Part shown: positions 1-64,000 of the stretch, one piece after another
Layout of the letters: every line of letters begins with the position of its first letter
Numbering within the stretch: position 1 is the stretch's first letter
NCBI RefSeq assembly: GCF_009649845.1
Contig: NZ_WJIE01000010.1
Location: 248,001 to 312,000, forward strand
DNA length: 64,000 nucleotides
Source: Polyangium spumosum
GTDB lineage: Bacteria > Myxococcota_A > Polyangia > Polyangiales > Polyangiaceae
Direction: 5' to 3'
Notes under the pieces: model-generated
What the model was told of the DNA's origin: nothing
The model's input: only the letters and a program-made list of their open reading frames with translations
Database searches by the model: none
Program-made: the position numbers and the translations under genes

Positions 1-11
1 CTCCGTTCTCA

Positions 12-245
12 TATTTGCGAATGCGCCTCGGCGTTCCCCCGTCGCCTTCGCAACCCTTGCGAACGCGAGTTGCCACACAATCGCCTCCCTGGAGACCCTT
101 GCGAACGCGAGTTGCCACACAATCGCCTCCCTGGAGACCCTTGCGAACGCGCCTGGGGGCTCCTGCGTCGCCTTCGCAACCCTTGCGAACACGCCTGGCA
201 GCTCCGTCCTCGCGTCCGCAACCCTCGCGGACACGAGCGAACGGG
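12..245. repeat. 42-bp direct tandem repeat array (about 5.5 copies)
   Basis: Contiguous 42-bp units begin at 12, 54, 96, 138, 180 and 222. The units at 54-95 and 96-137 are identical. The others share the core TTGCGAACGCG and the ending CGCCTTCGCAA but have diverged inside. There are no unique spacers, so this is a minisatellite and not a CRISPR array. The period is a multiple of three, so ORFs run through it on both strands, but none has a ribosome-binding site or a recognisable domain. A decayed array of the same period lies at 32249-32588. Confidence 0.9.
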
Positions 246-256
246 CTGGTTGTGCC

Positions 257-300
257 TTGACAAGGCTCGCGCACCTGTGGCAATTGAAAGTCACTTTCAA
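257..300 (+). promoter_or_regulatory. Promoter region with perfect Fur-like palindrome
   Basis: A -35-like TTGACA lies at 257-262. A perfect 17-bp palindrome TTGAAAGTCACTTTCAA spans 284-300, two 8-nt arms around C292, where a -10 element would be. Its core TGAAAGT-C-ACTTTCA has the 7-1-7 layout of Fur-type operators. It lies 16 nt upstream of the first imelysin start. Iron-responsive repression of the operon is an inference from position, symmetry and the genes downstream. Confidence 0.65.
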
Positions 301-316
301 CTATGGAGTTCCCTAC

Positions 317-1501
317 ATGATGAAGCCCACCGCCTTGCGAACTGCAGCCCTTGCCGCCGCCGTGGCCGGCCTGCTCACGGGCTGCGGGTCCGAGGAGCCT
401 GCGTCGGGGCCCCGGCCCCTCTCCGAGACCGCGCCGCCCGTCATCGAGGGCTACGCGGACCTCGTCTACCGCACGTACGGCGAGGCCGCCGGCGAGGCCG
501 CCTCGCTCAACGCCTCGCTCGGCGCCTTCGTGGCGGAGCCGTCCCAGACCCGGTTCGACGTCGCGCGGGAGCAGTGGCTGCTCGCGCGAAACCCCTACGG
601 CCTGACCGAGGCGTTCCGCTTCTACGGCGGCCCGATCGACGACGACGACGGGCCCGAGGGGCAGATCAACGCCTGGCCGATGGACGAGGCCTACGTCGAT
701 TACGTGGCGAGTGATGCGAACGCGGGCATCATCAACGATCCGGCGACGTACCCGATGATCGACGAGGCCACGATCGCCTCGCTGAACGAGAAGGACGGCG
801 AGAAGAACATCTCGACCGGGTATCACGCGATCGAGTTCTTGCTCTGGGGGCAGGACATGAACGCCGACGGCCCCGGGCAGCGGCCGTTCACCGATTACGT
901 GGTCGACACGGGGACCGCGGCGAACCAGGCGCGGCGCGGGCAATACCTGACCGCGGCGGGGAAGCTCCTGGTCCAGGACATCAGCGCCGTCGCCTCGGAG
1001 TGGGCGCCGGATGGCGGCGCGTATCGCGCCACGTTCGTCGCGCTCCCGCCCGAGGAGGCGCTGCGCCGGATCCTGCTCGGTATCGGCAGCCTGAGCGGCG
1101 CCGAGCTCGCCGGGGAGCGGATGCAGGTCGCTTACGACACGAAGGAGCAGGAAGACGAGCATTCGTGCTTCAGCGACAACACGCACATGGACTTCCTGCA
1201 GAACGCGCGCGGCATCCAGAACGTCTACCTCGGCAAGCGTGGCCAGGTTGACGGCCCGGGGCTCGACGATCTCGTGCGCGAGCGGGATCCGGCGCTCGAC
1301 GCGCGGCTCCAGGCCGAGATGCAGGCGAGCATCGAGGCGATCGAGGCGATCGGAAAACCCTTCGACCAGAAGATCCTCGGCGACGACACGGCGCTCGGGC
1401 GGATCCAGGTGAAGAAGGCGATCGACGCGCTCCGGAAGCAGACGGCGACGATCGTCGAGGTCGCGACGCTGCTCGGCATCTCGCTCAACATCGAGGAGTG
1501 A
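317..1501 (+). CDS. Imelysin-family (IrpA-like) lipoprotein
   Basis: 394 aa. A lipoprotein signal ends in LLTGCGS, so the mature protein is anchored and exported. The conserved imelysin motif GYHAIEFLLWG lies near residues 167-177 and carries the family GxHxxE signature. The segment with ARNPYGLTEAFRFYGGPI and NAWPMDEAYVDYV is typical of the iron-regulated IrpA branch. Imelysins are linked to periplasmic iron uptake and are not proven peptidases. The ATG at 317 is preceded by GGAG at 305-308; an in-frame upstream start at 257 would add a stretch with no signal sequence. First gene of a four-gene operon behind a Fur-like palindrome. Confidence 0.93.
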   Translation: MMKPTALRTAALAAAVAGLLTGCGSEEPASGPRPLSETAPPVIEGYADLVYRTYGEAAGEAASLNASLGAFVAEPSQTRFDVAREQWLLARNPYGLTEAFRFYGGPIDDDDGPEGQINAWPMDEAYVDYVASDANAGIINDPATYPMIDEATIASLNEKDGEKNISTGYHAIEFLLWGQDMNADGPGQRPFTDYVVDTGTAANQARRGQYLTAAGKLLVQDISAVASEWAPDGGAYRATFVALPPEEALRRILLGIGSLSGAELAGERMQVAYDTKEQEDEHSCFSDNTHMDFLQNARGIQNVYLGKRGQVDGPGLDDLVRERDPALDARLQAEMQASIEAIEAIGKPFDQKILGDDTALGRIQVKKAIDALRKQTATIVEVATLLGISLNIEE

Positions 1502-1506
1502 TCGCC

Positions 1507-2898
1507 ATGCGATGGCTCGTGTTTCCTTTCGTGATCGGGTTCCTCGGCTGCGGCGCGGAGCCGCCGCCGGGCGAGGCGGGGCCTTCGGCCGAGCCGGGGG
1601 AGGAGCTCTCCGGCGGGGAGACCACCGTCTTCGACACCTCGAAGAACGCCTATTCGCTCTCGGCGCGTAACATGACGCCCGAGCGGCGCAGCGCGTTCTT
1701 CGTGGGAAACTCGTTTTTCAAGGAAAACTGGGTCATCGCCCCCGCTTCGACCGAGGGCCGGGACGGGCTCGGGCCGCTGTTCAACGCGCGCTCGTGCTCG
1801 TCCTGCCACCTGCTCGACGGCCGCGGCAGCCCGCCTCTGGACACGGCCGATCCGCTCGTCTCGGTGCTGATCCGCCTCAGCGTGCCCGGCGCGGACGCGC
1901 ACGGCGGACCCGCCCCCGAGCCCACGTACGGCGGCCAGCTCCAGCCGCGCGCGATCCCCGGCGTCCTGCCCGAGGGGGACGCGTTCGTCACGTACGAAGA
2001 AATGCCCGGCGCCTTCCCGGACGGCGAGACGTACAGCCTGCGAAAACCCGTCTATTCGATGGCGAGCGCCCGCGGCGACATGCAGCCGGACGTGATGACC
2101 TCGCCGCGCGTCGCGCCCGCGATGATCGGCCTCGGGCTCCTCGAGGCCATCCCCGAGGAGGACCTCCTGCGCGCCGAGGACCCGGACGATACCGACGGGG
2201 ACGGCATTTCGGGGCGGGCGAACCGGGTCTGGGACGCCGTCCGCGGGGCCACTTCGTTCGGTCGATTCGGCTGGAAGGCCAACCAGCCGACGCTCGTGCA
2301 GCAGACGGCGGGCGCGTTCCTCGGGGACATGGGCCTCACCACGCCGATGTTCCCGGCCGAGGATTGCACCGACGTGCAGGCCGATTGCAAGGCCGCGCCG
2401 ACGGGCGGCGTGCCCGAGGTGAGCCCCGAGATCCTCGATCGCGTGACGTTTTATTCGGCGACCCTCGCCGTCCCCGCGCGCCGCGACGTCGACGACCCCG
2501 TGGTCCTCGCCGGCAAGCGCCTCTTCCTCGAGATTGGCTGCGGCAAGTGCCACACGCCTTTGCTGCGCACGGGCACGCTCGAGGGGTACCCCGAGCTCTC
2601 GGGCCAGACGATCCGGCCGTTCACCGACCTGCTCTTGCACGACATGGGCGAGGCGCTCGCGGACGGTCGGCCCGATTTCGAGGCGGACGGGCGCGAGTGG
2701 CGGACGCCGCCGCTCTGGGGGCTCGGGCTGCAGGAGGCCGTCAATGGTCACGAAAATCTGCTACACGATGGCCGCGCGCGTGGCTTCGTCGAGGCCGTGC
2801 TCTGGCACGGCGGCGAGGCGGAGAGCTCCCGGGAGGCGTTCCGCGCCCTCCCGGCCGAGGATCGCGGCGCGCTCGTCCGTTTCCTGGAGTCGTTATGA
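1507..2898 (+). CDS. Di-haem oxidoreductase (DUF1111, thiol-oxidoreductase-like) lipoprotein
   Basis: 463 aa with a lipoprotein signal ending GFLGCGA. Two c-type haem motifs are visible, CSSCH near residue 96 and CGKCH near residue 345, followed by the RPFTDLLLHDMG segment typical of DUF1111 proteins. These proteins resemble MauG/cytochrome c peroxidases and are frequent partners of imelysins, where a role in oxidising iron or another periplasmic substrate is suspected. I chose the ATG at 1507 because GAGGAG at 1492-1497 is spaced correctly for it; a GTG at 1498 would abut that site. The stop overlaps the next start (ATGA), so translation is probably coupled. Confidence 0.92.
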   Translation: MRWLVFPFVIGFLGCGAEPPPGEAGPSAEPGEELSGGETTVFDTSKNAYSLSARNMTPERRSAFFVGNSFFKENWVIAPASTEGRDGLGPLFNARSCSSCHLLDGRGSPPLDTADPLVSVLIRLSVPGADAHGGPAPEPTYGGQLQPRAIPGVLPEGDAFVTYEEMPGAFPDGETYSLRKPVYSMASARGDMQPDVMTSPRVAPAMIGLGLLEAIPEEDLLRAEDPDDTDGDGISGRANRVWDAVRGATSFGRFGWKANQPTLVQQTAGAFLGDMGLTTPMFPAEDCTDVQADCKAAPTGGVPEVSPEILDRVTFYSATLAVPARRDVDDPVVLAGKRLFLEIGCGKCHTPLLRTGTLEGYPELSGQTIRPFTDLLLHDMGEALADGRPDFEADGREWRTPPLWGLGLQEAVNGHENLLHDGRARGFVEAVLWHGGEAESSREAFRALPAEDRGALVRFLESL

Positions 2899-4022
2899 GC
2901 CCATTTCCTTCACGCTCCACGTTTCTCCTCGCCATGGCGCTCTCCCTCGCGGCGTCCTCGTGCGAGACGCCCACCGCCGACGATACGGCCCAGCGCGCGG
3001 TGATGCGCGACCTCGCCTACGAGGTGATGCTGCCCATTTACGAGGAGCTCGAACAGGAGGCGCTCCCGCTGCCTGCCTCGGTCGGGGCGTTTTGTGACGC
3101 GCCGACGGAGGAGACGCTCTCCGCCGCGCAGGCCGCCTGGCGCGCGGCGCGTGTGCCCTGGAAACACGCCGAGGCATTCCGGTTCGGGCCCGTCGAGGAC
3201 CTCCGCCTCGGCACGGCCCTCGATTTCTGGCCGGCGCGCGTCGACTCGATCGAGGCCGCGATCGCCGCCGCGCCCGAGACCGTCCCCGTCGCGCACATCA
3301 CCTCGCTCGGCGTGAGCACGAAGGGCCTGCCTGCGCTCGAATACCTGCTCTTCGATCCGGCGGGCGGCAATGCCGCGGTCCTCGCGTCCCTCGGGAGCGC
3401 GGATGCCGTGGGGAAGAAGCGCTGCAGTTATGCGCGCGCCCTCGCCGAGGCGATCGCCGCGAATGCGACCGCCGCCGAGGACGCGTGGAGCCTCGAAGGA
3501 GGCGCGTTCGTGGATCAGGTCGCGAAGGCGGGCACGGGCAGCGTGGTCTTCCCGACGGGGCAGGATGGTATCGCGCGGGTCGTCAACCTGCTCATCGCGA
3601 CGATGCAGGCGGTGAACGAGAACCGCGTCTCCGAGCCGCTCGGCGTGGTGAGCGGCGCGGGGCCGGATCCGAGCCTCGTCGAGTCGCGCTTCAGCGACGA
3701 CTCCATCGACGATCTGCTGAACATCCTCCGCGGCGTGGAGGACGTTTACCTCGGCCGCCACGGCGAACGCGGCGGGCGTGGCATCACCGAGCTCGTCGCC
3801 GCGCGTAGCCCCGCGATCGACGCCGCCGTCCGGAAGGCGTTTTCCGATGCAATGGCCGCGTCCGCGGCGATCCCGCCGCCCCTCCGCGAGGCGATCAGCA
3901 AGGATCCCGCGGCCGTCACGAAGGCGCACGACGCGCTCCGTGTCTTGCGCCGGCTGCTCTCCACCGACGTGGCGAGTGTCCTCGGCGTCAGCGTCACCTT
4001 GAGCGACAATGACGGCGACTGA
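2895..4022 (+). CDS. Second imelysin-family lipoprotein
   Basis: 375 aa with a lipoprotein-type signal ending LAASSCE. The imelysin fold is indicated by AWRAARVPWKHAEAFRFGPV and GLPALEYLLFDP near residue 143. In place of the GxHxxE motif this protein has GLPALE, so the histidine of the presumed metal site is replaced by proline; that is seen directly. It probably has a different role from the first imelysin, perhaps as an adaptor or a protein with altered metal specificity (inference). The start overlaps the DUF1111 stop by 4 nt and the end overlaps the HTTM gene by 14 nt. Confidence 0.9.
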   Translation: MSPFPSRSTFLLAMALSLAASSCETPTADDTAQRAVMRDLAYEVMLPIYEELEQEALPLPASVGAFCDAPTEETLSAAQAAWRAARVPWKHAEAFRFGPVEDLRLGTALDFWPARVDSIEAAIAAAPETVPVAHITSLGVSTKGLPALEYLLFDPAGGNAAVLASLGSADAVGKKRCSYARALAEAIAANATAAEDAWSLEGGAFVDQVAKAGTGSVVFPTGQDGIARVVNLLIATMQAVNENRVSEPLGVVSGAGPDPSLVESRFSDDSIDDLLNILRGVEDVYLGRHGERGGRGITELVAARSPAIDAAVRKAFSDAMAASAAIPPPLREAISKDPAAVTKAHDALRVLRRLLSTDVASVLGVSVTLSDNDGD

Positions 4023-5418
4023 GAAAAACGGCCGGGAGAGCCTCCTCGCGAGGTTCTTCCGGCCCGTCGACATCGCCTCGCTCGCCGCGTTCCGGATCCT
4101 CTTCGGCGCGCTCTTGCTGGTGAGCGTCGTCCGGTTCTGGGCGAACGGCTGGATCCGCGATTTTTACATCACGCCCTCGCTCCACTTCCATTACTTCGGC
4201 TTCTCGTGGGTCTCGCCCTGGCCGTCGTGGGGCATGTACGCCCATTTCGTGGTCCTCGGCCTCGCGAGCGCCCTCGTGATGGTCGGCCTCTTTTACCGGG
4301 CCGCGGCGGTGGTCGTCTTCGTCGCCTTCACGTACGTCGAGCTGCTCGAGAAGGCGACGTACCTCAATCATTATTACCTCATCAGCATCCTCTCGTTCTT
4401 GATGATCTTCTTGCCGCTCCACCGGGCGGCGTCGATCGACGCATGGAGAAACCCGGCGCTCGCGAGCCAGACGGCGCCGGCCTGGGCGCCTTTTCTTTTG
4501 CGTTTCCAGATCGGGGTCGTGTACGTGTTCGCGGGGATCGCGAAGCTCGGGCCGGATTGGCTCCTGCGCGGCGAGCCGCTCGGGATCTGGCTCTCGGCGC
4601 ACACGGACATCCCGCTCGTCGGGCCGCTGCTCGCCGAACGCTGGGTCGCGCGCGCGGCGAGTCTTGCCGGCGCGGCGTTCGACCTCACCGTGGTGTTTTT
4701 CCTGCTGCACGGTCGCACGCGGCGCTTCGCGTATGCCGCGGTGCTCGGCTTTCATTTCGTCACGGGGATGCTCTTCCCGATCGGCGTGTTCCCCTGGATC
4801 ATGTCCGCGTCCGCGTTGATCTTCTTCCCGCCGCGCTGGCCGCGTGATCTACTGGCGCGGCTCTCGCGCCGGTTCGCCGCGCCGAACGTCGAGGCCGTCG
4901 TCTCCTCATTGTCGCCGCGGCCGATCGGGCGATGGCAGCGGATCGGGATGGCCTTGCTCGCGGCGCACGTGATCGTGCAGATTGCGCTCCCCCTCAGGCA
5001 TTTCTTGTACCCGGGGAACACGGCCTGGACCGAGGAGGGGTTTCGGTTCGCCTGGAGGGTCATGCTCGTGGAAAAGCTCGGCTTCGTCGAGCTCCGCGTG
5101 CACGATCACGAGACGGGCCGCACGATCCGCGTCGAGCCTTCTCGATGGCTCACGCCGCTCCAGGCGAAGATGATGGCCCAGAGCCCGGACATGATCCTCG
5201 AGCTCGCGCACCACGTCGCCGCCGAGCACGCCCGGCGGGGCAAACACGTGGCCGTGTACGCGGATGCGTGGGTCACCATGAATGGTCGCCCGAGCCGGCG
5301 GATCATCGATCCCTCGGTCGATCTCACCACGGTCCAGGATTCCCTGCGGCCCAAGCCCTGGATCCTGCCCCTCGACGACGGATCCGCGCCGGATACGACC
5401 GCCTCCGCGTCGTATTGA
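4009..5418 (+). CDS. HTTM-domain integral membrane protein
   Basis: 469 aa. The first 300 residues hold several hydrophobic helices, starting with a segment similar to the HTTM (horizontally transferred transmembrane) domain: VDIASLAAFRILFGALLLVS, then FYITPSLHFHYFGF, then KATYLNHYYLISILSFLMIF. The remaining ~150 residues are a soluble tail. The HTTM family includes vitamin K-dependent gamma-carboxylase, but most bacterial members have no assigned reaction. It is the last gene of the imelysin operon and overlaps the previous gene by 14 nt, so an inner-membrane partner of the periplasmic iron/redox proteins is a reasonable guess. Confidence 0.88.
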   Translation: MTATEKNGRESLLARFFRPVDIASLAAFRILFGALLLVSVVRFWANGWIRDFYITPSLHFHYFGFSWVSPWPSWGMYAHFVVLGLASALVMVGLFYRAAAVVVFVAFTYVELLEKATYLNHYYLISILSFLMIFLPLHRAASIDAWRNPALASQTAPAWAPFLLRFQIGVVYVFAGIAKLGPDWLLRGEPLGIWLSAHTDIPLVGPLLAERWVARAASLAGAAFDLTVVFFLLHGRTRRFAYAAVLGFHFVTGMLFPIGVFPWIMSASALIFFPPRWPRDLLARLSRRFAAPNVEAVVSSLSPRPIGRWQRIGMALLAAHVIVQIALPLRHFLYPGNTAWTEEGFRFAWRVMLVEKLGFVELRVHDHETGRTIRVEPSRWLTPLQAKMMAQSPDMILELAHHVAAEHARRGKHVAVYADAWVTMNGRPSRRIIDPSVDLTTVQDSLRPKPWILPLDDGSAPDTTASASY

Positions 5419-5457
5419 TCTGGTGAATCGGCCCCGGCCCGGCGTACCCTCGCGCCG

Positions 5458-6525
5458 ATGCCGCGCCTCCCGCTCGCCCTCGCGCTCGTCCTCGCCTCGT
5501 GTGCCGCGCCCGCGGCGCCCATTGCGACGCCTCCCGCGCCTCCTGCTCCCTCTGCGGCTGCCACGACACCTCCGCCCGCCGCGCCTCCGCCCGTCGTGCC
5601 CGCATGCTCCCTCGCGGCCGATCTCCCGCCGCTCCACGCGCCGCGCCTCGACCTCCGCGCGCCCGCGCCTTCCCGGGAGAACCTCCGCGCGTGGGTCGAC
5701 CTCCTCGCCGATCCCGCCCTGCACGGCCGCGCCGCCGGCTCCCCCGAGACTCGCCGCGTCGCCGATCTGCTCGCGCGCGCCCTCCTCTCCTTCGGTTTTT
5801 CGCCGCCCGAGGGCCACGACCCTTGTGTCCCCTTCGAGCGCGACGGCGTCCGGGATCAGAACGTCATCGTCCATCTCCGCGGGAAAAAAAGCCCAGGCGG
5901 CCCCGTCGTCCTCGTCGGCGCCCATTACGATGCGCAGGGCGAGCGAGGCGGCGAGGTCTATCCCGGCGCCGACGACAATGCCTCCGGCGTCGCCGCCTTG
6001 CTCGAAATCGCGCGCGTCCACGCGTCACGTGGCAGCGAGCTCGACCTCGTCGTCGTCGCGTTTGGCGCGGAGGAGCGCGGCGTCCTCGGGGCGGAGGCCT
6101 TCGTCGCGGCGCCCACGGTGCCGCTCGCGCGCCTCGCGCTCATGGTGAACCTCGACATGGTGGGGCGGCCCTTGCTCGACGGATCGCCGCTCCGGCTCGT
6201 CGTCCCCGGCGCGGACGAGGCGCTCGGGTTCATCGTCGGCGCGCGGGACGGCGCGCGGACCCGCGCCCTGCTGGATCGCGCCGCCGCGCGTGAAGACACG
6301 TCGCTTTATGGGATCCCGGAGGCCGCGTTGACCCGCCTCGGATACGCCTCCGACAGCGTCCCGTTCGGCCCCCACGCGCCCACGATTTTCCTCTCGGACG
6401 GCGCCCTCGCCGATTACCACAAACCCACGGACACGCCCGACCGGGTCGACCTCGACCAGATCAGCAGGGCCGCGCGCCTCACGCTCTCGATCCTCGACGA
6501 GGTGCGGAACGAGCGGCGCGAATGA
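5458..6525 (+). CDS. M28-family zinc aminopeptidase lipoprotein
   Basis: 355 aa. A short signal ends LVLASCAAP and is followed by a Pro/Ala-rich linker to about residue 50. The M28 co-catalytic zinc ligands are visible in order: His and Asp in GAHYD, Asp in GADDNASG, Glu-Glu in GAEERG, Asp in NLDMVG and His in DYHKPTDTPD. All expected ligands are present, so an active, exported aminopeptidase is likely. It follows the HTTM gene after a 39-nt gap and could be transcribed with it or separately. It converges on the gene at 6530-7840. Confidence 0.92.
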   Translation: MPRLPLALALVLASCAAPAAPIATPPAPPAPSAAATTPPPAAPPPVVPACSLAADLPPLHAPRLDLRAPAPSRENLRAWVDLLADPALHGRAAGSPETRRVADLLARALLSFGFSPPEGHDPCVPFERDGVRDQNVIVHLRGKKSPGGPVVLVGAHYDAQGERGGEVYPGADDNASGVAALLEIARVHASRGSELDLVVVAFGAEERGVLGAEAFVAAPTVPLARLALMVNLDMVGRPLLDGSPLRLVVPGADEALGFIVGARDGARTRALLDRAAAREDTSLYGIPEAALTRLGYASDSVPFGPHAPTIFLSDGALADYHKPTDTPDRVDLDQISRAARLTLSILDEVRNERRE

Positions 6526-6529
6526 GGGA

Positions 6530-7840
6530 TCACGGAGCCCGCCACTCCAGAGAGACCCGCACCCTCGCGTCATTTCCGTCGCCCGTGCAGAGGAACGCGC
6601 CGCGGCCGAGGGCCCTTTCGATGCAGGTGACGAGCTCGCGGTCGGACGTCCCGGAGACGACCTTGCCGGCGGTCGGCGCGCCGTCTTCGCGGACCTGGAT
6701 GTCGGCGACGATCACGCTGCCGGCGGGCGCGGCGCAACGCGCGAGCGGCGCGGCGAGCGCGTCCACGTTGTCGACCACGAGCCGCCGGACGGATCGATAT
6801 TGTTTTTTCCCCGCGACGACCTGCTCCATCGAGTGCCAGTCTTCGTCGCTGTGCAGGTTCGTCGTGGCCTCGACCACGCGGATCTCCGGCCGGACCTTCC
6901 CCGCGAGCTCCGGGGCCTCGTACCGCACGCGCACCGTGCGCCGCCCCGGCCGTTTGCCCATGCCCGCCGAGGCGACGAGCGCCTGGCATACACACGCCTC
7001 CCGCGCGCCCTCGCGGCCCTCCCGCGCGTCGAGGTTCTCGAACTCGCAATATCGCGCGCCGCCGTCGCCTTGCACGAGCACGTCGCGTGTCACTTCGTCC
7101 TCGCCGGCGAAGCAGGCCTCGACGCCGCGCGTGCTGTCCTTCCAGTCGATCGAGCCGGGATCACACGAGCCGAAGAGTCTCTCCTCGCATATCGTGACCG
7201 GCCCCTCGACGAGCGCGTCCACGTTGCTCCCCCGCGCCCCGAGGCCGCCGAGTATGCCCGCGTCCTCCTTGCGGACGAGCGACGCAAACGCCGCGCGATA
7301 ACGATCCACGAGCCCGAGCTTCGGATCCCAGGGCCCTTCGAAGGTCACGTCGTCGCGGTTTCCGCGCGACAAGAGCCGGATCCAGAGCACCTCGCCCTTG
7401 CCTCGACCGAGCCCGACATGCATCACGTCGGTCGTCATGAGGCCCTCGTCCCACGCGCGCCGCGAGAGGGGCTCTCCCTCGTAGGCGCAGCGGTGCCCGG
7501 TCTTCTCGGAGACGGGCTTCAATTTCGGGTCGACCATGGCCGGCGCCAGGATCGTGTGATCGGGCGCGACCCGCGCGAGGTGCGCCGCGAGCTCGGCGCG
7601 CAGGGCCGCGCGTTCGGCCCGGAAGAGCCGGCTGTCCTCGATCGGCAGCACGGCGACCTCGGGCCTGTGCTCCGGCGCGGCAGGTGCCTCGGGAGGCGCC
7701 TGGGGCGCCTGGGGCGCGGGGGCGACCATCTGCGGATCGGAGACGACCGTCGAATGAAGCGGCTGGTAGACGGTGCACGAGGCGCCGAGCAGCACGCTCA
7801 GGGCGGGGAGGAGCGAGGTGATTCGCATGGGAGAACGCAT
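6530..7840 (-). CDS. Lipoprotein with C-terminal AgmX/PglI-like domain, unknown function
   Basis: 436 aa. The lipoprotein signal ends VLLGASCTVY and a Pro/Ala linker follows. A central region is rich in Cys and charged residues. The C-terminal ~80 residues (SVIVADIQVREDGAPTAGKV to VRVSLEW) resemble the TonB-C-like AgmX/PglI tail domains common in myxobacterial envelope proteins. The start is taken at 7840 because the upstream gene stop and this ATG overlap as TGATG, a classic coupled re-initiation site; an internal ATG at 7828 is possible. No enzymatic motif is visible. Confidence 0.75.
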   Translation of the reverse strand: MRSPMRITSLLPALSVLLGASCTVYQPLHSTVVSDPQMVAPAPQAPQAPPEAPAAPEHRPEVAVLPIEDSRLFRAERAALRAELAAHLARVAPDHTILAPAMVDPKLKPVSEKTGHRCAYEGEPLSRRAWDEGLMTTDVMHVGLGRGKGEVLWIRLLSRGNRDDVTFEGPWDPKLGLVDRYRAAFASLVRKEDAGILGGLGARGSNVDALVEGPVTICEERLFGSCDPGSIDWKDSTRGVEACFAGEDEVTRDVLVQGDGGARYCEFENLDAREGREGAREACVCQALVASAGMGKRPGRRTVRVRYEAPELAGKVRPEIRVVEATTNLHSDEDWHSMEQVVAGKKQYRSVRRLVVDNVDALAAPLARCAAPAGSVIVADIQVREDGAPTAGKVVSGTSDRELVTCIERALGRGAFLCTGDGNDARVRVSLEWRAP

Positions 7841-8187
7841 CAATCGATCGTCATCGTCAACGTTTGTCCGATGACGTGACACTCATCGGCGGTGACCGTG
7901 ACGCTCGCCGTCTTCGTCGATGCGTCCCGGTTCGCGGTGATCACGAAATCGCCCGCCTCTTCGGTGCCGCAATCGTAGCTGTTCTCGAACACCTGCTCGC
8001 AGGGCTTGGAGGGCCCGCCATTCACCGTGTACGTGAGATCCGCGTCGGTGACGGGGGCGCCCGTACCGTCGACGACCTCGACGGTCACCGAGACGGTCGC
8101 GATCAAAGTGCAGGCGACCTCGCCGGAGCTGCAGGCCGCGAGCGGAATCAGGCAAAACCCAAGGGTGTACACGAGGAACGAGCGCAT
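7840..8187 (-). CDS. Small lipoprotein with Ig-like fold, unknown function
   Basis: 115 aa. The lipoprotein signal ends LIPLAACSS. The mature part is a short beta-rich domain (VSVTVEVVDGTGAPVTDADLTY and ITANRDASTKTASVTVTADE) resembling a single Big/CarboxypepD-like repeat, with four further Cys that could form two disulphides. It is the first gene of a two-gene minus-strand operon; its stop overlaps the start of the 436-aa lipoprotein by one base, so the two probably act together at the cell surface. Confidence 0.75.
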   Translation of the reverse strand: MRSFLVYTLGFCLIPLAACSSGEVACTLIATVSVTVEVVDGTGAPVTDADLTYTVNGGPSKPCEQVFENSYDCGTEEAGDFVITANRDASTKTASVTVTADECHVIGQTLTMTID

Positions 8188-8299
8188 GCCCGTTCGCCTT
8201 TACCGAGCGCCCGCCCTGCGGGGCAAATTCTCGGCGGAGGCCGCGCGCCGGTCCGGGGCGGCTGGCCTGGCTCCTGCACGCCATTCTCTCCCGGGGACG

Positions 8300-9688
8300 A
8301 TGAGACGCTTCTTCGCGACCACCCGCGGGCGAGCGGCTTCGGCCGGGGCGAGCGCTCCGGGGCTCTCGGTGGGCGACGCCGTCGCTTTCGTCGTCGGCGT
8401 CGTCGTCGGCGCGGGCATCTTCAAGACGCCCTCGCTCGTCGCGGCGAACGCGACGAGCGAGACGACCGCCATGCTCGCCTGGGTCCTCGGCGGCGTGGCC
8501 TCCCTGCTCGGCGCGCTCTGTTATGCCGAGCTCGCCTCGACCTACCCGCACAAGGGCGGCGATTACCACTATCTCACGCGGTCGTTCGGCGGCGCCGTGG
8601 GTTTTCTGTTCGCCTGGTCGCGCATGGCCGTCATCCAGACGGGCTCGATCACCATGCAGGCCTTCCTCATCGGTGATTACGCCTCCCAGGTGGCCTCGTT
8701 CGGCCCGCACTCCGCCTCGATATGGGCCGCCCTCGTCATCGCCCTCTTGACGGGCGCGAACATCGCCGGCCTCGAGCATTGCCGCCTCCTCCAGCGTGTG
8801 CTCACGGCCGCGCTCGTGCTCGGCCTCGTGCTCGTGGTCCTCGCCGGGCTCGTCCTCGATCCGGCGCCCGCCGCGGCCGCGGCCGCGGATAACGCGGCGA
8901 CCGCGCCGAGCCCCGCCTTCGGGATGGCCATGGTCTTCGTGCTCCTCACGTATGGCGGATGGAACGAGGCGGCCTACCTCTCGGCCGAGCTGCGCGGCGG
9001 GCGGCGCGCGGTCGTGCGCGTGCTGGCCATCGGCCTCGGCCTCATCACGGCGATATACCTGGCCATCAACCTGATCTTCCTGCGCGCCCTCGGCTTCTCC
9101 GCGGTCGCCGGCTCCGACGCGGTCGCGGCCGACCTCATGCGCCGGGCCGTCGGGCCGTATGGCGTCCCGCTCATCAGCGTCCTCGTTTCGCTCGCGGCGC
9201 TGAGCACGATGAACGCGACCATCTTCACGGGGGCGCGCACCACGTACGCGCTCGGCCAGAGCTTCGCGCCCTTCCGCCGCCTCGGCCGCTGGCACGACGG
9301 CGCCGGCGCGCCGCGGAGCGCGCTCGTCGCGCAGGGCGCCATTGCGCTCGCGCTCGTCCTGCTCGGCGACGTGACGCGGGGCGGATTCGTGACGATGGTC
9401 GAGTACACGGCCCCCGTCTTCTGGGGTTTCTTCTTGCTCGTGGGCATCTCGCTCTTCGTGCTCCGCAAGAAGGATCCCGACGTCGCGCGCCCCTTCCGCG
9501 TGCCCCTCTATCCGGTCGTGCCCATCCTCTTTTGCATCATCTGCCTGCACATGCTGCGCTCGAGCCTGGCGTACACGGGTATCGGGGCGCTCGTCGGCGT
9601 GGGTGTGCTCCTTGCTGGTGTGCCGGTGCTGCTCCTTCCGCGCGCGCGAGGGCTCGCGCGGCGGCGGGCGGCGGCGGCTCGTCGGTGA
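8300..9688 (+). CDS. APC-family amino acid permease
   Basis: 462 aa, about 12 hydrophobic segments. The first helix carries the APC substrate-binding loop VVGVVVGAGIFKTPS, followed by ELASTYPHKGGDYHYL at helix 3, both typical of the APC superfamily (LAT/AAT-like). The substrate cannot be read from sequence. The ATG at 8300 follows a close GGGGA; longer in-frame extensions cross the divergent promoter and look non-coding. The next gene begins 47 nt downstream and may be co-transcribed. Confidence 0.9.
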   Translation: MRRFFATTRGRAASAGASAPGLSVGDAVAFVVGVVVGAGIFKTPSLVAANATSETTAMLAWVLGGVASLLGALCYAELASTYPHKGGDYHYLTRSFGGAVGFLFAWSRMAVIQTGSITMQAFLIGDYASQVASFGPHSASIWAALVIALLTGANIAGLEHCRLLQRVLTAALVLGLVLVVLAGLVLDPAPAAAAAADNAATAPSPAFGMAMVFVLLTYGGWNEAAYLSAELRGGRRAVVRVLAIGLGLITAIYLAINLIFLRALGFSAVAGSDAVAADLMRRAVGPYGVPLISVLVSLAALSTMNATIFTGARTTYALGQSFAPFRRLGRWHDGAGAPRSALVAQGAIALALVLLGDVTRGGFVTMVEYTAPVFWGFFLLVGISLFVLRKKDPDVARPFRVPLYPVVPILFCIICLHMLRSSLAYTGIGALVGVGVLLAGVPVLLLPRARGLARRRAAAARR

Positions 9689-9735
9689 ACGAAGTCGCCC
9701 GCGAATCGCGAAATCGATCACGAGGAGAGGAGCTC

Positions 9736-10596
9736 ATGCCGAAGCGAATGCTCGTTCCGTACCTCGCCCTTTGCCTTTTGCCCGCGGCTGCGCACGCCGA
9801 GGGGGCGCGCGAGCCCGACGTGGTCCGGGTCGGGCAACAGGAGACCGTCCAGAAGGACGTCCCCTTCGTGCCCACGCGCGAGGAGACCGTGAAACGAATG
9901 CTCGGGATGGCCGGGGTGACCAAGGACGACGTCGTCTACGACCTCGGCAGCGGCGACGGGCGTATCGTGGTCATGGCGGCGCAGAAGATGGGCGCGCGCG
10001 CCGTCGGCGTCGACATCGACCCCGAGCGTATCCGCGAGGCCAACGACAACGCCAGGAGGGCCGGCGTCACCAGCCGCGTGGAGTTCCGGCAGCAGAGCCT
10101 CTTCGACGCGGAGATCAAGGACGCGACCGTGGTGACGCTTTACCTCTTGCCCTCGGTCAACCTGAAGATCCGGTACAAGCTGCTCACCGAGCTGAAACCA
10201 GGCACGCGGATCGTCTCCCACGATTTCGACATGGGAGATTGGCGGCCCGATCGAAAGGAGTCGGTAGGCGACGACACGGTCTACCTGTGGATCGTCCCGG
10301 CCAGCGTGGAGGGCACCTACGGCTTGACGGTCCCCACGGCGCGAGGCGAGACGCCGGCCACGTTGACGCTCCGCCAGGAGTTCCAGGACGTGAGCGGCAC
10401 GCTGAAGCTCAATGGCAAGAGCTTGCCCCTCGCGGAGTTGATCCTCCAGGGCGACGCCATCAGCTTCCGCACGGCCGAGGGCCCCGAGCTGCATTTCCGC
10501 GGCCGGGTCGAGGGGACGCGGATCCACGGGAACGTGATGCCGAGCGGCGGGCAATCGCGCGCCTTCACGGCGACGCGGAATGGGTCGGGCTCCTGA
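9736..10596 (+). CDS. Exported class I SAM-dependent methyltransferase
   Basis: 286 aa. A cleavable signal peptide ends LPAAAHA near residue 20. A Rossmann methyltransferase follows, with motif I DLGSGDGRIVVMAA and the acidic loop VGVDIDPERI, and VTLYLLPSVNLKIR later. A C-terminal beta-rich ~90-residue region (TLTLRQEFQDVSGTLKLNGK onward) is added. Such exported DUF/Mtase fusions occur in myxobacteria and other bacteria, but where SAM would come from in the periplasm is unclear. The start is supported by GAGGAGAGGA at 9722-9731. Substrate unknown. Confidence 0.85.
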   Translation: MPKRMLVPYLALCLLPAAAHAEGAREPDVVRVGQQETVQKDVPFVPTREETVKRMLGMAGVTKDDVVYDLGSGDGRIVVMAAQKMGARAVGVDIDPERIREANDNARRAGVTSRVEFRQQSLFDAEIKDATVVTLYLLPSVNLKIRYKLLTELKPGTRIVSHDFDMGDWRPDRKESVGDDTVYLWIVPASVEGTYGLTVPTARGETPATLTLRQEFQDVSGTLKLNGKSLPLAELILQGDAISFRTAEGPELHFRGRVEGTRIHGNVMPSGGQSRAFTATRNGSGS

Positions 10597-10654
10597 ACGG
10601 AGCGCGTGGATAAGGAAGGGGACATGGCGGCGCGGATGCGCCTGCCTCCCCGTT

Positions 10655-10713
10655 GGCACCTCTCTTGCTGAGCCTCGCCGCCGAGTTTTCCCCTGGCGAC
10701 GACGAGAGGTGCC
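10655..10713 (+). promoter_or_regulatory. Inverted repeat sequestering the peroxidase ribosome-binding site
   Basis: GGCACCTCTC at 10655-10664 is a perfect 10-bp complement of GAGAGGTGCC at 10704-10713. The right arm contains the GAGAGG ribosome-binding site of the GTG start at 10716. The loop is 39 nt. A smaller hairpin, GGCGC/GCGCC, lies at 10629-10642. When formed, the long stem would block translation. Whether it is a thermometer, a ligand switch or a protein-binding leader cannot be told from sequence. Confidence 0.6.
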
Positions 10714-10715
10714 TT

Positions 10716-11927
10716 GTGCGCGAGACGACGACGATTGGCTTGATCACCTTGACCTGCATGGCAGCCCTTGCCGCTTGTGAGGGCCCCGCGGCCGAGACGC
10801 CGGATCCCGTCGATCCCCCGGTGATCACCGAGGACGGCCTCGCCCTGCCCGAGACCCCGTACAACTACGCCGCGATCGATCTGCCCGCGCATTTCCAGGG
10901 GCAACTCGCGGCGGATCAGGACAACACGCCTGCCGGAAACCCCATCACCGACGACGGCGCGACCCTCGGCCGTGTGCTCTTCTACGACGTGGCGCTCTCG
11001 AAAAACGGCACCATCGCCTGCGCTTCGTGCCACCAGCAGGAGAGCGCGTTCTCCGACACGGCGCGCCGGAGCCTCGGCTTCGAGGGCGGCGAGACCGGGC
11101 GCAACTCCATGACCGTCGCCGATGCCCGCTACTATCGCAATGGCCGGTTCTTCTGGGACGAGCGCGCCGCGACGCTCGAGGATCAGGTGCTCAGGCCGAT
11201 CCAGGATCCCGTCGAGATGGGCCTCACCCTCGACGAGCTCGTCGCCAACGTCTCGGCGCAGAGCTACTACCCGAAGCTCTTCGAAAAAGCCTTCGGCGAC
11301 CCTGCGATCACCGCGGATCGTATCTCCCGCGCCCTCGCGCAGTTCGTCCGCTCGATCGTCTCCTACCGCTCGCGCTTCGACGAGGGGATCGAGGCGGCCG
11401 GCGGCGACATCAACGCGCCTTTCCCCGGCTTCACCGCCGAGGAGAACGCGGGCAAGGGCCTCTTCCTCGGCCCCGCGGGCGGCTGCGCCGTTTGCCACCT
11501 CGACGACGGCCCGCCCCACCCGCCGCCGCGCCGCAACAACGCGTTTTTCTACATCGCCGTCCCCACGAACAACGGCCTCGACGCCACCACCGACGTGGAC
11601 GACAACGGCCTCGGCGAGATCACGGGCAACCCCGCGGACATGGGCCGCTTCAAGTCGCCCTCGCTCCGCAACGTGGCGCTCACCGGCCCGTACATGCACG
11701 ACGGGCGCTTCGAAACGCTCGAAGAGGTCGTCGAGCATTACGACTCCGGCGTGCAGCCGCACCCGAACCTCGACCCGCGGCTCCGCGTCCCCGGCACGCC
11801 CGAGCCTCGCAAGCTGAACCTCTCGCCCGAACAAAAAGCCTCACTCGTCGCCTTCTTGAAGACGCTCACCGACGAGAAGCTGCTCGTTGATCCGATGTAC
11901 GCCGATCCCTTCGTGAAGGAGCCCTGA
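10716..11927 (+). CDS. Di-haem cytochrome c peroxidase (MauG family) lipoprotein
   Basis: 403 aa. The GTG at 10716 gives a lipoprotein signal ending MAALAACEG and sits 6 nt after GAGAGG; the longer ATG-started form would lack a good site. Two c-haem motifs are present, CASCH near residue 107 and CAVCH near residue 260. Typical peroxidase segments are GRVLFYDVALSKNGTIACAS, DARYYRNGRFFWDERA and KSPSLRNVALTGPYMHDGRF. It reduces hydrogen peroxide or oxidises a periplasmic partner. Translation may be controlled by the hairpin over its ribosome-binding site. Confidence 0.92.
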   Translation: MRETTTIGLITLTCMAALAACEGPAAETPDPVDPPVITEDGLALPETPYNYAAIDLPAHFQGQLAADQDNTPAGNPITDDGATLGRVLFYDVALSKNGTIACASCHQQESAFSDTARRSLGFEGGETGRNSMTVADARYYRNGRFFWDERAATLEDQVLRPIQDPVEMGLTLDELVANVSAQSYYPKLFEKAFGDPAITADRISRALAQFVRSIVSYRSRFDEGIEAAGGDINAPFPGFTAEENAGKGLFLGPAGGCAVCHLDDGPPHPPPRRNNAFFYIAVPTNNGLDATTDVDDNGLGEITGNPADMGRFKSPSLRNVALTGPYMHDGRFETLEEVVEHYDSGVQPHPNLDPRLRVPGTPEPRKLNLSPEQKASLVAFLKTLTDEKLLVDPMYADPFVKEP

Positions 11928-11970
11928 GCGCCCTCGCCGCGCTCCGGGGAGGTGGTAGGGTTTTGGCCGC

Positions 11971-13419
11971 ATGACGCCCTCCGACCTCTCCCTCCGGCTC
12001 GACGCCCTCCGCCACAAAGAGCGCTTCTCCGCGCGCACCCTCGACGATTTCGCCGCGCACGTCGAGGGCGCGCGGGACGAGGAGCTCTTCCGCATGAGCC
12101 CCCTCCGGTACGCGGCGAGCCACGGCCTCGACGAGCAGGAGGGCATCGAGCTTTTCCTCCACGCCACGCACGTCGGCATCCTCGACTTCGCCTGGGGCAT
12201 GCTTTGCCCCGGCTGCATGGCCTTCCTCACGACGGCCGGCGGCCTGCGCTCGCTCCAGTCGAAGCACTGCAACTTCTGCAACCTCGACCTCGAGGGCAGC
12301 ATCGACGAGCGCGTCGAGGTCGCCTTCACCGTGGCGCCCTCCGTGCGTCGGATCCGCTTCCACGCGCCGGAGACCGTCGATCTGCGCGAGGACGCGATCC
12401 GCCTCTATTTCTCGTCGAGCGTCGCTCCCGGATCGAGCCCGCATCGGGCGCTCGGGGAGAGCATCCTCGCCGCGGGCCAGGCGCCACCCGGACAAACCCA
12501 TCGGATCACCGTCACCTTCGACGAGGCGGGGCAGTTCGTCCTGCTCGCGCCCGCGGGCCACCTCGCCGTGTACATCCGCGTGCGCGAGGGCGGCCCGCGC
12601 GAGGCTTCGTTCGATCTGCTCGAAGGCCAGGCGATCCCCGGCGTCCTCGACGCCGCCCCCGGGCCCGTCGAGCTCCGCATGTTGAACCGCACGACCCACG
12701 CGGTGGGGTTCTTCGTCGCGCCCGTCGGCAGCACCTGGCCCGACCCGGCCGAGCCCGGAAGACCTCTCACGCACCCGCTGCTCCCGTACCTCACGGGGGC
12801 GCGCCTCGTCGCGTCGCAGTCGTTCCGCGACCTCTTCCGCGCCGAGAGCATCCCCTCCGAGGGCGGGCTCGAGCTCAAGCGCGTGACCGTGCTCTTCACC
12901 GACCTCACCGGCTCGACGGCCCTCTACGAGCGCGTCGGCGACCTTCGCGCCTACGACCTCGTGCGCAAGCACTTCGCCGTGCTCCGCTCCATCGCGGCGG
13001 CCCAGGGCGGCGCCATCGTCAAGACCATCGGCGACGCGGTCATGGCGAGCTTCGCCGAGCCGATCCACGCGATGCGCGCGGCGATCCTCATGAACCGTGC
13101 GATCGCCGAGCTCCGGGAGGCCGATCTCCTGCTCAAGATCGGCCTGCACACCGGCCCGTGTATCGCGGTCGAGCTGAACGAGCGGCTCGATTACTTCGGC
13201 CGGACGGTCAACATCGCGGCGCGCGTGCAGGGCCTCGCCAGGGCCGGGGAGGTCGTGTGCACGGCCGAGGTGTTCGAATCCCCCGGCGTCGCGAGCGCCG
13301 TCGCCGCGGCCGAGCTCGACGCGACGCGCGCGAAGGCGCCGCTCAAGGGGATCGCGGGGGAGGTGCCCGTCGTGCGGATGGTCCGGGCCGGCGTGGAGGC
13401 GCCACCGTCGATCACGTAA
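11971..13419 (+). CDS. DUF5939-like protein with class III nucleotide cyclase domain
   Basis: 482 aa, cytoplasmic. The N-terminal ~290 residues resemble DUF5939, with a zinc-knuckle-like pair, CPGC near residue 77 and CNFC near residue 97. The C-terminal ~180 residues are a cyclase homology domain starting KRVTVLFTDLTGSTALYERV, with the metal-binding Asp in FTDLTGS, the second metal Asp in TIGDAVMASF and the transition-state region DYFGRTVNIAAR. The canonical catalytic elements look intact, so cAMP synthesis is plausible. The N-terminal domain is probably the sensor. It stands alone between two lipoprotein or surface genes. Confidence 0.88.
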   Translation: MTPSDLSLRLDALRHKERFSARTLDDFAAHVEGARDEELFRMSPLRYAASHGLDEQEGIELFLHATHVGILDFAWGMLCPGCMAFLTTAGGLRSLQSKHCNFCNLDLEGSIDERVEVAFTVAPSVRRIRFHAPETVDLREDAIRLYFSSSVAPGSSPHRALGESILAAGQAPPGQTHRITVTFDEAGQFVLLAPAGHLAVYIRVREGGPREASFDLLEGQAIPGVLDAAPGPVELRMLNRTTHAVGFFVAPVGSTWPDPAEPGRPLTHPLLPYLTGARLVASQSFRDLFRAESIPSEGGLELKRVTVLFTDLTGSTALYERVGDLRAYDLVRKHFAVLRSIAAAQGGAIVKTIGDAVMASFAEPIHAMRAAILMNRAIAELREADLLLKIGLHTGPCIAVELNERLDYFGRTVNIAARVQGLARAGEVVCTAEVFESPGVASAVAAAELDATRAKAPLKGIAGEVPVVRMVRAGVEAPPSIT

Positions 13420-13444
13420 CGGAATCGAGGGGTTACGCTGCGGC

Positions 13445-13486
13445 ATGGAGGTTCCGGCCTCCAGGGATGGAGGCTGGAACCTCCAT
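13445..13486. terminator. Strong hairpin between cyclase and beta-helix genes
   Basis: Two 18-nt arms, 13445-13462 and 13469-13486, are complementary except for one position, around a 6-nt loop. It lies 26 nt after the cyclase stop and 17 nt before the next start. No T-tract follows, so it could be a terminator without a U-run or a translational element of the beta-helix gene. Confidence 0.6.
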
Positions 13487-13502
13487 CCGATACGATGCGG
13501 GC

Positions 13503-15104
13503 ATGCCTTCCTCGATCCACGCCCGCACCTCCCTCGTACTCTTCGCCTGCGCCTCCCTCTCGCTCTTGCTCCTCGCGCCTGCGCCCGCGTGGGCCGCCGA
13601 GTGCGGCTGCACGCACGAGATCATGCCCGGCACCACCGCGGTGAACGGCGCCGATCTCGGCGTGAAGCCGGGCGACGTCGTCTGCGTCATGGCCGGCGAT
13701 TACGAGTTCATCCGCTTCCGCGAGATCCGCGGCACCGAGGAGGCGCCGGTCGTCGTGAAGAACTGCGGCGGCGTGGTGAACGTGCGCAACCTCGATCGGG
13801 CCTACGCCGTCGATTTCCAGGGCAGCTCCCACCATTTCCGCCTCACTGGCACCGGCGAGCCGGGCGTGGAGTACGGCTTCCGCGTCAGCGCGCCCGACAA
13901 GGAGCCTTATCCCGGCGTCGGCCTCTGGTTCCTCGACAAGAGCACCAACTACGAGGTCGATCACGTCGAGGTCTACGAGACCGGCTTCGCGGGCGTGATG
14001 TCGAAGACCGATCCGCTCTGCGACGGGAGCGCCGATCAGGACGTGTTCATCCAGAAGAACGTGCACCTGCACCACCTCTGGATCCACGACACCGGCGGGG
14101 AGGGGTTTTACGTGGGGAGCACCCAGGGGGCCGGCCACACCATCACCTGCAATGGCCAGCAGGAGGTGCACATGCCGCATTTCCTGGAGGGCATCGAGAT
14201 CGACCACTGCCTCGTGGAGGACACGGGCTGGGACGGCGCGCAGATCGGCATGGCCCGCGAGGGCTGCAGCTTTCACGACAACGTGATCCGCCGCGTCGGC
14301 AGCGAGATGGTGCAATACCAGTGGATGGGCCTGCAGATCGGCGGCCCCTCGCGGTGCGACATCCGCCGGAACATCATCTCCGACGGCCCGGTGAATGGCA
14401 TCTTCGTGTTCGGCGCCAACGACACCACCGTCGCCGACAACGTCGTGATGCGGTTCGGCGAGACGAACATCTACGCGAACATCCAGAACAACCCGGGCCC
14501 CGTCGCGTATCGCATCGCCCACAACACGCTGCTCGATTTTGGCGAGGCCGCCGTGCAGGTCTTCGGCGACGCGATCGAGGGCGCGTTCGCCTACAACAAC
14601 CTCGTCGTGGGGCCGAGCTCGGCCCTCGGGGCAGGCAACGACGTGGGCTTCTCCGCGGAGGGTAACCTCTTCGTGCCCACGGTCGCCGAGGCCGGCTTCG
14701 TCGCGCCGGACGCGGACGATTACCATCTCACGCAGAGCTCGCCCGCCCGCGGCGCCGGCGTCGATCACAGCGCGGAGGGTTTTACCGTGGACCTCGACGG
14801 GTTGCTCCGGGCCAAACCCCCTTCGGTCGGCGCCTACGAGCTCGTCATGGATTCGCCCACGGGCGGCGCGGGCGGCGGATCGAGCGCCTCGGGGACCGGC
14901 GGCGGCGGCGGCGCGGGCGCCTCGGGCGGCGCGGGCCCGGTCGGCGCGGGCGGCGCGGCGCCGGGAGAACCCGAGGACGAGGCCGGCTGCGGTTGCCGCG
15001 TGGCCGGCGGTGCCGAGGACGCGGGCGACCTCGGCGGCCTCTTCCTCGTGGCCGGCGCCTGGCTCTCGACCCGTATTCGACGCCATTTGCGCCCCTCGCG
15101 CTGA
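13503..15104 (+). CDS. Right-handed parallel beta-helix surface protein with MYXO-CTERM-like tail
   Basis: 533 aa. A signal peptide ends PAPAWA and is followed by ECGC. Residues ~100-430 contain beta-helix turns (SHHFRLTG, NYEVDHVEVYETGFAG, EIDHCLVEDTGWDGAQIG, RCDIRRNIISDGPVNGIFVF). A Gly/Ser/Ala-rich linker follows. The C-terminus has GCGC, a short spacer, a hydrophobic stretch and RIRRHLRPSR, the layout of a MYXO-CTERM sorting signal. Such tails are processed for surface display in myxobacteria. The fold is that of polysaccharide-binding or -cleaving proteins, but no catalytic site can be pinned down. Confidence 0.87.
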   Translation: MPSSIHARTSLVLFACASLSLLLLAPAPAWAAECGCTHEIMPGTTAVNGADLGVKPGDVVCVMAGDYEFIRFREIRGTEEAPVVVKNCGGVVNVRNLDRAYAVDFQGSSHHFRLTGTGEPGVEYGFRVSAPDKEPYPGVGLWFLDKSTNYEVDHVEVYETGFAGVMSKTDPLCDGSADQDVFIQKNVHLHHLWIHDTGGEGFYVGSTQGAGHTITCNGQQEVHMPHFLEGIEIDHCLVEDTGWDGAQIGMAREGCSFHDNVIRRVGSEMVQYQWMGLQIGGPSRCDIRRNIISDGPVNGIFVFGANDTTVADNVVMRFGETNIYANIQNNPGPVAYRIAHNTLLDFGEAAVQVFGDAIEGAFAYNNLVVGPSSALGAGNDVGFSAEGNLFVPTVAEAGFVAPDADDYHLTQSSPARGAGVDHSAEGFTVDLDGLLRAKPPSVGAYELVMDSPTGGAGGGSSASGTGGGGGAGASGGAGPVGAGGAAPGEPEDEAGCGCRVAGGAEDAGDLGGLFLVAGAWLSTRIRRHLRPSR

Positions 15105-15236
15105 AGCCGCTTGCTCCCGGCGTGCCCATTTCCTGGAGATCCTCGAAAAATCGGGACAATGAGCGCGCGGACAGCACCCGAAATCACGCTCCCCCTGTGG
15201 ACGTCCGGCCGTCCGGGCCCGACGTAGAGCTTGCCT

Positions 15237-15255
15237 GCCCGGGGGTGTCCCGGGC
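15237..15255 (+). promoter_or_regulatory. Leader hairpin upstream of small secreted protein
   Basis: GCCCGGG (15237-15243) and CCCGGGC (15249-15255) form a perfect 7-bp stem with a GGTGT loop, ending 15 nt before the ATG at 15271. It leaves the AGGGGGA ribosome-binding site exposed, so it may stabilise the mRNA. Confidence 0.4.
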
Positions 15256-15270
15256 GATCCAAAGGGGGAC

Positions 15271-15672
15271 ATGATGAACGCCATCAAGTCGTTGTTCTTC
15301 GCCGTGTTGTCGCTGGGTATCGTGGGGACCACGAGCGTGGCCCGCGCCGAGGAGCCGGTGGAGGAAGCCACCGAGCTCGAGGTCGCGCGCGCCGACGAGG
15401 AGGCCACCGAGGAGCGCGACATCACGAACTCCGACCAGGCGGCGCTGTCGAGCCAGTTCGACCACCGACCCTTCGATTACAGGGACTTCCGCCGTCGTGG
15501 CGGGCGCCGCGAGTGCCGCGAGTTCTGCCAGGACGAGTACTTCCGGTGCGAGCGGTTCGACGATCGCTTCAGGCGCCACGGTTATGACCGCGACCGCTTC
15601 CGCCGCCGCGGCCGCTGCCAGCGCGAGTTCAACTTCTGCATCCGGCGCGTCTGTCGCGGGGGTCGCTTCTAA
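15271..15672 (+). CDS. Small secreted Arg- and Cys-rich protein, unknown function
   Basis: 133 aa. A signal peptide ends VARA and is followed by an acidic propeptide-like stretch starting EEPVEEATELEV. From about residue 75 the protein becomes strongly basic and has six Cys in two sets, C-x3-C-x6-C and C-x6-C-x4-C, suggesting a disulphide-linked helical hairpin. AGGGGGA precedes the ATG. An acidic leader before a basic Cys-rich core resembles secreted precursors in general, but I recognise no family. The same EEPVEE opening follows the signal peptide of the protein at 20548. Confidence 0.75.
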   Translation: MMNAIKSLFFAVLSLGIVGTTSVARAEEPVEEATELEVARADEEATEERDITNSDQAALSSQFDHRPFDYRDFRRRGGRRECREFCQDEYFRCERFDDRFRRHGYDRDRFRRRGRCQREFNFCIRRVCRGGRF

Positions 15673-15700
15673 AAACGCCAAGACGCTCGTCTTTCCTTTG

Positions 15701-15745
15701 CCCGGCCCTCGCTCCCCGCGCCACGCCTCGGGAGCGGGGGCCGGG
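15701..15745 (+). terminator. Long hairpin downstream of small secreted gene
   Basis: CCCGGCCCTCGCTCCC (15701-15716) pairs with GGGAGCGGGGGCCGGG (15730-15745), 16 bp with one wobble, around a 13-nt loop. It starts 28 nt after the stop at 15672. There is no U-tract, so it is a terminator-like or mRNA-end-stabilising hairpin. Confidence 0.6.
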
Positions 15746-15782
15746 TCCATCCGGTCGGCGGGGCTCGACCTCGCAGGAGGGC

Positions 15783-16712
15783 ATGGATATGGCGGGTTCG
15801 AGCGCGAACCATGGGTCTGTCGTGGTCATCACCGGCGCGTCGAGTGGCATCGGGCTCGCGACGGCCCTGGCCTTCGCCCGTCGCGGGGCGCAGCTTGTGC
15901 TCGCGGCGCGCCAGGCCGGACCCCTCGTGGAGGCGGCGCGCGCGTGCGAGGCGCTCGGGGCCGAGGCGCTCGGGATCCCGACCGACGTGACCGACGAGGC
16001 CTCCGTGCAGGCCCTCGCGCGGGCTGCGGTCTCGCGGTTCGGCCGCATCGACGTGTGGGTGAACAACGCGGCCGTCCTGCTCTTCGGCGCGGTCGCCGAC
16101 ACGCCGACCGAGGTCTGGAAGCATGTCGTCGAGACGAACCTCTACGGGTATCTCCACGGCGCGCGGGCCGTCCTGCCCGTGTTCCTGTCGCAGGGACGGG
16201 GCATCCTCATCAACAACGCCTCCGGCTGGGGCCTCGTGGGCGCGCCCTTCGTCAGCTCGTACGTGTCGAGCAAGTTCGCGATCCTCGGCCTCTCGGAGAG
16301 CCTGCGCCTGGAGCTCGAGCCCTACCCCGACATCCACGTGTGCGCCGTCCTCCCGCCCTCGGTGAACACGCCGATCTACCTGCGCGCCGGGAACATGACC
16401 GGCCACGAGGTCGGGCCGGTGCCGGGGGTCTACGACCCGGCGCAGGTCGCGGAGATCATGGTGGATCTCGCCGAGCGACCGCGCGCCCGGCGGAGCGTCG
16501 GCGCGGCGGGCATGCTCCTCAGCGTGCTCGCCCGTCTCTCGCCGGAGCTCGCGGCGCGCCTCATGAATACGCTCACGCGCCGATTCTCGATCCGGCCCGC
16601 GCTCGCGCCCGTGACGCTCGGCAACCTCTTCGAGCCGAAGCCGCCCCACGCGTCGCGAGGCGGCTATCACTGGCTCGGGATCCGGCGCGGGGGGAGGGGG
16701 ACGCGTCTCTGA
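15783..16712 (+). CDS. Short-chain dehydrogenase/reductase
   Basis: 309 aa, cytoplasmic. A classical SDR: NAD(P)-binding TGASSGIG near residue 18, NNAA near residue 95, catalytic Ser in NNASGWG and the YxxxK pair in SSYVSSKFA. The C-terminal ~60 residues extend beyond the usual SDR core and resemble the SDR-family tail with LAARLMNTLTRR. The substrate is unknown. The start at 15783 or 15789 is ambiguous; GCAGGAGGG lies just upstream. It converges on the Cys-rich gene at 16734. Confidence 0.88.
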   Translation: MDMAGSSANHGSVVVITGASSGIGLATALAFARRGAQLVLAARQAGPLVEAARACEALGAEALGIPTDVTDEASVQALARAAVSRFGRIDVWVNNAAVLLFGAVADTPTEVWKHVVETNLYGYLHGARAVLPVFLSQGRGILINNASGWGLVGAPFVSSYVSSKFAILGLSESLRLELEPYPDIHVCAVLPPSVNTPIYLRAGNMTGHEVGPVPGVYDPAQVAEIMVDLAERPRARRSVGAAGMLLSVLARLSPELAARLMNTLTRRFSIRPALAPVTLGNLFEPKPPHASRGGYHWLGIRRGGRGTRL

Positions 16713-16733
16713 AAGGTTCTCCCGCGGACGCCT

Positions 16734-17078
16734 CTACAGGCACCTCTCGCAGGCTCGACCTGCGCGGCCGAACCTCGCGAGGCACGCGGCGCATGCTGGC
16801 GTAACTCTGAGTAAGCAGGCGGCCGAGCACGCCGCGAGAGCAAAACGGCACCCGATCCTTTGCCGCCGAGAGCATTGCGTCGCCAGCGCGGACGCGTCCT
16901 CGTCGACGGCTTCCTCGAGAGCTTCCTCGGACTCGTCGATATCCGACCCATCTTCGTCGACGGCCAAGGCTTCGGTCGATGTTGCAGCGTCGTTCTCCTC
17001 CTCGGCCATCGCGGCCGGCGCCGCGCCCATCATCAAAAGCAGAAACGCCGACGCCAGAAGAATACATGAGAATCTCAT
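16734..17078 (-). CDS. Small secreted Cys-rich protein with acidic propeptide
   Basis: 114 aa. A signal peptide ends APAAMA, followed by ~45 acidic residues and then a basic C-terminal core of ~47 residues with eight Cys spaced C-x7-C-x6-C-x3-C-x7-C-x2-C-x10-C-x2-C. The protein ends two residues after the start of the last pair (ERCL). GAGGGTGGG lies upstream of the ATG at 17078. The acidic-leader/basic-core design matches the gene at 15271, although the sequences do not align well. It could be a secreted disulphide-rich peptide precursor; no known class was recognised. Confidence 0.72.
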   Translation of the reverse strand: MRFSCILLASAFLLLMMGAAPAAMAEEENDAATSTEALAVDEDGSDIDESEEALEEAVDEDASALATQCSRRQRIGCRFALAACSAACLLRVTPACAACLARFGRAGRACERCL

Positions 17079-17268
17079 GACCCACCCTCTTGCTTCCACG
17101 CCGCGCTCGCCCCCTCACCATGAGTGGTTTTGCTCGGCCGTTACGTTCTCAATGGAGCGGCGACGCGAACGGTCAAGCACGTGCACGAGACGGCATCCAT
17201 GAAAAGCCGACTTCCACGGTCGAGGGTTCCGTGGTTCCATGTTCGCGTTACCCGAGGGGAGGAATCTC

Positions 17269-17829
17269 ATGGCCACGACGACGACGGAGACGATGGGCAC
17301 GAGCGAGCGCGGCGGGCGCGCCGCGGGCGTACGAAACCTGGATGATCTTGCGAAGCTCTCGAGCGCCGAGCTCGAGCGGCTCTACCGCGAGGCCCCCGCG
17401 CCCACGGGCGTCGAGCGCCTGGTCGGGACGCCGAAGGGCCGCATGCTCGCCGTCCGCGGCACCGACGGCACGAAGCTCTTCTCGCTCCTCGGGCTCCTCG
17501 CGTCCCGCAGGCGCTTTCCCTGGGATGGAAAGAGCTTCGGCGCGCTCAGCCCGAGCGAGGGCACCGGCATCAACCGGATCAAGCTGCTCCCGCTGCGCTT
17601 CGACTTGTTCCCGTTCCGCACGCGGATCGAGCCCTCCGCGGTCGACGGCCGCCCCTGCGTCTACCTCGACTACGAGCAACCGAAGAACCCCTTCTTCATC
17701 GCCCGGATCCGCGACGAGATCCGCGAGGTCGCGCCGGATCTCTGGCTCGGCCCTGCCATGGCGAAGACGAAGAAGGGCGCCGTCCACGTCCTCTGGTTCG
17801 CCGTCGACTTCGGGCAACCGTCCTCCTGA
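17269..17829 (+). CDS. Hypothetical cytoplasmic protein, possibly DUF4334-like
   Basis: 186 aa without a signal peptide. The start at 17269 follows GAGGGGAGGAAT. Residues ~85-100 (FPWDGKSFGALSPSEGTGIN) and ~150-175 (NPFFIARIRDEIREVAPDLW, then LGPAM) resemble the GxW-G-K-F and later segments of DUF4334/GXWXG proteins, but the match is weak and from memory. It stands alone, divergent from the Cys-rich gene at 16734-17078, and converges on the paralogue operon. Confidence 0.7.
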   Translation: MATTTTETMGTSERGGRAAGVRNLDDLAKLSSAELERLYREAPAPTGVERLVGTPKGRMLAVRGTDGTKLFSLLGLLASRRRFPWDGKSFGALSPSEGTGINRIKLLPLRFDLFPFRTRIEPSAVDGRPCVYLDYEQPKNPFFIARIRDEIREVAPDLWLGPAMAKTKKGAVHVLWFAVDFGQPSS

Positions 17830-17862
17830 GGCCGCCGTCTGCCTCGAGCGGGCGGGCGCGCC

Positions 17863-18495
17863 TCAATCGTAGCTGCACTGCTCGCCGCGGGCCTCCGCCC
17901 ACGCGGACGAAAACGCCCCCTCCGTGTAGGCCTTGCAGCTCTGCCCCTCGTCGCTCGTGTAATTTCGCGTGAATTCGGAGAACCGCGCGTCGCAGCAGGC
18001 CTGGAAGGACGCGCCGCAGAACGCCTGTGCCGGGCGCGGGAGGTATTCGCCGGCGTCCACGCCTCCGAGGTCGATCGACAGATCACAATAAAGCTGGCCC
18101 GTGATCTCCGCGATGATCTCCCCCTCGCGGCAGCAGGACGCGCCGCAACGCGCCCAGATGCCGTGGAGCTCCTCGATCACGCCGGAGACGCTCCCGGCGT
18201 GCTTGCAGGCTGCGCCGCGGCCTCGACCCATCCGGCGCGGGGGACGGTTTCGGCGCGCGCGCCGGAGGATACGCTCGGCGACCTGCTCGAGGTGCGCGCA
18301 ACGCGCCTCGCCCGCGGCCCCTCGCGCCATCGCGCGACCGGGCCCGCGCCCCTCCTCGAATGCGGCGCGCTCCTGCGCCCCCTGGCAGGCCCGAGGAGGC
18401 TGCCCCGGCTCTGCCGAGGCGTCCCCCCCGAGCCCCACGAAGCCCATCACGAAGAGACCGAGGGCCCATTTCATGATCGCGGCGCTCGCCTTCAT
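17863..18495 (-). CDS. Secreted Cys-rich paralogue 1 (12 Cys), unknown family
   Basis: 210 aa. A signal peptide ends GGDASA. The mature protein has 12 Cys in the same order as the next gene, including CC pairs in GASCCREGE and QACCDA, a C-x19-C segment (starting CKHAGSVSG) and the signature LYCDLSIDLGG. Between residues ~55 and 95 it is Arg-rich and less conserved than its relatives. ATG at 18495 overlaps the stop of the upstream paralogue (ATGA). Last gene of a four-gene operon; exported and probably disulphide-bonded. Confidence 0.85.
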   Translation of the reverse strand: MKASAAIMKWALGLFVMGFVGLGGDASAEPGQPPRACQGAQERAAFEEGRGPGRAMARGAAGEARCAHLEQVAERILRRARRNRPPRRMGRGRGAACKHAGSVSGVIEELHGIWARCGASCCREGEIIAEITGQLYCDLSIDLGGVDAGEYLPRPAQAFCGASFQACCDARFSEFTRNYTSDEGQSCKAYTEGAFSSAWAEARGEQCSYD

Positions 18496-19100
18496 TGCCG
18501 GTAGCTGCACACGCTGTTCCGCGATTGCGTCCACGTCGCGCGGAACCTGCCTTGCGTGTACGGCCTGCACGAGCCGAAGAGGCCCTGGTACGCCGGCGTG
18601 ACGCTCTGGAACGTGTCCCGGCAACACGCCTGCGCCGTGGCCCCGCAGAAGCCCATGGGCCGCTGCACCAGGAAATTCGTCAACCGCACCCCGCCGAGCG
18701 CGATCGAGAGATCACAGTAGAGCTTGCCCATGATCCACCCGACGAGCTCCCCCTCGTCACAACACGCGATCGCGCACAGGGTCCAGGTCTCGTCGACCTG
18801 CTCCACGGCGCCCACGAGCGTGCCCACCGTGCGGCATACGACGTAATCGTCGGAGCCGGGCGGCAGGGTGACGTTTTGCAGGGTCTCCATGACCACGGAC
18901 GAGAACCGCTCCAGGTTCCCGCACGAGGCCACCGAGTTCCATGCCTGCTGCACGAGGGAGCGGCCGGACAGGAGGCCAGCCTCGAAGGCCCGCGTGTCGC
19001 GTGGCGCGCTGCACCCGAGCGGCACCTCTTGCGCCGCGGCATTGCCGGAGAGCCCGAGCAGGGCCATCAGAACCCCGAACATCGAAGCTTCGCGTCTCAT
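18492..19100 (-). CDS. Secreted Cys-rich paralogue 2 (12 Cys), unknown family
   Basis: 202 aa. A signal peptide ends SGNAAA. The core shows CSAPRDTRAFEAGLLSG, C-x19-C (CRTVG to TLC), CCDEGELVG, the signature LYCDLSIALGG, then GFCGATAQACC. This member best represents the family because every conserved Cys is present. GAGGAGGAGG precedes the ATG at 19100. It starts 26 nt after the stop of paralogue 3 and overlaps paralogue 1 by 4 nt, so all are transcribed together. I recognise no domain. Confidence 0.87.
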   Translation of the reverse strand: MRREASMFGVLMALLGLSGNAAAQEVPLGCSAPRDTRAFEAGLLSGRSLVQQAWNSVASCGNLERFSSVVMETLQNVTLPPGSDDYVVCRTVGTLVGAVEQVDETWTLCAIACCDEGELVGWIMGKLYCDLSIALGGVRLTNFLVQRPMGFCGATAQACCRDTFQSVTPAYQGLFGSCRPYTQGRFRATWTQSRNSVCSYRQ

Positions 19101-19126
19101 CGGAAACCTCCTCCTCGCCTTCGGCT

Positions 19127-19729
19127 TCACGGGGCGGGGTTGTAGGTGCACTGGTTGTTGCGCGTCTGGTGCCACACCGGCGTGAACGAGTCCCTCGTGT
19201 ACGCGCCGCACATCGGGTAATTTTGCGTGTAACCCATGAACTCGGCGTCGCAGCCGATCTGGAAAGCCAGCCCGCAGGTCCGCACCGGGAACCGGATGAT
19301 GTCCTGCGCGAGGCCGAGGCCGCCGAGGCTGATGGACAGATCGCAGTACATCTTGCCGCCGATGCGCGCGATGAGCTCACCCTCCTTCCGGCATTCCCAG
19401 TCGCAGCGATTCCACGTCTGGTCGACCACCGCCTCGGCGCCTTGCACGATCCCGGCCACGCGGCAGAGGACGTAGGTGCTCGACTCCTGCGGGATCTCGA
19501 CGTCGTCGATATTTCGCATCACCAGGTTCGCGAAGTCCTCGATGCGGTCGCAATCGTTCACCGCGTTCCAGGCCGACTCGATGAGGCTCTCGCCGGACTG
19601 CACCCCTGCGTGGAAGGCCCGCCGGTCCCGGGGCCTCGAACAAAGCGCGGGTGGCACCACCGCGAGCGCCTCGCCGGCGATACAGAGCCCCACGAGAAGC
19701 ACGCCCAGCGACATTCCGTTCACCTTCAT
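19127..19729 (-). CDS. Secreted Cys-rich paralogue 3 (10 Cys), unknown family
   Basis: 200 aa. A signal peptide ends AGEALA. The conserved blocks are CSRPRDRRAFHAGVQSG, C-x19-C (CRVAG to NRC), ECRKEGELIA, MYCDLSISLGG and TCGLAFQIGC. Both places where the relatives have adjacent Cys pairs (CC) have one Cys here, so one disulphide between them was probably lost or gained as a unit. AGGGGGGA-like sequence precedes the ATG at 19729. Second gene of the operon. Confidence 0.87.
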   Translation of the reverse strand: MKVNGMSLGVLLVGLCIAGEALAVVPPALCSRPRDRRAFHAGVQSGESLIESAWNAVNDCDRIEDFANLVMRNIDDVEIPQESSTYVLCRVAGIVQGAEAVVDQTWNRCDWECRKEGELIARIGGKMYCDLSISLGGLGLAQDIIRFPVRTCGLAFQIGCDAEFMGYTQNYPMCGAYTRDSFTPVWHQTRNNQCTYNPAP

Positions 19730-19786
19730 GGATCCCCCCTCTCGCTCTTTCCCCTCGTCCTTCATCCCCGCGCGGACGCGTGGCCT

Positions 19787-20371
19787 TCAGCGGCCCATGC
19801 AGATCTCCGCCTCGATCAGGTCCAGAAACCGCGTATACATCGTCACTTCCATCCCGAGCACCTCGCGCTCCGCGCTCTCGACCTCCGCCCTGCAGGCGCG
19901 CGACTCGAGGCGCCCGAGAAAACCGTAATCGATGTCGAACACGGCCCTCGTGTTCGAAGTGGTGACGAGGCCGCCGCCCGTGTCGAGCATGGCGACGAAG
20001 GTGGCCATGGCGATCCGGGAGACCGTCCCCAGCGAGGGCGCCTGGAATGCCGGGTCGTCGCATTGCGCATAATCCCGCCGGAGCCGCTCGACGGCGTTCT
20101 CGTAGATCCCCTCGTAATAACACCGCTTCATGTCGGCGGTCCCGGTCCAGGTCGCGGCGAGGTTCGAGAGCGCCGCCACGAGGGCGTCCTCCGCCCCCGG
20201 GAGCTCGTCCGCATTGCAATTCACGCGCGCCATCACCTGGCCCACGGCGATCTCGCTCGTATTTCGGCCGAAGTTGCGCGCGTCGGTGCACGTCTGGAAA
20301 GGTTGCGCGAGCCCGATCGCGGATATCGCCATGCATGCCGCCGCCGCAGCGGCGCCCACGAGCTTCTTCAT
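19787..20371 (-). CDS. Divergent secreted paralogue 4 (6 Cys), unknown family
   Basis: 194 aa. A signal peptide ends AIGLAQ. It lacks the YCDLSI signature but keeps the first part of the family layout: Cys after the signal, a second Cys 23 residues later, and a C-x19-C segment (CYYEG to AQC) of exactly the spacing found in the other three. The rest is helical with two more Cys near the end. GGAGGATG lies before the ATG at 20371. First gene of the operon, 57 nt ahead of paralogue 3 and divergent from the gene at 20548. Confidence 0.8.
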   Translation of the reverse strand: MKKLVGAAAAAACMAISAIGLAQPFQTCTDARNFGRNTSEIAVGQVMARVNCNADELPGAEDALVAALSNLAATWTGTADMKRCYYEGIYENAVERLRRDYAQCDDPAFQAPSLGTVSRIAMATFVAMLDTGGGLVTTSNTRAVFDIDYGFLGRLESRACRAEVESAEREVLGMEVTMYTRFLDLIEAEICMGR

Positions 20372-20547
20372 CACCATCCTCCAATCCGCCGTTCCGTGCG
20401 CCGTTCCGAGTGCAGACGTCATGCCCGGAACGATGCGCGGCCGGGTGCCAGGAGGCATTGCAGCACTCCCGGAGGACGGCCCACGGTCGCAGGCTTCATT
20501 CAGGACATCCGGCGCTCCGTTCGAGAGCCGGGGGAGGGGAGTTCACC

Positions 20548-21087
20548 ATGAAGAAGCTGGTCATGGCGGCGATGCTCGCCGCGATGGGTATGTCGTCCAT
20601 TCCGGTCCTGGCCGAGGAGCCGGTCGAGGAAGTGGCCTCCGAGCTCTCGGCGGCGCACGACGACAAGAAGTTCGTGCAGGTCATGGCGCACGAGAACCTC
20701 ATCGCGGTGCGGGCCGCGAGGATCGCCGTGCGGAAGGCGCGGAACAGCAAGGTCGAGGCGCTCGCCCTGCAGGAGCTCGCCGAGCACGCCGACGTGAACG
20801 AGGAGCTCGAGGCGCTCGCGAAGAAACACGGCGTGCAGATGCCGACCGCGCTCCATCCTGTGGTCGCGGATCTGCTCCAGCGCCTCGCGAACCTCCAGGG
20901 AAATCGGTTCGACAGGGCCTACCTGCACATCGTGATCGAGGGGCACCAGTTCGACGTGGCGATCCTCTCGCAGGCATTGCTCTCCCAGGATGAGGACGTG
21001 AAGGCGTTCGCCGCGAAGAACCTGCCCATCCTGCGGCGGCACCTGCAAGCGGCGCAGGAGATCCTCCGCGCCTTGCCGGCGGAGTGA
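20548..21087 (+). CDS. Secreted DUF4142-like helical protein
   Basis: 179 aa. A signal peptide ends IPVLA and is followed by EEPVEEVASELS, matching the opening of the mature protein at 15271. The mature protein is a four-helix bundle of the DUF4142 kind (DKKFVQVMAHENLIAVRAAR, then ALQELAEHADVNEELEALAK and HQFDVAILSQALLSQDEDVK). Members are periplasmic and often stress-linked, with no proven activity. GGGGAGGGGA precedes the ATG. It is divergent from the Cys-rich operon across a 176-nt shared promoter region. Confidence 0.8.
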   Translation: MKKLVMAAMLAAMGMSSIPVLAEEPVEEVASELSAAHDDKKFVQVMAHENLIAVRAARIAVRKARNSKVEALALQELAEHADVNEELEALAKKHGVQMPTALHPVVADLLQRLANLQGNRFDRAYLHIVIEGHQFDVAILSQALLSQDEDVKAFAAKNLPILRRHLQAAQEILRALPAE

Positions 21088-21118
21088 ACGAGGGGCCCCG
21101 GGCCCGCGCCCTCTCGGA

Positions 21119-21892
21119 TCAGCGGCGCCGCTCTGCGTATACCGAGAACGTCGCGCCCTGCGGGTCTGCGAGCACGGCGATCGTCCCTGTCACGCCGATG
21201 TCCCGCGGCGGCATGTAGACCTTGGCGCCGAGCGCCTTCGCGCGGGTCACCGCGTCCTCCGCGTTCTCCACCGTGAAATACGAGCCCCAGTTCGGCGGCA
21301 CCGGCCCCCAGCTCGGGTCGATCTTCAGCATCCCGCCCACGTGCTCGCCGTTCACGATCCACTCCGTGTACGACGCGTCGCCGCCGGTCGACCAGCCGAA
21401 GAGCGCCGTGTAAAACGCTTTTGCGCGCTCCGGATCGGTGGTCTGGAGCTCGAACCAGGAGGGCGCGCCGACCTCGCCCCACAACGTCGCGCCGATGTGT
21501 TTCCCCGGCTGCCACAGGAAAAACACGGCGCCCAGGGGATCGGCGAGGATCACCATACGCCCGGAGTCGTTCACGTCGAATGCGGGCGCGAGGATCGTCG
21601 CTCCCAGCGAGGCGGCCTTCTCCGCGGCGGCGCTCGCGTCGGCCACGGAGACGTACACGTTCCAGTGCGGCGGGATCCCGCGCGACGCCTCCTCGGGCGG
21701 CTGCCCGCCGAGCCCCGCGACGTCGTGCTCGCCCTTCCGGAGCATCGTGTACACGCCGGCGTGGTTGTACGGCATGTCCGCGGCGCTCCAGCCGAAGAGC
21801 GCCGTGTAAAACGCCTTGGCCGCCGCGGGATCCGTGGTCATCAGGTCCGTCCAGCAGAACTGGCCGGGTGCGTACGAGCTCTTGATCGTCAT
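21119..21892 (-). CDS. Two-domain VOC-family (glyoxalase-like) protein
   Basis: 257 aa, cytoplasmic. Two tandem VOC repeats: the first starts FCWTDLMTTDPAAAKAFY and the second FELQTTDPERAKAFYTALFG, each ending in a PxG-x3-F-x-W/Y motif (DPLGAVFFLW, DPQGATFSVY). This layout resembles CFP-30B/YdeP-like VOC proteins. Substrate unknown. ACAAACG separates GGAGGG from the ATG at 21892. It is divergent from the aromatic operon. Confidence 0.9.
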   Translation of the reverse strand: MTIKSSYAPGQFCWTDLMTTDPAAAKAFYTALFGWSAADMPYNHAGVYTMLRKGEHDVAGLGGQPPEEASRGIPPHWNVYVSVADASAAAEKAASLGATILAPAFDVNDSGRMVILADPLGAVFFLWQPGKHIGATLWGEVGAPSWFELQTTDPERAKAFYTALFGWSTGGDASYTEWIVNGEHVGGMLKIDPSWGPVPPNWGSYFTVENAEDAVTRAKALGAKVYMPPRDIGVTGTIAVLADPQGATFSVYAERRR

Positions 21893-22042
21893 CGTTTGTC
21901 CCTCCGTCGGGGCGGCATTCTACACAACGCGGACGTCGTGTCACCTGTCCTTGACGGATCCATTTTCTCGCGCGGCGACCCCTCGCGCACCGGCCTGTCC
22001 ATCCGCTATGCTTCGCGTGGGGATACGGCCAGAGGACGCGTC

Positions 22043-23110
22043 ATGACGACCGTGGCACTGCTCGGATTCGGCCGCTTCGGCGCGGCCATCGCCTCGCTCC
22101 TCCGGGACGCGGACATCGACGTGCGCGCCTTCGACTTTCGATCCCCCGTGCCGGACGAAATGCGCGCCGATTCTCTCCCGGATCTCGTCCGGGGCCGCGA
22201 CGTCGTCGTCGTCGCCGTCCCGGTCACCGCCATGCGCGGCGCGTTCGAATCGATGCGCCCGCTGCTCTCGCCCTCGCAGATCGTCGTGGACGTCGGCAGC
22301 GTCAAGCTCGGCCCCTCCGCCGCCATGGCGCAGGTCTTCGGCGCCGAGATCCCGTGGGTCGCGACGCACCCCATGTTCGGCCCGATCAGCCTCTCCCGGG
22401 GGGAGCGCCCGCTCGTCGCGGTGGTATGTCCGAGCGAGGCGCACCCGAGGGCCGTCGAGCGGGTCGTCCGGCTTTACGAGCGAATCGGGTGCACGGTCGT
22501 GCTCGAGGACGAGGCCACGCACGATCGCGGCATGGCCTGGACACACGCGCTCGCCTTCTTCGTGGCCAAGGGCATGCTCGACGCGGGCGCGCCGCTCGAC
22601 ATCCCCTACGCGCCGCCCTCCTTCCAGGCGCTCGCGCGCACGGTGGAGGCGGCGCGCTCCGACGCGGGGCACCTCTATGCCGCCCTGCACCGCGAGAACC
22701 CTTATGCCGCCGAGGCGCGCCGGAAGCTGCTCGAGGCCCTGCTCGCGGCCGATCACAACCTCTCCGGCACGGACGGCCCGCCGCCGCCATCGTCCTCGCT
22801 CATTTTATTGCCCTCCAAGGGTGGACCCGAGGCCTTGCGCGAGACGCGGGAGCTCATCGACGAGCTCGATCGGGAGCTCGTCGACCTCCTCGGCCGCAGG
22901 GCCCAGCTCGCGCGGCGCGCGGCGCGCGAGAAGGCGCGGCTCGGCCGCCCCGTGCGGGATCCCGAGCGCGAGGCGGAGCTCTTCGCCGCGCGCATGCGCT
23001 GGGCGGCCGAGCTCGGGCTCGATCCGGCCTCGGTGCACGACATCTTCGACGCCATTCTCCAGTTTTCTCGGCGCTTGCAGCACGAATCACCTGCCGGGGA
23101 AGCGGGCTGA
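22043..23110 (+). CDS. tyrA: Prephenate dehydrogenase-chorismate mutase fusion
   Basis: 355 aa. Residues 1-250 are a TyrA-type prephenate dehydrogenase: Rossmann motif VALLGFGRFGAAIA, VDVGSVK and THPMFGP, which binds prephenate. Residues ~268-350 are an AroQ-class chorismate mutase, ETRELIDELDRELVDLLGRR with the active-site Arg and later KARLGRPVRDPEREAE. The order (dehydrogenase first, mutase last) is the reverse of the E. coli T-protein. It converts chorismate to 4-hydroxyphenylpyruvate. First gene of a three-gene operon, 66 nt before DAHP synthase. Confidence 0.92.
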   Translation: MTTVALLGFGRFGAAIASLLRDADIDVRAFDFRSPVPDEMRADSLPDLVRGRDVVVVAVPVTAMRGAFESMRPLLSPSQIVVDVGSVKLGPSAAMAQVFGAEIPWVATHPMFGPISLSRGERPLVAVVCPSEAHPRAVERVVRLYERIGCTVVLEDEATHDRGMAWTHALAFFVAKGMLDAGAPLDIPYAPPSFQALARTVEAARSDAGHLYAALHRENPYAAEARRKLLEALLAADHNLSGTDGPPPPSSSLILLPSKGGPEALRETRELIDELDRELVDLLGRRAQLARRAAREKARLGRPVRDPEREAELFAARMRWAAELGLDPASVHDIFDAILQFSRRLQHESPAGEAG

Positions 23111-23176
23111 TCTTTTTTCGGTCCTGCCGGGGCCGCTCCGGCATCGAACAGCCAAGGGACTTCAGGGGGAACTTCA

Positions 23177-24310
23177 ATGATTGTCACGCTCGAGCCCGAC
23201 GCGCCCGAGTCGCGCGCCGAGGCTGTCATCCGCCTCGCGGCCCGATATCCGGGGGTCTCCGTCCAGAAATTCGTCTTCAGGGGCGAGTCCACCTCGATCA
23301 CCGAGGTGCACCTCATCGGCTCCACGCGCGCCGTGCCGACCGAGCCCTTCGAAAGCCTGCCCGGCGTGCGCAAGGTCATCCGGGTCTCCCGGAAATACCG
23401 CCTCATCGGCCGGCACCACGTGGACGCCGAGACGCACGGGTTCGAGTACAACGGCGTCTCCTTCGACGAGAAACGCGTCCACGTCTTCGCGGGCCTCTGC
23501 GCCGTCGACACCCGCGAGCACGTGGCCCAGATGATGGCCACGCTGAAGCAGGCCGGCATCCAGACGACCCGCATGGGCGCGTACAAGCCGCGCACGAGCC
23601 CCTACGATTTCCAGGGCCTCGGCAAGGCTTGTTTGCCCTGGGTCTTCGAGCTCGCGGGCAAGCACGACATCAAGGTGATCGCCATGGAGGTCACCGACGC
23701 GCGCCACATCGACGAGATCAACGCGGCCCTCGCCCTCGCGGGTGATCCGACCGGCGTCATGCTCCAGATCGGCACGCGCAACACCCAGAACTTCGAGCTC
23801 TTGAAGCAGGTCGGCCAGCAGCGTCGATTCCCGGTGCTCTTCAAGCGTGGCATGGGCATCTCGCTCGAGGAGTCGCTGAACGCCTGCGAATACGTGGCGA
23901 GCGAGGGGAACCCGAACATCGTCTTCTGCTTGCGCGGCGTGAAGACGCACCTCGGCGATCCTCATCGGAACCTCGTCGACTTCTCGCACGTGCCCGTCGT
24001 CCGCCGCCAGACGCGCCTGCCGGTGTGTATCGATCCCTCGCACGCCGTGGGCCGCCTGGACAACGCGCCCGACGGCATCCCGGACATCTTCCACGTCGTG
24101 GGGCAGGGGATCATCGCGGGCGCTTCCATGGTGCTCGTCGATTTCCACCCGCGGCCCGACGAGGCCCTCTGCGACGGCCCACAGGCCCTCGATCCCTCGT
24201 CATTGCCGCGTTTCGCGCGGTACGTGGAGAGCGCGCGGCTGGCCTACGAGGGGCTCGTCCGGGCCTACGGCGTGGGCCAGGCCGCGCCGGCGGAGCCACA
24301 CGCCGCTTGA
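23177..24310 (+). CDS. aroF: 3-deoxy-7-phosphoheptulonate synthase (class I beta)
   Basis: 377 aa. An N-terminal ferredoxin/ACT-like domain (~1-70, MIVTLEPDAPESRAEAVIRL) precedes the TIM barrel. Barrel signatures include AGLCAVDTREHV, GAYKPRTSPYDFQGLG, MLQIGTRNTQNFELL, VLFKRGMGISLEE and DPSHAVGR, with the metal and PEP-binding residues in place. It condenses erythrose 4-phosphate and phosphoenolpyruvate in the first step of the shikimate route. AGGGGGAAC precedes the ATG. The N-terminal domain suggests feedback control by an aromatic amino acid. The stop overlaps the likely start of the next gene. Confidence 0.95.
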   Translation: MIVTLEPDAPESRAEAVIRLAARYPGVSVQKFVFRGESTSITEVHLIGSTRAVPTEPFESLPGVRKVIRVSRKYRLIGRHHVDAETHGFEYNGVSFDEKRVHVFAGLCAVDTREHVAQMMATLKQAGIQTTRMGAYKPRTSPYDFQGLGKACLPWVFELAGKHDIKVIAMEVTDARHIDEINAALALAGDPTGVMLQIGTRNTQNFELLKQVGQQRRFPVLFKRGMGISLEESLNACEYVASEGNPNIVFCLRGVKTHLGDPHRNLVDFSHVPVVRRQTRLPVCIDPSHAVGRLDNAPDGIPDIFHVVGQGIIAGASMVLVDFHPRPDEALCDGPQALDPSSLPRFARYVESARLAYEGLVRAYGVGQAAPAEPHAA

Positions 24311-25149
24311 TCGAGGCGCGCGGCGACGTGGACGGGATCTCGGTCGCCTGCCTCGGCCCCTCGGGCACCTTCAGCGAAGAGGCGGCCTCGCGCCATTTCG
24401 GCGAGGCCGCCTCGCCTCTCTTCTGCACCTCGATCGACGACATCTTCGACGTGGTGGAGGCCCGCGTGGCCACCTTCGGCGTCGTGCCCGTCGAGAACTC
24501 CCTCGAAGGCGCGATTGGCCATACCCTCGATCGCCTCGTCGCGTCGCCGAGCCGCATCTCCGGCGAGGTCGCGCTCCCCATCCGGCAGAACCTCCTCCGG
24601 CGCGCGTCGACCTTCGAGGGGATCACGCGCGTCTACGGGCACGCGCAATCCCTCGCGCAATGCCAGCGATTCTTGAAGGAGACCCTCCCTCTGGCCGAGC
24701 GCGTCGCGGTCTCCAGCAACGCCGAGGCGGCGCGGCTGGCCGCGCGCGAGCCGTGGGCCGCGGCGCTCGCGGGCCAACGCGCGGCGGCGATCCACGCGCT
24801 CGAGCTGCTCGCCGAGGGGGTCGAGGACGACCCGACGAACACCACGCGCTTTCTGGTGATCGGCGACACGAGCCCCGCGCCCTCGGGCCGCGACAAAACC
24901 TCGCTCGTCATGTCCGCGCCGAACCGCCCCGGCTCGATGGTCGCGCTCCTGCGTCCATTCTCGCGGCACGGGGTCAGCATGACCAAGCTCGAATCACGCC
25001 CCTCGCGGCGCGGGCTCTGGGACTACCTGTTTTTCGTGGACGTCGAGGGCCACGCCGAGGATGCCGCGGTGCGGCGCGCGCTCCTCGATCTCGACAAACG
25101 TGCTGGATTTTTGAAGCTGCTCGGCTCGTACCCGATGGCGCGTCCCTGA
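24307..25149 (+). CDS. pheA: Prephenate dehydratase with ACT domain
   Basis: 280 aa from TTG at 24307, or 273 aa from GTG at 24328. ISVACLGPSGTFSEEAASRHF opens the catalytic domain; VVPVENSLEGAIGHTLD and NTTRFLVIGD are dehydratase signatures with the catalytic Thr of NTTRF. Residues ~195-275 are an ACT domain (TSLVMSAPNRPGSMVALLRP, then KLESRPSRRGLWDY) that binds phenylalanine. It makes phenylpyruvate from prephenate. TTGA overlaps the aroF stop, arguing for coupling, with GGAG 10 nt before. No ATG is available. Confidence 0.9.
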   Translation: MIEARGDVDGISVACLGPSGTFSEEAASRHFGEAASPLFCTSIDDIFDVVEARVATFGVVPVENSLEGAIGHTLDRLVASPSRISGEVALPIRQNLLRRASTFEGITRVYGHAQSLAQCQRFLKETLPLAERVAVSSNAEAARLAAREPWAAALAGQRAAAIHALELLAEGVEDDPTNTTRFLVIGDTSPAPSGRDKTSLVMSAPNRPGSMVALLRPFSRHGVSMTKLESRPSRRGLWDYLFFVDVEGHAEDAAVRRALLDLDKRAGFLKLLGSYPMARP

Positions 25150-25185
25150 GAGAAACTTCGCCTTCCTCCCGGCTCCTCGCGTACC

Positions 25186-26643
25186 ATGGAATCCATGGAA
25201 TACGCGCACGGTTGGTCCAGGCTCGTCGTTCTCGCTTGTACGTTCGCGCTCGCCGCGACGCCCGCGTGTATGGCGCCTGCGGGCGACGAAGACGAATCGA
25301 TCGCAGAGGAGTCGTTCGCCTATACCGTCCCGGCCAGGGGCACGGCGGCCACGCTCGACGTGGCGGGCTGGAACCTCGAGTGGTTCGGCGATTCGAGCCG
25401 CGGCCCCTCGAACGACACGCTCCAGCGGCAGAATGCGTACGACGTCATCCGCGGCGCGGACATGGACCTCTGGGGCGTCCAGGAGATCGTCAGCGTCTCG
25501 CAGTGGAACACGCTCAAATCGCAGCTCACCGGTTATGCGGGGTTCCTGTCGAACGACCCGATCGTGACGAGCGGCTCCTCGTATTACACCTCGTCCGAGC
25601 AGAAGCTCGGTTTCCTCTACAAAACCTCGGTCGCCTCCCTGAAGAGCGCGCGCCTCATCCTCACGGCGAACAACTACGATTTCGCCGGCCGTCCTCCGCT
25701 CGAGGTCAAGCTCTCGGTCACGCTGAACGGCAAGGGCGAGGATCTGGTCGTCATCGTCCTCCACATGAAGGCGATGAGTGATTCCACGAGCTACCAGCGG
25801 AGGCTCGCGGCCTCGAACGCGCTGAAATCGTACCTCGACGCGACGTACCCGACGCAGAAGGTGATCGTCGTCGGTGATTTCAACGACGACCTCGACAAGT
25901 CCATCTCGGGCAATACCACGCCCTACACGAACTTCCTGAACGACGCGGCCGACTACCAGTTCCCGACGAAGCTGCTCACGGACGCGAACATCTCCTCGAC
26001 GTCGAGCGGCGGCGCGACGGTTGATCACCACCTCGCAACGAACGAGCTCGCCGCGGCCCTCGTCCCGGGCTCCGTCGAGGCCTACAAGCTCGGCGCCTAC
26101 ATCTCGAGTTACTCCTCCACCACGAGCGACCATTACCCCATCCTGAGCCGCTACACCTGGGCCGCGGCCACGCCCGCGCAGATCCTCGTCAACGAGATCT
26201 GCGCGAACGAGCCCGGGAGCAGCACCACGGGCGAGTTCGTCGAGCTCGTCAACATCGGCGGCTCCCCGGCGGACCTCGAGGGCTGGACGATCTCGGACTC
26301 CGCCTCGGTGCGTCACACGTTCGCCCCGGGCACGACGCTCGGGCCTGGCAAGAGCCTGGTCGTCTTCGGCGCGGCCGCGGGCATCCCCGCGGGCACGCCG
26401 AACGCCCTCGCGAGCTCGACGAACAACCTCGGCCTCGCGAACGCCGGCGACGCGGTGTACCTGCGGGACGCGACGGGCACGACGAAGGACTCGTTCAGCT
26501 ACCCCTCGTCCCTCGCCGGGACCGACGGCGTCTCCATGAACCGCAGCCCCGACGCCGCCGAGAGCGCCACGTTCGTCCTGCACACGACCCTCGCGGGCAC
26601 GGCGCGCTCGCCGGGGGTGCGGGCGGATGGAGGTTCATTCTGA
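25186..26643 (+). CDS. Secreted endonuclease/exonuclease/phosphatase with lamin-tail domain
   Basis: 485 aa. A lipoprotein-like signal ends ATPACMA. Residues ~55-325 are an EEP nuclease: AGWNLEWFG with the first Asn, WGVQEIV with metal Glu, ILHMKA-like VIVLHMKAMSD, GDFNDD with catalytic Asp-Asn, and SDHYPI with the catalytic Asp-His. Residues ~330-440 form a lamin-tail domain (ILVNEICANEPGSSTTGEFV, GWTISD). It would degrade extracellular nucleic acid. Starts at 25186 and 25195 cannot be separated. A 7-bp hairpin (26630-26636/26646-26652) covers its stop. Confidence 0.9.
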   Translation: MESMEYAHGWSRLVVLACTFALAATPACMAPAGDEDESIAEESFAYTVPARGTAATLDVAGWNLEWFGDSSRGPSNDTLQRQNAYDVIRGADMDLWGVQEIVSVSQWNTLKSQLTGYAGFLSNDPIVTSGSSYYTSSEQKLGFLYKTSVASLKSARLILTANNYDFAGRPPLEVKLSVTLNGKGEDLVVIVLHMKAMSDSTSYQRRLAASNALKSYLDATYPTQKVIVVGDFNDDLDKSISGNTTPYTNFLNDAADYQFPTKLLTDANISSTSSGGATVDHHLATNELAAALVPGSVEAYKLGAYISSYSSTTSDHYPILSRYTWAAATPAQILVNEICANEPGSSTTGEFVELVNIGGSPADLEGWTISDSASVRHTFAPGTTLGPGKSLVVFGAAAGIPAGTPNALASSTNNLGLANAGDAVYLRDATGTTKDSFSYPSSLAGTDGVSMNRSPDAAESATFVLHTTLAGTARSPGVRADGGSF

Positions 26644-26652
26644 CCGAACCTC
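26630..26652. terminator. Short bidirectional hairpin between convergent genes
   Basis: GAGGTTC (26630-26636) and GAACCTC (26646-26652) form a 7-bp stem around the stop codon of the nuclease gene and end just before the antisense sigma-factor gene stop. No U-tract is present. Confidence 0.4.
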
Positions 26653-27586
26653 ACCCCTCGACCGCCCGCACCGCCGTCAATTTCTTCGTCGCCAGCACCC
26701 AATAAACCGCGCGGATCGCGCCATCCTCCCCGATCTCGCATTGCAGAATGGATCGCGGCGCGATCTTCCGCATCGGCGGCCGCTCCAGCACGGCCGCGGG
26801 CATCCCGTTCACCATCCGGAACGAGACCCGCGCCCCGGCGTCCACCCGCTTCGCGAGCCCCACCATCAAGCGCCCCACCCGATCCCGCCCCACGATGGGC
26901 CTGCGCGCCGCGAAGAACTCGCCGCCGCCGTCGCTCAGGTGCCGGACCTCCGCGTGCAGCATCGATTCGAGCGCCGCGCCATCCCCGCTCCCGAGCGCCG
27001 CGAGGAACCGCCCGAGCGCCACGCGTGTCTTCTCCACGAGCTCGGGCGTGCGCCGCGTCCGGCTCGACTCGTAGTCCGAGAGCGCCCGCCGCGCCCGGTG
27101 GTGCATCGTCTTCACGGCCGTCTCCGTCATCCCCAGCGCCTCGGCCGCCTCCCGTACCGACCAGTCGAACACGTCGCAGAGCAGCACGATCGCCCGCTGC
27201 CGCGGCGTCAGCGCCTCCAGCGCCACCAGAAACGCCATCGACACGCTCTCCAGGAGGTCGTACCGACCCTCGGTCTCGACCGGCTCGATCCCGATCTCCT
27301 GCGCCGCGTCCTCCGCCGTCTCGACCGGCGACGGCAACCACGGCCCGTCGTACACGCGTCGTCGCCGCGCGCGCAACCGGTCGATCCCGAGGTTCACCGC
27401 CACCCGCGTCAGCCAGGGCCGCACGGGCTCGTCCGCGCGGGCCGGCGGGCGCTCGAGCGCGCGGAGGAGCGTCTCCTGCACGAGATCCTCCGCGTCCGCC
27501 GCCGACCCGGTCAATCGATAACAGAGCCCCCACAGGTAACGCCGGTGCTCCCGCGCGAGCTCATCGCCGTCCACGACCACGTTCAC
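26651..27586 (-). CDS. ECF41-type RNA polymerase sigma factor with SnoaL-like tail
   Basis: 311 aa. Sigma-2 (DAEDLVQETLLRALERPPARA) and sigma-4 (LTPRQRAIVLLCDVFDW to MTETAVKTMHHRARR) are followed by a ~100-residue SnoaL-like extension. Features typical of the ECF41 group are visible: GPWLPSPVET in the linker, HLSDGGGEFFA, and NGMPA near the end. In this group the tail, not an anti-sigma factor, controls activity. GTG at 27586 overlaps the oxidoreductase stop (GTGA). ECF41 genes usually sit beside a target oxidoreductase gene, as here. Confidence 0.88.
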   Translation of the reverse strand: MNVVVDGDELAREHRRYLWGLCYRLTGSAADAEDLVQETLLRALERPPARADEPVRPWLTRVAVNLGIDRLRARRRRVYDGPWLPSPVETAEDAAQEIGIEPVETEGRYDLLESVSMAFLVALEALTPRQRAIVLLCDVFDWSVREAAEALGMTETAVKTMHHRARRALSDYESSRTRRTPELVEKTRVALGRFLAALGSGDGAALESMLHAEVRHLSDGGGEFFAARRPIVGRDRVGRLMVGLAKRVDAGARVSFRMVNGMPAAVLERPPMRKIAPRSILQCEIGEDGAIRAVYWVLATKKLTAVRAVEG

Positions 27587-28911
27587 GCCCTCGCATCCAA
27601 GACCTTCCGCCCCGCGTCGCCAAGCACATTCGCCTCGCGCCGCGTGGCCACGAGCGCCGCCTCCCTCCCGCTCGCGAGGCTCGCGTCGGCGAGCATGCCC
27701 GCGGGCCCGACCCAGTCGCCCGCCACGAAGACCCCGGGCGCGCCCGGCACCGCGGGCCCGGGCCTGCCCCGCGCGCCTCCACGCGCCGCCTGCGGGAAAT
27801 CGTGCGCCACCGTGATCGAAGGCAAGAACCGCCGCTCGACCACGAGCTCTCTCGCGCCCGGCTGCAGGCGCTCGAGCACGTCCTCGAGCTCGCGCTCCGC
27901 CTCCCGCGGATCCTCCTTCGCGCCGTACCGCGCCACGTGCACCACGGCGCCGCCCTCGGGCGCGAGCCGCGCGGACGCCGAGTGCACCGAGAAATAAAGC
28001 GGCCGATCGATCCCCAGCGCGAACGTGTTCCGCGGCGCCGGCAGCCGCGAGAGCGCGACGTCGAGGCAAGCCGCCGTGACGGGGATGGCCGCCGACGCCC
28101 ACGCCGCGAGGGCCGGGACGTCCGGCAGGAGCGAGGACGCGAGGGTCGGGCTCGCGGCGATGATCACCACGTCCGCCGGGATCTCCCCCCCGTCCGCGAG
28201 CCGCACCGCCCGCACGCGCCCCGCCTCCCGCACGACGGACACGGCCTTCGCGCCCGCGACGAACTCCGCCCCTTGGGCCCGCGCGACCGCCGCGAGTCCC
28301 CGCACCATCGTCTGCCAGCCCTCGTGGATGTAGAGGACGCCGCGGGTCGTGGCGATCTGGAACTGCGCGATCGCCGCGTCCGTGGAGAGCCGCTCGAGGT
28401 CCGACGTGTACGTCGAGAGCCGGATGAGGGCGCGGATCACGTCCCGCGCCTCGGGCGTGCGGACCCTCTCGGCGAGGAAGGCCTCGAAGCTCGTCTGCGC
28501 GAGGCTCGTGAGGTCGAGCGAATCGAAGCGGGCGAGCAGCCGCGCGACCTCGATCTTCCCGGCGAGCGGCAGGAGCGACGACGTGAGCAGCGAGACCGGC
28601 CCGGTCGGCAGGGCCCGGAGCGCGTCGCCATCGAGCGCGTACGCGCCCCCGTTCAGCGTCGGCGCGGCCCCGTGGGTCTCGACGCCGAGCTCGGCGAGCA
28701 CGTGTTCGGCCTCGCCGCCGCGGTAGAGCGCGTGGGGCCCGATGTTGAGCGCGTACCCCTTCTTCTCGTGGGTCGCCGCGCGCCCCCCGAGCTCCGTCGC
28801 CTTCTCCAGCACGGTCACCCTCCTGCCGGCCCGCGCCGCATACGCCGCCGCCGCGAGCCCCGCGAGCCCGCCGCCGATGACCACCACCCGAGCTGCCGTG
28901 TTCGTCGTCAT
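27583..28911 (-). CDS. FAD-dependent oxidoreductase (phytoene-desaturase/amine-oxidase-like)
   Basis: 442 aa. The dinucleotide-binding motif VVVIGGGLAGLAAAAYAARAG near residue 8 is followed by VLEKATELGGRAAT. The C-terminal FAD motif FVAGDWVGPAGMLADASLAS is complete. The overall layout is NAD(P)-binding Rossmann/phytoene desaturase-like; no carotenoid genes are nearby, so another hydrophobic substrate is possible. GAGAGGTGCG precedes the ATG at 28911. The gene is translationally coupled to the ECF41 sigma factor downstream, which probably also drives this promoter. Confidence 0.87.
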   Translation of the reverse strand: MTTNTAARVVVIGGGLAGLAAAAYAARAGRRVTVLEKATELGGRAATHEKKGYALNIGPHALYRGGEAEHVLAELGVETHGAAPTLNGGAYALDGDALRALPTGPVSLLTSSLLPLAGKIEVARLLARFDSLDLTSLAQTSFEAFLAERVRTPEARDVIRALIRLSTYTSDLERLSTDAAIAQFQIATTRGVLYIHEGWQTMVRGLAAVARAQGAEFVAGAKAVSVVREAGRVRAVRLADGGEIPADVVIIAASPTLASSLLPDVPALAAWASAAIPVTAACLDVALSRLPAPRNTFALGIDRPLYFSVHSASARLAPEGGAVVHVARYGAKEDPREAERELEDVLERLQPGARELVVERRFLPSITVAHDFPQAARGGARGRPGPAVPGAPGVFVAGDWVGPAGMLADASLASGREAALVATRREANVLGDAGRKVLDARA

Positions 28912-29137
28912 GATCGCACCTCTCAGAGGAGGCACGATCGGGCCTGGCGAAAGGTTACGCGGAATCGTCCCCGCGCCCGCCGCAGGTGTAACCCACCGCC
29001 GTGTTTACCGTCCCAGCCTTCCATGGTAACTGCGGGCTCCATGTTGTCCTGTCGTGACGTTGCATGATCTCGCTCCCGTGGTGAGGTCGCGCCCGCGACG
29101 GCAGGGCGACGACGCAACAAGAAGGAGCTCGTACGAA

Positions 29138-30178
29138 ATGCGAATCGCACATGTTCACGGCCTGCTGATGCTCTCGGCCGTGACGCTCGTGGGCGCTGGT
29201 TGTCAGAACTCGTCCAAGGAAGCGCCCCCGGCGCCCTCTGCGGCCCCGGCGAAGCCGAGCGCGGCGGCGCCGACTGCGGCGCAGACCCAGGCGGCGCCCG
29301 CGGCGCCCGCGCCTCCGGAGACGAAGGCCGGCGACACCTCGCACGCCACCAAGAAGCTCGGCAAGCCGCGCGCCAAGCTCGCGGGCAAGACCCTCAAGGT
29401 CGAGGCCTGCGGCCTCGGCGAGCATCTCGGCAACGCCCACATGCGAAAGGCGCACGTCGACGGCAATGGAGCCGCCTACATCTTCACGGACGACTCCACC
29501 GCGCGCCAGGTCGTCCCCACGGAGACGGGCTGCGGCCTCGCGGCGGGCGCCGTCATCCGGGGCAACCCCATGGCGCTGACGGCCGACGGGGTGGTGGTCA
29601 CGACGGACGCGCCCAAGGGGGATTGCATGACCACGTCGTTCCACCCCTCGTTCTGGAAGGGGACGTTCCTCGGGAACAACGCCTACCTCGAGGACGGCGG
29701 CAAGCTCGTCGTGGAGACGCTCGGCGAGGGCGGCTGCAAGGTCGCGCCCTTCAAGGGCGAGAAGCCCGGGGGCCGGATCGCGAGCCTGGCGGCGACCGAC
29801 CAGCACCTCCTGATGTTCGCGTTCCGCGGGAGCGGCAACGACGAGAACGCCGTGTGGCGGTTCAAGCACGACGGCACGCTCGTCGACAAGATCGGCCTCA
29901 AGGGCGACAAGACGTTGCTCGGCTGGGCGGAGAACGTCACCCCCTGCGGCGACGGCGTCTGCGTCGACTCGCTGGACAGCAAGCAGGTCTTCGTCTTCGA
30001 CGCGAAGGGCGCGCACGTCGCCACGCACAAGCTCGCGGACGTGCCGGGTGGCGAGAAGCTCAAGCGCCTCGTCGACATCTTCGAGATCCCGGGCCACGGC
30101 GTGTACGTGCTCGCGCAGATGAAAGACGGAGCGAACGGCCGCGACATCCTCCGGCTGGACGGCATGTACACGAAGTAA
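29138..30178 (+). CDS. Lipoprotein with predicted beta-propeller-like domain, unknown function
   Basis: 346 aa. The lipoprotein signal ends LVGAGCQ and a long Ala/Pro linker runs to about residue 60. The rest contains repeated short beta segments with Gly-Asn/Asp turns (MRKAHVDGNGAAYIFTDD, MALTADGVVVTTDAP, LMFAFRGSGNDENAVWRF, KQVFVFDAKGAHVATHKLA), consistent with a beta-propeller. AAGGAG precedes the ATG. Divergent from the oxidoreductase across 226 nt that contain several GTTAC/GTAAC copies. No ligand or enzymatic motif was seen. Confidence 0.75.
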   Translation: MRIAHVHGLLMLSAVTLVGAGCQNSSKEAPPAPSAAPAKPSAAAPTAAQTQAAPAAPAPPETKAGDTSHATKKLGKPRAKLAGKTLKVEACGLGEHLGNAHMRKAHVDGNGAAYIFTDDSTARQVVPTETGCGLAAGAVIRGNPMALTADGVVVTTDAPKGDCMTTSFHPSFWKGTFLGNNAYLEDGGKLVVETLGEGGCKVAPFKGEKPGGRIASLAATDQHLLMFAFRGSGNDENAVWRFKHDGTLVDKIGLKGDKTLLGWAENVTPCGDGVCVDSLDSKQVFVFDAKGAHVATHKLADVPGGEKLKRLVDIFEIPGHGVYVLAQMKDGANGRDILRLDGMYTK

Positions 30179-30195
30179 AAAGCGGCAAACGCCGC
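30177..30195 (-). terminator. Intrinsic terminator of the zinc-ribbon gene
   Basis: On the minus strand GCGGC-GTTT-GCCGC (30195 to 30182) is directly followed by TTTTT (30181 to 30177). It lies 18 nt after the stop of the minus-strand gene at 30214. The stem is short but the U-tract is clear. Confidence 0.6.
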
Positions 30196-30213
30196 GTGTG
30201 GTCTCGCCTGCCT

Positions 30214-30501
30214 CTACCGGCGGGCGAGCCACTCGAGGAGGGCGACGAGGACGGCGAGCCCGGCGATCGGGAGCGCGATCCAGCCGAGGAAGGTGATCCA
30301 GCGGTTGCGGAGGGAGCGACCGCCGCGGTCTTCGCAGGCGAGGCAGATGGCCCAGACGCGGGCGCCGCCCTCGGTGAGGACGCAACAATCGCCGCAGACG
30401 GGGGCGTGACAACGAGCGCAGGGGCCGGCGGCGACGGCGCCGCAGCGGGCGCAACGGGCGACGGGGGGGCCGTCGTCGTGGTGGATCAGGCCGCCGGGCA
30501 T
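30214..30501 (-). CDS. Small zinc-ribbon membrane protein
   Basis: 95 aa. The N-terminal half has Cys/His clusters CARCGAVAAGPCARCHAPVCGDCC and CLACED, enough for two zinc sites, resembling a B-box or double zinc ribbon. The C-terminal half has one hydrophobic helix (WITFLGWIALPIAGLAVLVA) and ends in Arg-Arg. A membrane-tethered zinc domain of this kind is common in myxobacteria without known function. ATG at 30501. Confidence 0.75.
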   Translation of the reverse strand: MPGGLIHHDDGPPVARCARCGAVAAGPCARCHAPVCGDCCVLTEGGARVWAICLACEDRGGRSLRNRWITFLGWIALPIAGLAVLVALLEWLARR

Positions 30502-30608
30502 GGGGGGAGTGTAGCGCAGGTGTCGTGTGAGGCGACCCGCGGGGCACGGCGCCGGCCCGTTGATCTGGCGATTCGGGTGGCAGTTGAGCTAACGTCCCGC
30601 AGGTCGAG

Positions 30609-31781
30609 ATGATCCACGAACGCATCCCATTCGTGCGGCCCGTGTTCCGCGGAGCCCGCTTCGAGGGCCACGCACTCCCCGTGGAGGTGCTGGGCGAGCT
30701 CGTCGCCTACCGGGACCTCGTCGTGGAGCTCGCGCGGCACCTGTTCCTGACGAGTACGCCGGGGCGCGCACGAGTCCCTCGAGGTTTTTTCGAGTCGTTT
30801 CAGATCGCCATTACCGGCATTGGCGAAGGGAGCACGATTCCCGAGGTCGACCGCATTCGACCCCCGCGCGACCAGACGCCGCCCGTGCTACCGGAGACAC
30901 CGGACTATTTCGACGAGGCTCGGGATCTCGTGGAGCTTGTGATCGCATGCGCGAGCCGACGCGAGCCGGTCCCGCCAGCCTTCCCCTTCACGCTGATGCC
31001 GCGCTTGCAGCGGATGGGCCGCTCGCTCCGACCGGATGAATCCATCGAGCTCCGAGCTCCGGGCAAACCGTCCGGGCCACGCCTCGACCGCACGATCCGC
31101 AGGCGGCTCATGCTGCAAGAGGAGACGAGCATCGAGGACGACTTCGACGTCATCGGCGAGATCGTGGGAGGGCACAAGGATCGGCGCCTCTTGTTCGTGC
31201 GGCTCGACGACGGGCACGAGATCGAAATCACCCGCGAACCAGGCGATGTTCAGAAGCTCCTCACATTCAGCGGGCGACGTGTTCGCGTGGTCGGAGAGGG
31301 ATTGTTCAATCGCGAGGAGCGGCTGGAGCGCGTGCTCCGGGTCGAGGACCTGGACGTGGTCGGCGTCGAGCATGCCGACGCGGAGGATCCGCCGGCCGAG
31401 CGCCCGTCGCCCATTGATGATCAGATCGACGATCTTCGCGCGCTCCCCCCGGACTGGTACGAGCAAGGCACGCCGGCGCTCGATCCGGAGGGACTGGAGC
31501 GACTCCGGCGGTTCTTGCACAAGGTGGTCGAAGGCGTCGCGGTGCCACGGCCCTATCTCTACCCCACACCCGAGGGTGGAGCGCGCGCAGAGTGGTCCCT
31601 GGGTGGCTGGGACGTGAGCGCCACCTTCGATCTTCGCGCCGGACTCGCCGAGCTACACGCGGCCGAGCTCGCTGGTGAGGGGATGGCGGAGGAGCAGCTG
31701 TCCCTCGGGGAGCCAGATGCCGCGGTCTACATGCGTCGATTTTTACAAAGATTCATCGCTCTCGGAGGCTCCGCACGATGA
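30609..31781 (+). CDS. Module protein A, unknown function
   Basis: 390 aa, cytoplasmic, no signal peptide. The N-terminal part reads MIHERIPFVRPVFRGARFEG; the middle has a beta-rich stretch (RRLLFVRLDDGHEIEITREP, then FSGRRVRVVGEGLFNREERL) that could be a small OB- or SH3-like barrel; the C-terminus is helical. Codon use carries more A/T at third positions than neighbouring genes, as does its partner. The gene overlaps the next by 4 nt (ATGA). I recognise no family. The pairing and the composition suggest a mobile or accessory two-gene module. Confidence 0.75.
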   Translation: MIHERIPFVRPVFRGARFEGHALPVEVLGELVAYRDLVVELARHLFLTSTPGRARVPRGFFESFQIAITGIGEGSTIPEVDRIRPPRDQTPPVLPETPDYFDEARDLVELVIACASRREPVPPAFPFTLMPRLQRMGRSLRPDESIELRAPGKPSGPRLDRTIRRRLMLQEETSIEDDFDVIGEIVGGHKDRRLLFVRLDDGHEIEITREPGDVQKLLTFSGRRVRVVGEGLFNREERLERVLRVEDLDVVGVEHADAEDPPAERPSPIDDQIDDLRALPPDWYEQGTPALDPEGLERLRRFLHKVVEGVAVPRPYLYPTPEGGARAEWSLGGWDVSATFDLRAGLAELHAAELAGEGMAEEQLSLGEPDAAVYMRRFLQRFIALGGSAR

Positions 31782-32182
31782 GTTTCGAACCGGACAGGCG
31801 GCTTGCGGATCCGGATGAGTTGCTCCATCGGCAGGTGCATCCGACCTTCCTTCGTGATGGCCGAGTCACGAGCCAGGCGTTCGGCCCCACGCCAAAGGAC
31901 GAGGGAGGGCTCTCCGTATCGCGGGACGCGCGTGCCTCTGCGGAGGAGGCGTACCGGCGCCACACGGAGCAGAAACAACTGAAGTCGGCGGGCGTCTGGA
32001 GCGTGACCGTCGGGGAATGCAACGGAATCGAGCTGAATGCGTACGAGGACGCGAAGCCCGAGGACGACGCGCACGCGCTGGTCGACTTCCGAGGCCTGTC
32101 CAAGGGGATGGTGGAGAAGAAGGCGAAGCAACTCGCGGAGATCGCGCGGCAGCGCGGGCGAACGTTTCCAGGCTCCCGTTGA
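31778..32182 (+). CDS. Module protein B, widespread small family of unknown function
   Basis: 134 aa. The conserved-looking block HRQVHPTFLRDGRVTSQAF, then PTPKDEGGLSVSRD and GVWSVTVGEC, resembles a family I recall from cyanobacteria and proteobacteria without a function; I cannot verify this here. Two features stand out: HPTF...GRVTSQAF near residues 20-35 and a VTVGEC segment near residue 77. It overlaps module protein A by 4 nt. A 9-bp hairpin lies 21 nt downstream, ending the unit. Confidence 0.75.
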   Translation: MSFEPDRRLADPDELLHRQVHPTFLRDGRVTSQAFGPTPKDEGGLSVSRDARASAEEAYRRHTEQKQLKSAGVWSVTVGECNGIELNAYEDAKPEDDAHALVDFRGLSKGMVEKKAKQLAEIARQRGRTFPGSR

Positions 32183-32203
32183 CGATCCATGCCCCCATGT
32201 CCG

Positions 32204-32222
32204 CCTGGGTCCCGGACCCAGG
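32204..32222 (+). terminator. Hairpin ending the two-gene module
   Basis: CCTGGGTC (32204-32211) and GACCCAGG (32215-32222) form an 8-bp stem with a CCG loop, 21 nt after the stop at 32182. There is no U-tract. Confidence 0.5.
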
Positions 32223-32248
32223 CCATGCAGACGCGAGCGTTTGCAGTC

Positions 32249-32588
32249 CCGTTCCTCCCTCGGCATCCCGCGTCAGATTCTCGTCAGACCTCGCTCCACT
32301 GCCTCGCAACGCTCGCGGAGCCGCTCCCCTTCCGGTTCCCCTTTCTCGGAACGCCTCCCGCCCTCGCGTCCGCGTCGGTTCCCCCTTCCCGGAACGCTCA
32401 CCGATCCACCTCCAAGATCGTCTCCACTCTCTCGAAGCGCCCCCGTCCGCGCGTCCTGTCCGGTTCCCCTTGGTAGCAACGCCGATCGAAGCCGCACCCC
32501 GGACCGTTCCCCCGTCGTAAAACGTCTCAGGATCCGCTTCCGGGCGCGTTCCCATCTCTCGGACGCCCGCTCGGCCGTACCTCGCGGC
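32249..32588. repeat. Decayed tandem repeat, period about 42-43 bp, in a 572-bp gene desert
   Basis: The non-coding interval 32183-32754 contains related blocks of the form (C/G)GTTCCCC...TCGGAACGC starting near 32249, 32333, 32376, 32461, 32504 and 32546, with weaker copies near 32291 and 32419. Steps are 42 or 43 nt or double that. A partial copy occurs near 32619. Short ORFs cross it on both strands but none has a ribosome-binding site or family resemblance. The core AACGC and the period recall the array at 12-245. Nothing else was seen in this interval. Confidence 0.7.
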
Positions 32589-32754
32589 TCTCTCCGCCGT
32601 TCTGGAACACGCGTTGCTCCGTTCCCGGGGGGCCTCCCGACATTTTCGTGCTCGGAGGATTCCGCCTGGTCACAAATGATCCGTTTCGATCGTCCAACAC
32701 GCGAACCCGAGAGACCCCGCCGCCGTTTGCGAGGGGTAGGGGAAGAGAGGATCC

Positions 32755-33462
32755 ATGCGCCACCTTCGTGAGACAGATGGAAGCCCCGTTCACCGCCGCC
32801 ACATCAACTTTCACGCCACCATGTGCAAGGGCGTGAGCCCGCTCCACGACACGCTGCACATCGAGGCGACCGCCGGGGCCGCGAAGTTGCGGAGCAGCCA
32901 GCGCGCCCGCGAGGATGCCGAGGACATGGCCACCGCCGCGTACGCCGGGCTCATGCGCACGGAGGTGATGGTCGAGAATGCGATCCGCGAGGTCGACGCA
33001 GCCGCCCGGAAGCTCGACCGCAAGGATCCCGCCCTCGCGGCCCGACGTACCATCTTCCCCAAGGGCATGAGCCGGGTGATCAAGCCCGACGGCCAGGCGC
33101 AGCTCGACGTCTTGCCCGCCCTGCGCATCCGGATGGCGCCGTTCGTGGACAAGGGCGACATGGACGACGCCCTCGCCAGCCTCGATCACGCGGAGATGCT
33201 CCACCGCGCCGCCCTCGAGACCGTGCACCTGGCAAACGCCGAGGTCGACCTGCGGTTCGCCGAGGAGCGCGAGGCGCGGCGCCTGGTGCGCGAGCAACTC
33301 GCCAGCGCCCACGGCCGCCTGCGTGACCATTACAAGGCAACCCCGGCCGCCGCCGAGGCGTTTTTCCTCCGCGAGAAGTCCCCCGCGCGGTCGAAGCCCA
33401 AAGCGCCCACGAACCCCACCCCCCAGCCGAGCGTCCCCGCCACGCCATTGACGCCGGCCTGA
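32755..33462 (+). CDS. Hypothetical coiled-coil protein
   Basis: 235 aa. The first ~30 residues are basic and His-rich (MRHLRETDGSPVHRRHINFH), then come long amphipathic helices from about 45 to 200 (SSQRAREDAEDMATAAYAGL, ALETVHLANAEVDLRFAEER) and a basic Pro-rich tail. No signal peptide. AGAGAGGATCC precedes the ATG at 32755; an internal ATG at 32821 is possible. The helical, tail-ended layout resembles a structural or adaptor protein. It directly follows the degenerate repeat region and has no operon partner. Confidence 0.65.
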   Translation: MRHLRETDGSPVHRRHINFHATMCKGVSPLHDTLHIEATAGAAKLRSSQRAREDAEDMATAAYAGLMRTEVMVENAIREVDAAARKLDRKDPALAARRTIFPKGMSRVIKPDGQAQLDVLPALRIRMAPFVDKGDMDDALASLDHAEMLHRAALETVHLANAEVDLRFAEEREARRLVREQLASAHGRLRDHYKATPAAAEAFFLREKSPARSKPKAPTNPTPQPSVPATPLTPA

Positions 33463-33647
33463 TCCCACCCCGCCTCTCCCTCCTCATTTTCCCCACCCCA
33501 ATCAGGCCCACCCCGCGTACCTCGGGTCACCACCGCTGGATCGCGGTGCCACCGGCCCCTGGGACGAATCACAGCCTCACGTGACGCGCGCCGTCACGTG
33601 GAATCCTGCTTGAATGCCGATCGCGGCTCGTGGCAGGTTGGCTCTTC

Positions 33648-33704
33648 TCGGGTCCGCTCCTTTGCTTTCGCCCCCCTGCCGCGGGCCCGAAAACGGAAGG
33701 AGCG
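33648..33704 (+). promoter_or_regulatory. Leader with two mutually exclusive stems over the FIST ribosome-binding site
   Basis: Stem 1: TCGGGTCCGC (33648-33657) pairs with GCGGGCCCGA (33681-33690), 10 bp with one wobble. Stem 2: CGCTCCTT (33655-33662) pairs with AAGGAGCG (33697-33704), which contains the ribosome-binding site of the ATG at 33709. The stems share 33655-33657, so they cannot both form fully. Stem 2 would block translation; stem 1 would free it. The pattern resembles a translational switch, but GC-rich DNA forms such pairs readily by chance. The rest of 33463-33647 shows nothing recognisable. Confidence 0.45.
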
Positions 33705-33708
33705 ACCC

Positions 33709-34869
33709 ATGCGAGCAGCGACCGCGAGTATCGTGCACGAGGACGCGGAGCGGGCCGGGAGAGAGGTCATCGCCGAGCTGCTCGACGAGCTCGGCGGCAA
33801 GCCCGATCTCGTCCTCGTCTTCGCTTCGGCGCGTTACGAGCCAGAGGCCCTGCTCCGCGGGATCTGGAGCCGCTTGCCCGAGGGCGTCGAGCTCGCCGGC
33901 TGCTCGAGCTGCGCCGAGATCGGCGCGGAGGAGGCGCTCAGCGGCTCGGTCACCGTGATGGGGATCCAGCTCGGCTCGGTTTCGTGCGCCACGCTCGTCG
34001 TCGAGCATATCCAGGGCCGGAGCCGCGAGGCCGGGCGCGAGCTCGGGGAGCGCGCACGGAGCTTCGAGCCAGGGCTGCTCATCGTGCTGCCCGACGGCAT
34101 CGGGACCAACGGCGCGCAGTTGCTCGAAGGCCTGCAGGAGGTGGTCGGACGCCGCTTCCCCATCGTCGGCGGCGTCGCCGCGGACGAGCTCAGGTTCCAG
34201 AGGACCTGGGAGCTCCGCGGGCGGGAGGTCCTCCACGGCGGCGCGGTCGCGGTCGCGCTCAAGGGCGACATTTCGTTTTTCTCGGCCGCCAAGGGGGGAT
34301 GGCAGCCGGTCGGCGCCGCGCGGACGTGCACGCGCGTGGAGAACGGAACGCTGCTCCTCGAGCTCGATGGGAGACCCGCGCTCGGCATTTACAAGGATTT
34401 CCTCGGCGAGCGCGCGGCGAACCTGGAGACCGCCGGGATCGAGTTCCCGCTCGGCGTGGTGGGCGGGATGCCCGGCGATTATCAGATGTCCGACGAGCAG
34501 ATCCTGGTGGTGCGCGCGGTGCAGGGCGTGGACGAGGCGCGGCAGGGGCTCTTGCTCAGCGGCGAGATCCAGGAAGGGGCGCGGGTGCGGCTCACGCGCG
34601 GGACGAAGGAGGACCTCATCCAGAGCGCCGCGGGCGCCGTCGAGGAGGCCACGCGCGCGCTGCCGGGGGCGAGCCTCGCGCTCTTCTTCGATTGTGCAGG
34701 CCGGAAGGTGGTGCTCGGGCCGCGGTACAAGGACGAGGTCGAGGCGGCGTTCGCGCGGCTCGGGGACGTGCCGAGGATCGGGTTCTACACGTACGGCGAG
34801 CTCTCGCCCGTGCAGGGCGTGACCTTGCACCACGACGAGACGTTCACGATGATGCTCCTGAGGGCATAG
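33709..34869 (+). CDS. FIST-domain signal protein
   Basis: 386 aa, cytoplasmic. FIST_N (~20-220: ELLDELGGKPDLVLVFASARY, GVELAGCSSCAEIGAEEALS, PIVGGVAADELRFQ) and FIST_C (~230-380: ALGIYKDFLGE, GIEFPLGVVGG, CAGRKVVLG, FYTYGELSPV) are both complete. FIST proteins bind small ligands, possibly amino acids, and usually accompany signal transduction genes. GGAAGGAG precedes the ATG. It begins a two-gene operon with a STAS protein 2 nt downstream. The leader contains alternative stems around its ribosome-binding site. Confidence 0.92.
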   Translation: MRAATASIVHEDAERAGREVIAELLDELGGKPDLVLVFASARYEPEALLRGIWSRLPEGVELAGCSSCAEIGAEEALSGSVTVMGIQLGSVSCATLVVEHIQGRSREAGRELGERARSFEPGLLIVLPDGIGTNGAQLLEGLQEVVGRRFPIVGGVAADELRFQRTWELRGREVLHGGAVAVALKGDISFFSAAKGGWQPVGAARTCTRVENGTLLLELDGRPALGIYKDFLGERAANLETAGIEFPLGVVGGMPGDYQMSDEQILVVRAVQGVDEARQGLLLSGEIQEGARVRLTRGTKEDLIQSAAGAVEEATRALPGASLALFFDCAGRKVVLGPRYKDEVEAAFARLGDVPRIGFYTYGELSPVQGVTLHHDETFTMMLLRA

Positions 34870-34871
34870 GA

Positions 34872-35567
34872 GTGCGCTGCAGCCAGTGCGTGTTCGAGCG
34901 GGAAGGCGCAGGGGCGCCGCCGCTCCCGGAGTTCCTGGATCAATTCGCGTCGTGTGACGGCTGCCCGAAGCTCGCGGGGGCCGATCCGGTCGTCCTCTCG
35001 CTGTCGCAGCGGCTCCGCGAGGCCGGCCGGGCGCTGCGGAGAGCCGAGAGCCGGCTCCGGCAGCGAGAGCAGGAGCTCGCCGAGGAGCGCACGGCCCACG
35101 GCCGGTACGAGGCCCGCATGGCCGAGCTGGAGAGCCTCCACAAAGCGAGCACGACCGAGCTCGAAGCGCAGATCGCGCTCGCCGAGCGCCAGCGGGCCCA
35201 GATCGAGGAGCTGTCCACGCCGATGATCGACGTGGACGAAGGGGTCCTGGCGTTGCCGATCATCGGGGCGCTCGACGCGTGGCGCACGGCGAGCCTGACG
35301 GACGCGCTGCTCGCCGAGGTGCAGGCGCGGCGGGTGCGGCACGTGGTGCTCGATCTGACGGGGCTCCGGGAGGTGGACGCGGAGACGGCGGCGCTGCTCG
35401 TGCAGGTCTGCGCGGCCGTGCGCCTGCTCGGGGCCGAGGCGTGGCTGAGCGGGGTCCGCGGCGCCGTGGCGCAGGCCCTCGTCGAGATGGCAGGGGATCT
35501 GTCGGCGTTTTCGACGGTGCGGAGCGTGAAGGAGGTTATCCGGCGGTCTCGCGGGCTCGGTCGGTGA
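34872..35567 (+). CDS. Zinc-finger, coiled-coil STAS protein (RsbR-like), Thr sites missing
   Basis: 231 aa from GTG at 34872, 2 nt after the FIST stop. Two CxxC pairs near the N-terminus (RCSQCVF, SCDGCPKL) suggest a zinc site, a coiled coil spans ~45-105, and a STAS domain covers ~115-225 (PMIDVDEGVLALPIIGALDA, VVLDLTGLREVDAETAALLV). In B. subtilis RsbR proteins Thr residues equivalent to T171 and T205 are phosphorylated; here those places read VDA and AQAL, so both are Ala. It probably receives the FIST signal by binding. It overlaps the antisense ABC-F gene end by 32 bp. Confidence 0.88.
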   Translation: MRCSQCVFEREGAGAPPLPEFLDQFASCDGCPKLAGADPVVLSLSQRLREAGRALRRAESRLRQREQELAEERTAHGRYEARMAELESLHKASTTELEAQIALAERQRAQIEELSTPMIDVDEGVLALPIIGALDAWRTASLTDALLAEVQARRVRHVVLDLTGLREVDAETAALLVQVCAAVRLLGAEAWLSGVRGAVAQALVEMAGDLSAFSTVRSVKEVIRRSRGLGR

Positions 35568-37056
35568 GGAGGACCCGGCCTCCCTCGATGCGCCACACCG
35601 TATTCGTCGCGCGCCGAGCGAACGAGGCGTCGTGGCTGACCATCACGATCGCCCCCGGATACCCTTCCAGGGCGCGCTCCAGCCGCTCCAGCGAGGGCAG
35701 GTCGAGGTGGTTCTCGGGCTCGTCGAGCAGGAGCGCCGAGGCCCTCCGGCCGAGGCCGAGCGCGATGGCGAGCTTGCGCGCCTCGCCCGGAGAAGGCTCG
35801 GCGGAGGCGAGCAGCCGCTCCGGATCCGTGCCCAGCGTGGCCACGAGCGAGAGGGCGCGCCCGCGCGCCTCGGGGCCGAGGGCGCGGACCTCCTCGAGCA
35901 GCGCCCGACGCGCGTCGGCCGGGAGATCCTGCGGCAGGTAGAGGACCTTTTCGCGCGGAACCTGGGCTCGGGACGAGAGCGCGCGGAGGAGCGTGCTCTT
36001 GCCCGCGCCATTCCGGCCCTCGATCCGGATGCGGCCGTCCCGCGGGACGGAGAGGCGCACGTCGCGGAGCAGCTCGGCCTCGCCCGCGCGAAGGACGGGC
36101 AGATCGAGGAGGAAGGGCCAGGCCTGCGTCGGGCGCTCCCAGCCGACGTAGATGTCGCCGCCGAGCTCCTTCTCGACGTGGTGCCGCTGGAGCTCGGCGA
36201 CCGCCCGCTCGTGCTCGCCCCGCGCCACGCCGACCGTGCGCCCGGCGCGTTTCTCCGCGGAGCCGATCGCGAACTTCCGGAGCATGCCCCGGGCGTCGTG
36301 ATCGTTCTTGTCCTTCATCTGCGTGCGCATGCTCCGCGCCGCGTCGATGGAGGCGTGCTCTCGCCGCGCCTCGGCGAGCTTACGCGCGGCGCGCCGCTCC
36401 TCGCCTTTCGCCGCCTCGCGCTCGCCCCGCGCGTGGGCCGCCTCCGCCTCCCAGGCGGCGCGCGCGTCGGCATATCGGCCGCGGTAGACGTGCACGCGGC
36501 GCTGATGAATCCGCAGCGTGGTCGTGGTGAGCGCGTCGAGCAGATGCCGATCGTGCGAGACCAGGACACCGACGCCGTCGAAGCGGCGCAGGGCCCCGAG
36601 CAAGAGCTTCTTGGCCTCGGCATCGAGGTGGTTCGCCGGCTCGTCGAGCAGGAGGATCTCCGGCGCCTCGGCGAGCGCCGCGCCGATCTGCCAGCGCTTG
36701 CGTTCGCCGGGCGAGAGCGTCGGCCAGCGCTCGAGGTCCTCGGCCGAGAGCTCGAGCCGCGCGCGCAGGGCGGCGGCCTCGCCGTCGGGATCCTCGGCGA
36801 AACGAAGGATCACGTCGGAGAGCGCGTCGACGGTCTGCGGGCAGAGGACCACGCGCGCGCCCGGCGGATCACGCCGCACGTGGCCGCGCTCGGGCTTCAG
36901 CGTGCCCGCGAAGAGGCCGAGCAGCGTGGTCTTCCCCGCGCCGTTTTCGCCGACGATCCCGGTCCAACCCGGGCCGAGGTGCAGCTCGACGTCCTCGAGG
37001 AGCGACACGGCGCTCCCATGGGAAAACGCCACGCGCAGCGCATGAAGCGATATCAT
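35536..37056 (-). CDS. ABC-F ATPase
   Basis: 506 aa with two ABC domains and no membrane span. Domain 1: Walker A GENGAGKTT near 37, signature LSPGERKRWQIG, Walker B ILLLDEPANHLD. Domain 2: GRNGAGKST, EPSPGEARKLAI, LLLDEPENHLD. A charged linker of ~90 residues between them (EREAAKGEERRAARKLAEAR onward) would reach the ribosomal E site to P site. ABC-F proteins rescue ribosomes or confer resistance to antibiotics that bind the peptidyl transferase centre. AGGAGA precedes the ATG at 37056. The structured leader fits resistance-type regulation. Confidence 0.9.
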   Translation of the reverse strand: MISLHALRVAFSHGSAVSLLEDVELHLGPGWTGIVGENGAGKTTLLGLFAGTLKPERGHVRRDPPGARVVLCPQTVDALSDVILRFAEDPDGEAAALRARLELSAEDLERWPTLSPGERKRWQIGAALAEAPEILLLDEPANHLDAEAKKLLLGALRRFDGVGVLVSHDRHLLDALTTTTLRIHQRRVHVYRGRYADARAAWEAEAAHARGEREAAKGEERRAARKLAEARREHASIDAARSMRTQMKDKNDHDARGMLRKFAIGSAEKRAGRTVGVARGEHERAVAELQRHHVEKELGGDIYVGWERPTQAWPFLLDLPVLRAGEAELLRDVRLSVPRDGRIRIEGRNGAGKSTLLRALSSRAQVPREKVLYLPQDLPADARRALLEEVRALGPEARGRALSLVATLGTDPERLLASAEPSPGEARKLAIALGLGRRASALLLDEPENHLDLPSLERLERALEGYPGAIVMVSHDASFARRATNTVWRIEGGRVLLTDRARETAG

Positions 37057-37062
37057 ATGTTC

Positions 37063-37158
37063 TCCTGAATCTGGGCCGGCGCTCCCGATGCGGTTTCCGC
37101 ATTTCGTCGGGCAGGGCGCCGGGCGTCACGGCACGTTCACGGACGGCTGGATTCAGGA
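37063..37158 (-). promoter_or_regulatory. Structured leader of the ABC-F gene
   Basis: In the minus-strand transcript TCCTGAATC (37158-37150) pairs perfectly with GATTCAGGA (37071-37063), which holds the AGGA of the ribosome-binding site. Between them lies a strong hairpin at 37120-37078, with loop-closing ATGCGG/CCGCAT and GC-rich outer pairs. A short upstream ORF starts at the ATG inside this hairpin (MRKPHRERRPRFRR) and runs through the ribosome-binding site, out of frame with the ABC-F gene. Attenuators of this type control many ABC-F resistance genes. Confidence 0.5.
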
Positions 37159-37295
37159 AAACAGGCGCAAGGGCGTGGTCCTCCGGAGGGGCGAGCAGGT
37201 TAGCAGCCTGCTTCTCCCTCGCAAGAATGAATTTCCGGCTGTACGCTCGCGTTCGTCCGCCAGCGCGGACACATCTGCTTCATCGAGGAGGAAAG

Positions 37296-38192
37296 ATGCT
37301 CTTACGATCCACGGCCCTGACACTCACCCTGACCACATCGCTCCTTTTGACCGGCGCCACGATCGGCTGCAGCGGAGGCGGCGGAGATCCCAGCGGCAGC
37401 GCGGGGAACGGGAGCTCGTCCTCCGGAGGGCAGGGCGGGATGGGCCAGGGCGGGATGGGCCAGGGCGGGATGGGCCAGGGCGGCGAGGGTGGCATCATCT
37501 TCGTCGGCTCGGGCGGCTCGGGCGGCGGCGGAGGCGCGGGCGGCAACTGCACGCCGGAGCTCGTGGGTATCGTGCGCGATTTCAGGGGCTACCCGAACGG
37601 TCACCCCGATTTCGAGCATTTCGGCGGCGACGGGTACAAGGGCCTCGTGAAGTTCGACCTCGGGCCCGACAAGAAGCCCGTCTACGCCCCGGAGGGGCCC
37701 ACGCCGCACTCGACGGGCGCGGCCGAGTTCGACCAGTGGTACCGCGACGTGGAGGGCGTGAACATGTCGATGCCCTTCCAGGTCACGCTGACCGAGGACC
37801 CGGCGACGGGCATCGCGACCTTCGAGAGCAACGCGTTTTTCCCGATCGACGACCAGCTCTTCGGCAACGAGGGCTTCGACCACAACTACGGGTTCACGTA
37901 CGAGCTGCACATGACCTTCAAGTACCAGGGCGGCGAGACGTTCGCGTTCAGCGGCGACGACGACCTCTGGGTCTTCGTGAACAACCGCCTCGCCATCGAT
38001 CTCGGCGGCCTGCACCCGCCGCAGAGCGACACGCTGAACCTGGACGCGAAGGCCGCAGAGCTCGGGATCGTCCCCGGCAACGAGTACGCGCTCGACTTCT
38101 TCCACGCCGAGCGCCACAGCACGGGGTCGAACTTCAAGATCCAGTCGACTCTGAGCTTCACGAACTGCGATCCGATCATCATCCCGAAGTGA
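37296..38192 (+). CDS. Fibro-slime (PA14-like) lipoprotein
   Basis: 298 aa. The lipoprotein signal ends GATIGCSGG; a long Gly/Ser linker with repeated GGMGQ follows to about residue 80. Residues ~90-295 form a fibro-slime domain (GIVRDFRGYPNGHPDFEHFG, TYELHMTFKYQGGETFAFSG, DDDLWVFVNNRLAIDLGGLH, DFFHAERHSTGSNFKIQSTL), a PA14-related, calcium- or carbohydrate-binding fold common in myxobacterial surface proteins. GAGGAGGAAAG precedes the ATG. The end overlaps the antisense gene at 38179 by 14 bp. Confidence 0.9.
   Translation: MLLRSTALTLTLTTSLLLTGATIGCSGGGGDPSGSAGNGSSSSGGQGGMGQGGMGQGGMGQGGEGGIIFVGSGGSGGGGGAGGNCTPELVGIVRDFRGYPNGHPDFEHFGGDGYKGLVKFDLGPDKKPVYAPEGPTPHSTGAAEFDQWYRDVEGVNMSMPFQVTLTEDPATGIATFESNAFFPIDDQLFGNEGFDHNYGFTYELHMTFKYQGGETFAFSGDDDLWVFVNNRLAIDLGGLHPPQSDTLNLDAKAAELGIVPGNEYALDFFHAERHSTGSNFKIQSTLSFTNCDPIIIPK
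37431..37480 (+). repeat. 15-bp in-frame tandem repeat in the fibro-slime linker
   Basis: CAGGGCGGGATGGGC is repeated exactly three times from 37431 to 37475 and then partially, encoding GQGGM in series. It lies in the flexible linker, so copy number could vary without harming the folded domain. Confidence 0.85.
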
Positions 38193-38637
38193 CGCGCGCC
38201 CGGGGCCTCGCCTGCGACGCGGGGCCGAGCTCGGCCCGCGTGGCATTCACCCACGCGAGGGCCTCGGCCTCCTCGTCGAAGAAGGCCGCCCGGAACTTGT
38301 CCTCGCCATAAAAGAGCCCGAGCGCCTTCGTGAAGAGCACCATGAGCGCGCGCATGTAGGCGCTCGCGCCGACGAACGCGATACCCGCGATATGGATCGA
38401 CCTCGTATCCGCCGCCGCCGCCTTGCGCGTGGCCGGGCCCACGGCGTCGAGGTTCGTCACGTCGGCGATGACGAAATACCGCGCGTCGCCGACGAGCTCG
38501 TCCGACCACTGGAAGAGCGCGTCGATCACCTCGGCGCTCGCCGTGCCCACCCACCGGACGCGGACGAGGTCCGGAGGAAAGAAGCGCGCGTGGTGAGGGC
38601 CGATTTCCAGGGTCAGCTTTTGCTCGATGTCCATCAT
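38179..38637 (-). CDS. SpoIIAA-like (STAS-superfamily) protein
   Basis: 152 aa, cytoplasmic. It resembles the SpoIIAA-like/STAS fold: LEIGPHHARFFPPDLVRVRW, then FVIADVTNLDAVGPATRK, then a long helix with HIAGIAFVGASAYMRALMVL and a C-terminal helix. Ser/Thr phosphorylation sites of canonical anti-anti-sigma factors are not obvious. ATG at 38637 sits after GGAG with 8-9 nt spacing. It is divergent from the PAS-PAS-STAS gene at 38798, separated by 160 nt. Confidence 0.78.
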   Translation of the reverse strand: MMDIEQKLTLEIGPHHARFFPPDLVRVRWVGTASAEVIDALFQWSDELVGDARYFVIADVTNLDAVGPATRKAAAADTRSIHIAGIAFVGASAYMRALMVLFTKALGLFYGEDKFRAAFFDEEAEALAWVNATRAELGPASQARPRARVTSG

Positions 38638-38797
38638 GTCCGGGCTCCAGAGGGCGCGCATCCTCGCACATCTCGGCCCCTCGGGTCCTCGAATGAGAAC
38701 GCGCGTGATCGGCCCTCAGGAATCCCCCTACGGACATCCCCTGACGTCGCGGGAACCATGGTAGAGTCCCCCGAACGTACCTCCAGGGACCCTGCGG

Positions 38798-40066
38798 ATG
38801 AACGTCGACCCCATCATCGGTGAGCTCCGGGACGAGAACGAGGCGCTCCGGCAGCGTGTGGCGCGCCTCGAGCGGGAGCGCGACGCGGCGAAGCTTTCGC
38901 TCGACGCGCAGAGGAAGGAGGCCACGACCGTCAACGCGATTTTCCGCGTCCTGCCGGACCTCTTCTTCCGGATGGAGAAGGACACGACGATCGTCGATTA
39001 CCGGGCCCGGTCGGACAGCTCCCTGTACGTCCCCCCCGAGACGTTCCTCGGCAAGCGGATGACGGACCTGTTACCGCCGGAGGTGAGCGCCCACCTGGAG
39101 CGCGTTTTCCAGGAGGCGCTGGAGAGCGGGAAAGTGCGGGAGACCGAGTATTCACTCCCGATGGGCCCATCCGTGGAATGGTACGAGGCGCGTGTCGTCC
39201 CGCTGGAGGGTGAGCAGCTCGTGATGCTGGTACGCCAGACGACGGAGCAGCACCGCAACCGGGAGGCATTGAAGCGGCGAACCGACGAGCTGGAAGAATC
39301 GCTGCGCTCCGTCCGGCTCTTCCGCGCGCTCGCCGACAATGCGCCGACCGCCATCGCGGTGACGCAGGTGGGGAAGGAGCCGGTGTATTCGAACGACGCC
39401 TGGCGCGCGCTCTTCGGCGCGGCCGATGGTTATGCCGGCGTCGACGTCGCCGCATTCGTGGCCGAGGGCCGCGCGGCCGTGCAGCGCGAGCGAGGCCCAG
39501 GGGAGTGCGGCGCGCTCGGGGCGTTCCGGCGGGCCGACGGCTCGATCTTCCACGGGCACCTGACGGAGTTCACCTTGCACGAGGACGGCGGGCCGTCCCA
39601 CGAGGCGTTCATCCTCACCGACGTGACGGCCACGCTCGCCGCCGAGGAGGAGCGGCGGGCGCTCGCAGAGCAGGTCATCGCGGCCCAACGCGAGGCGCTA
39701 CGCGCGCTCTCCACGCCGCTCGTGCCGATCGCCCGGCACGTCGTCGCGGTCCCGCTGATCGGCAGCGTGAACGCCGAGCGCGCCGAGCGGCTGCTCGAGG
39801 TGTTGCTCGACGGCGTCGCGCAGCGCGGCGCCTCGGTGGTGCTGCTCGACGTGACCGGCGTCCCGCACGTGGACAACGACGCCGCCGACGCCATCACCCG
39901 CGCCGCGCGCGCCGTCGGCCTGCTCGGGGCCGAGCTCGTGTTGACCGGCGTGGGCCGCGACGTCGCGCGGACCCTCGTCGAGCTCGGCGCGGATCTCCGC
40001 GGGCTCGTGACGCTCGGCAGCCTCGAGCAGGGCATCGCGTACGGGATCGGCAAGAAGAAGCGCTGA
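38798..40066 (+). CDS. PAS-PAS-STAS RsbR-like stressosome protein
   Basis: 422 aa. A short coiled coil (1-42) is followed by two PAS domains (~45-150, FRVLPDLFFRMEKDTTIVDY; ~175-285, ADNAPTAIAVTQVGKEPVYS) and a C-terminal STAS domain (~310-415, VVLLDVTGVPHVDNDAADAI). Compared with B. subtilis RsbR proteins, the T171 equivalent is Asn (HVDN) but the T205 equivalent is kept (DVARTLVELG). The PAS domains may bind a cofactor or only fold. It probably joins a stressosome-like complex; no RsbS/RsbT gene is in the window. Confidence 0.9.
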   Translation: MNVDPIIGELRDENEALRQRVARLERERDAAKLSLDAQRKEATTVNAIFRVLPDLFFRMEKDTTIVDYRARSDSSLYVPPETFLGKRMTDLLPPEVSAHLERVFQEALESGKVRETEYSLPMGPSVEWYEARVVPLEGEQLVMLVRQTTEQHRNREALKRRTDELEESLRSVRLFRALADNAPTAIAVTQVGKEPVYSNDAWRALFGAADGYAGVDVAAFVAEGRAAVQRERGPGECGALGAFRRADGSIFHGHLTEFTLHEDGGPSHEAFILTDVTATLAAEEERRALAEQVIAAQREALRALSTPLVPIARHVVAVPLIGSVNAERAERLLEVLLDGVAQRGASVVLLDVTGVPHVDNDAADAITRAARAVGLLGAELVLTGVGRDVARTLVELGADLRGLVTLGSLEQGIAYGIGKKKR

Positions 40067-40135
40067 CGCCCGGCGCGCGGGGCGCGTGGTGGGGCTTCCC
40101 GCCGGGCGCGGCTCTGGTACAAGGTTTTTCCCGTG

Positions 40136-41212
40136 ATGAACCGCTCTTCTCTGCTCACCGTCGCCGCGACGCTGGCCTCCTTCACCGCCGCGGGCTGCTT
40201 CTTCAACCCCTACGCAGGCATGACCGGGCTCGATCCCGAGGCGATCCAGGCGCAACAAGCGCAGGCGATGGCCGAAGCGCAGGCGCAAAACGACGCGCAG
40301 ATCCTCGCGCAGCTCGAGGAGTCACGCGCGGCCGTGAAGGCGAGCCCGGGCGACATGAACGCGGCGCGGGTGCTCGCCCAGCGCGTGGGGGCCTGTTTCC
40401 TCCTCGGGCTCGTCGAGCGAAAGAAGGTCGACGGCGAGGCGGCGATCGCCGAGGTGGACGCGGCGCTCGAAGAGGCGACCCGGAAGCACCCCGACCAGAA
40501 GGCCGAGGCGCTCTCGTCGAAGGGGATCCTGTTCGTCCACGCGAAGCGCAACAAGGAGGCGATCGAGACGCTCGAAGCCTCGATGGCGGCGCGGCCGACG
40601 GTGCTCGCGTGCGTGCCGCTCATCAAGGAGCTCGACGACGCCGGGCGATCGAGCGAGGTCGTCGGCCATTGCAAGAAGGCGCGGCCGGCGGCGCGGGACG
40701 ACGAGGATCGTTACACGCTGCTCGATAGCTGCCTCCGGCACTCGCACGGCGGCGCGGCGGAGCAGGGGCTCGCGTGGGCCGGCAAGGCGGACATCGATTT
40801 CTACAACCAGAGGACGGACGAGATCGTCCAGCAAAACGCGGCGCACCGGGCCGAGCAGGAGGCGCACTCGGCGCAGATGCGCGCGGACTTCGACGCGAGC
40901 CGGAGGCGCGCAGAGGAGGAGCGCGCCGCGCGGGCGGGGGCGCCGAGCTCGGGAGGCGGCGGCGGTACGTACTCGCTCCGGCTGCACAATAGCTGCTCGC
41001 GGACGGTGAAATTGTTCTTCGGGGACAACCCGAAGTTCGGCAGCGGGACGCGGACGTCGCTCGGCTCGAACACGACGTCGTCGTACTCGGGCGGAGCGCC
41101 GAAGACGGTATGGATCGTGGACGATCGGGATCAGGGTATCTCGAGCTTCGTGGCGAGCGGATCACAATCGATGCAGATCACGTCGAGCTGCTCCGGGTTC
41201 TCGACGTACTGA
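40136..41212 (+). CDS. TPR-like lipoprotein, unknown function
   Basis: 358 aa from ATG at 40136; a GTG codon at 40133 directly precedes it. The lipoprotein signal ends SFTAAGCFF. Residues ~30-230 are helical with TPR-like spacing (DMNAARVLAQRVGACFLLGL, KAEALSSKGILFVHAKRNKE). After a charged coiled coil and Gly linker, the C-terminal ~75 residues form a beta domain with three Cys (SLRLHNSCSRTVKLFFGD to TSSCSGFSTY), similar to a secreted surface domain. The end overlaps the antisense DUF2243 gene by 35 bp. Confidence 0.78.
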   Translation: MNRSSLLTVAATLASFTAAGCFFNPYAGMTGLDPEAIQAQQAQAMAEAQAQNDAQILAQLEESRAAVKASPGDMNAARVLAQRVGACFLLGLVERKKVDGEAAIAEVDAALEEATRKHPDQKAEALSSKGILFVHAKRNKEAIETLEASMAARPTVLACVPLIKELDDAGRSSEVVGHCKKARPAARDDEDRYTLLDSCLRHSHGGAAEQGLAWAGKADIDFYNQRTDEIVQQNAAHRAEQEAHSAQMRADFDASRRRAEEERAARAGAPSSGGGGGTYSLRLHNSCSRTVKLFFGDNPKFGSGTRTSLGSNTTSSYSGGAPKTVWIVDDRDQGISSFVASGSQSMQITSSCSGFSTY

Positions 41213-41678
41213 GCGCGCGCCGCCCCATTCGAATCAGCAGCCATCCGAGGCCGCCGAGCACGAGGCCCGAGACCAGAAAGCCGATGTCCCAGGCGAGCTC
41301 GTTCGGGCCCGGCTTGACGTGGTGGATGCCGAAGAGCTGATGGTCGATGAGGCCCTCCACGAAATTGAAGAGCCCCCAGCCGAGCGACAGCGCGCCCACG
41401 AAGGTCGGCGTCGATCGGGGCGCGGTGTCCTCCTTGAAGCCACGCCAGAGAAGGCCGAGGCCGATCGCGGTCGTCACCCAGGTGACGGCGTGGAAGACGC
41501 CGTCGAAGACCATGTTCACCTTCATGTCCCGGAGGTTCGTCGGCGGCAGGATCGACGAGAGCATGTTGTGCCATTGCAGGATCTGGTGGAAGACGATGCC
41601 GTCCACGAACCCGCCGAGCCCGACGCCGAGGAGGACCCCCGCCGCGACGAGGCCCCCGTCTTTTTGAACTCGTTCCAT
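41178..41678 (-). CDS. DUF2243 membrane protein
   Basis: 166 aa with four hydrophobic helices. The DUF2243 signature GFVDGIVFHQILQWHNMLSS lies near the N-terminus; other conserved parts are FDGVFHAVTWVTTAIGLGLL and FNFVEGLIDHQLFGIHHVKP. DUF2243 proteins are often near cytochrome oxidase assembly genes and contain conserved His residues that may bind metal. ATG at 41678; GTG at 41687 is an alternative with a tighter ribosome-binding site. It begins 5 nt after the CPDC gene stop. Confidence 0.88.
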   Translation of the reverse strand: MERVQKDGGLVAAGVLLGVGLGGFVDGIVFHQILQWHNMLSSILPPTNLRDMKVNMVFDGVFHAVTWVTTAIGLGLLWRGFKEDTAPRSTPTFVGALSLGWGLFNFVEGLIDHQLFGIHHVKPGPNELAWDIGFLVSGLVLGGLGWLLIRMGRRALSTSRTRSSST

Positions 41679-41683
41679 GTGGT

Positions 41684-41914
41684 TCACCCGTCCTTTCCGA
41701 TTCCCGCGTTTCGCCCGCGCCCGTGAAAAAGGAACGCCACGAGCCAGACGACCAGGAAGGGGAGGAGCAGGAGAGCGAGGTGGGCCAACGTGTCCGGATC
41801 CTCCCGGATGAACGCGCGCGTCCGCCGCGCGAGCGGGCAGTCGGGGCACGCGATCACGAGGGCAGGGCGCGCTGTGACGAGGCAGGCGAGCACGAGGGCC
41901 ACGGTCGCTGGCAT
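41684..41914 (-). CDS. Small CxxC membrane protein partner of DUF2243
   Basis: 76 aa. An N-terminal hydrophobic helix (signal or anchor) leads to IACPDCPLARRTRAFIRED with a CPDC motif, and a second helix (LALLLLPFLVVWLVAFLFHG) ends the protein. The CPDC may bind metal or act in disulphide chemistry. It lies 5 nt upstream of DUF2243 on the same strand, so the two are probably one operon. The start at 41914 lacks a strong ribosome-binding site. Confidence 0.65.
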   Translation of the reverse strand: MPATVALVLACLVTARPALVIACPDCPLARRTRAFIREDPDTLAHLALLLLPFLVVWLVAFLFHGRGRNAGIGKDG

Positions 41915-42004
41915 GCGCCCCGAGGTTGCAACGGCGGTGCCCGCCCCGCCGTCGCCGGAGCCGGAAAGGAGCGCGAGGCCCGAGACCTCGTGTACAATCA
42001 GCGC

Positions 42005-42664
42005 ATGCTTTTCCCGATCCATCGAGCTTTTTATCTGATCCTCCCCGTCCTCGTGGCCTGCAGCGGAAAGGTCGACGTGGAGCCGACCCCGTCGGGCGGC
42101 GGCGGCGGGCAGGGCGGGCAGGGCGGCGGCCAGACCGGCAGTTGCCCCGCGGAGCCGCCCGCTGACGGCGCGCCGTGTGACGTGCCGGCGGAAAAGCCGT
42201 GCTCTTACGGCGAATGTTGTCCGCAGACGTTCAACTGCGAGGCGGGGAAGTGGATCGAGCTGCTCGTCGGTTGCGCGCCGCCCGCGCCGTGCCCCGGGTC
42301 TCCGCCGCTCGACGGCGCGCCCTGCGCCGGCGGCCCGTGTGGGCAAACCTCGCCGTGCACGTATACCTGTGTGCCGGACGGCGCGGAGATGTTCACCATG
42401 ACGTGCGGGGACGACAATCTCTGGCACAGCGATACGCCGGACCTCTGCGACGGCGCGTCGACGTGCGGCGGCATGCTGCAATGCCTCCCGGGGTTCGTCT
42501 GCGTCGAGAAGCAGGCCTTCGGGACCCAGTACGAATGCGTCTCCAATCCTTGTTTCCCCGATTCGCTCTCGTGCGCCTGCGCGGAGCCGGCCTGCGGGGA
42601 CGGCTTCACCTGCATCCAGGCCTCGGAGAGCAACGTGCTCTGCGAGTGCCCGGCCTGCAAATGA
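42005..42664 (+). CDS. Cys-rich secreted lipoprotein
   Basis: 219 aa. The lipoprotein signal ends ILPVLVACSG; a Gly/Gln linker follows. The remaining ~170 residues hold over 20 Cys in short repeated motifs (PADGAPCD, CCPQTFNC, PPLDGAPCAGGPCGQ, CGDGFTCIQ), a pattern common in myxobacterial Cys-rich surface proteins. No known domain boundary is clear. It converges on the kinase gene, ending 15 nt before that gene's stop. Confidence 0.82.
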   Translation: MLFPIHRAFYLILPVLVACSGKVDVEPTPSGGGGGQGGQGGGQTGSCPAEPPADGAPCDVPAEKPCSYGECCPQTFNCEAGKWIELLVGCAPPAPCPGSPPLDGAPCAGGPCGQTSPCTYTCVPDGAEMFTMTCGDDNLWHSDTPDLCDGASTCGGMLQCLPGFVCVEKQAFGTQYECVSNPCFPDSLSCACAEPACGDGFTCIQASESNVLCECPACK

Positions 42665-42679
42665 AGGAGGGGGCCGCGC

Positions 42680-45600
42680 TCAGGGCCCCTCGGCGTCGGG
42701 CGCACGCGCGAGGTCCCGGAGGCGTACGTGCTCCGGGAGATCGTGGTGAAGCGCCCGCAATGTGGGGTCCTCGATCCTCTCAAGCCGCCATTCGAGCCTG
42801 CGATGGGCCTCGGCGAGGGCCTCTCGGGCGGCGGGCATGTCCCCGGTCGCCACGCGCGCCTCGATGATGGCGAGCCGCAGCGGCATCTCCGCGTAACCCG
42901 CGCAGCCGCCTTGCGTCTCCATCCAGCGAACGACCTCCTCCGCGACCTGCCGCGCTTCGTCCGGACGACCTTCCCCGAGCAGGGCCAGGATCAACGTCCG
43001 CTCGATGGCCGGACGCCAGCCGCGGACGTATTGCAGGATCTCGATCGCCTGCTCGGCGGCCTCCCGGGCCTCGACGAACCGCCCCGCGGCGAGGAAGACC
43101 CGCGCGAGCGCGCCGTACGCGACGCCGATGGTGTCCTCCATCGCGCGCTGATCGATGAGAAACCTCGCGAGGTCCTCGATCTCCGCCCAGTCCTCCGGCG
43201 CGCACCGCTCGGCGAGCACGAGCATTCGATAAAAACGGGTCGTGGACAGGAGGAACTCATCATTCCGGCGGAGGGCGGTCTCCAGGCCTTCGCGCAACCT
43301 TCGTGCTGCCGTGTCTTCGTCCCCGAGCGCCGCGAGCGCCGCGACGAGCAGGCACAACGACATGCCCCCCCAGCGCGAGGAGCACGCCGCTGCATACACG
43401 ACCATGCCCTCGCGGCAGAGCTCGAGGACCGCCCCGAGATCCCCCGTGATGAAATAGGCAAAACATGCCCGCGCCAGGCACATGTGCCCGCGGGCGAGCA
43501 GCTCCCCCTCCGGGAGGCGCGGCGCGAGCGCCTCCAGCCGGGAAAGGAGCCGCGCCGCGGGCGCGCCGCTCCCCGTCATCCCGAGCGCGATGTTGGCCGA
43601 GCCGAGCAACAGGAGGCACGGGGCCACCGCGTCGGGCGCAGGCTCGAGATCCTCGAGGATACGGACGAGCGCGTCGACCTCGTCCCTCATCGACATGTTC
43701 ACCGCGATGATCAGGAAGGACGATACCGCGTCGCTCCAGGCGACGCTCCCCTCGGGCAGGAGGGCGAGCGCCTCCTTGCCGATCTGGACGCCCCTGTGCC
43801 AGTCCAGGCGCCACATGCAAGCCTCGAACTCGAGGGCGAGGAGCTTCCCGCGTAGCTCACCGCGCGGGTCACACGCGAGGCCTCGCTCGGCGCGGATTCG
43901 CATGCTGTCGAAATCGTCCTGCTGGTACGATTGCCTCGCGGCGCTGAGATAATGGACGGCGGCCCGATCGAGGTCGCCGCCTGCGCGGGCGTGCTCGGCG
44001 AGGACCATCGGATCCATCTCGCCCACCTGCTCGAGATACGAGCACGCGAGCCGGTGCCCGAGCCCCCGATCCGCGTCGGTCAAGAGTCCATGGGCGGCGT
44101 CGCGCAAGAGCACGTGGCGGAAGCCGTATTCGGTCTCGCCGGGGAAACGGCTCCGCGCGCGGCGCTCGAGGATCTCGGCCTGGACCAGCTCGAAGAGCCG
44201 CTCGTCCGTGGTGATCGTGTCGTGCTGCCGACCGAGGAGCGCGACGAGCCCGCCGCGCCAGAAGGTTTGTCCAAAAATACTCGCCGCCGAGAGCACGCGG
44301 CGCGAGGACAGATCGAGGCACGACAGCCTCGCCTGGAGCATGGCCAGCACGGTCTCGGGTTGTCCCTCGGCTTTGCCCTCGGAGGCGGCGCGGATGAGCT
44401 CCTCCAGGAACAACACGTTTCCCGCGGACTGCTCGACGATACGCGTCACGGAGGCCGCGGGCACGTCGGGGCCGAGCACGGCCGTGACGAGCTCCTCGGC
44501 GGCCCTCGGGCGGAGCCCCGCGAGCCGGATGAGGTGGACGATGCGCCCGCTCCAGAGCTTGGGGAACACCTCGGTGACCTCGGGTCGGGCGAGCGCCAGC
44601 ACGAAAAAAGGCAGCTCCCGCCGCTCCACGAGGGCCGCGTCGACGAGCTTGACCGTCGCGGGATCTCCCCAGTGGAGATCCTCGAGCACGAGGAGGACGG
44701 GTTTTTCCGCGCACTCGGCGGCGAGCAGATCCAGAAAGGCCCGCTGGATCTGCTCGTGCATGATCTTGGGATCACGAAAGGCCGCGCGGAGCAGGGCGCT
44801 CGGCGCCTCCGTCACGACGCCGCACATCGTGGCCAAGAACTCGCCCACCCGCCGCTGATCCTCGGGCGCCACGTGGCGCGCCACGCGCGCGCGGATCTTC
44901 TCCTCGCGTCGAGCCGGCGGATCCCCCGGGTCCACCTCGCAGAGTCGACGCAATGCCTCGCAGATCAACGCATACGGCGACCCCGCGCTGAGCGGCGCGC
45001 CGCTGCCGAGGAGCACCTCGATCGGGCCTCGTCGCGCGCGCAGCCGGCGCAGAAATTCGTGCCGCAGCCTGGATTTGCCCGCGCCGGGCGGCGCGACGAC
45101 GAGCGCGCCCGCCGGCTCCGCGTGCTCGAAGGCGCCGTCGATCGCGGCGAAGAGCACGGCGAGCTCCCGCTCGCGCCCCACGCACGGCGTCGGCCGCCCG
45201 AGCAAGAGGCGCGATTCGTCCGCCCCGCTCGGGCGCTGTCCGCGCAGGATCGGCCCGTCCGCCGTCCTCGTGATGCCGAATCGAGGCTCGAGCAGCTTGG
45301 CGGAGAGGTCGTCCAGAAAAACGCCCGCCTCCGTCGCCGGGCGCGGCTCCGGCTCGGGGTCCTCCGGGGCGATCGCGCCGACGCGCGGGGCGACGATCAA
45401 GAAGGCGCGCTCGATCGCCTCGCCGACGAGGGTCTTTTCTTTCAGCACGCCGCGGCCCGTGGTCAAGGCGACGTGGGCCTCGGGCCACGACTCCTGCACG
45501 GCGAGCGCGCATAACGCGGCCTGTGTCGCTTGATCCACGGCGCTCTGGGCGGGCGTCACCACGACGACGAGGGCGCCGCTGGCCAGCCATTCGACGCGCC

Positions 45601-46699
45601 CGCCGAGGCGCAGGAGCCGGGCGCGCAAAGCTTCGCGGTGCGAGAGCCACGCGGCGCGCGCCGAGAGCGTGTCCTCCTCGCCCGAGCTCGGCTCGGCGCC
45701 CGAGAGTGCCACGACGACGGAGAGCAATTGCAGGGCGTCTCCGCTGAGCGCCATGGAAGCCGAGAGAGGCGCGCCCTCCGAAGCCTCGGAGGTGTCGTCC
45801 GCGAGGCGCGCGAGCTCGTCCCGGAGCGCCGCGGCGTCGGCGGGGCGCCGCGACGGATCCTTCTCCAGCATACGCGCGACGAGCGCGGCGAGGCCCGGGG
45901 GCGTGCCGGGGCGAAGGGCCGCGACGCTGGGCGCCTCCTCGAAGAGGACCTTCGCGAGGATCACGAGCGCGCTCGACGCGAAAAAGGGTGGTTGTCCCGT
46001 CAAACACTGGAATGCGACGCAGCCGAGCGCGAACACGTCGGCGCTCGGGCCGATCTCGTCCTCGCCGCGCGCCTGCTCGGGGGCCATGTAGCCGGGTGTC
46101 CCGAGGAGGGCGCCGGGGCGCGTGAGGGCCGTCGTGGAGAGCGAGCTCCGCGCGATCCCGAAATCGAGGAGCGTGACGCCCTCGACGCGCCCGTCCCGCA
46201 GGAAGAGGTTGCTCGGCTTGATGTCGCGGTGGAGGATCCCGCGCGCGTGCGCGGCCGCGAGCGCGTCCGCGACCTTCCGGAGTAGCGTGACGCAATCGCT
46301 TGGATCGAGCGGACCCTCCGCGAGGCGCTGGCCGAGGTCCTGCCCGGCGAGCCATTCGAGGGCGAGGTACGGACGGCCGTCCTCGGCCGCGCCGTGCGCG
46401 AGGTACGACACGATCCCCGGATGCCCGAGCTGCGACAGGAGCCTCGCCTCCCGATCGAACCGCTCGGAGAGCTCGCGGCTGATCGTGTCCTCGTGCAGAA
46501 GCTTGAGGGCGACATCTCGGCCGATCTGCACGTCGCGGGCGCGGAACACCTCGCCCATTCCGCCGCGTCCGGCGGTCCGCTCGAGGAGGAAACGACCGGC
46601 GACGAGGGAACCTGGGCCGAGGCGGGTGCCCCCGGGCCCGTCACGTCGAGGCCCCTCCATCGGCGGGTGCGTGGGCGTCTCATTTTTCGTTGGGGGCAT
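42680..46699 (-). CDS. Ser/Thr protein kinase with cyclase-like, ATPase and TPR regions
   Basis: 1339 aa from ATG at 46699; a GTG at 46708 is an alternative. Kinase (~35-305): GRGGMGEVFRARD, catalytic HRDIKPSNLFL, DFGIARS. Residues ~325-500 look like a degenerate class III cyclase domain (LLSVVVALSG, LGGRVEWLASGALVVV, LTTGRG, VGEAIERAFLI) lacking the metal Asp motifs. AAA-type ATPase ~520-900: VVAPPGAGKSRLRHEFL and VLLVLEDLHWGDP. TPR-like C-terminus ~930-1330. This layout is typical of very large myxobacterial signal kinases. The target is unknown. Confidence 0.9.
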   Translation of the reverse strand: MPPTKNETPTHPPMEGPRRDGPGGTRLGPGSLVAGRFLLERTAGRGGMGEVFRARDVQIGRDVALKLLHEDTISRELSERFDREARLLSQLGHPGIVSYLAHGAAEDGRPYLALEWLAGQDLGQRLAEGPLDPSDCVTLLRKVADALAAAHARGILHRDIKPSNLFLRDGRVEGVTLLDFGIARSSLSTTALTRPGALLGTPGYMAPEQARGEDEIGPSADVFALGCVAFQCLTGQPPFFASSALVILAKVLFEEAPSVAALRPGTPPGLAALVARMLEKDPSRRPADAAALRDELARLADDTSEASEGAPLSASMALSGDALQLLSVVVALSGAEPSSGEEDTLSARAAWLSHREALRARLLRLGGRVEWLASGALVVVVTPAQSAVDQATQAALCALAVQESWPEAHVALTTGRGVLKEKTLVGEAIERAFLIVAPRVGAIAPEDPEPEPRPATEAGVFLDDLSAKLLEPRFGITRTADGPILRGQRPSGADESRLLLGRPTPCVGRERELAVLFAAIDGAFEHAEPAGALVVAPPGAGKSRLRHEFLRRLRARRGPIEVLLGSGAPLSAGSPYALICEALRRLCEVDPGDPPARREEKIRARVARHVAPEDQRRVGEFLATMCGVVTEAPSALLRAAFRDPKIMHEQIQRAFLDLLAAECAEKPVLLVLEDLHWGDPATVKLVDAALVERRELPFFVLALARPEVTEVFPKLWSGRIVHLIRLAGLRPRAAEELVTAVLGPDVPAASVTRIVEQSAGNVLFLEELIRAASEGKAEGQPETVLAMLQARLSCLDLSSRRVLSAASIFGQTFWRGGLVALLGRQHDTITTDERLFELVQAEILERRARSRFPGETEYGFRHVLLRDAAHGLLTDADRGLGHRLACSYLEQVGEMDPMVLAEHARAGGDLDRAAVHYLSAARQSYQQDDFDSMRIRAERGLACDPRGELRGKLLALEFEACMWRLDWHRGVQIGKEALALLPEGSVAWSDAVSSFLIIAVNMSMRDEVDALVRILEDLEPAPDAVAPCLLLLGSANIALGMTGSGAPAARLLSRLEALAPRLPEGELLARGHMCLARACFAYFITGDLGAVLELCREGMVVYAAACSSRWGGMSLCLLVAALAALGDEDTAARRLREGLETALRRNDEFLLSTTRFYRMLVLAERCAPEDWAEIEDLARFLIDQRAMEDTIGVAYGALARVFLAAGRFVEAREAAEQAIEILQYVRGWRPAIERTLILALLGEGRPDEARQVAEEVVRWMETQGGCAGYAEMPLRLAIIEARVATGDMPAAREALAEAHRRLEWRLERIEDPTLRALHHDLPEHVRLRDLARAPDAEGP

Positions 46700-46903
46700 G
46701 ATGTCCACGATTGCGGTCGAACCACCACAATGTGCACACGACTCCCGGTGACGCCAGACCGATTGCGATTTTATCCGCTGCGTTCGCCCCTCTCTTCGAT
46801 CCGAGGAGTCATGGGCTTGACGCCCTGCTCGTGAAAACCAACATTGGTAGAATGGGCGTTGTATCGCGTGGCCACCGGCGATCGAGCGTGGCCTGACCGC
46901 GGT

Positions 46904-47680
46904 TCAAGCCTTCCGATTTCGCTCGACCAGCCGAGCGAGCCCATCGAGCACGCGATCCATCCCGAATCGATACGCCGCGTCGGCCTGATAGGCCCCGCCC
47001 TGGGCCGCCCCCGCCGCTTCGCCGATTCGCGTGGCCCGGGGGAATTTCTCCGGGTCGACCACGCGGCGCAGGAGGTCGGCCTGGGCCTCCCACCACGCCT
47101 CGTCCGTCATACCCGTGGCCTCGGGGAGCGCGGCGGCCCCCTCGGCGCTCCGGGCGTTCGCCTGCACGAAGCCGAGGACGAACGTCAACGCGGCGTCAAT
47201 CTCCACGTCGGACAAACCAAGGCCGTCGAACGCCGACAGCTCGTACTCGTACTTCGTGATCACGCCGGGTCCGAGGGGAGGGCGGCTCGTGCTCGCGTGG
47301 ACCAGCCACGGATGCGCGGCGTGGAGGGCGCGGTTCTGGTCCGCGATGGAGAGGATCCGCTCGCGAAAGCCGAGCGGATCGAGCGCGGGCCTCTCGGCGC
47401 GGAGGTACACCTGATCGATCATCAGCTCGATCAGCTCGGTCTTTCCTCCCGGCACGTAGGTGTAGATGGACATGGGGGACGCGCCCACGGCCTGCGCCAC
47501 CGAGCGCACGGTGACCGCGTCGAGCCCTCGTTCATCGGCGATCGTGAGGGCCGCCTCGACCACCCGATCCACGGTGAGCGACTGCCGCGGGCCCCGCGTC
47601 TTCAGCGGCGAGAGGTGGTGCCGCCACAGGAGCGCGAGCGTTCGCGCAGGATCCGGGGTCGCGGGTTTGTTCGGCGCCAT
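46904..47680 (-). CDS. TetR-family transcriptional regulator
   Basis: 258 aa. The N-terminal helix-turn-helix spans ~30-80 (VDRVVEAALTIADERGLDAV, SVAQAVGASPMSIYTYV) and the C-terminal ~180 residues are the ligand-binding domain. ATG at 47680 has GGAG 8 nt upstream; a start at 47695 abuts its purine stretch. It is divergent from the VOC gene, and a 27-bp palindrome lies between them, so it likely represses both. The ligand may be the substrate of the VOC protein. Confidence 0.88.
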   Translation of the reverse strand: MAPNKPATPDPARTLALLWRHHLSPLKTRGPRQSLTVDRVVEAALTIADERGLDAVTVRSVAQAVGASPMSIYTYVPGGKTELIELMIDQVYLRAERPALDPLGFRERILSIADQNRALHAAHPWLVHASTSRPPLGPGVITKYEYELSAFDGLGLSDVEIDAALTFVLGFVQANARSAEGAAALPEATGMTDEAWWEAQADLLRRVVDPEKFPRATRIGEAAGAAQGGAYQADAAYRFGMDRVLDGLARLVERNRKA

Positions 47681-47699
47681 GAAATCGGTCTCCATCCCC

Positions 47700-47739
47700 T
47701 TGACGGAAACAACGTACTCCGTACACTGTACGTCGTACG
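47700..47739. promoter_or_regulatory. TetR operator and VOC promoter
   Basis: CGTACTCCGTACA (47713-47725) and TGTACGTCGTACG (47727-47739) form a 27-bp palindrome around C47726 with two mismatched pairs. A plus-strand -35 TTGACG (47700-47705) and -10-like TACACT (47722-47727) overlap it, so binding would block the VOC promoter. Its size and place between divergent genes fit a TetR dimer pair site. Confidence 0.7.
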
Positions 47740-47792
47740 AAGTTTTGGTTCACCTTCACGAGGGGCTCGCCCCAGGATCGAGGAACACCCGC

Positions 47793-48188
47793 ATGCAAGC
47801 AACCACCGCGTCGGCGATTTCGCTCAACGTCAAGGATGTGGAGGCGTCGCGCGACTTCTTCGCCCGGCACCTCGGGTTCGCCGCGAAGATGGCCGCGGAC
47901 GGCTTCGTCTCGATGGCGCGCGGCGACGTCGGATTCCACGTCATCTTCCTGCGGCAAGGGCTCGCGTCGCTGCAGCCGGAGTCGTTGAAGCACACGCACG
48001 CCGGCGGCTTGATCGTAGCGTTCGTCGTGGGCGACGTGGACGCCGAGGAGGCGCGGCTGCGCGCCGAGGGGGTGCCCATCACGACGCCGCTCCAGACCGA
48101 GCCGTGGGGCGAGCGGTTTTTCCAGGTCACGGACCCGAACGGCCTCGTCGTGCAGTTCGTCCAGTGGATGACGCCGCCGGAGGCGTGA
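47793..48188 (+). CDS. VOC-family (glyoxalase/bleomycin-resistance-like) protein
   Basis: 131 aa, a single VOC domain: SAISLNVKDVEASRDFFARH, later VAFVVGDVDAEEARLRAEGV and ending QVTDPNGLVVQFVQW. These proteins use a metal to handle lactoylglutathione, dihydroxyaromatics or antibiotics; the substrate cannot be read here. AGGA lies upstream of the ATG. It is controlled by the divergent TetR gene, and such pairs often detoxify or sequester a compound. Confidence 0.87.
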   Translation: MQATTASAISLNVKDVEASRDFFARHLGFAAKMAADGFVSMARGDVGFHVIFLRQGLASLQPESLKHTHAGGLIVAFVVGDVDAEEARLRAEGVPITTPLQTEPWGERFFQVTDPNGLVVQFVQWMTPPEA

Positions 48189-48190
48189 TC

Positions 48191-48757
48191 TCAGCGCAGC
48201 ACGTGCACCACGATCCGTGACGAGAGGCCGCCGAACCTCGCGAGCACCTGCCCCTCGCCCTCGTCGAAGGCCCCCGCGAAGCCGGCGTTCTCCGGCGGGC
48301 ACTTGGCCTCGTCGCCGGCGCACGGCTCGGGCCTGCGCGGCGCGAGGGCGCCGGTGAACGACCACGCGACGGGCGCGCGGCCGATCGAGAGGCGTTGCCC
48401 GGTCTCGTCGAAGGCTTCGAGGCGCATCACGAGCGCGTCGCCGCGCTTGACGGCGCGGGTCGCGTCGACGTGGACCCGGCTCGGGCGGCGCACGTCGAGC
48501 ACCACGACGCCGTGCTCGCAAGGGATACGCACCTGGCCCGGGTCGAGGGCCTCGTAGGTCACGCCCGAGGGATCGAACTGGATCTTCGAACGCGGCCGGG
48601 CCTCCGCGACCCGACAAGCGCCGCGGGCCTTCGGTACGTCGTCGCGCGCGCCCACGGCCACGAAAAACACGGTCTCCGCCGGCTTCGCGCAGCTCGGCAG
48701 CGCCGCGACCATCGTCAGGAGCAGGGCGGCGTGGGAGAGCGTCTCGTCGCGGCGCAT
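48191..48757 (-). CDS. Lipoprotein, unknown function
   Basis: 188 aa. The lipoprotein signal ends VAALPSCAKP. The mature part is beta-rich and contains two Ig-like stretches (VVVLDVRRPSRVHVDATRAV, LVMRLEAFDETGQRLSIGRA) and four Cys. GAGGGA precedes the ATG at 48757. It starts 37 nt downstream of the LysR stop on the same strand, so the two may be co-transcribed. No family recognised. Confidence 0.72.
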   Translation of the reverse strand: MRRDETLSHAALLLTMVAALPSCAKPAETVFFVAVGARDDVPKARGACRVAEARPRSKIQFDPSGVTYEALDPGQVRIPCEHGVVVLDVRRPSRVHVDATRAVKRGDALVMRLEAFDETGQRLSIGRAPVAWSFTGALAPRRPEPCAGDEAKCPPENAGFAGAFDEGEGQVLARFGGLSSRIVVHVLR

Positions 48758-48794
48758 GGGGCGCGCGGAGTATCCCTCGGCAAAGGCCCGGGGA

Positions 48795-49661
48795 TCAACG
48801 TCGCGCCGCGGCGAGCAGGCGCTTCCAGACGCGCTCGGCGGCGCCTTCGAGGGGCGCGTCGGCGAGGCGGACGGCCGCGTAGGTTTGGCTCGGCAAGCCG
48901 GCGATCGGGCGGCCCACGAGGCCGGGCGGCAGGCGGCAGAAGTCGTTGACGACGGCGAGCCCGGCCCCGAGCCGCGCGAGCTGCAGGGTGAGCGGCCAGC
49001 CGCGCACCTCGACGGCCACCTCCCAGCCCACGCGCGCCGCCCGCAGCGCCTCCTCCAGCACCACGCGTTGCGGCTGGCCCTCGGGCGGCACGACGAGCGA
49101 GGCGCCTTCGAGATCGGAGAGCTCCACGCGCGGCTTTCCGGCGAGCGGGTGCGCCTCCGGCAACACGAGCATCTGCCCGACGCTCGCGAGCGTCTCCACC
49201 ACGAGCCGCGGCGGCCGCGTCTCCAGCGGGAGCACGCCGAGGTGCGCCTCGCCCGTGCGCACGGCCGCGAGCGTGCCTGCCGCGTCCCGCACGAGCAGCG
49301 AAAGCGGCGTGCGCGCGTCGCGCACCGAGCGCTGCACGGCCTCGCCGATGAGGTAGAGGTACGCGCCTTCGCCCGCCGCGAGCACCACGCGCGTGCGCGG
49401 GCGACCCGCGCGCAAGCCCTCGACGAACTCGACCTGCTGCGCGAGCGTCCTCCGGGCGTACGCGGCGACGCGCTCGCCGCCGTCGGTGAGCACGAGGGCG
49501 CGGCCGACGCGGCGGTAGAGCGGCGCGCCGACGACCTCCGCGAGCCTCTGGACCTGCGCGTGCAACGCGGGTTGCGAGAGGCCGAGGGCGCGGGCGGCGT
49601 GGGTGAAGTTCTTGTGCTCGGCGAAGGCGGCGAAGGCGTAGAGCCAGGAGGTCTCCAGCAT
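48795..49661 (-). CDS. LysR-family transcriptional regulator
   Basis: 288 aa. The N-terminal winged helix reads LYAFAAFAEHKNFTHAARAL, then LSQPALHAQVQRLAEVVG. The ligand-binding domain follows. ATG at 49661; a GTG at 49670 is an alternative. It is divergent from KptA, 76 nt apart, so it may control that gene or its own; no clear T-N11-A operator was picked out in the GC-rich gap. Confidence 0.88.
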   Translation of the reverse strand: MLETSWLYAFAAFAEHKNFTHAARALGLSQPALHAQVQRLAEVVGAPLYRRVGRALVLTDGGERVAAYARRTLAQQVEFVEGLRAGRPRTRVVLAAGEGAYLYLIGEAVQRSVRDARTPLSLLVRDAAGTLAAVRTGEAHLGVLPLETRPPRLVVETLASVGQMLVLPEAHPLAGKPRVELSDLEGASLVVPPEGQPQRVVLEEALRAARVGWEVAVEVRGWPLTLQLARLGAGLAVVNDFCRLPPGLVGRPIAGLPSQTYAAVRLADAPLEGAAERVWKRLLAAARR

Positions 49662-49737
49662 GACTATCACCGGAGAGGATAGCTCATCTGAAAAGACGAC
49701 TTCCGCCGATGACAGGTCCCGCTACCCTCGGGGCCTC

Positions 49738-50340
49738 ATGAACATCGTAGAGCTTAGCAAGAAACTCTCCTGGCTCCTTCGCCACGGGGCGCGTGAGGCC
49801 GGCGTATCGATGGATGCGGCCGGCTGGGTGCCCGTGCCCGAGGTGCTGCGTTACCTCCGCATGAGCCGCGCCACGCTCGAGGAGGTGGTCGCGACCAACA
49901 ACAAGAGCCGCCTCGAGCTCGTCGGCGAGCGCGTGCGGGCCTGCCAGGGCCACTCGACCGAAGACATGCCCATCACGGCCGAGGCGCTGGAGGCGTCGTG
50001 GCGGCCGTTCGCGGCCGGCGGGAGCCTCTGGCACGGGACCACCGTCGAGGCGACGGTCCCGATCGCGCAGGAAGGCCTCTGGCCGCAGAAGCGCACCCAC
50101 GTGCACCTGGCGCCGAGCCTCGAGAGCAAGGTCGGCAAGCGCTCGGCGACCCCGGTCGTGCTCGAGGTCTCGACCGCGCGATTGCGGGAGGCGGGGCAGG
50201 GCGTGTGGGAGGCGCAGAATGGCGTCGTGCTCGTGCGGCACGTCCCGGTGTCCTGCATCGTCGACCTGGTCTGCACGACGCGCGCGGCGAGGCAGGTCGA
50301 GGCCACGCTGCGGGCCCGCTTCGGCTTTCGGAGGTCGTGA
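49738..50340 (+). CDS. kptA: RNA 2'-phosphotransferase (KptA/Tpt1 family)
   Basis: 200 aa, close to the usual bacterial KptA length. Signature blocks are SKKLSWLLRHGAREAGVSMD (catalytic Arg-His), WHGTTVEATVPIAQEGLWPQ and RTHVHLAPS, with HVPVSCIVDLV near the end. In yeast Tpt1 moves a 2'-phosphate from tRNA splice sites to NAD. Bacteria lack that splicing route, so the natural bacterial role is unsettled; ADP-ribosylation or RNA end repair has been proposed. No RNA ligase or nuclease gene is adjacent; the neighbour is a divergent LysR. Confidence 0.92.
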   Translation: MNIVELSKKLSWLLRHGAREAGVSMDAAGWVPVPEVLRYLRMSRATLEEVVATNNKSRLELVGERVRACQGHSTEDMPITAEALEASWRPFAAGGSLWHGTTVEATVPIAQEGLWPQKRTHVHLAPSLESKVGKRSATPVVLEVSTARLREAGQGVWEAQNGVVLVRHVPVSCIVDLVCTTRAARQVEATLRARFGFRRS

Positions 50341-50367
50341 TCGAAACGAGGGCGAACGAACCGGCCG

Positions 50368-51462
50368 TCAATTCGCTCCCCATGGCAATTCCCCCGAATG
50401 AAGCAAGACCTCGGACTCGATCTCCGCTTCGGCCGGGTCCGTCCCGTGCAAGGCGGTGGCGACACGTTGATAACGCACCCAATAGGACACGGTCCCGCGC
50501 TCGGGGGGCGGTGAGGGGGGCGTGATGTCGAGCTCGACGACCCTGGGATCACGGCCCACGCGATCGTCGCGCGCGAGGTGCCTGCCGGGTCGTCCCGGGA
50601 CGATCTGGAAATGGCGGGCCAGGTGGCGGACGTCGCGGCGGAGGACGACGCCGCGCTCATTTTTGAGCTCGCAGCCGACCTCGAGGCGGCGGAACAGGTC
50701 CCCCGTCGGATAATCGTGCCCCGGCGCGGGCTGGACGAGGGTGACGCGTAGCGTGTCGTCCCCGGCGCGTTCGGCGGTGACCTGGAGGTTCTGGCGCAAC
50801 CAGGCGGGATCACGGACCTCGGCGAATGCGTGCGAGCGGCGCCCCCCGACGCGGGGCATGTGGCAATCGGCGCAGGGCCTCGCCGACGCGGGCGAGCGCT
50901 GGTGCTCGCGCACGGTGGTCTGCATGAATTGCCCGTCGTCGTCGCCGGATCCCAGCGGGAAACGGAATTCATGGCAATACGCGCAGCCGCCCGTCTGGCT
51001 GAACGTGGCCGAGCGGCGCAGCGGGTGGGGCGCGCGGACGGCCTGGACTTCCGGAGGCGCCGCGGCCAGGACGACCCCCTCCTCGATCACGTGGCAGGTC
51101 ACGCAGCCGACCCCGAGCTCGCTCACGGCCGCGGGCGGCTCGACCCTGGGATCCGCCTCCGGGGCGTGACAGCCGCGGCAAAACGGGGTGGGCTCGAGGG
51201 CGAACGCCTTGCGATAGGCGGGGTTCGTGTTCGATTGCTGGTGGTGCGAGCCGCGCCATTGCTCGGCCTCGTCGGGATGGCAACCGATACACGTCGCATT
51301 GAGCGCCACGGCCGCGTCGAGCCGCATGCGATACGGCCTCGGCATCGGGGAGTCGGGCGCGGCGGGCGCCGAGGTCGCTTGCCCATCCATGACGACGTCG
51401 CCGCGGATGCACCCGACGAGGCAACAAACGGACATCAGCAGGGAGAAGGATCCGCGCAGCAT
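50368..51462 (-). CDS. Pentahaem c-type cytochrome lipoprotein
   Basis: 364 aa with a lipoprotein-like signal ending CCLVGCIR. Five CxxCH haem motifs appear in the first ~200 residues (CIGCH, CRGCH, CVTCH, CAYCH, CADCH), with extra His for distal ligands (GSHHQQSN). The C-terminal ~150 residues are beta-rich without haem sites (LQVTAERAGDDTLRVTLVQP). The haem part resembles cytochrome c554-type multihaem proteins. It should carry electrons in the periplasm or at the surface. Donor and acceptor genes are not in the window. Confidence 0.88.
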   Translation of the reverse strand: MLRGSFSLLMSVCCLVGCIRGDVVMDGQATSAPAAPDSPMPRPYRMRLDAAVALNATCIGCHPDEAEQWRGSHHQQSNTNPAYRKAFALEPTPFCRGCHAPEADPRVEPPAAVSELGVGCVTCHVIEEGVVLAAAPPEVQAVRAPHPLRRSATFSQTGGCAYCHEFRFPLGSGDDDGQFMQTTVREHQRSPASARPCADCHMPRVGGRRSHAFAEVRDPAWLRQNLQVTAERAGDDTLRVTLVQPAPGHDYPTGDLFRRLEVGCELKNERGVVLRRDVRHLARHFQIVPGRPGRHLARDDRVGRDPRVVELDITPPSPPPERGTVSYWVRYQRVATALHGTDPAEAEIESEVLLHSGELPWGAN

Positions 51463-51519
51463 GGGGCGAACGGCCAGGGCCGTTTCCCACGTACCACTTT
51501 TTTCGAGGGATCGGAACGC

Positions 51520-51621
51520 TCAGTTCGCGCCCACGTGTATCGGCAGGCGGTCGAGGTACGGGCTCTGGTGGCCCTTTCGCTCGAGCTGTGCGACGAGCTT
51601 TTTCCAGGTCGGCTCGGACAT
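51520..51621 (-). CDS. Possible 33-aa small protein
   Basis: MSEPTWKKLVAQLERKGHQS followed by PYLDRLPIHVGAN and a stop. Nearly all third codon positions are G or C although the region is otherwise intergenic, and the composition is normal for a protein. No ribosome-binding site precedes the ATG; an upstream in-frame stretch contains CIASCA, so the true start could be further up. It may be a tiny helical protein or the remnant of a longer gene. Confidence 0.35.
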   Translation of the reverse strand: MSEPTWKKLVAQLERKGHQSPYLDRLPIHVGAN

Positions 51622-51729
51622 GGCGCAGGATGCAATGCAGCGGCGGCGTCGGCGATCGGTGTGGGGCCCCGCTCGTCTTTGGCAAGGGGAGGCGTGCTTC
51701 TGTCCCCGGGCCCGACCGAGCGGTCGTGC

Positions 51730-51759
51730 TTGACAGACGAGCCCCCGTCGGTCTCTCAT
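51730..51759 (+). promoter_or_regulatory. Promoter for the PPC lipoprotein gene
   Basis: TTGACA (51730-51735) and TCTCAT (51754-51759) are 18 nt apart and end 10 nt before the ATG at 51770, so the mRNA would be nearly leaderless. Confidence 0.45.
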
Positions 51760-51769
51760 TGCGACAAAC

Positions 51770-53152
51770 ATGGGCAAACGTCATCCGCTCTTTTTCACGG
51801 GGGCTTTCGTCACTTTTTGCCTCGCGGCGTGCGGGGACGAGCCCCCGCCTGCGCCGCTCGAGGGCTGCGAGGCGGCCGTCGAGATGGCGGATCCTGCGAC
51901 GGTCGAGGGGAGCACGAAGCGCGGCGAGCACCTGACCGAGGGGAGCTGCATCACGGGCAAGGGCCCGGAGGTCCGTTATCGGATCCTGCCCACGACGACG
52001 GGGATGCTCGATCTCACCCTCACGTCGGACGCCGATCTCGGCATGTACGTGCGTACGACCTGCGAGGAGGCCCAGAGCGAGATTGGCTGCGCGGACCTCG
52101 TGAAGGCGGGCGAGCCGGAGAAGCTCAGCGTGCCGGTCGAGGAAGGCGCGGCCGTGTGGGTCGTGATCGACGGGTACGATTCGTCGAGCGCCGGCGCGTT
52201 CACCCTCGCGGCCGCGAGCCGGCCCATCACCTGTGGCGACAGCCGCGTCGAGGGCGGGGAGGAATGTGATCCGCCCGATGCGGGCAAGACCTGCACGGCC
52301 GATTGCAAGAAGGTCCCGGAGGCGTGCGGCGACGGCGTCGACAACGACGTCGACGGCTTCACCGATTGCGAGGACGCCGCCGACTGCGGGGGCGACGCCG
52401 CTTGTCCGCTCGCGATGGCTTGCGGCGCGGCGACGTCGGCCGGGGCAACCCAGAACGGGAGCACGTCGAGCGGCTCCACCGATTTCGCGGGGAGCTGCAC
52501 CGGCGGCAGCCTGAGCCCCGAGGCGCTCTTCTCGTACGTCCCGCCGTCCGACGGCGCGCTGCTCGTCACCCTGCAATCGGCGACCAACCAGGGCGTGTAC
52601 GTGCGCGAGAGCTGCGAGGATCCGGCGTCAGAGCTCGGCTGCCTCGACGATCAGCCCGGCGGCGCCGAGGAAGTGCTCGTCGTGCCGGTCGACGCGGGGA
52701 CGTCGCTCACGATTTTCGTGGACGGGTCGAAGCCGGCGGAGGCAGGCGCGTTCACGCTGCAGACCGCGCTCGAACCTTCGACCGAGGTCGAGCCGAACGA
52801 CACGTCGGCGAACGCCTCGGCCTACGGCGCCGCGACGTTCGTGGGCACGTTGAGCCCTGCCGGGGATCAGGACTACGTGAAGATCGACGTTCCGGCCGCG
52901 GGCGCGACGCTGCGCGCCACGATCGAGGACTTCGGCAATGGTGATTGCGCGAACTTCAAGCTCGACACGGTGGTCGAGGTGTATGGTCCCGACGGCGCGA
53001 CGAGCCTGGGGCTGAACGACGATTCCGGCAACTTCTGTTCGCTCGCGGAGGCCAAGGCGCTGTCAGCCGGCACGCATTACGTACGGATCGCCGCCTCCGC
53101 CAACGCGAAGACCCCCGTCTTTGCGTATCGGCTCACATTGCAAATCCAGTAA
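51770..53152 (+). CDS. PPC-domain lipoprotein with MopE-like linker
   Basis: 460 aa. The lipoprotein signal ends VTFCLAACGD. Three beta domains are visible, each with a terminal PPC-like pattern: ~45-145 (YRILPTTTGMLDLTLTSDAD), ~220-330 (FSYVPPSDGALLVTLQSATN) and ~335-460 (VEPNDTSANASAYG, then TLSPAGDQDYVKIDVPAAGA). Between the first two lies a Cys-rich stretch with CGDGVDNDVDGFTDCEDAAD, as in MopE-type myxobacterial proteins, which may bind metal. It is a surface or periplasmic binding protein. Confidence 0.83.
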   Translation: MGKRHPLFFTGAFVTFCLAACGDEPPPAPLEGCEAAVEMADPATVEGSTKRGEHLTEGSCITGKGPEVRYRILPTTTGMLDLTLTSDADLGMYVRTTCEEAQSEIGCADLVKAGEPEKLSVPVEEGAAVWVVIDGYDSSSAGAFTLAAASRPITCGDSRVEGGEECDPPDAGKTCTADCKKVPEACGDGVDNDVDGFTDCEDAADCGGDAACPLAMACGAATSAGATQNGSTSSGSTDFAGSCTGGSLSPEALFSYVPPSDGALLVTLQSATNQGVYVRESCEDPASELGCLDDQPGGAEEVLVVPVDAGTSLTIFVDGSKPAEAGAFTLQTALEPSTEVEPNDTSANASAYGAATFVGTLSPAGDQDYVKIDVPAAGATLRATIEDFGNGDCANFKLDTVVEVYGPDGATSLGLNDDSGNFCSLAEAKALSAGTHYVRIAASANAKTPVFAYRLTLQIQ

Positions 53153-53246
53153 TCCAAACCCTGGTAACTCGATATTCCAGGAGCGGATTTTTCCGATTCC
53201 GAGACAAGTTCGCTTGACAGGACATCACGTCCGAGGGCAGCTTGGT

Positions 53247-53280
53247 CGTGGAGCATTTTTTCCTTTTGAAATGCTCCACG
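53247..53280 (+). promoter_or_regulatory. Perfect hairpin in the 5' region of the TQGFWQNH protein gene
   Basis: CGTGGAGCATTT (53247-53258) and AAATGCTCCACG (53269-53280) form a perfect 12-bp stem with a 10-nt loop that contains CCTTTT. It lies between the PPC gene stop (53152) and the next start (53337). A TTGACA occurs upstream at 53214-53219, but no good -10 follows. It could end the PPC transcript or be a leader element. Confidence 0.5.
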
Positions 53281-53336
53281 CTCGGTCGTCCCGAGTCGCC
53301 CTCCCTCGAGGCCCCTTCCAGACAGCGGAGAAGCCA

Positions 53337-53912
53337 ATGATGCGTCACGTCATTCCCTCGGTCATCGTCGCGATGTCCTTCACCATGGTTGCAGGTTGTG
53401 TCACCTCGATCGAGGAGCCGACCGACGAGGCCTCCCAAGGCGTCGTGCAGTGCGAGGACAACCCCCCGCTCGTCACCCGGACCCAGGGGTTCTGGCAGAA
53501 CCATAGCTGCGTCGTGAAGGGTGATGCGACGGGCGTCCCGCTCGTGCCGATCGCGCTCGGCGCGAGCGTCTCGCTCGACAAACCGTCGGCGGTGTATGCC
53601 TACCTGGACGCGCCCACGCAGGGCAACAAGCAGCTCATCCTCGGCCACCAGCTCGTCGCCTCGAAGCTCAACGCGAAGGCGTTCGGCATCGGCAACGTCG
53701 AGTTCGCCGACTATAACGCCGACGGCGTTCTGGAGACCGTGAACCAGCTCCTCGACATCGCCGACGGGCTGTACGATGCGGGCTCCAGCACGGATCGCGT
53801 GAAGATGGCGACCATCCTCGACAAGCTCAACAACACGGGCACCGAAGAGGAGCTTTATTTCGATCCGACCTGCAAGTCCGCGCCCGTCTTGCCGCCCCCG
53901 GCCTGCGAGTGA
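53337..53912 (+). CDS. Lipoprotein with TQGFWQNH domain
   Basis: 191 aa. The lipoprotein signal ends FTMVAGCVTS and is followed by a short acidic spacer (SIEEPTDEASQG). The domain opens RTQGFWQNHSCVVKGDATGV, a motif known from extracellular bacterial proteins, and continues with HQLVASKLNAKAFGIGNVEF. Two Cys remain near the ends. GGAGAAG precedes the ATG at 53337. Role unknown. It ends before a clear terminator. Confidence 0.8.
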   Translation: MMRHVIPSVIVAMSFTMVAGCVTSIEEPTDEASQGVVQCEDNPPLVTRTQGFWQNHSCVVKGDATGVPLVPIALGASVSLDKPSAVYAYLDAPTQGNKQLILGHQLVASKLNAKAFGIGNVEFADYNADGVLETVNQLLDIADGLYDAGSSTDRVKMATILDKLNNTGTEEELYFDPTCKSAPVLPPPACE

Positions 53913-53958
53913 CAGACCCGCGGGCTCGCATCGCGGCGACGTGATCGAGCTCCTCCCG

Positions 53959-54004
53959 ACGCCCCGGCTTCGCGCGCTCGCGAGGCCGGGGCGTTCGTGT
54001 TTTT
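53959..54004 (+). terminator. Intrinsic terminator after the TQGFWQNH gene
   Basis: ACGCCCCGGCTTCGCG (53959-53974) pairs with CGCGAGGCCGGGGCGT (53979-53994), 16 pairs with one wobble, around CGCT. It is followed within 6 nt by TTTTT (54000-54004). It lies 46 nt after the stop at 53912. Confidence 0.85.
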
Positions 54005-54055
54005 CGTCCCCGCATCGTCCGCCCCGTCCGCGCGCGGGCATGATATCCTCCTGCA

Positions 54056-55660
54056 ATGCGTACCTCGGCGGTGGTTTGCACTTCCCTGACGCTCGTCCTC
54101 GGCTCCGGATGCGGCGAAGAGCCGCTCGTCGGCAACATCGGGAGCGGTTTGCCCGCGCCGATGGAGGGCGTTTACTGGGACCAGGGCGAGTCGGATCCGA
54201 AGGCTGGTTTCCGCGCGCTGATGGGGTTTCCCACGCGCGACGTCGAGCGGCTCGAGCTCGCGATCCAGGCCATGTACGATCCGACGAGCGCGAGCTTCCG
54301 GCAAACCATGTCGGTCGACGACTGGATGGCCAAGCACGCGCCGGCGGCGGAGGACGTGGAGAAGGTCGCCGCCTGGCTCACGTCGCAAGGTATGACCGTG
54401 CAGGTGCGCGGGACGAACCGGCTCCTCCTGGAGTTCACGGGCACGGTGGGCCAGTTCAACGCGGCGTTCCAGACGACGCTCCATGATTACGAACGGAAAA
54501 ACCCCTCCGCGGGCCGGCCGCCGATCCCGGTGTATGGCTCGCTCTCGCCGCTCATCGCGCCGCCGGAGATCGCGCCGCTCGTGACCGGCGTGGTGACGGT
54601 CGACGTGCCGCCCGACGACAAGAAGCTGCCGGGGGAAGGCGGCGAGATCGTCATCGCGACGCCGGAGAACGTCGCGGAGTCGATGTCGGTCGCGCAGGTG
54701 GCGCACGCATACGACGTCGACGGCCTGTATGCGCTCGGGGAGGACGGCGCCGGCGTCAAGCTCGGGCTCGTCGTGGGCGCGACGTTCAAGTTCAAGGATT
54801 TGCAATCGTTCTGGCGTTCGTTCGGCGTGAACCGCGCCGATCCGATCGTGGTGCAGACGATGGAGCCCATCGCCACGCGGTACCTGGAGACCACGCTCGA
54901 CACGGAGTGGGCAGGCGCGCTCGCGCCGGGCGCCGAGCTTGTCGTTTATTCGGGGCCCGACGCGCGGAACACTTCGATCGTGTACACCTTCAACGAGGCC
55001 GTCGGCCGCGGGGAGGTCTCGGTCCTGTCGAGCTCGTTCGCGCACCGGGAGGAGACCGAGGCGCCCATCATCCACGACCATTTCAACGCCGCGGCGCGGA
55101 TGGGCGCGGCGATCGGGATGACCATCGCGGTCGCCTCGGGCGACTCCGCGCGGCCGGACATCCCCTCGACGAGCCCTTACGTGACCTGCGTCGGCGGGAC
55201 GCGGATCACCCTGGGGACCGACCACGAGATCCTGGCCGAGGCCGCGTGGAGCCACGCGGGCTCGGGCAAGGCGCGCCATTTCCCCATTCCCTGGTACCAG
55301 GAGGGGGTCGTCACCGATTCGGAGGGGCGACGTGCGGTCTCGGATCTCGCCGTCCAGGGCTCGGCGACGCCCGGCTACTGGGTGTATTACCTTGCCAAGT
55401 GGGACCATTACGGCGGCACGTCGTTCTCCGCGCCCGTCTTCGCGGGCATGATGGCGGTGGTGAACCAGCACCGAGCCAAGCAGGGCAAGCCCCCGGTCGG
55501 CTTGTTGAACCCGCTCCTGTACCAGTCGACCGAGGTGCAAAAGACCTTCCGCGACATCGTCACCGGAGAAACGGACCTCTTCAGCGCCGGCCCCGGATGG
55601 GATTACCCGACCGGCTGGGGCGCGCCCGATATCGCGCTTCTGGCAGAGGCGTTGCCGTGA
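54056..55660 (+). CDS. Sedolisin (S53) peptidase precursor lipoprotein
   Basis: 534 aa. The lipoprotein signal ends VLGSGCG. A pro-domain covers ~35-190 (LELAIQAMYDPTSASFRQTM, GTNRLLLEFTGTVGQFNAAF). The catalytic domain has the Glu/Asp pair in YLETTLDTEWAG, the oxyanion Asp in ASGDSARPDIPSTSPYVTCV, and catalytic Ser in YGGTSFSAPVFAG, where sedolisins usually read GGTSASSP. The calcium-site segment FRDIVTGE and GWDYPTGWGAP is complete. It should be an acid-active, surface-attached protease. Confidence 0.92.
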   Translation: MRTSAVVCTSLTLVLGSGCGEEPLVGNIGSGLPAPMEGVYWDQGESDPKAGFRALMGFPTRDVERLELAIQAMYDPTSASFRQTMSVDDWMAKHAPAAEDVEKVAAWLTSQGMTVQVRGTNRLLLEFTGTVGQFNAAFQTTLHDYERKNPSAGRPPIPVYGSLSPLIAPPEIAPLVTGVVTVDVPPDDKKLPGEGGEIVIATPENVAESMSVAQVAHAYDVDGLYALGEDGAGVKLGLVVGATFKFKDLQSFWRSFGVNRADPIVVQTMEPIATRYLETTLDTEWAGALAPGAELVVYSGPDARNTSIVYTFNEAVGRGEVSVLSSSFAHREETEAPIIHDHFNAAARMGAAIGMTIAVASGDSARPDIPSTSPYVTCVGGTRITLGTDHEILAEAAWSHAGSGKARHFPIPWYQEGVVTDSEGRRAVSDLAVQGSATPGYWVYYLAKWDHYGGTSFSAPVFAGMMAVVNQHRAKQGKPPVGLLNPLLYQSTEVQKTFRDIVTGETDLFSAGPGWDYPTGWGAPDIALLAEALP

Positions 55661-55681
55661 CGCCGACGGCCTGAACGTAGG

Positions 55682-56956
55682 TCACTTCGGAGGGGGCGCG
55701 GCGGTGGGCAGGAGCTCGACCGTCGTGCCCTCGGCGAGCTGCATGTTCGCGAGCTTCACGACGCGCTCGCTGCCTTCGAGCCCGGTCGAGATCAGGATCG
55801 TCGCGCCCGTGTCGCGCTCGATCGTGATGGGCACGAAGCGGACCTTGCTCTCCGCGTCGACGACGGCCACGCGTAGCCCCTTCGCGTCGTTGTAGAGCGC
55901 GGTCGCCGGGATCTCGAGCACCCGGTGCGGCAAGGGCAAGGTGAGCGAGGCCTCGGCGTACATGCCCGCGAGCAGCTTGTTGTCGGGGTTCGGCACGCGC
56001 ACCTCCGTGTTCATCGTCCGCGTCGCCGCGTCGAGCGCGCCGGACGTGCGCGCGACCGTGCCCTCGAACGAGACGCCCGGGAACTCCCGCACCGACACCG
56101 CGGCCTTCGCGCCCACCTTCACGCTCGGCGCGACGTCCTGCGGCACGCCCACGAAGACGCGCACGGGATCGGTCGCGGCGATGCGGAAGAGCGGCGTGCC
56201 GTTGCCCGACGAGACGAGCGCGCCACGCTCGATCGTCCGGGAGACGACCGTGCCCGCGAAGGGCGCGACGATCTTCGCAAAACCCCTCAGATCCCGGATG
56301 CGCTGGATCTTCGCCGCCGCCCCCGTGATGGCCGCCTGCGCGACCGTGACGCCCGCCGCGTCGACGCGCGCCTGCCCCTGCCGCTGATCGAGCTCCTGCT
56401 GCGTCGCCACGCCCGCGGGCACGAGTTTCTCGTACCGATCGAGGTTCGTCTTCGAGAGATCGCGGCTCGCCTCGGCCCGGACGAGCGCGGCCTTGGCCTG
56501 CGTGAGCTCGGCGCTGGCCTGCGTGAGCTCGCGATCGAGCTCGGGCGTATCGATCTCGGCGAGGACCTGCCCCTCCTCGACCTTGTCGCCGATGTCGACG
56601 TTCCACTTGCGCACGTACCCGCTGACGCGCGGGTAGACGACCGTCTCCTCGAGCGGCCGGATGCTGCCCGGCAGCACGAGCGAGCGATCACTCGACGTGA
56701 CCTTGGGCGTCACGACCTCCACGCGCGGCGCGGTGGTCTCGGCGGACCTCACGCTCGCCTCGAGCGCGGCGCGGGCATCACGCTTGGGCAGGTAGGTCGC
56801 GGCGAAGACGGCCCCGAGCACGACGACGAGGGCCGCGCACGCGAGGGCCACCTGCGTCCGTGAGAGCGCGGCGGGCGGCGGCAGATCGAAGCCGAGATCG
56901 TCGGCCTTCGGGGCGGACGTCTCCTCGGGGCTCGAACGCAGATCGTTGGTGCTCAT
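55682..56956 (-). CDS. RND efflux periplasmic adaptor (membrane fusion protein)
   Basis: 424 aa. An N-terminal anchor helix (ALACAALVVVLGAVFAATYL) is preceded by ~30 cytoplasmic residues. The usual order follows: lipoyl half (LVLPGSIRPLEETVVYPRVS, VDIGDKVEEGQVLAEIDTPE), a coiled-coil hairpin (~125-190), the second lipoyl half (IVAPFAGTVVSRTIERGALV) and beta-barrel (FVGVPQDVAPSVKVGAKAAV). It joins the inner-membrane pump to an outer-membrane channel that is not encoded here. The start overlaps the pump stop (ATGA). Confidence 0.92.
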   Translation of the reverse strand: MSTNDLRSSPEETSAPKADDLGFDLPPPAALSRTQVALACAALVVVLGAVFAATYLPKRDARAALEASVRSAETTAPRVEVVTPKVTSSDRSLVLPGSIRPLEETVVYPRVSGYVRKWNVDIGDKVEEGQVLAEIDTPELDRELTQASAELTQAKAALVRAEASRDLSKTNLDRYEKLVPAGVATQQELDQRQGQARVDAAGVTVAQAAITGAAAKIQRIRDLRGFAKIVAPFAGTVVSRTIERGALVSSGNGTPLFRIAATDPVRVFVGVPQDVAPSVKVGAKAAVSVREFPGVSFEGTVARTSGALDAATRTMNTEVRVPNPDNKLLAGMYAEASLTLPLPHRVLEIPATALYNDAKGLRVAVVDAESKVRFVPITIERDTGATILISTGLEGSERVVKLANMQLAEGTTVELLPTAAPPPK

Positions 56957-59900
56957 AGCGACTCCGTGAGCGGATCCGTCATCGGCGGCTTCTTGCGGAG
57001 GATGCTGTACATCACCGGCACGAAGAAGAGCGTGGTGACCGTGGCGAGGAGCAGGCCGCCGATGACAGCGCGGCCGAGAGGTGCGTTCTGCTCGCCGCCC
57101 TCGCCGAGGCCCGTCGACATGGGGAGCATGCCGATGATCATGGCGAGCGCGGTCATGAGCACGGGCCGCAGGCGCGTCATGCCGGCGGCGAGGGCCGCGG
57201 ACGTGGCGTCTCGGCCGACCTTGCGTTGATCGTTGGCGAACGTGACGACGAGGATGCTGTTCGCCGTGGCGACGCCGACGCACATGATCGAGCCCATCAG
57301 CGCGGGCACGCTCAGCGTCGTCCGCGTGAGGAAGAGCATCCACGCGATCCCCGCGATGGCGCCCGGCAGGGCCATCAGGATGACGAAGGGATCGAGCCAC
57401 GACTGGAAGTTCACGACCATGAGCAGGTACACGAGCACGATCGCGAAGAGCAGGCCGAAGGCGAGGCCGCGGAACGACGACTCCATGCTCTCGACCTGCC
57501 CCGTGACCGTCACCTTCGTCCCGCGCGGCAGCTCGGGCTGCATCCCGTCGACGAGGCGCGAGACCGCGCTCGCGACCGAGCCGAGATCGGTGCCCTCGAC
57601 GTTCGCCTGCACGTCGTAGGTCCGCGCGACGTTGTAGTGCGTGATGTTCACCGGCCCTGCACCACGCTCGACCTCCGCGACGTTCGAGAGGAGCTGCGGC
57701 CGGCCGTCGCGGGTGGCGAGCGGCGTCGCGTTGAGGGCGTCGACCGAGTTCATGGCGTACTGCGGCGTCTGCACGGCGACGAGGTACTGCACGCCGCGTT
57801 TGTCGAGCCAGTAGCTCGGCGAGACCTGGCCGCTCGACGAGAGCGAGACGAGCACGTCGCTCGCGACGTCACGCTGCGTGAGGCCCATCTGATCGGCCAT
57901 CGTGCGATCGACCTCGATGCGGAGCTCGGGCCTCTTCGCGACCTGCGCGAGGTGAACGTCGACCGCGCCCGGGATCTGCTTCATGCGCGCGGCGATCTTC
58001 TCCGCGACGCCGTACGTCTCCTCCTCCTTGCCGATCGGGCCGACCACGCGGACGTTGATGGGGGCGGGGAGGCCGAAGTTCAGGACCTGCGTGGTGATGT
58101 CGGGGGCGAGGAAAAAGAAGGTCGCGTCGGGGTAGGTCGCGTTGAGCTTCCGGCGGAGCTCCTGGACGTAGCCCTCGGTCGGCTGGTGGCCCTTCTTCAG
58201 CGAGATCAGGATCTGCCCGTCGGCCGAGGAGATGAGCGCGCCCTCGCTCAGCGAGAGGTTGATGCCGCTCGCCGGGATGCCGAGGTTGTCGATCATCGTG
58301 TCGATCTCGGCGGGCGGGATGACCTCGCGGATCGTGTCCTCGATGCGGGCGAAGCGGTGCTCGCTCTCCTCGAGGCGCGTGCCCGGCGCGCCGCGGACGT
58401 GGAGCTTGATGAGGCCCGCGTCGACGCGCGGGAAGAAGTCGCGGCCGAGCAGGGGAAAGAGCGAGGCCGAGGCCGCGACGAAGACGAGGAAGCCGCCCAC
58501 GAACGCGGCGCGGTGCACGAGCGCCCACGCGAGAAGCTTCCCGTACGACGTACGCAGCCGATCGAAGCCGTGGTTGAAGCGCACGAAGATCCGCCCGAAG
58601 ACGCCCTTCGGCGCGGCGTGGTGCTCTCCGGCGTGCTCCTCGGCCTCGCGCTGGAGCAGGAGCCGCACGAGCGTGGGGACGAGCGTCCGGGAGAGGACGT
58701 ACGACATGAGCATCGCGAAGACGACCGCGAGCGCGAGCGGCACGAAGAGCGACTTCGCGGCGCCCGTGATGAACACGACGGGCACGAACACGATGCAGAT
58801 GCAGAGCGTCGAGACGAGCGCGGGGACCGCGATCTCCTGCGCGCCGTCGACGATCGCGCGGATGAACGTCTTCTTCTGCCCGAGGTTCCTGTGGATGTTC
58901 TCGATCGCGACCGTGGCGTCGTCGACGAGGATGCCGACGGCGAGCGCCATCCCGCCGAGGGTCATGGTGTTCAGCGTGTGGCCGAGCGCGTTCAGGATGA
59001 TGATCGAGACCAGGATCGAGAGCGGGATCGAGAGCACGACGATGAGCGTGCTGCGCCAGCTCCCGAGGAAGAGCAGGATCATCAGCGCCGTGAGCACCGC
59101 GGCGATCACGGCCTCGTGCACGACGCCCTCGACCGCGGCGCGCACGAAGAGCGACTGATCGAAGAGCAGCGTGGCCCGGAGCTCCTTGGGCAGCTTCTCC
59201 ATCGTCGCCGGCAGCATGTTCCGGATGCGCGCGGCGACGTCGAGCGTGCTCGCGTTGCCGTTCTTCAGGATGGTCATGAGCACGCTGCGCTGGCCGTCGA
59301 CGTGGACCATGCTCTGCTGCGGCGCGTTGCCGTCGCGGATGTTCGCGACGTCGCGCACGTAGATGGTCTTGCCGTCGACGGTCTTGAGCGGCAGGTTGCC
59401 GAGCTCCTCGAGCGCGGCGGGGCTCGAGTTCATGACGATGGGGTACTCGTTCACCCCCATCTTGGCCGTGCCCGAGGGCAGGATGACGTTTTGCAGGCCG
59501 ATGGCGGCGTTGACGTCGCGCGGCGACAGGCCCCAGGCGTAGAGGCGCGCCGGATCGATGTCGACCATGATCTGGCGCTGCTTGCCGCCGTAGGGCCAGG
59601 GGATCTGCGCGCCCTTGATGGTCGCGATGTCGGCGCGGATGAAGTTGACGCCGTAATCGAAGAGCTGCTGCTCGCTGAACGACTCGCTCTCCAGCGCGAC
59701 CTGCATGATGGGCACGCTGGAGGCGCTGTAACGGATGATCAGCGGCGGCGTCATGCCCGGCGGCATCTGGCGGATCGAGGTCTGCGAAGCCGCGGTGATC
59801 TGCGCCGTCGCCGCCTCCACGCTCGCGCCGGGCTGGAGGTAGACCTTCACGATCGCGATGCCCGTGAGCGATTGGCTCTCGACGTGATCGATGTCGTTGA

Positions 59901-60123
59901 CGACGGTCGTGAGGAAACGCTCGTAGTTGTTGACGACGCGCTTCTCCATCTCCGCCGGCGGCAAACCGCCGTAGTTGAAGATCACGGAGATCACCGGGAT
60001 GTCGATCTCCGGGAAGATGTCCGTCGGCATCCGGAGGATGGTGAACACCCCCGTGAGCACGATGAGCATCGACATCACGATGAAGGTGTACGGACGCTTG
60101 AGCGCGGTGACGACGAGCCACAT
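56953..60123 (-). CDS. RND multidrug efflux pump (HAE1-type)
   Basis: 1056 aa, about 12 membrane helices with two large periplasmic loops. The start reads WLVVTALKRPYTFIVMSMLI. The proton-relay Asp pair is present in GMALAVGILVDDATVAIENI, and the second half repeats the pattern (GVATANSILVVTFANDQRKV). It exports drugs, dyes or lipids using the proton gradient; the substrate is unknown. It is the first gene of an operon with the adaptor and is divergent from LysR at 60250, which may regulate it. Confidence 0.93.
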   Translation of the reverse strand: MWLVVTALKRPYTFIVMSMLIVLTGVFTILRMPTDIFPEIDIPVISVIFNYGGLPPAEMEKRVVNNYERFLTTVVNDIDHVESQSLTGIAIVKVYLQPGASVEAATAQITAASQTSIRQMPPGMTPPLIIRYSASSVPIMQVALESESFSEQQLFDYGVNFIRADIATIKGAQIPWPYGGKQRQIMVDIDPARLYAWGLSPRDVNAAIGLQNVILPSGTAKMGVNEYPIVMNSSPAALEELGNLPLKTVDGKTIYVRDVANIRDGNAPQQSMVHVDGQRSVLMTILKNGNASTLDVAARIRNMLPATMEKLPKELRATLLFDQSLFVRAAVEGVVHEAVIAAVLTALMILLFLGSWRSTLIVVLSIPLSILVSIIILNALGHTLNTMTLGGMALAVGILVDDATVAIENIHRNLGQKKTFIRAIVDGAQEIAVPALVSTLCICIVFVPVVFITGAAKSLFVPLALAVVFAMLMSYVLSRTLVPTLVRLLLQREAEEHAGEHHAAPKGVFGRIFVRFNHGFDRLRTSYGKLLAWALVHRAAFVGGFLVFVAASASLFPLLGRDFFPRVDAGLIKLHVRGAPGTRLEESEHRFARIEDTIREVIPPAEIDTMIDNLGIPASGINLSLSEGALISSADGQILISLKKGHQPTEGYVQELRRKLNATYPDATFFFLAPDITTQVLNFGLPAPINVRVVGPIGKEEETYGVAEKIAARMKQIPGAVDVHLAQVAKRPELRIEVDRTMADQMGLTQRDVASDVLVSLSSSGQVSPSYWLDKRGVQYLVAVQTPQYAMNSVDALNATPLATRDGRPQLLSNVAEVERGAGPVNITHYNVARTYDVQANVEGTDLGSVASAVSRLVDGMQPELPRGTKVTVTGQVESMESSFRGLAFGLLFAIVLVYLLMVVNFQSWLDPFVILMALPGAIAGIAWMLFLTRTTLSVPALMGSIMCVGVATANSILVVTFANDQRKVGRDATSAALAAGMTRLRPVLMTALAMIIGMLPMSTGLGEGGEQNAPLGRAVIGGLLLATVTTLFFVPVMYSILRKKPPMTDPLTESL

Positions 60124-60249
60124 GAGCGAATCCAGAGCCCGCCGAGAGCTCGCCCGGAAAAACGGGACGAGCGGAGGGCCCGGGAAGCTTTCGGGGGCGG
60201 CTCGCTATCGTCCAATGCATTCCCAGGCATCGCCTGATACCTTCTGGGC

Positions 60250-61140
60250 ATGGAACTGCGTCACCTGCGCTACTTCGTCGCGATCGCGGAGGAGAGGCAC
60301 TTCGGGCGCGCCGCGCGGCGGCTGCGCATGACGCAACCCCCGCTGAGCCGGCAAATCCAGGAGCTCGAGGCCGAGCTCGGGTTTTCGCTCTTCGACCGCG
60401 CGCGGCGGCGGGTGGAGCTCACGCCGGCCGGCGTGGTGCTCCTCGCGCGCGTCAGGAACCTGCTCGAAGGGCTCGATTTCGCCGTGCACGAGGCGCGGCG
60501 CGCGAGCGTCGGGGAGATCGGGCGGGTCGCCGTGGGGTACATCTCGTCGCTCGCGTACAGCGGCATCACCGACCTCCTGCGCGCCTTCCACGAGCGTTTT
60601 CCCAAGGTGGAGATCGCCCTGCGCGAGATGAGCCCGCAGGCGCAGCTCGACGCGCTCAAGGAGGGCCTGATCGACGTCGGCCTCGTGCGTGGCTCGGTCG
60701 ACGACGCGTCGCTCGCGTCCGCGTGCGTGAAGCGAGATCCGCTGGTCGTGGCCCTGCCGGCGGGGCACGCGCTGACGGCGCACAAGCGGCTGCCGCTCGA
60801 GCTGCTCGCGCGCGAGCCGTTCGTGCTCTTCCCGCGGCAACGGGGGCCGGCGTTTTTTGATCAGATCATGTCGCTCTGCCGGGACGCGGGCTTCACGCCG
60901 CGTATCGTGCAGGAGGCGCCGCACCTCGACATCCTGAGCCTGGTCGCGGCGGGCTTCGGCGTGGCCATCCTGCCGCGCTCGATCCGCCGCGCGGGGCGCA
61001 GGGGCTTCGTCATCCGGCCCATCGTGGGCTCGCCGCGCGCGGATCTGTTCATTGCGTGGCGCGCCGACGACACGTCCCCGGCCTTGCGGGAGTTCGTCGG
61101 GTTCGTGCGGAGCACGTTCGTGGAGAAGGGTGCCGATTAA
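60250..61140 (+). CDS. LysR-family regulator (BenM/CatM-like)
   Basis: 296 aa. The helix-turn-helix domain (MELRHLRYFVAIAEERHFGR, then LRMTQPPLSRQIQELEAELG) is of the BenM/CatM type; the effector domain follows with GRVAVGYISSLAYSGITDLL. It is divergent from the RND operon with 126 nt between, so it is the likely regulator. Its stop overlaps the antisense phosphatase stop by 3 nt. Confidence 0.9.
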   Translation: MELRHLRYFVAIAEERHFGRAARRLRMTQPPLSRQIQELEAELGFSLFDRARRRVELTPAGVVLLARVRNLLEGLDFAVHEARRASVGEIGRVAVGYISSLAYSGITDLLRAFHERFPKVEIALREMSPQAQLDALKEGLIDVGLVRGSVDDASLASACVKRDPLVVALPAGHALTAHKRLPLELLAREPFVLFPRQRGPAFFDQIMSLCRDAGFTPRIVQEAPHLDILSLVAAGFGVAILPRSIRRAGRRGFVIRPIVGSPRADLFIAWRADDTSPALREFVGFVRSTFVEKGAD

Positions 61141-62684
61141 CGCCGCACGGCGAGCGTGGAGAGCGCGATCGGCTGGTCGAAGAGCACATCCCCTCGCTCG
61201 TCCTTGCAGACGAGCACCACCTCGGAGCCCGCGCGATCGAGATCGACGTCGACGATCCCGTAATTGCAGCGGTCGATGATCTCGGTGACGAGGTATCGAT
61301 CTTTGCCGGCGATCGGCTCCATCCAGGGATCGTTCGCGAGCGGGCTCGTCGTGAGCTCCCACCATTCGGGCCCGCGGCGCCCGTGCAGATCGCGGCCCTC
61401 CTGGTGGAAGAGGTTCGCCATGTGCAGATCGCCGCTGACGAAGACCACGCCGCGGATGTCGCGCGCCTCGATCTCGCCGAGCAGCCCCTCGAGCTCGCGG
61501 GGCGCGTCGCGGCGGAAGCACTCCCATTCCTTCGCGACGGCGGCGTCCGCGAGCACCTGCGTCGGCGAGGCGATGATCTTGACGGGCGCCGTGCTCCGGG
61601 CGAGGGCCTCGACGAGCCAGACGAGCTGCGCCTCGCCGAGAAGGGTGTGATTGGGCTGGTTCCTGTGCCAGCGGCTGTCGAGGAGGAAGATCTCGGCCGG
61701 GCCCACGCGCGCCGAGGAGAAGATACCCTCGATCCCCTGCGCGCCCCAGTTCGCGTTCGCCCACATGCGCCGGAAGGCGCGCAGGGCCATCTGTTTGCCG
61801 GAGAAACGATTGTCGGCGTCATTGGGGCCAAAATCATGATCGTCCCAGACGCCGAGCGTGGGCACGGCGGAGACGAGGCGCCGGAACGCGTCGTTGTTCC
61901 GGGCGCGGAGCTGGGCGAGCATCATCGTGTGCTCGCTCTGCCAGTCGAAGCCGTAATAATAGGTGTTGTCGCCGATCATCGCGAGGCAAGCCGGCGCGTC
62001 GCGCGTGATCGCGTCGAGGATCGGCAGCTCGTTCTGATGGTAGAAGCAGAGGCACGAGCCGAAGGCGATCCGCGCGGCGCGCGCCTCGCGGGGCGGCGCG
62101 AGGGGCAGGGGACGGGCCTTCGTCCGGCCGTGCGTGCTCTCGAACCAATACGTGTACGGGACGCCCGGGCGCAGGCCCTCGACGTGATAGGTCTGGCAGA
62201 GCCATTCACTCCACGCGGGCGTCTTCTGCATCCGACAGACCTCGCCGTCGGGCGTCGCGACCACGAGGGAGACGGGGGAGGTGCAGCGGGCCTGGACCCA
62301 GAGGCGCGCGTCGCGCTCGGAGACCTCGCCGATCATCGGGCCGGCGAGCAGCGGGCCCTCCGGGTAGCTGTTCCATCCGCCGGGGAAACCGCCCCGATCC
62401 ACGGGCGCGAGCTCGAGCCGCACGCCGTCCCAGGCGCCGCTGCCGCCGCCCTCCCAGGTGCCGCGGAAGCCATTGGCGCCGCGATGGAACTCCCACGTGA
62501 ACGTCCCTTCGCTCGAATTGCCCTTTTGCGCCCACGTGCCGCGCACGGTGCTGCCGTGTAATGTGCCCGAGACGGAGCCGTCCTGATGGGTATACTTGCC
62601 CGTGACCCGCGCGCCGCGCGCCTCGAGGTGCAACGTGCCGAAGGTCGTGAAATAGGCGCCCGAAATGGGAAGCGGTGCATCCAT
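61137..62684 (-). CDS. PhoD-type phosphatase with extra N-terminal beta domain
   Basis: 515 aa. Residues ~1-95 are a beta-sandwich-like domain (SGAYFTTFGTLHLEARGARV, GSVSGTLHGSTVRGTW, FHRGANGFRGTWEGG) of a kind seen as a separate repeat in other bacteria. The rest is a PhoD/PAP-like metallophosphatase: FGSCLCFY, IGDNTYYYG, GVWDDHDFGPND, LLDSRWHR and VSGDLHMANLFH, with metal ligands intact. No signal peptide is visible, so it is either cytoplasmic or exported by an unusual route. GGGGAGGG lies upstream of ATG 62684. Confidence 0.88.
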   Translation of the reverse strand: MDAPLPISGAYFTTFGTLHLEARGARVTGKYTHQDGSVSGTLHGSTVRGTWAQKGNSSEGTFTWEFHRGANGFRGTWEGGGSGAWDGVRLELAPVDRGGFPGGWNSYPEGPLLAGPMIGEVSERDARLWVQARCTSPVSLVVATPDGEVCRMQKTPAWSEWLCQTYHVEGLRPGVPYTYWFESTHGRTKARPLPLAPPREARAARIAFGSCLCFYHQNELPILDAITRDAPACLAMIGDNTYYYGFDWQSEHTMMLAQLRARNNDAFRRLVSAVPTLGVWDDHDFGPNDADNRFSGKQMALRAFRRMWANANWGAQGIEGIFSSARVGPAEIFLLDSRWHRNQPNHTLLGEAQLVWLVEALARSTAPVKIIASPTQVLADAAVAKEWECFRRDAPRELEGLLGEIEARDIRGVVFVSGDLHMANLFHQEGRDLHGRRGPEWWELTTSPLANDPWMEPIAGKDRYLVTEIIDRCNYGIVDVDLDRAGSEVVLVCKDERGDVLFDQPIALSTLAVRR

Positions 62685-62757
62685 ACGTAAAGCCCTCCCC
62701 TCCGCGCGGCAGTCTATCACCTCTCCGCGATACGCGCCGCACTTCGGCGCGGGGACG

Positions 62758-63948
62758 TCAGCGGGCGCGGGCGCGAGATCGCGTGATCGCGTAGGTCACG
62801 CCCTGCTGCAGCGTGCTCAGCGTCTTGAGGCCACGCATGTCGACGCCGAGCTCGATGAGCGCGCGCGCCGCCGCCGGCCGCACGCCCGTGAGCACCACCT
62901 CCGCGCCGAGCAGCGCCGCGGCCTGCGCCGCCTGCACGATGCCGCTCGCCACGTCCGCGTCGACCTCGCGCAGGCCCGTGATGTCGAGGATCGCGACCTC
63001 GGCCTGATGCGCGCCCACGCCGTCGAGCAACGTCTCCAGAACGAGCGCCGCCCGCGTCGCGTCGATGGCCCCGATGAGCGGCATCAGGACGACCCCGCGC
63101 GCGATCGGCAGGAGCGGCGTCGAGAGCGCCCGCAGCGCCACGTGTTGCGCGTCGATGATGTCCTTGGCGAGCTGCGCCCGCTCCTCCTCGGCCTGCTTGC
63201 GCGCGGTGATGTCGAGGGAAACACCGCAGACGGCGTACGGCTCCCCGTTCGTATTGAAGAGCGGGAACTTCGAGACCATGTAGATGCGGGTGCCCTCCGC
63301 GGTGGGGATGATCTCCTCACTCTCGAGCGGTCGGCCCGCCGCGAGGGCCAACGCGTCGTTGTCGCGGTTCTGCTTCACGGTCTCGGGCGGGAGGAAATCC
63401 CCGTCCCGCTTGCCGAGGATCCACCCGCGGGGGAGGTTGCAGTTCTCGTCGAACTGGCGGTTCGAGAAGGTGAACACGCCGTCGAGGTCCTTGACGAAGA
63501 CGACGATGGGCGCGTTGTCGAGGATGGCCTGCACCTCGGCGCGGCTCCGCTCGAGCCGGTCGAGGTTCTGCCGGTGCACGGTGGCGTCGTGGCCGCTCGT
63601 GGCGAGCGCGGCGTAGTGCTGGAGGAGGGCCTCGGAGGCCACGTCGAAGCACGCGGAGAGGCGCTCGATCCCCTCGGCCGCGCCGGGGACCTCGGGCAGG
63701 GCTCGCACGCAAGCGCGCAGGAAATGGCGACGGCAGAGGGCGAGGGCGCGGCCGACCTCCTCGGCCGGGGCGCCCTTCGCCGCGAGGGAGAGGACATGCG
63801 CCCCGAGCGCCTCGAGCCCCGCCGCGCCGTCGAGCGCGCGCAGGGCCACGCCGACGGCCGCCTCGGCCCACGCCGCGGCCTCGGCCGCCCCTGCCTTCGC
63901 GAGCATCGGGAGCTCGTCCAGGGCGTCCCGCGTGATCGCGGCGCTCAT
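62758..63948 (-). CDS. PAS-STAS RsbR-like protein, Thr sites missing
   Basis: 396 aa. The N-terminal ~115 residues form a helical, globin-like or RsbR-N-like region. A PAS domain spans ~140-255 (ILDNAPIVVFVKDLDGVFTF). A STAS domain ends the protein (~275-390, VAILDITGLREVDADVASGI, VLTGVRPAAARALIELGVDM). The T171 and T205 equivalents of B. subtilis RsbR are both Ala (EVDA, AARAL). It lies 74 nt upstream of the phosphatase on the same strand, so the two may form an operon. Upstream, 63949-64000 shows nothing recognisable. Confidence 0.88.
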   Translation of the reverse strand: MSAAITRDALDELPMLAKAGAAEAAAWAEAAVGVALRALDGAAGLEALGAHVLSLAAKGAPAEEVGRALALCRRHFLRACVRALPEVPGAAEGIERLSACFDVASEALLQHYAALATSGHDATVHRQNLDRLERSRAEVQAILDNAPIVVFVKDLDGVFTFSNRQFDENCNLPRGWILGKRDGDFLPPETVKQNRDNDALALAAGRPLESEEIIPTAEGTRIYMVSKFPLFNTNGEPYAVCGVSLDITARKQAEEERAQLAKDIIDAQHVALRALSTPLLPIARGVVLMPLIGAIDATRAALVLETLLDGVGAHQAEVAILDITGLREVDADVASGIVQAAQAAALLGAEVVLTGVRPAAARALIELGVDMRGLKTLSTLQQGVTYAITRSRARAR

Positions 63949-64000
63949 CTCGGGCGCCCTGCTCGAAAGAAAAACGAAGGGCCCGGGGACCGTGGAATTG

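Follow-up and report, generated by a model that had tools for sequence, protein, structure and literature searches.

A Polyangium-restricted family of exported, cysteine-rich proteins with a predicted helical-bundle fold

What are four small, adjacent genes for cysteine-rich exported proteins doing in the genome of Polyangium, a genus of soil bacteria, and where did they come from? The window analysed here, a stretch of 64,000 nucleotides from Polyangium spumosum, carries such a group on its minus strand. The original prediction, made from the letters alone, described a single operon of secreted paralogues, produced by gene duplication and belonging to no recognised family. We ask how far the four proteins are related, how widely the family extends, how it has evolved, and which functions are compatible with the answers. 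The genome containing the window is referred to as G000 (10.76 Mb) and the other Polyangium genomes as G148 to G152; the genes of these relatives are calls by our own gene caller rather than annotation.

A putative operon of four exported proteins

The locus comprises the following features.

Gene 1, 17863..18495, minus strand: exported protein; 12 mature cysteines; arginine-rich stretch separating helices 2 and 3; alternative start at 18474 possible
Gene 2, 18492..19100, minus strand: exported protein; 12 mature cysteines; modelled as a seven-helix bundle (pLDDT 88.3, pTM 0.87)
Gene 3, 19127..19729, minus strand: exported protein; 10 mature cysteines
Gene 4, 19787..20371, minus strand: exported protein; 6 mature cysteines; probable distant paralogue
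Intergenic region separating gene 4 from the divergent DUF4142 gene, 20372..20547, no strand: conserved blocks in an alignment of four genomes; probable promoter

Each gene has an ATG start and a stop codon, at the coordinates first predicted. The genes lie head to tail in the minus-strand order 4-3-2-1, with spacings of 57 bp and 26 bp followed by a 4-bp overlap when gene 1 is read from 18495. Its orthologues in G149 and G151 were called from an equivalent MKWA, which makes the eighth codon (18474) a possible alternative start; this start would replace the overlap with a 17-bp gap to gene 2. Purine-rich sites lie upstream of genes 2, 3, and 4, and the GC3 of the four genes is 0.86-0.90, compared with 0.93 in three neighbours. 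Upstream of gene 4, blocks of the intergenic region are kept in the window genome and three relatives, and this region probably contains the promoter. The geometry agrees with the single operon that had been proposed, G149 and G151 keep the gene order, and G148 does so without gene 1; by geometry and conserved order, then, the operon is supported. The arginine-rich segment of gene 1 is also present in G149 and G151, and a compensated frameshift was for that reason dropped as its source.

All four proteins, with mature lengths of 172-182 residues, have export-type N-termini as judged by eye: basic residues at the start, then a hydrophobic core, with AxA at its end. No lipobox with a cysteine at the cleavage site, by which a lipoprotein would be recognised, was seen by eye in any of them, and the cysteine within the signal peptide of gene 4 has no counterpart in three of the other four proteins of this type, while the remaining one has a cysteine at a different position.

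Kinship, predicted fold, and cysteine pairs

By sequence comparison, genes 1, 2, and 3 are clear paralogues: gene 2 as a query in its own genome retrieves gene 3 at E 3.7e-47 and gene 1 at E 8.2e-35, pairwise identity among the three is 35-42%, and the predicted YCDLSI(D/A/S)LGG signature is exact in each. Gene 4 is 25-31% identical to them and shares the predicted C-x19-C segment, found in all four proteins with a glycine four residues past the first cysteine. A profile of five gene 4 sequences aligned with the core profile at E 1.7e-4 (hhalign), a value that we dropped as proof of homology since it becomes 0.021 once the signal peptides are removed. The corresponding score of 20.1 lies between the 95% level and the maximum of 200 column shuffles (16.9 and 22.9) and below both values for 200 shuffles of seven-column blocks (21.4 and 25.2), and core profiles built without gene 4 did not retrieve it at E 0.01 or at E 1.

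The structural models speak for kinship. AlphaFold predicts gene 2 as a helical bundle of seven helices with high confidence (from 8 sequences) and gene 4, at medium confidence (pLDDT 68.0, pTM 0.66, from 3 sequences), as seven helices too, in what by eye is the same order although the two alignments were separate; the original prediction had named unrelated folds as evidence against itself, and both models are seven-helix bundles. Cysteines 6, 30, 62, 82, and 169 of gene 4 occupy helix positions similar by eye to those of cysteines 7, 37, 66, 86, and 175 of gene 2, and cysteine 138 aligns with C137 of gene 2, being ambiguous by helix position. The same designed helical repeats also head the structure-match lists of both models. 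Shared helix order is support rather than proof, because a seven-helix bundle is a common shape. Gene 4 is probably a distant paralogue, a placement for which sequence alone is insufficient and which the models favour, so the claim of four paralogues stands for genes 1-3 and is provisional for gene 4.

Known families offered no clear match to the proteins, as the original prediction had anticipated. Pfam and NCBIfam searches with genes 1-4 and 13 diverse members returned nothing credible (best E 0.015; matches listed with a curated cut-off score well under it), none of the four proteins matched PADLOC or PHROGs at E <= 1, and the matches from PDB sequence searches were weak, mutually inconsistent, and not credible. 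One of the latter, to a terpene synthase, was absent with a wider family profile and was taken as chance. The same holds for the poxvirus L1/OPG095 entry-fusion proteins, which are helical with disulfides: a weak profile match of the C-terminal half (E 0.001-0.0043) was absent from the wider-profile list at E up to 1. The titles and abstract openings of the literature consulted held nothing on these proteins.

In structure comparison, Foldseek found no PDB match at E <= 0.001 (best E 0.61 for gene 2 and 0.18 for gene 4) and, for gene 2, no match among viral models at that threshold. In VIA-align, both models matched designed helical repeats at Z 9-10, values common for helical bundles by chance; the helix order fits a helical repeat (alpha-solenoid), yet the scores lie in that chance range. 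The designed repeat DHR4 (PDB 5cwb), which likewise consists of consecutive antiparallel helices, heads the VIA-align list of gene 2 (Z 9.7, rmsd 4.2, 157 aligned; Foldseek E 1.1) and comes second in that of gene 4 (Z 9.7, rmsd 3.8, 153 aligned; Foldseek E 0.27, probability 0.95), but identity is 6-7%, Z is below the level that VIA-align calls meaningful for helical bundles, and shared ancestry does not arise because DHR4 is a designed protein. Among the Foldseek and VIA-align matches listed we recognised no known fold, and we do not claim a new one.

The same lists bear on whether the proteins might carry small molecules or lipids, by analogy with the helical lipid-binding domains of fungal MP1 and Afmp4p, which are helical exported proteins. 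VIA-align lists Afmp4p for both models and MP1 for gene 2 (5j5l, 5j5k, 5ecf, 5csd; Z 4.1-5.5, 4-10% identity), but these values fall within the range of unrelated helical models and the alignments are partial. We consider a carrier function very improbable.

The cysteines vary in a pattern of their own. Cysteine alignment, counts, tree, and shuffle test cover 29 of the 30 members found, all but L039 12051-12635, which is third in the G152 cluster and has an unsettled start. At alignment columns 46, 111, 219, and 258, cysteine is present in 28, 29, 29, and 29 of these proteins, respectively. The number of mature cysteines is even in 24 and odd in five: G148_2, G149_2, and G151_2 (13 each), G152_1 (11), and G152_C80_1 (9). 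The same 11 proteins, and no others, have the extra cysteines of both CC pairs, a co-occurrence that on the tree represents few events. The cysteines at columns 80 and 131 (equivalents of C37 and C86) are both absent in the same three proteins, in one of which a deletion takes out C37 and an asparagine stands at C86; in this count, the first cysteine of the pair sits at column 75 in five gene 4 proteins and was counted as the same. The gene 4 proteins lack cysteines at columns 159, 160, 175, 211, 218, and 238. Two members vary in length: a gene 1 type in the second cluster of G149 (L040 9328-9927) has lost about 32 residues by deletion, one cysteine among them, and has asparagine at the inferred partner of that cysteine, and the single distant member of G151 (L080 8983-9597) carries an insertion, about 24 residues long, between the cysteine ending helix 3 and the cysteine starting helix 4.

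From the paired pattern and the helix order we infer six disulfides, which in mature gene 2 numbering would be C7-C66, C37-C86, C90-C155, C91-C136, C106-C129, and C137-C175; gene 4 would keep C7-C66, C37-C86, and C137-C175. The map is partly circular, as pairs were chosen partly by what gene 4 lacks, and it takes the gene 4 cysteine near helix 2 as C37, which MAFFT places five columns off. Four pairs of the map would join the same end of an up-down bundle, C91-C136 and C137-C175 being less clear. Together these patterns suggest up to six disulfides on the modelled bundle and cysteines that tend to be gained or lost pairwise. The confident gene 2 model and the paired changes also favour the stable exported fold that had been predicted.

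Distribution and evolution of the family

All six Polyangium genomes contain members, 30 in total with gene 4 types counted (six in G000, three in G148, seven in G149, three in G150, five in G151, and six in G152); gene 4 types occur in four of the six. Among the 177 genomes of the order that lie outside Polyangium, 25 gave matches to a wide profile at E 0.044-1, 24 of which were inspected (the 25th being without a locus) and revealed no exported cysteine-rich protein of this kind. Outside the genus, the first four-row profile, which included gene 4, gave two matches (E 0.006 and 0.007), a phylum sample of 377 genomes another two (E 0.002 and 0.009), and the gene 4 query seven (E 0.0037-0.08); inspection of all of these marginal matches found no comparable exported cysteine-rich protein. 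Several inspected non-Polyangium matches fall on signal peptides or non-coding frames, and the wide-profile matches inspected look like chance. Gene 2 as sole query matched nothing among plasmids and phages. The contig scans used short peptide patterns (one for genomes, two for viruses), by which diverged members would be missed. The family is restricted to Polyangium among the genomes searched, a single genus and so a narrower range than the myxobacterial one that had been guessed.

Within the genus, the cassette is present or missing as a block at one site. In G000, G148, G149, and G151 it adjoins one and the same DUF4142 gene; G150 and G152 lack it at this site. In G152, 149 bp separate the flanking transporter and DUF4142 genes, with no cassette between them; in G150, its place is held by a lipoprotein-like gene, two-component-like genes, and a large kinase-like gene, as judged by eye. 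That lipoprotein-like gene (L126 7301-8278) encodes 35 cysteines in 325 residues. A related three-gene cluster lies elsewhere in both G150 and G152, and G149 carries another cluster, made up of gene 4, gene 2/3, and gene 1 types. Two-gene tandems of distant members, with differing neighbours, occur on contig C4 of G000 (L041 9278-10476) and contig C80 of G152 (L079 8917-10118). Judging neighbours by eye, mostly from their first 60 residues, we saw no gene that accompanies all family loci. The DUF4142 gene (window 20548-21087, plus strand) is divergent from the operon and encodes an exported protein (Pfam E 2.5e-28) whose identity across the Polyangium genomes, 61-71%, is below that of most neighbours. 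It was rejected as a cassette partner: it is present in all six genomes and, because G150 and G152 have it without the cassette there, it is not tied to the cassette. Elsewhere in the window, the plus-strand gene at 15271-15672 encodes a small exported protein with a sub-threshold Pfam match (E 0.0026); it lies beside an SDR gene in several Polyangium genomes, and its relatives in L126 and L127 have six cysteines.

In the tree, genes 1, 2, and 3 form separate orthologue groups, and the duplications are therefore older than these species; the predicted gene duplication is borne out for genes 1-3 and placed before the species split. Their syntenic orthologues are 78-85% identical to the window copies, within a range of 61-87% for other neighbours, and dN/dS between the window genome and its relatives is 0.21-0.40 (Nei-Gojobori, codon bias uncorrected). 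Genes 1-3 are under constraint. Gene 4 behaves differently in one of six species pairs: between G148 and G149 it has 50 nonsynonymous and 16 synonymous changes, compared with 19 and 31 in genes 2 and 3 together (Fisher p 5e-5). Its loop between helices 4 and 6 differs in that pair at 15 of 27 positions, compared with 27 of 145 elsewhere (p 1.4e-4), for a segment that was picked after inspection and that has pLDDT under 50 in part; the core genes have no comparably variable loop. Relaxed constraint or allele exchange would also be a possible explanation for the excess, because the other five pairs have pN/pS of 0.40-0.52, the range of the DUF4142 and glyoxalase neighbours, and because G148 gene 4 groups with G151 gene 4 in the tree.

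These rates bear on two antagonistic roles. The proteins could be periplasmic immunity proteins against the toxins of the cell itself or its kin, resembling those of the Rap1a/Tai4 type, which function with type VI secretion and are small, exported, helical, disulfide-bonded, and often in tandem. Tandem, small, helical, cysteine-rich, exported proteins would suit this role, as would the excess of gene 4 changes between G148 and G149 and a C-x3-G-x3-G helix motif that resembles Rap1a. However, Pfam gave no Rap1a match (E up to 10 for nine proteins and up to 0.1 for 13), the cysteines here number up to 12 or 13, no toxin-like gene was recognised beside family loci (by eye, with eight neighbours also run through Pfam), and genes 1-3 are constrained. 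Rap1a/Tai4 structures are also absent from the Foldseek and VIA-align matches listed, which would be compatible with a shared fold all the same. On balance we judge immunity improbable, and we think it similarly improbable that the proteins are factors released against prey or competitors. Polyangium is predatory, and exported, cysteine-rich, genus-restricted proteins in several diverged copies per genome, encoded in part by a patchy cassette, are what such factors could look like; the constraint on genes 1-3, however, comes without an arms-race signal.

Possible functions

The reading that we tentatively favour, while holding it to be somewhat short of probable, is that of soluble, Sec-exported, disulfide-stapled helical scaffolds that act by binding. 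The operon would yield four soluble proteins that are exported by Sec and stay or act outside the cytoplasm, all sharing one disulfide-stapled bundle of antiparallel helices. Their function would be to bind one another, the cell surface, or some outside partner rather than to catalyse reactions, because across the 13 diverse members only the cysteines, one glycine, and the start methionine are invariant. An enzyme is still conceivable, because some Glu, Asp, Ser, Thr, and Arg residues are also invariant within the close core. Genes 1-3 would belong to one set without redundancy, perhaps as a hetero-oligomer, to which gene 4 would add a more variable component.

We consider two other readings unlikely. 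Structural parts of an extracellular matrix, fruiting body, or spore coat could have a stable cross-linked fold such as the one predicted, adjacent copies, genus-specific occurrence, and constrained sequences; against this, no developmental gene was recognised nearby by eye, and no low-complexity or anchoring segment was seen. The fold itself might have been born in the genus, as a disulfide-stapled scaffold of seven helices that arose in Polyangium and expanded to form a cassette of specialised paralogues, three of them constant parts of a hetero-oligomer and the fourth using a single variable loop to follow a partner that changes.

Whether or not the tentatively favoured binding scaffolds prove to be the right description, this is a new genus-restricted family of a familiar sort: lineage-specific, exported, and cysteine-rich. 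It provides a clear case of exported proteins in multiple copies whose fold is predicted with confidence and for which we detected no relative beyond one genus, and such families are raw material for studying the origin of new folds. In the paired gain and loss of its cysteines, the family preserves a history of disulfides acquired and shed by one scaffold. For Polyangium, the family represents a compact, constrained set of exported proteins that are candidates for roles in predation, kin recognition, or matrix formation.
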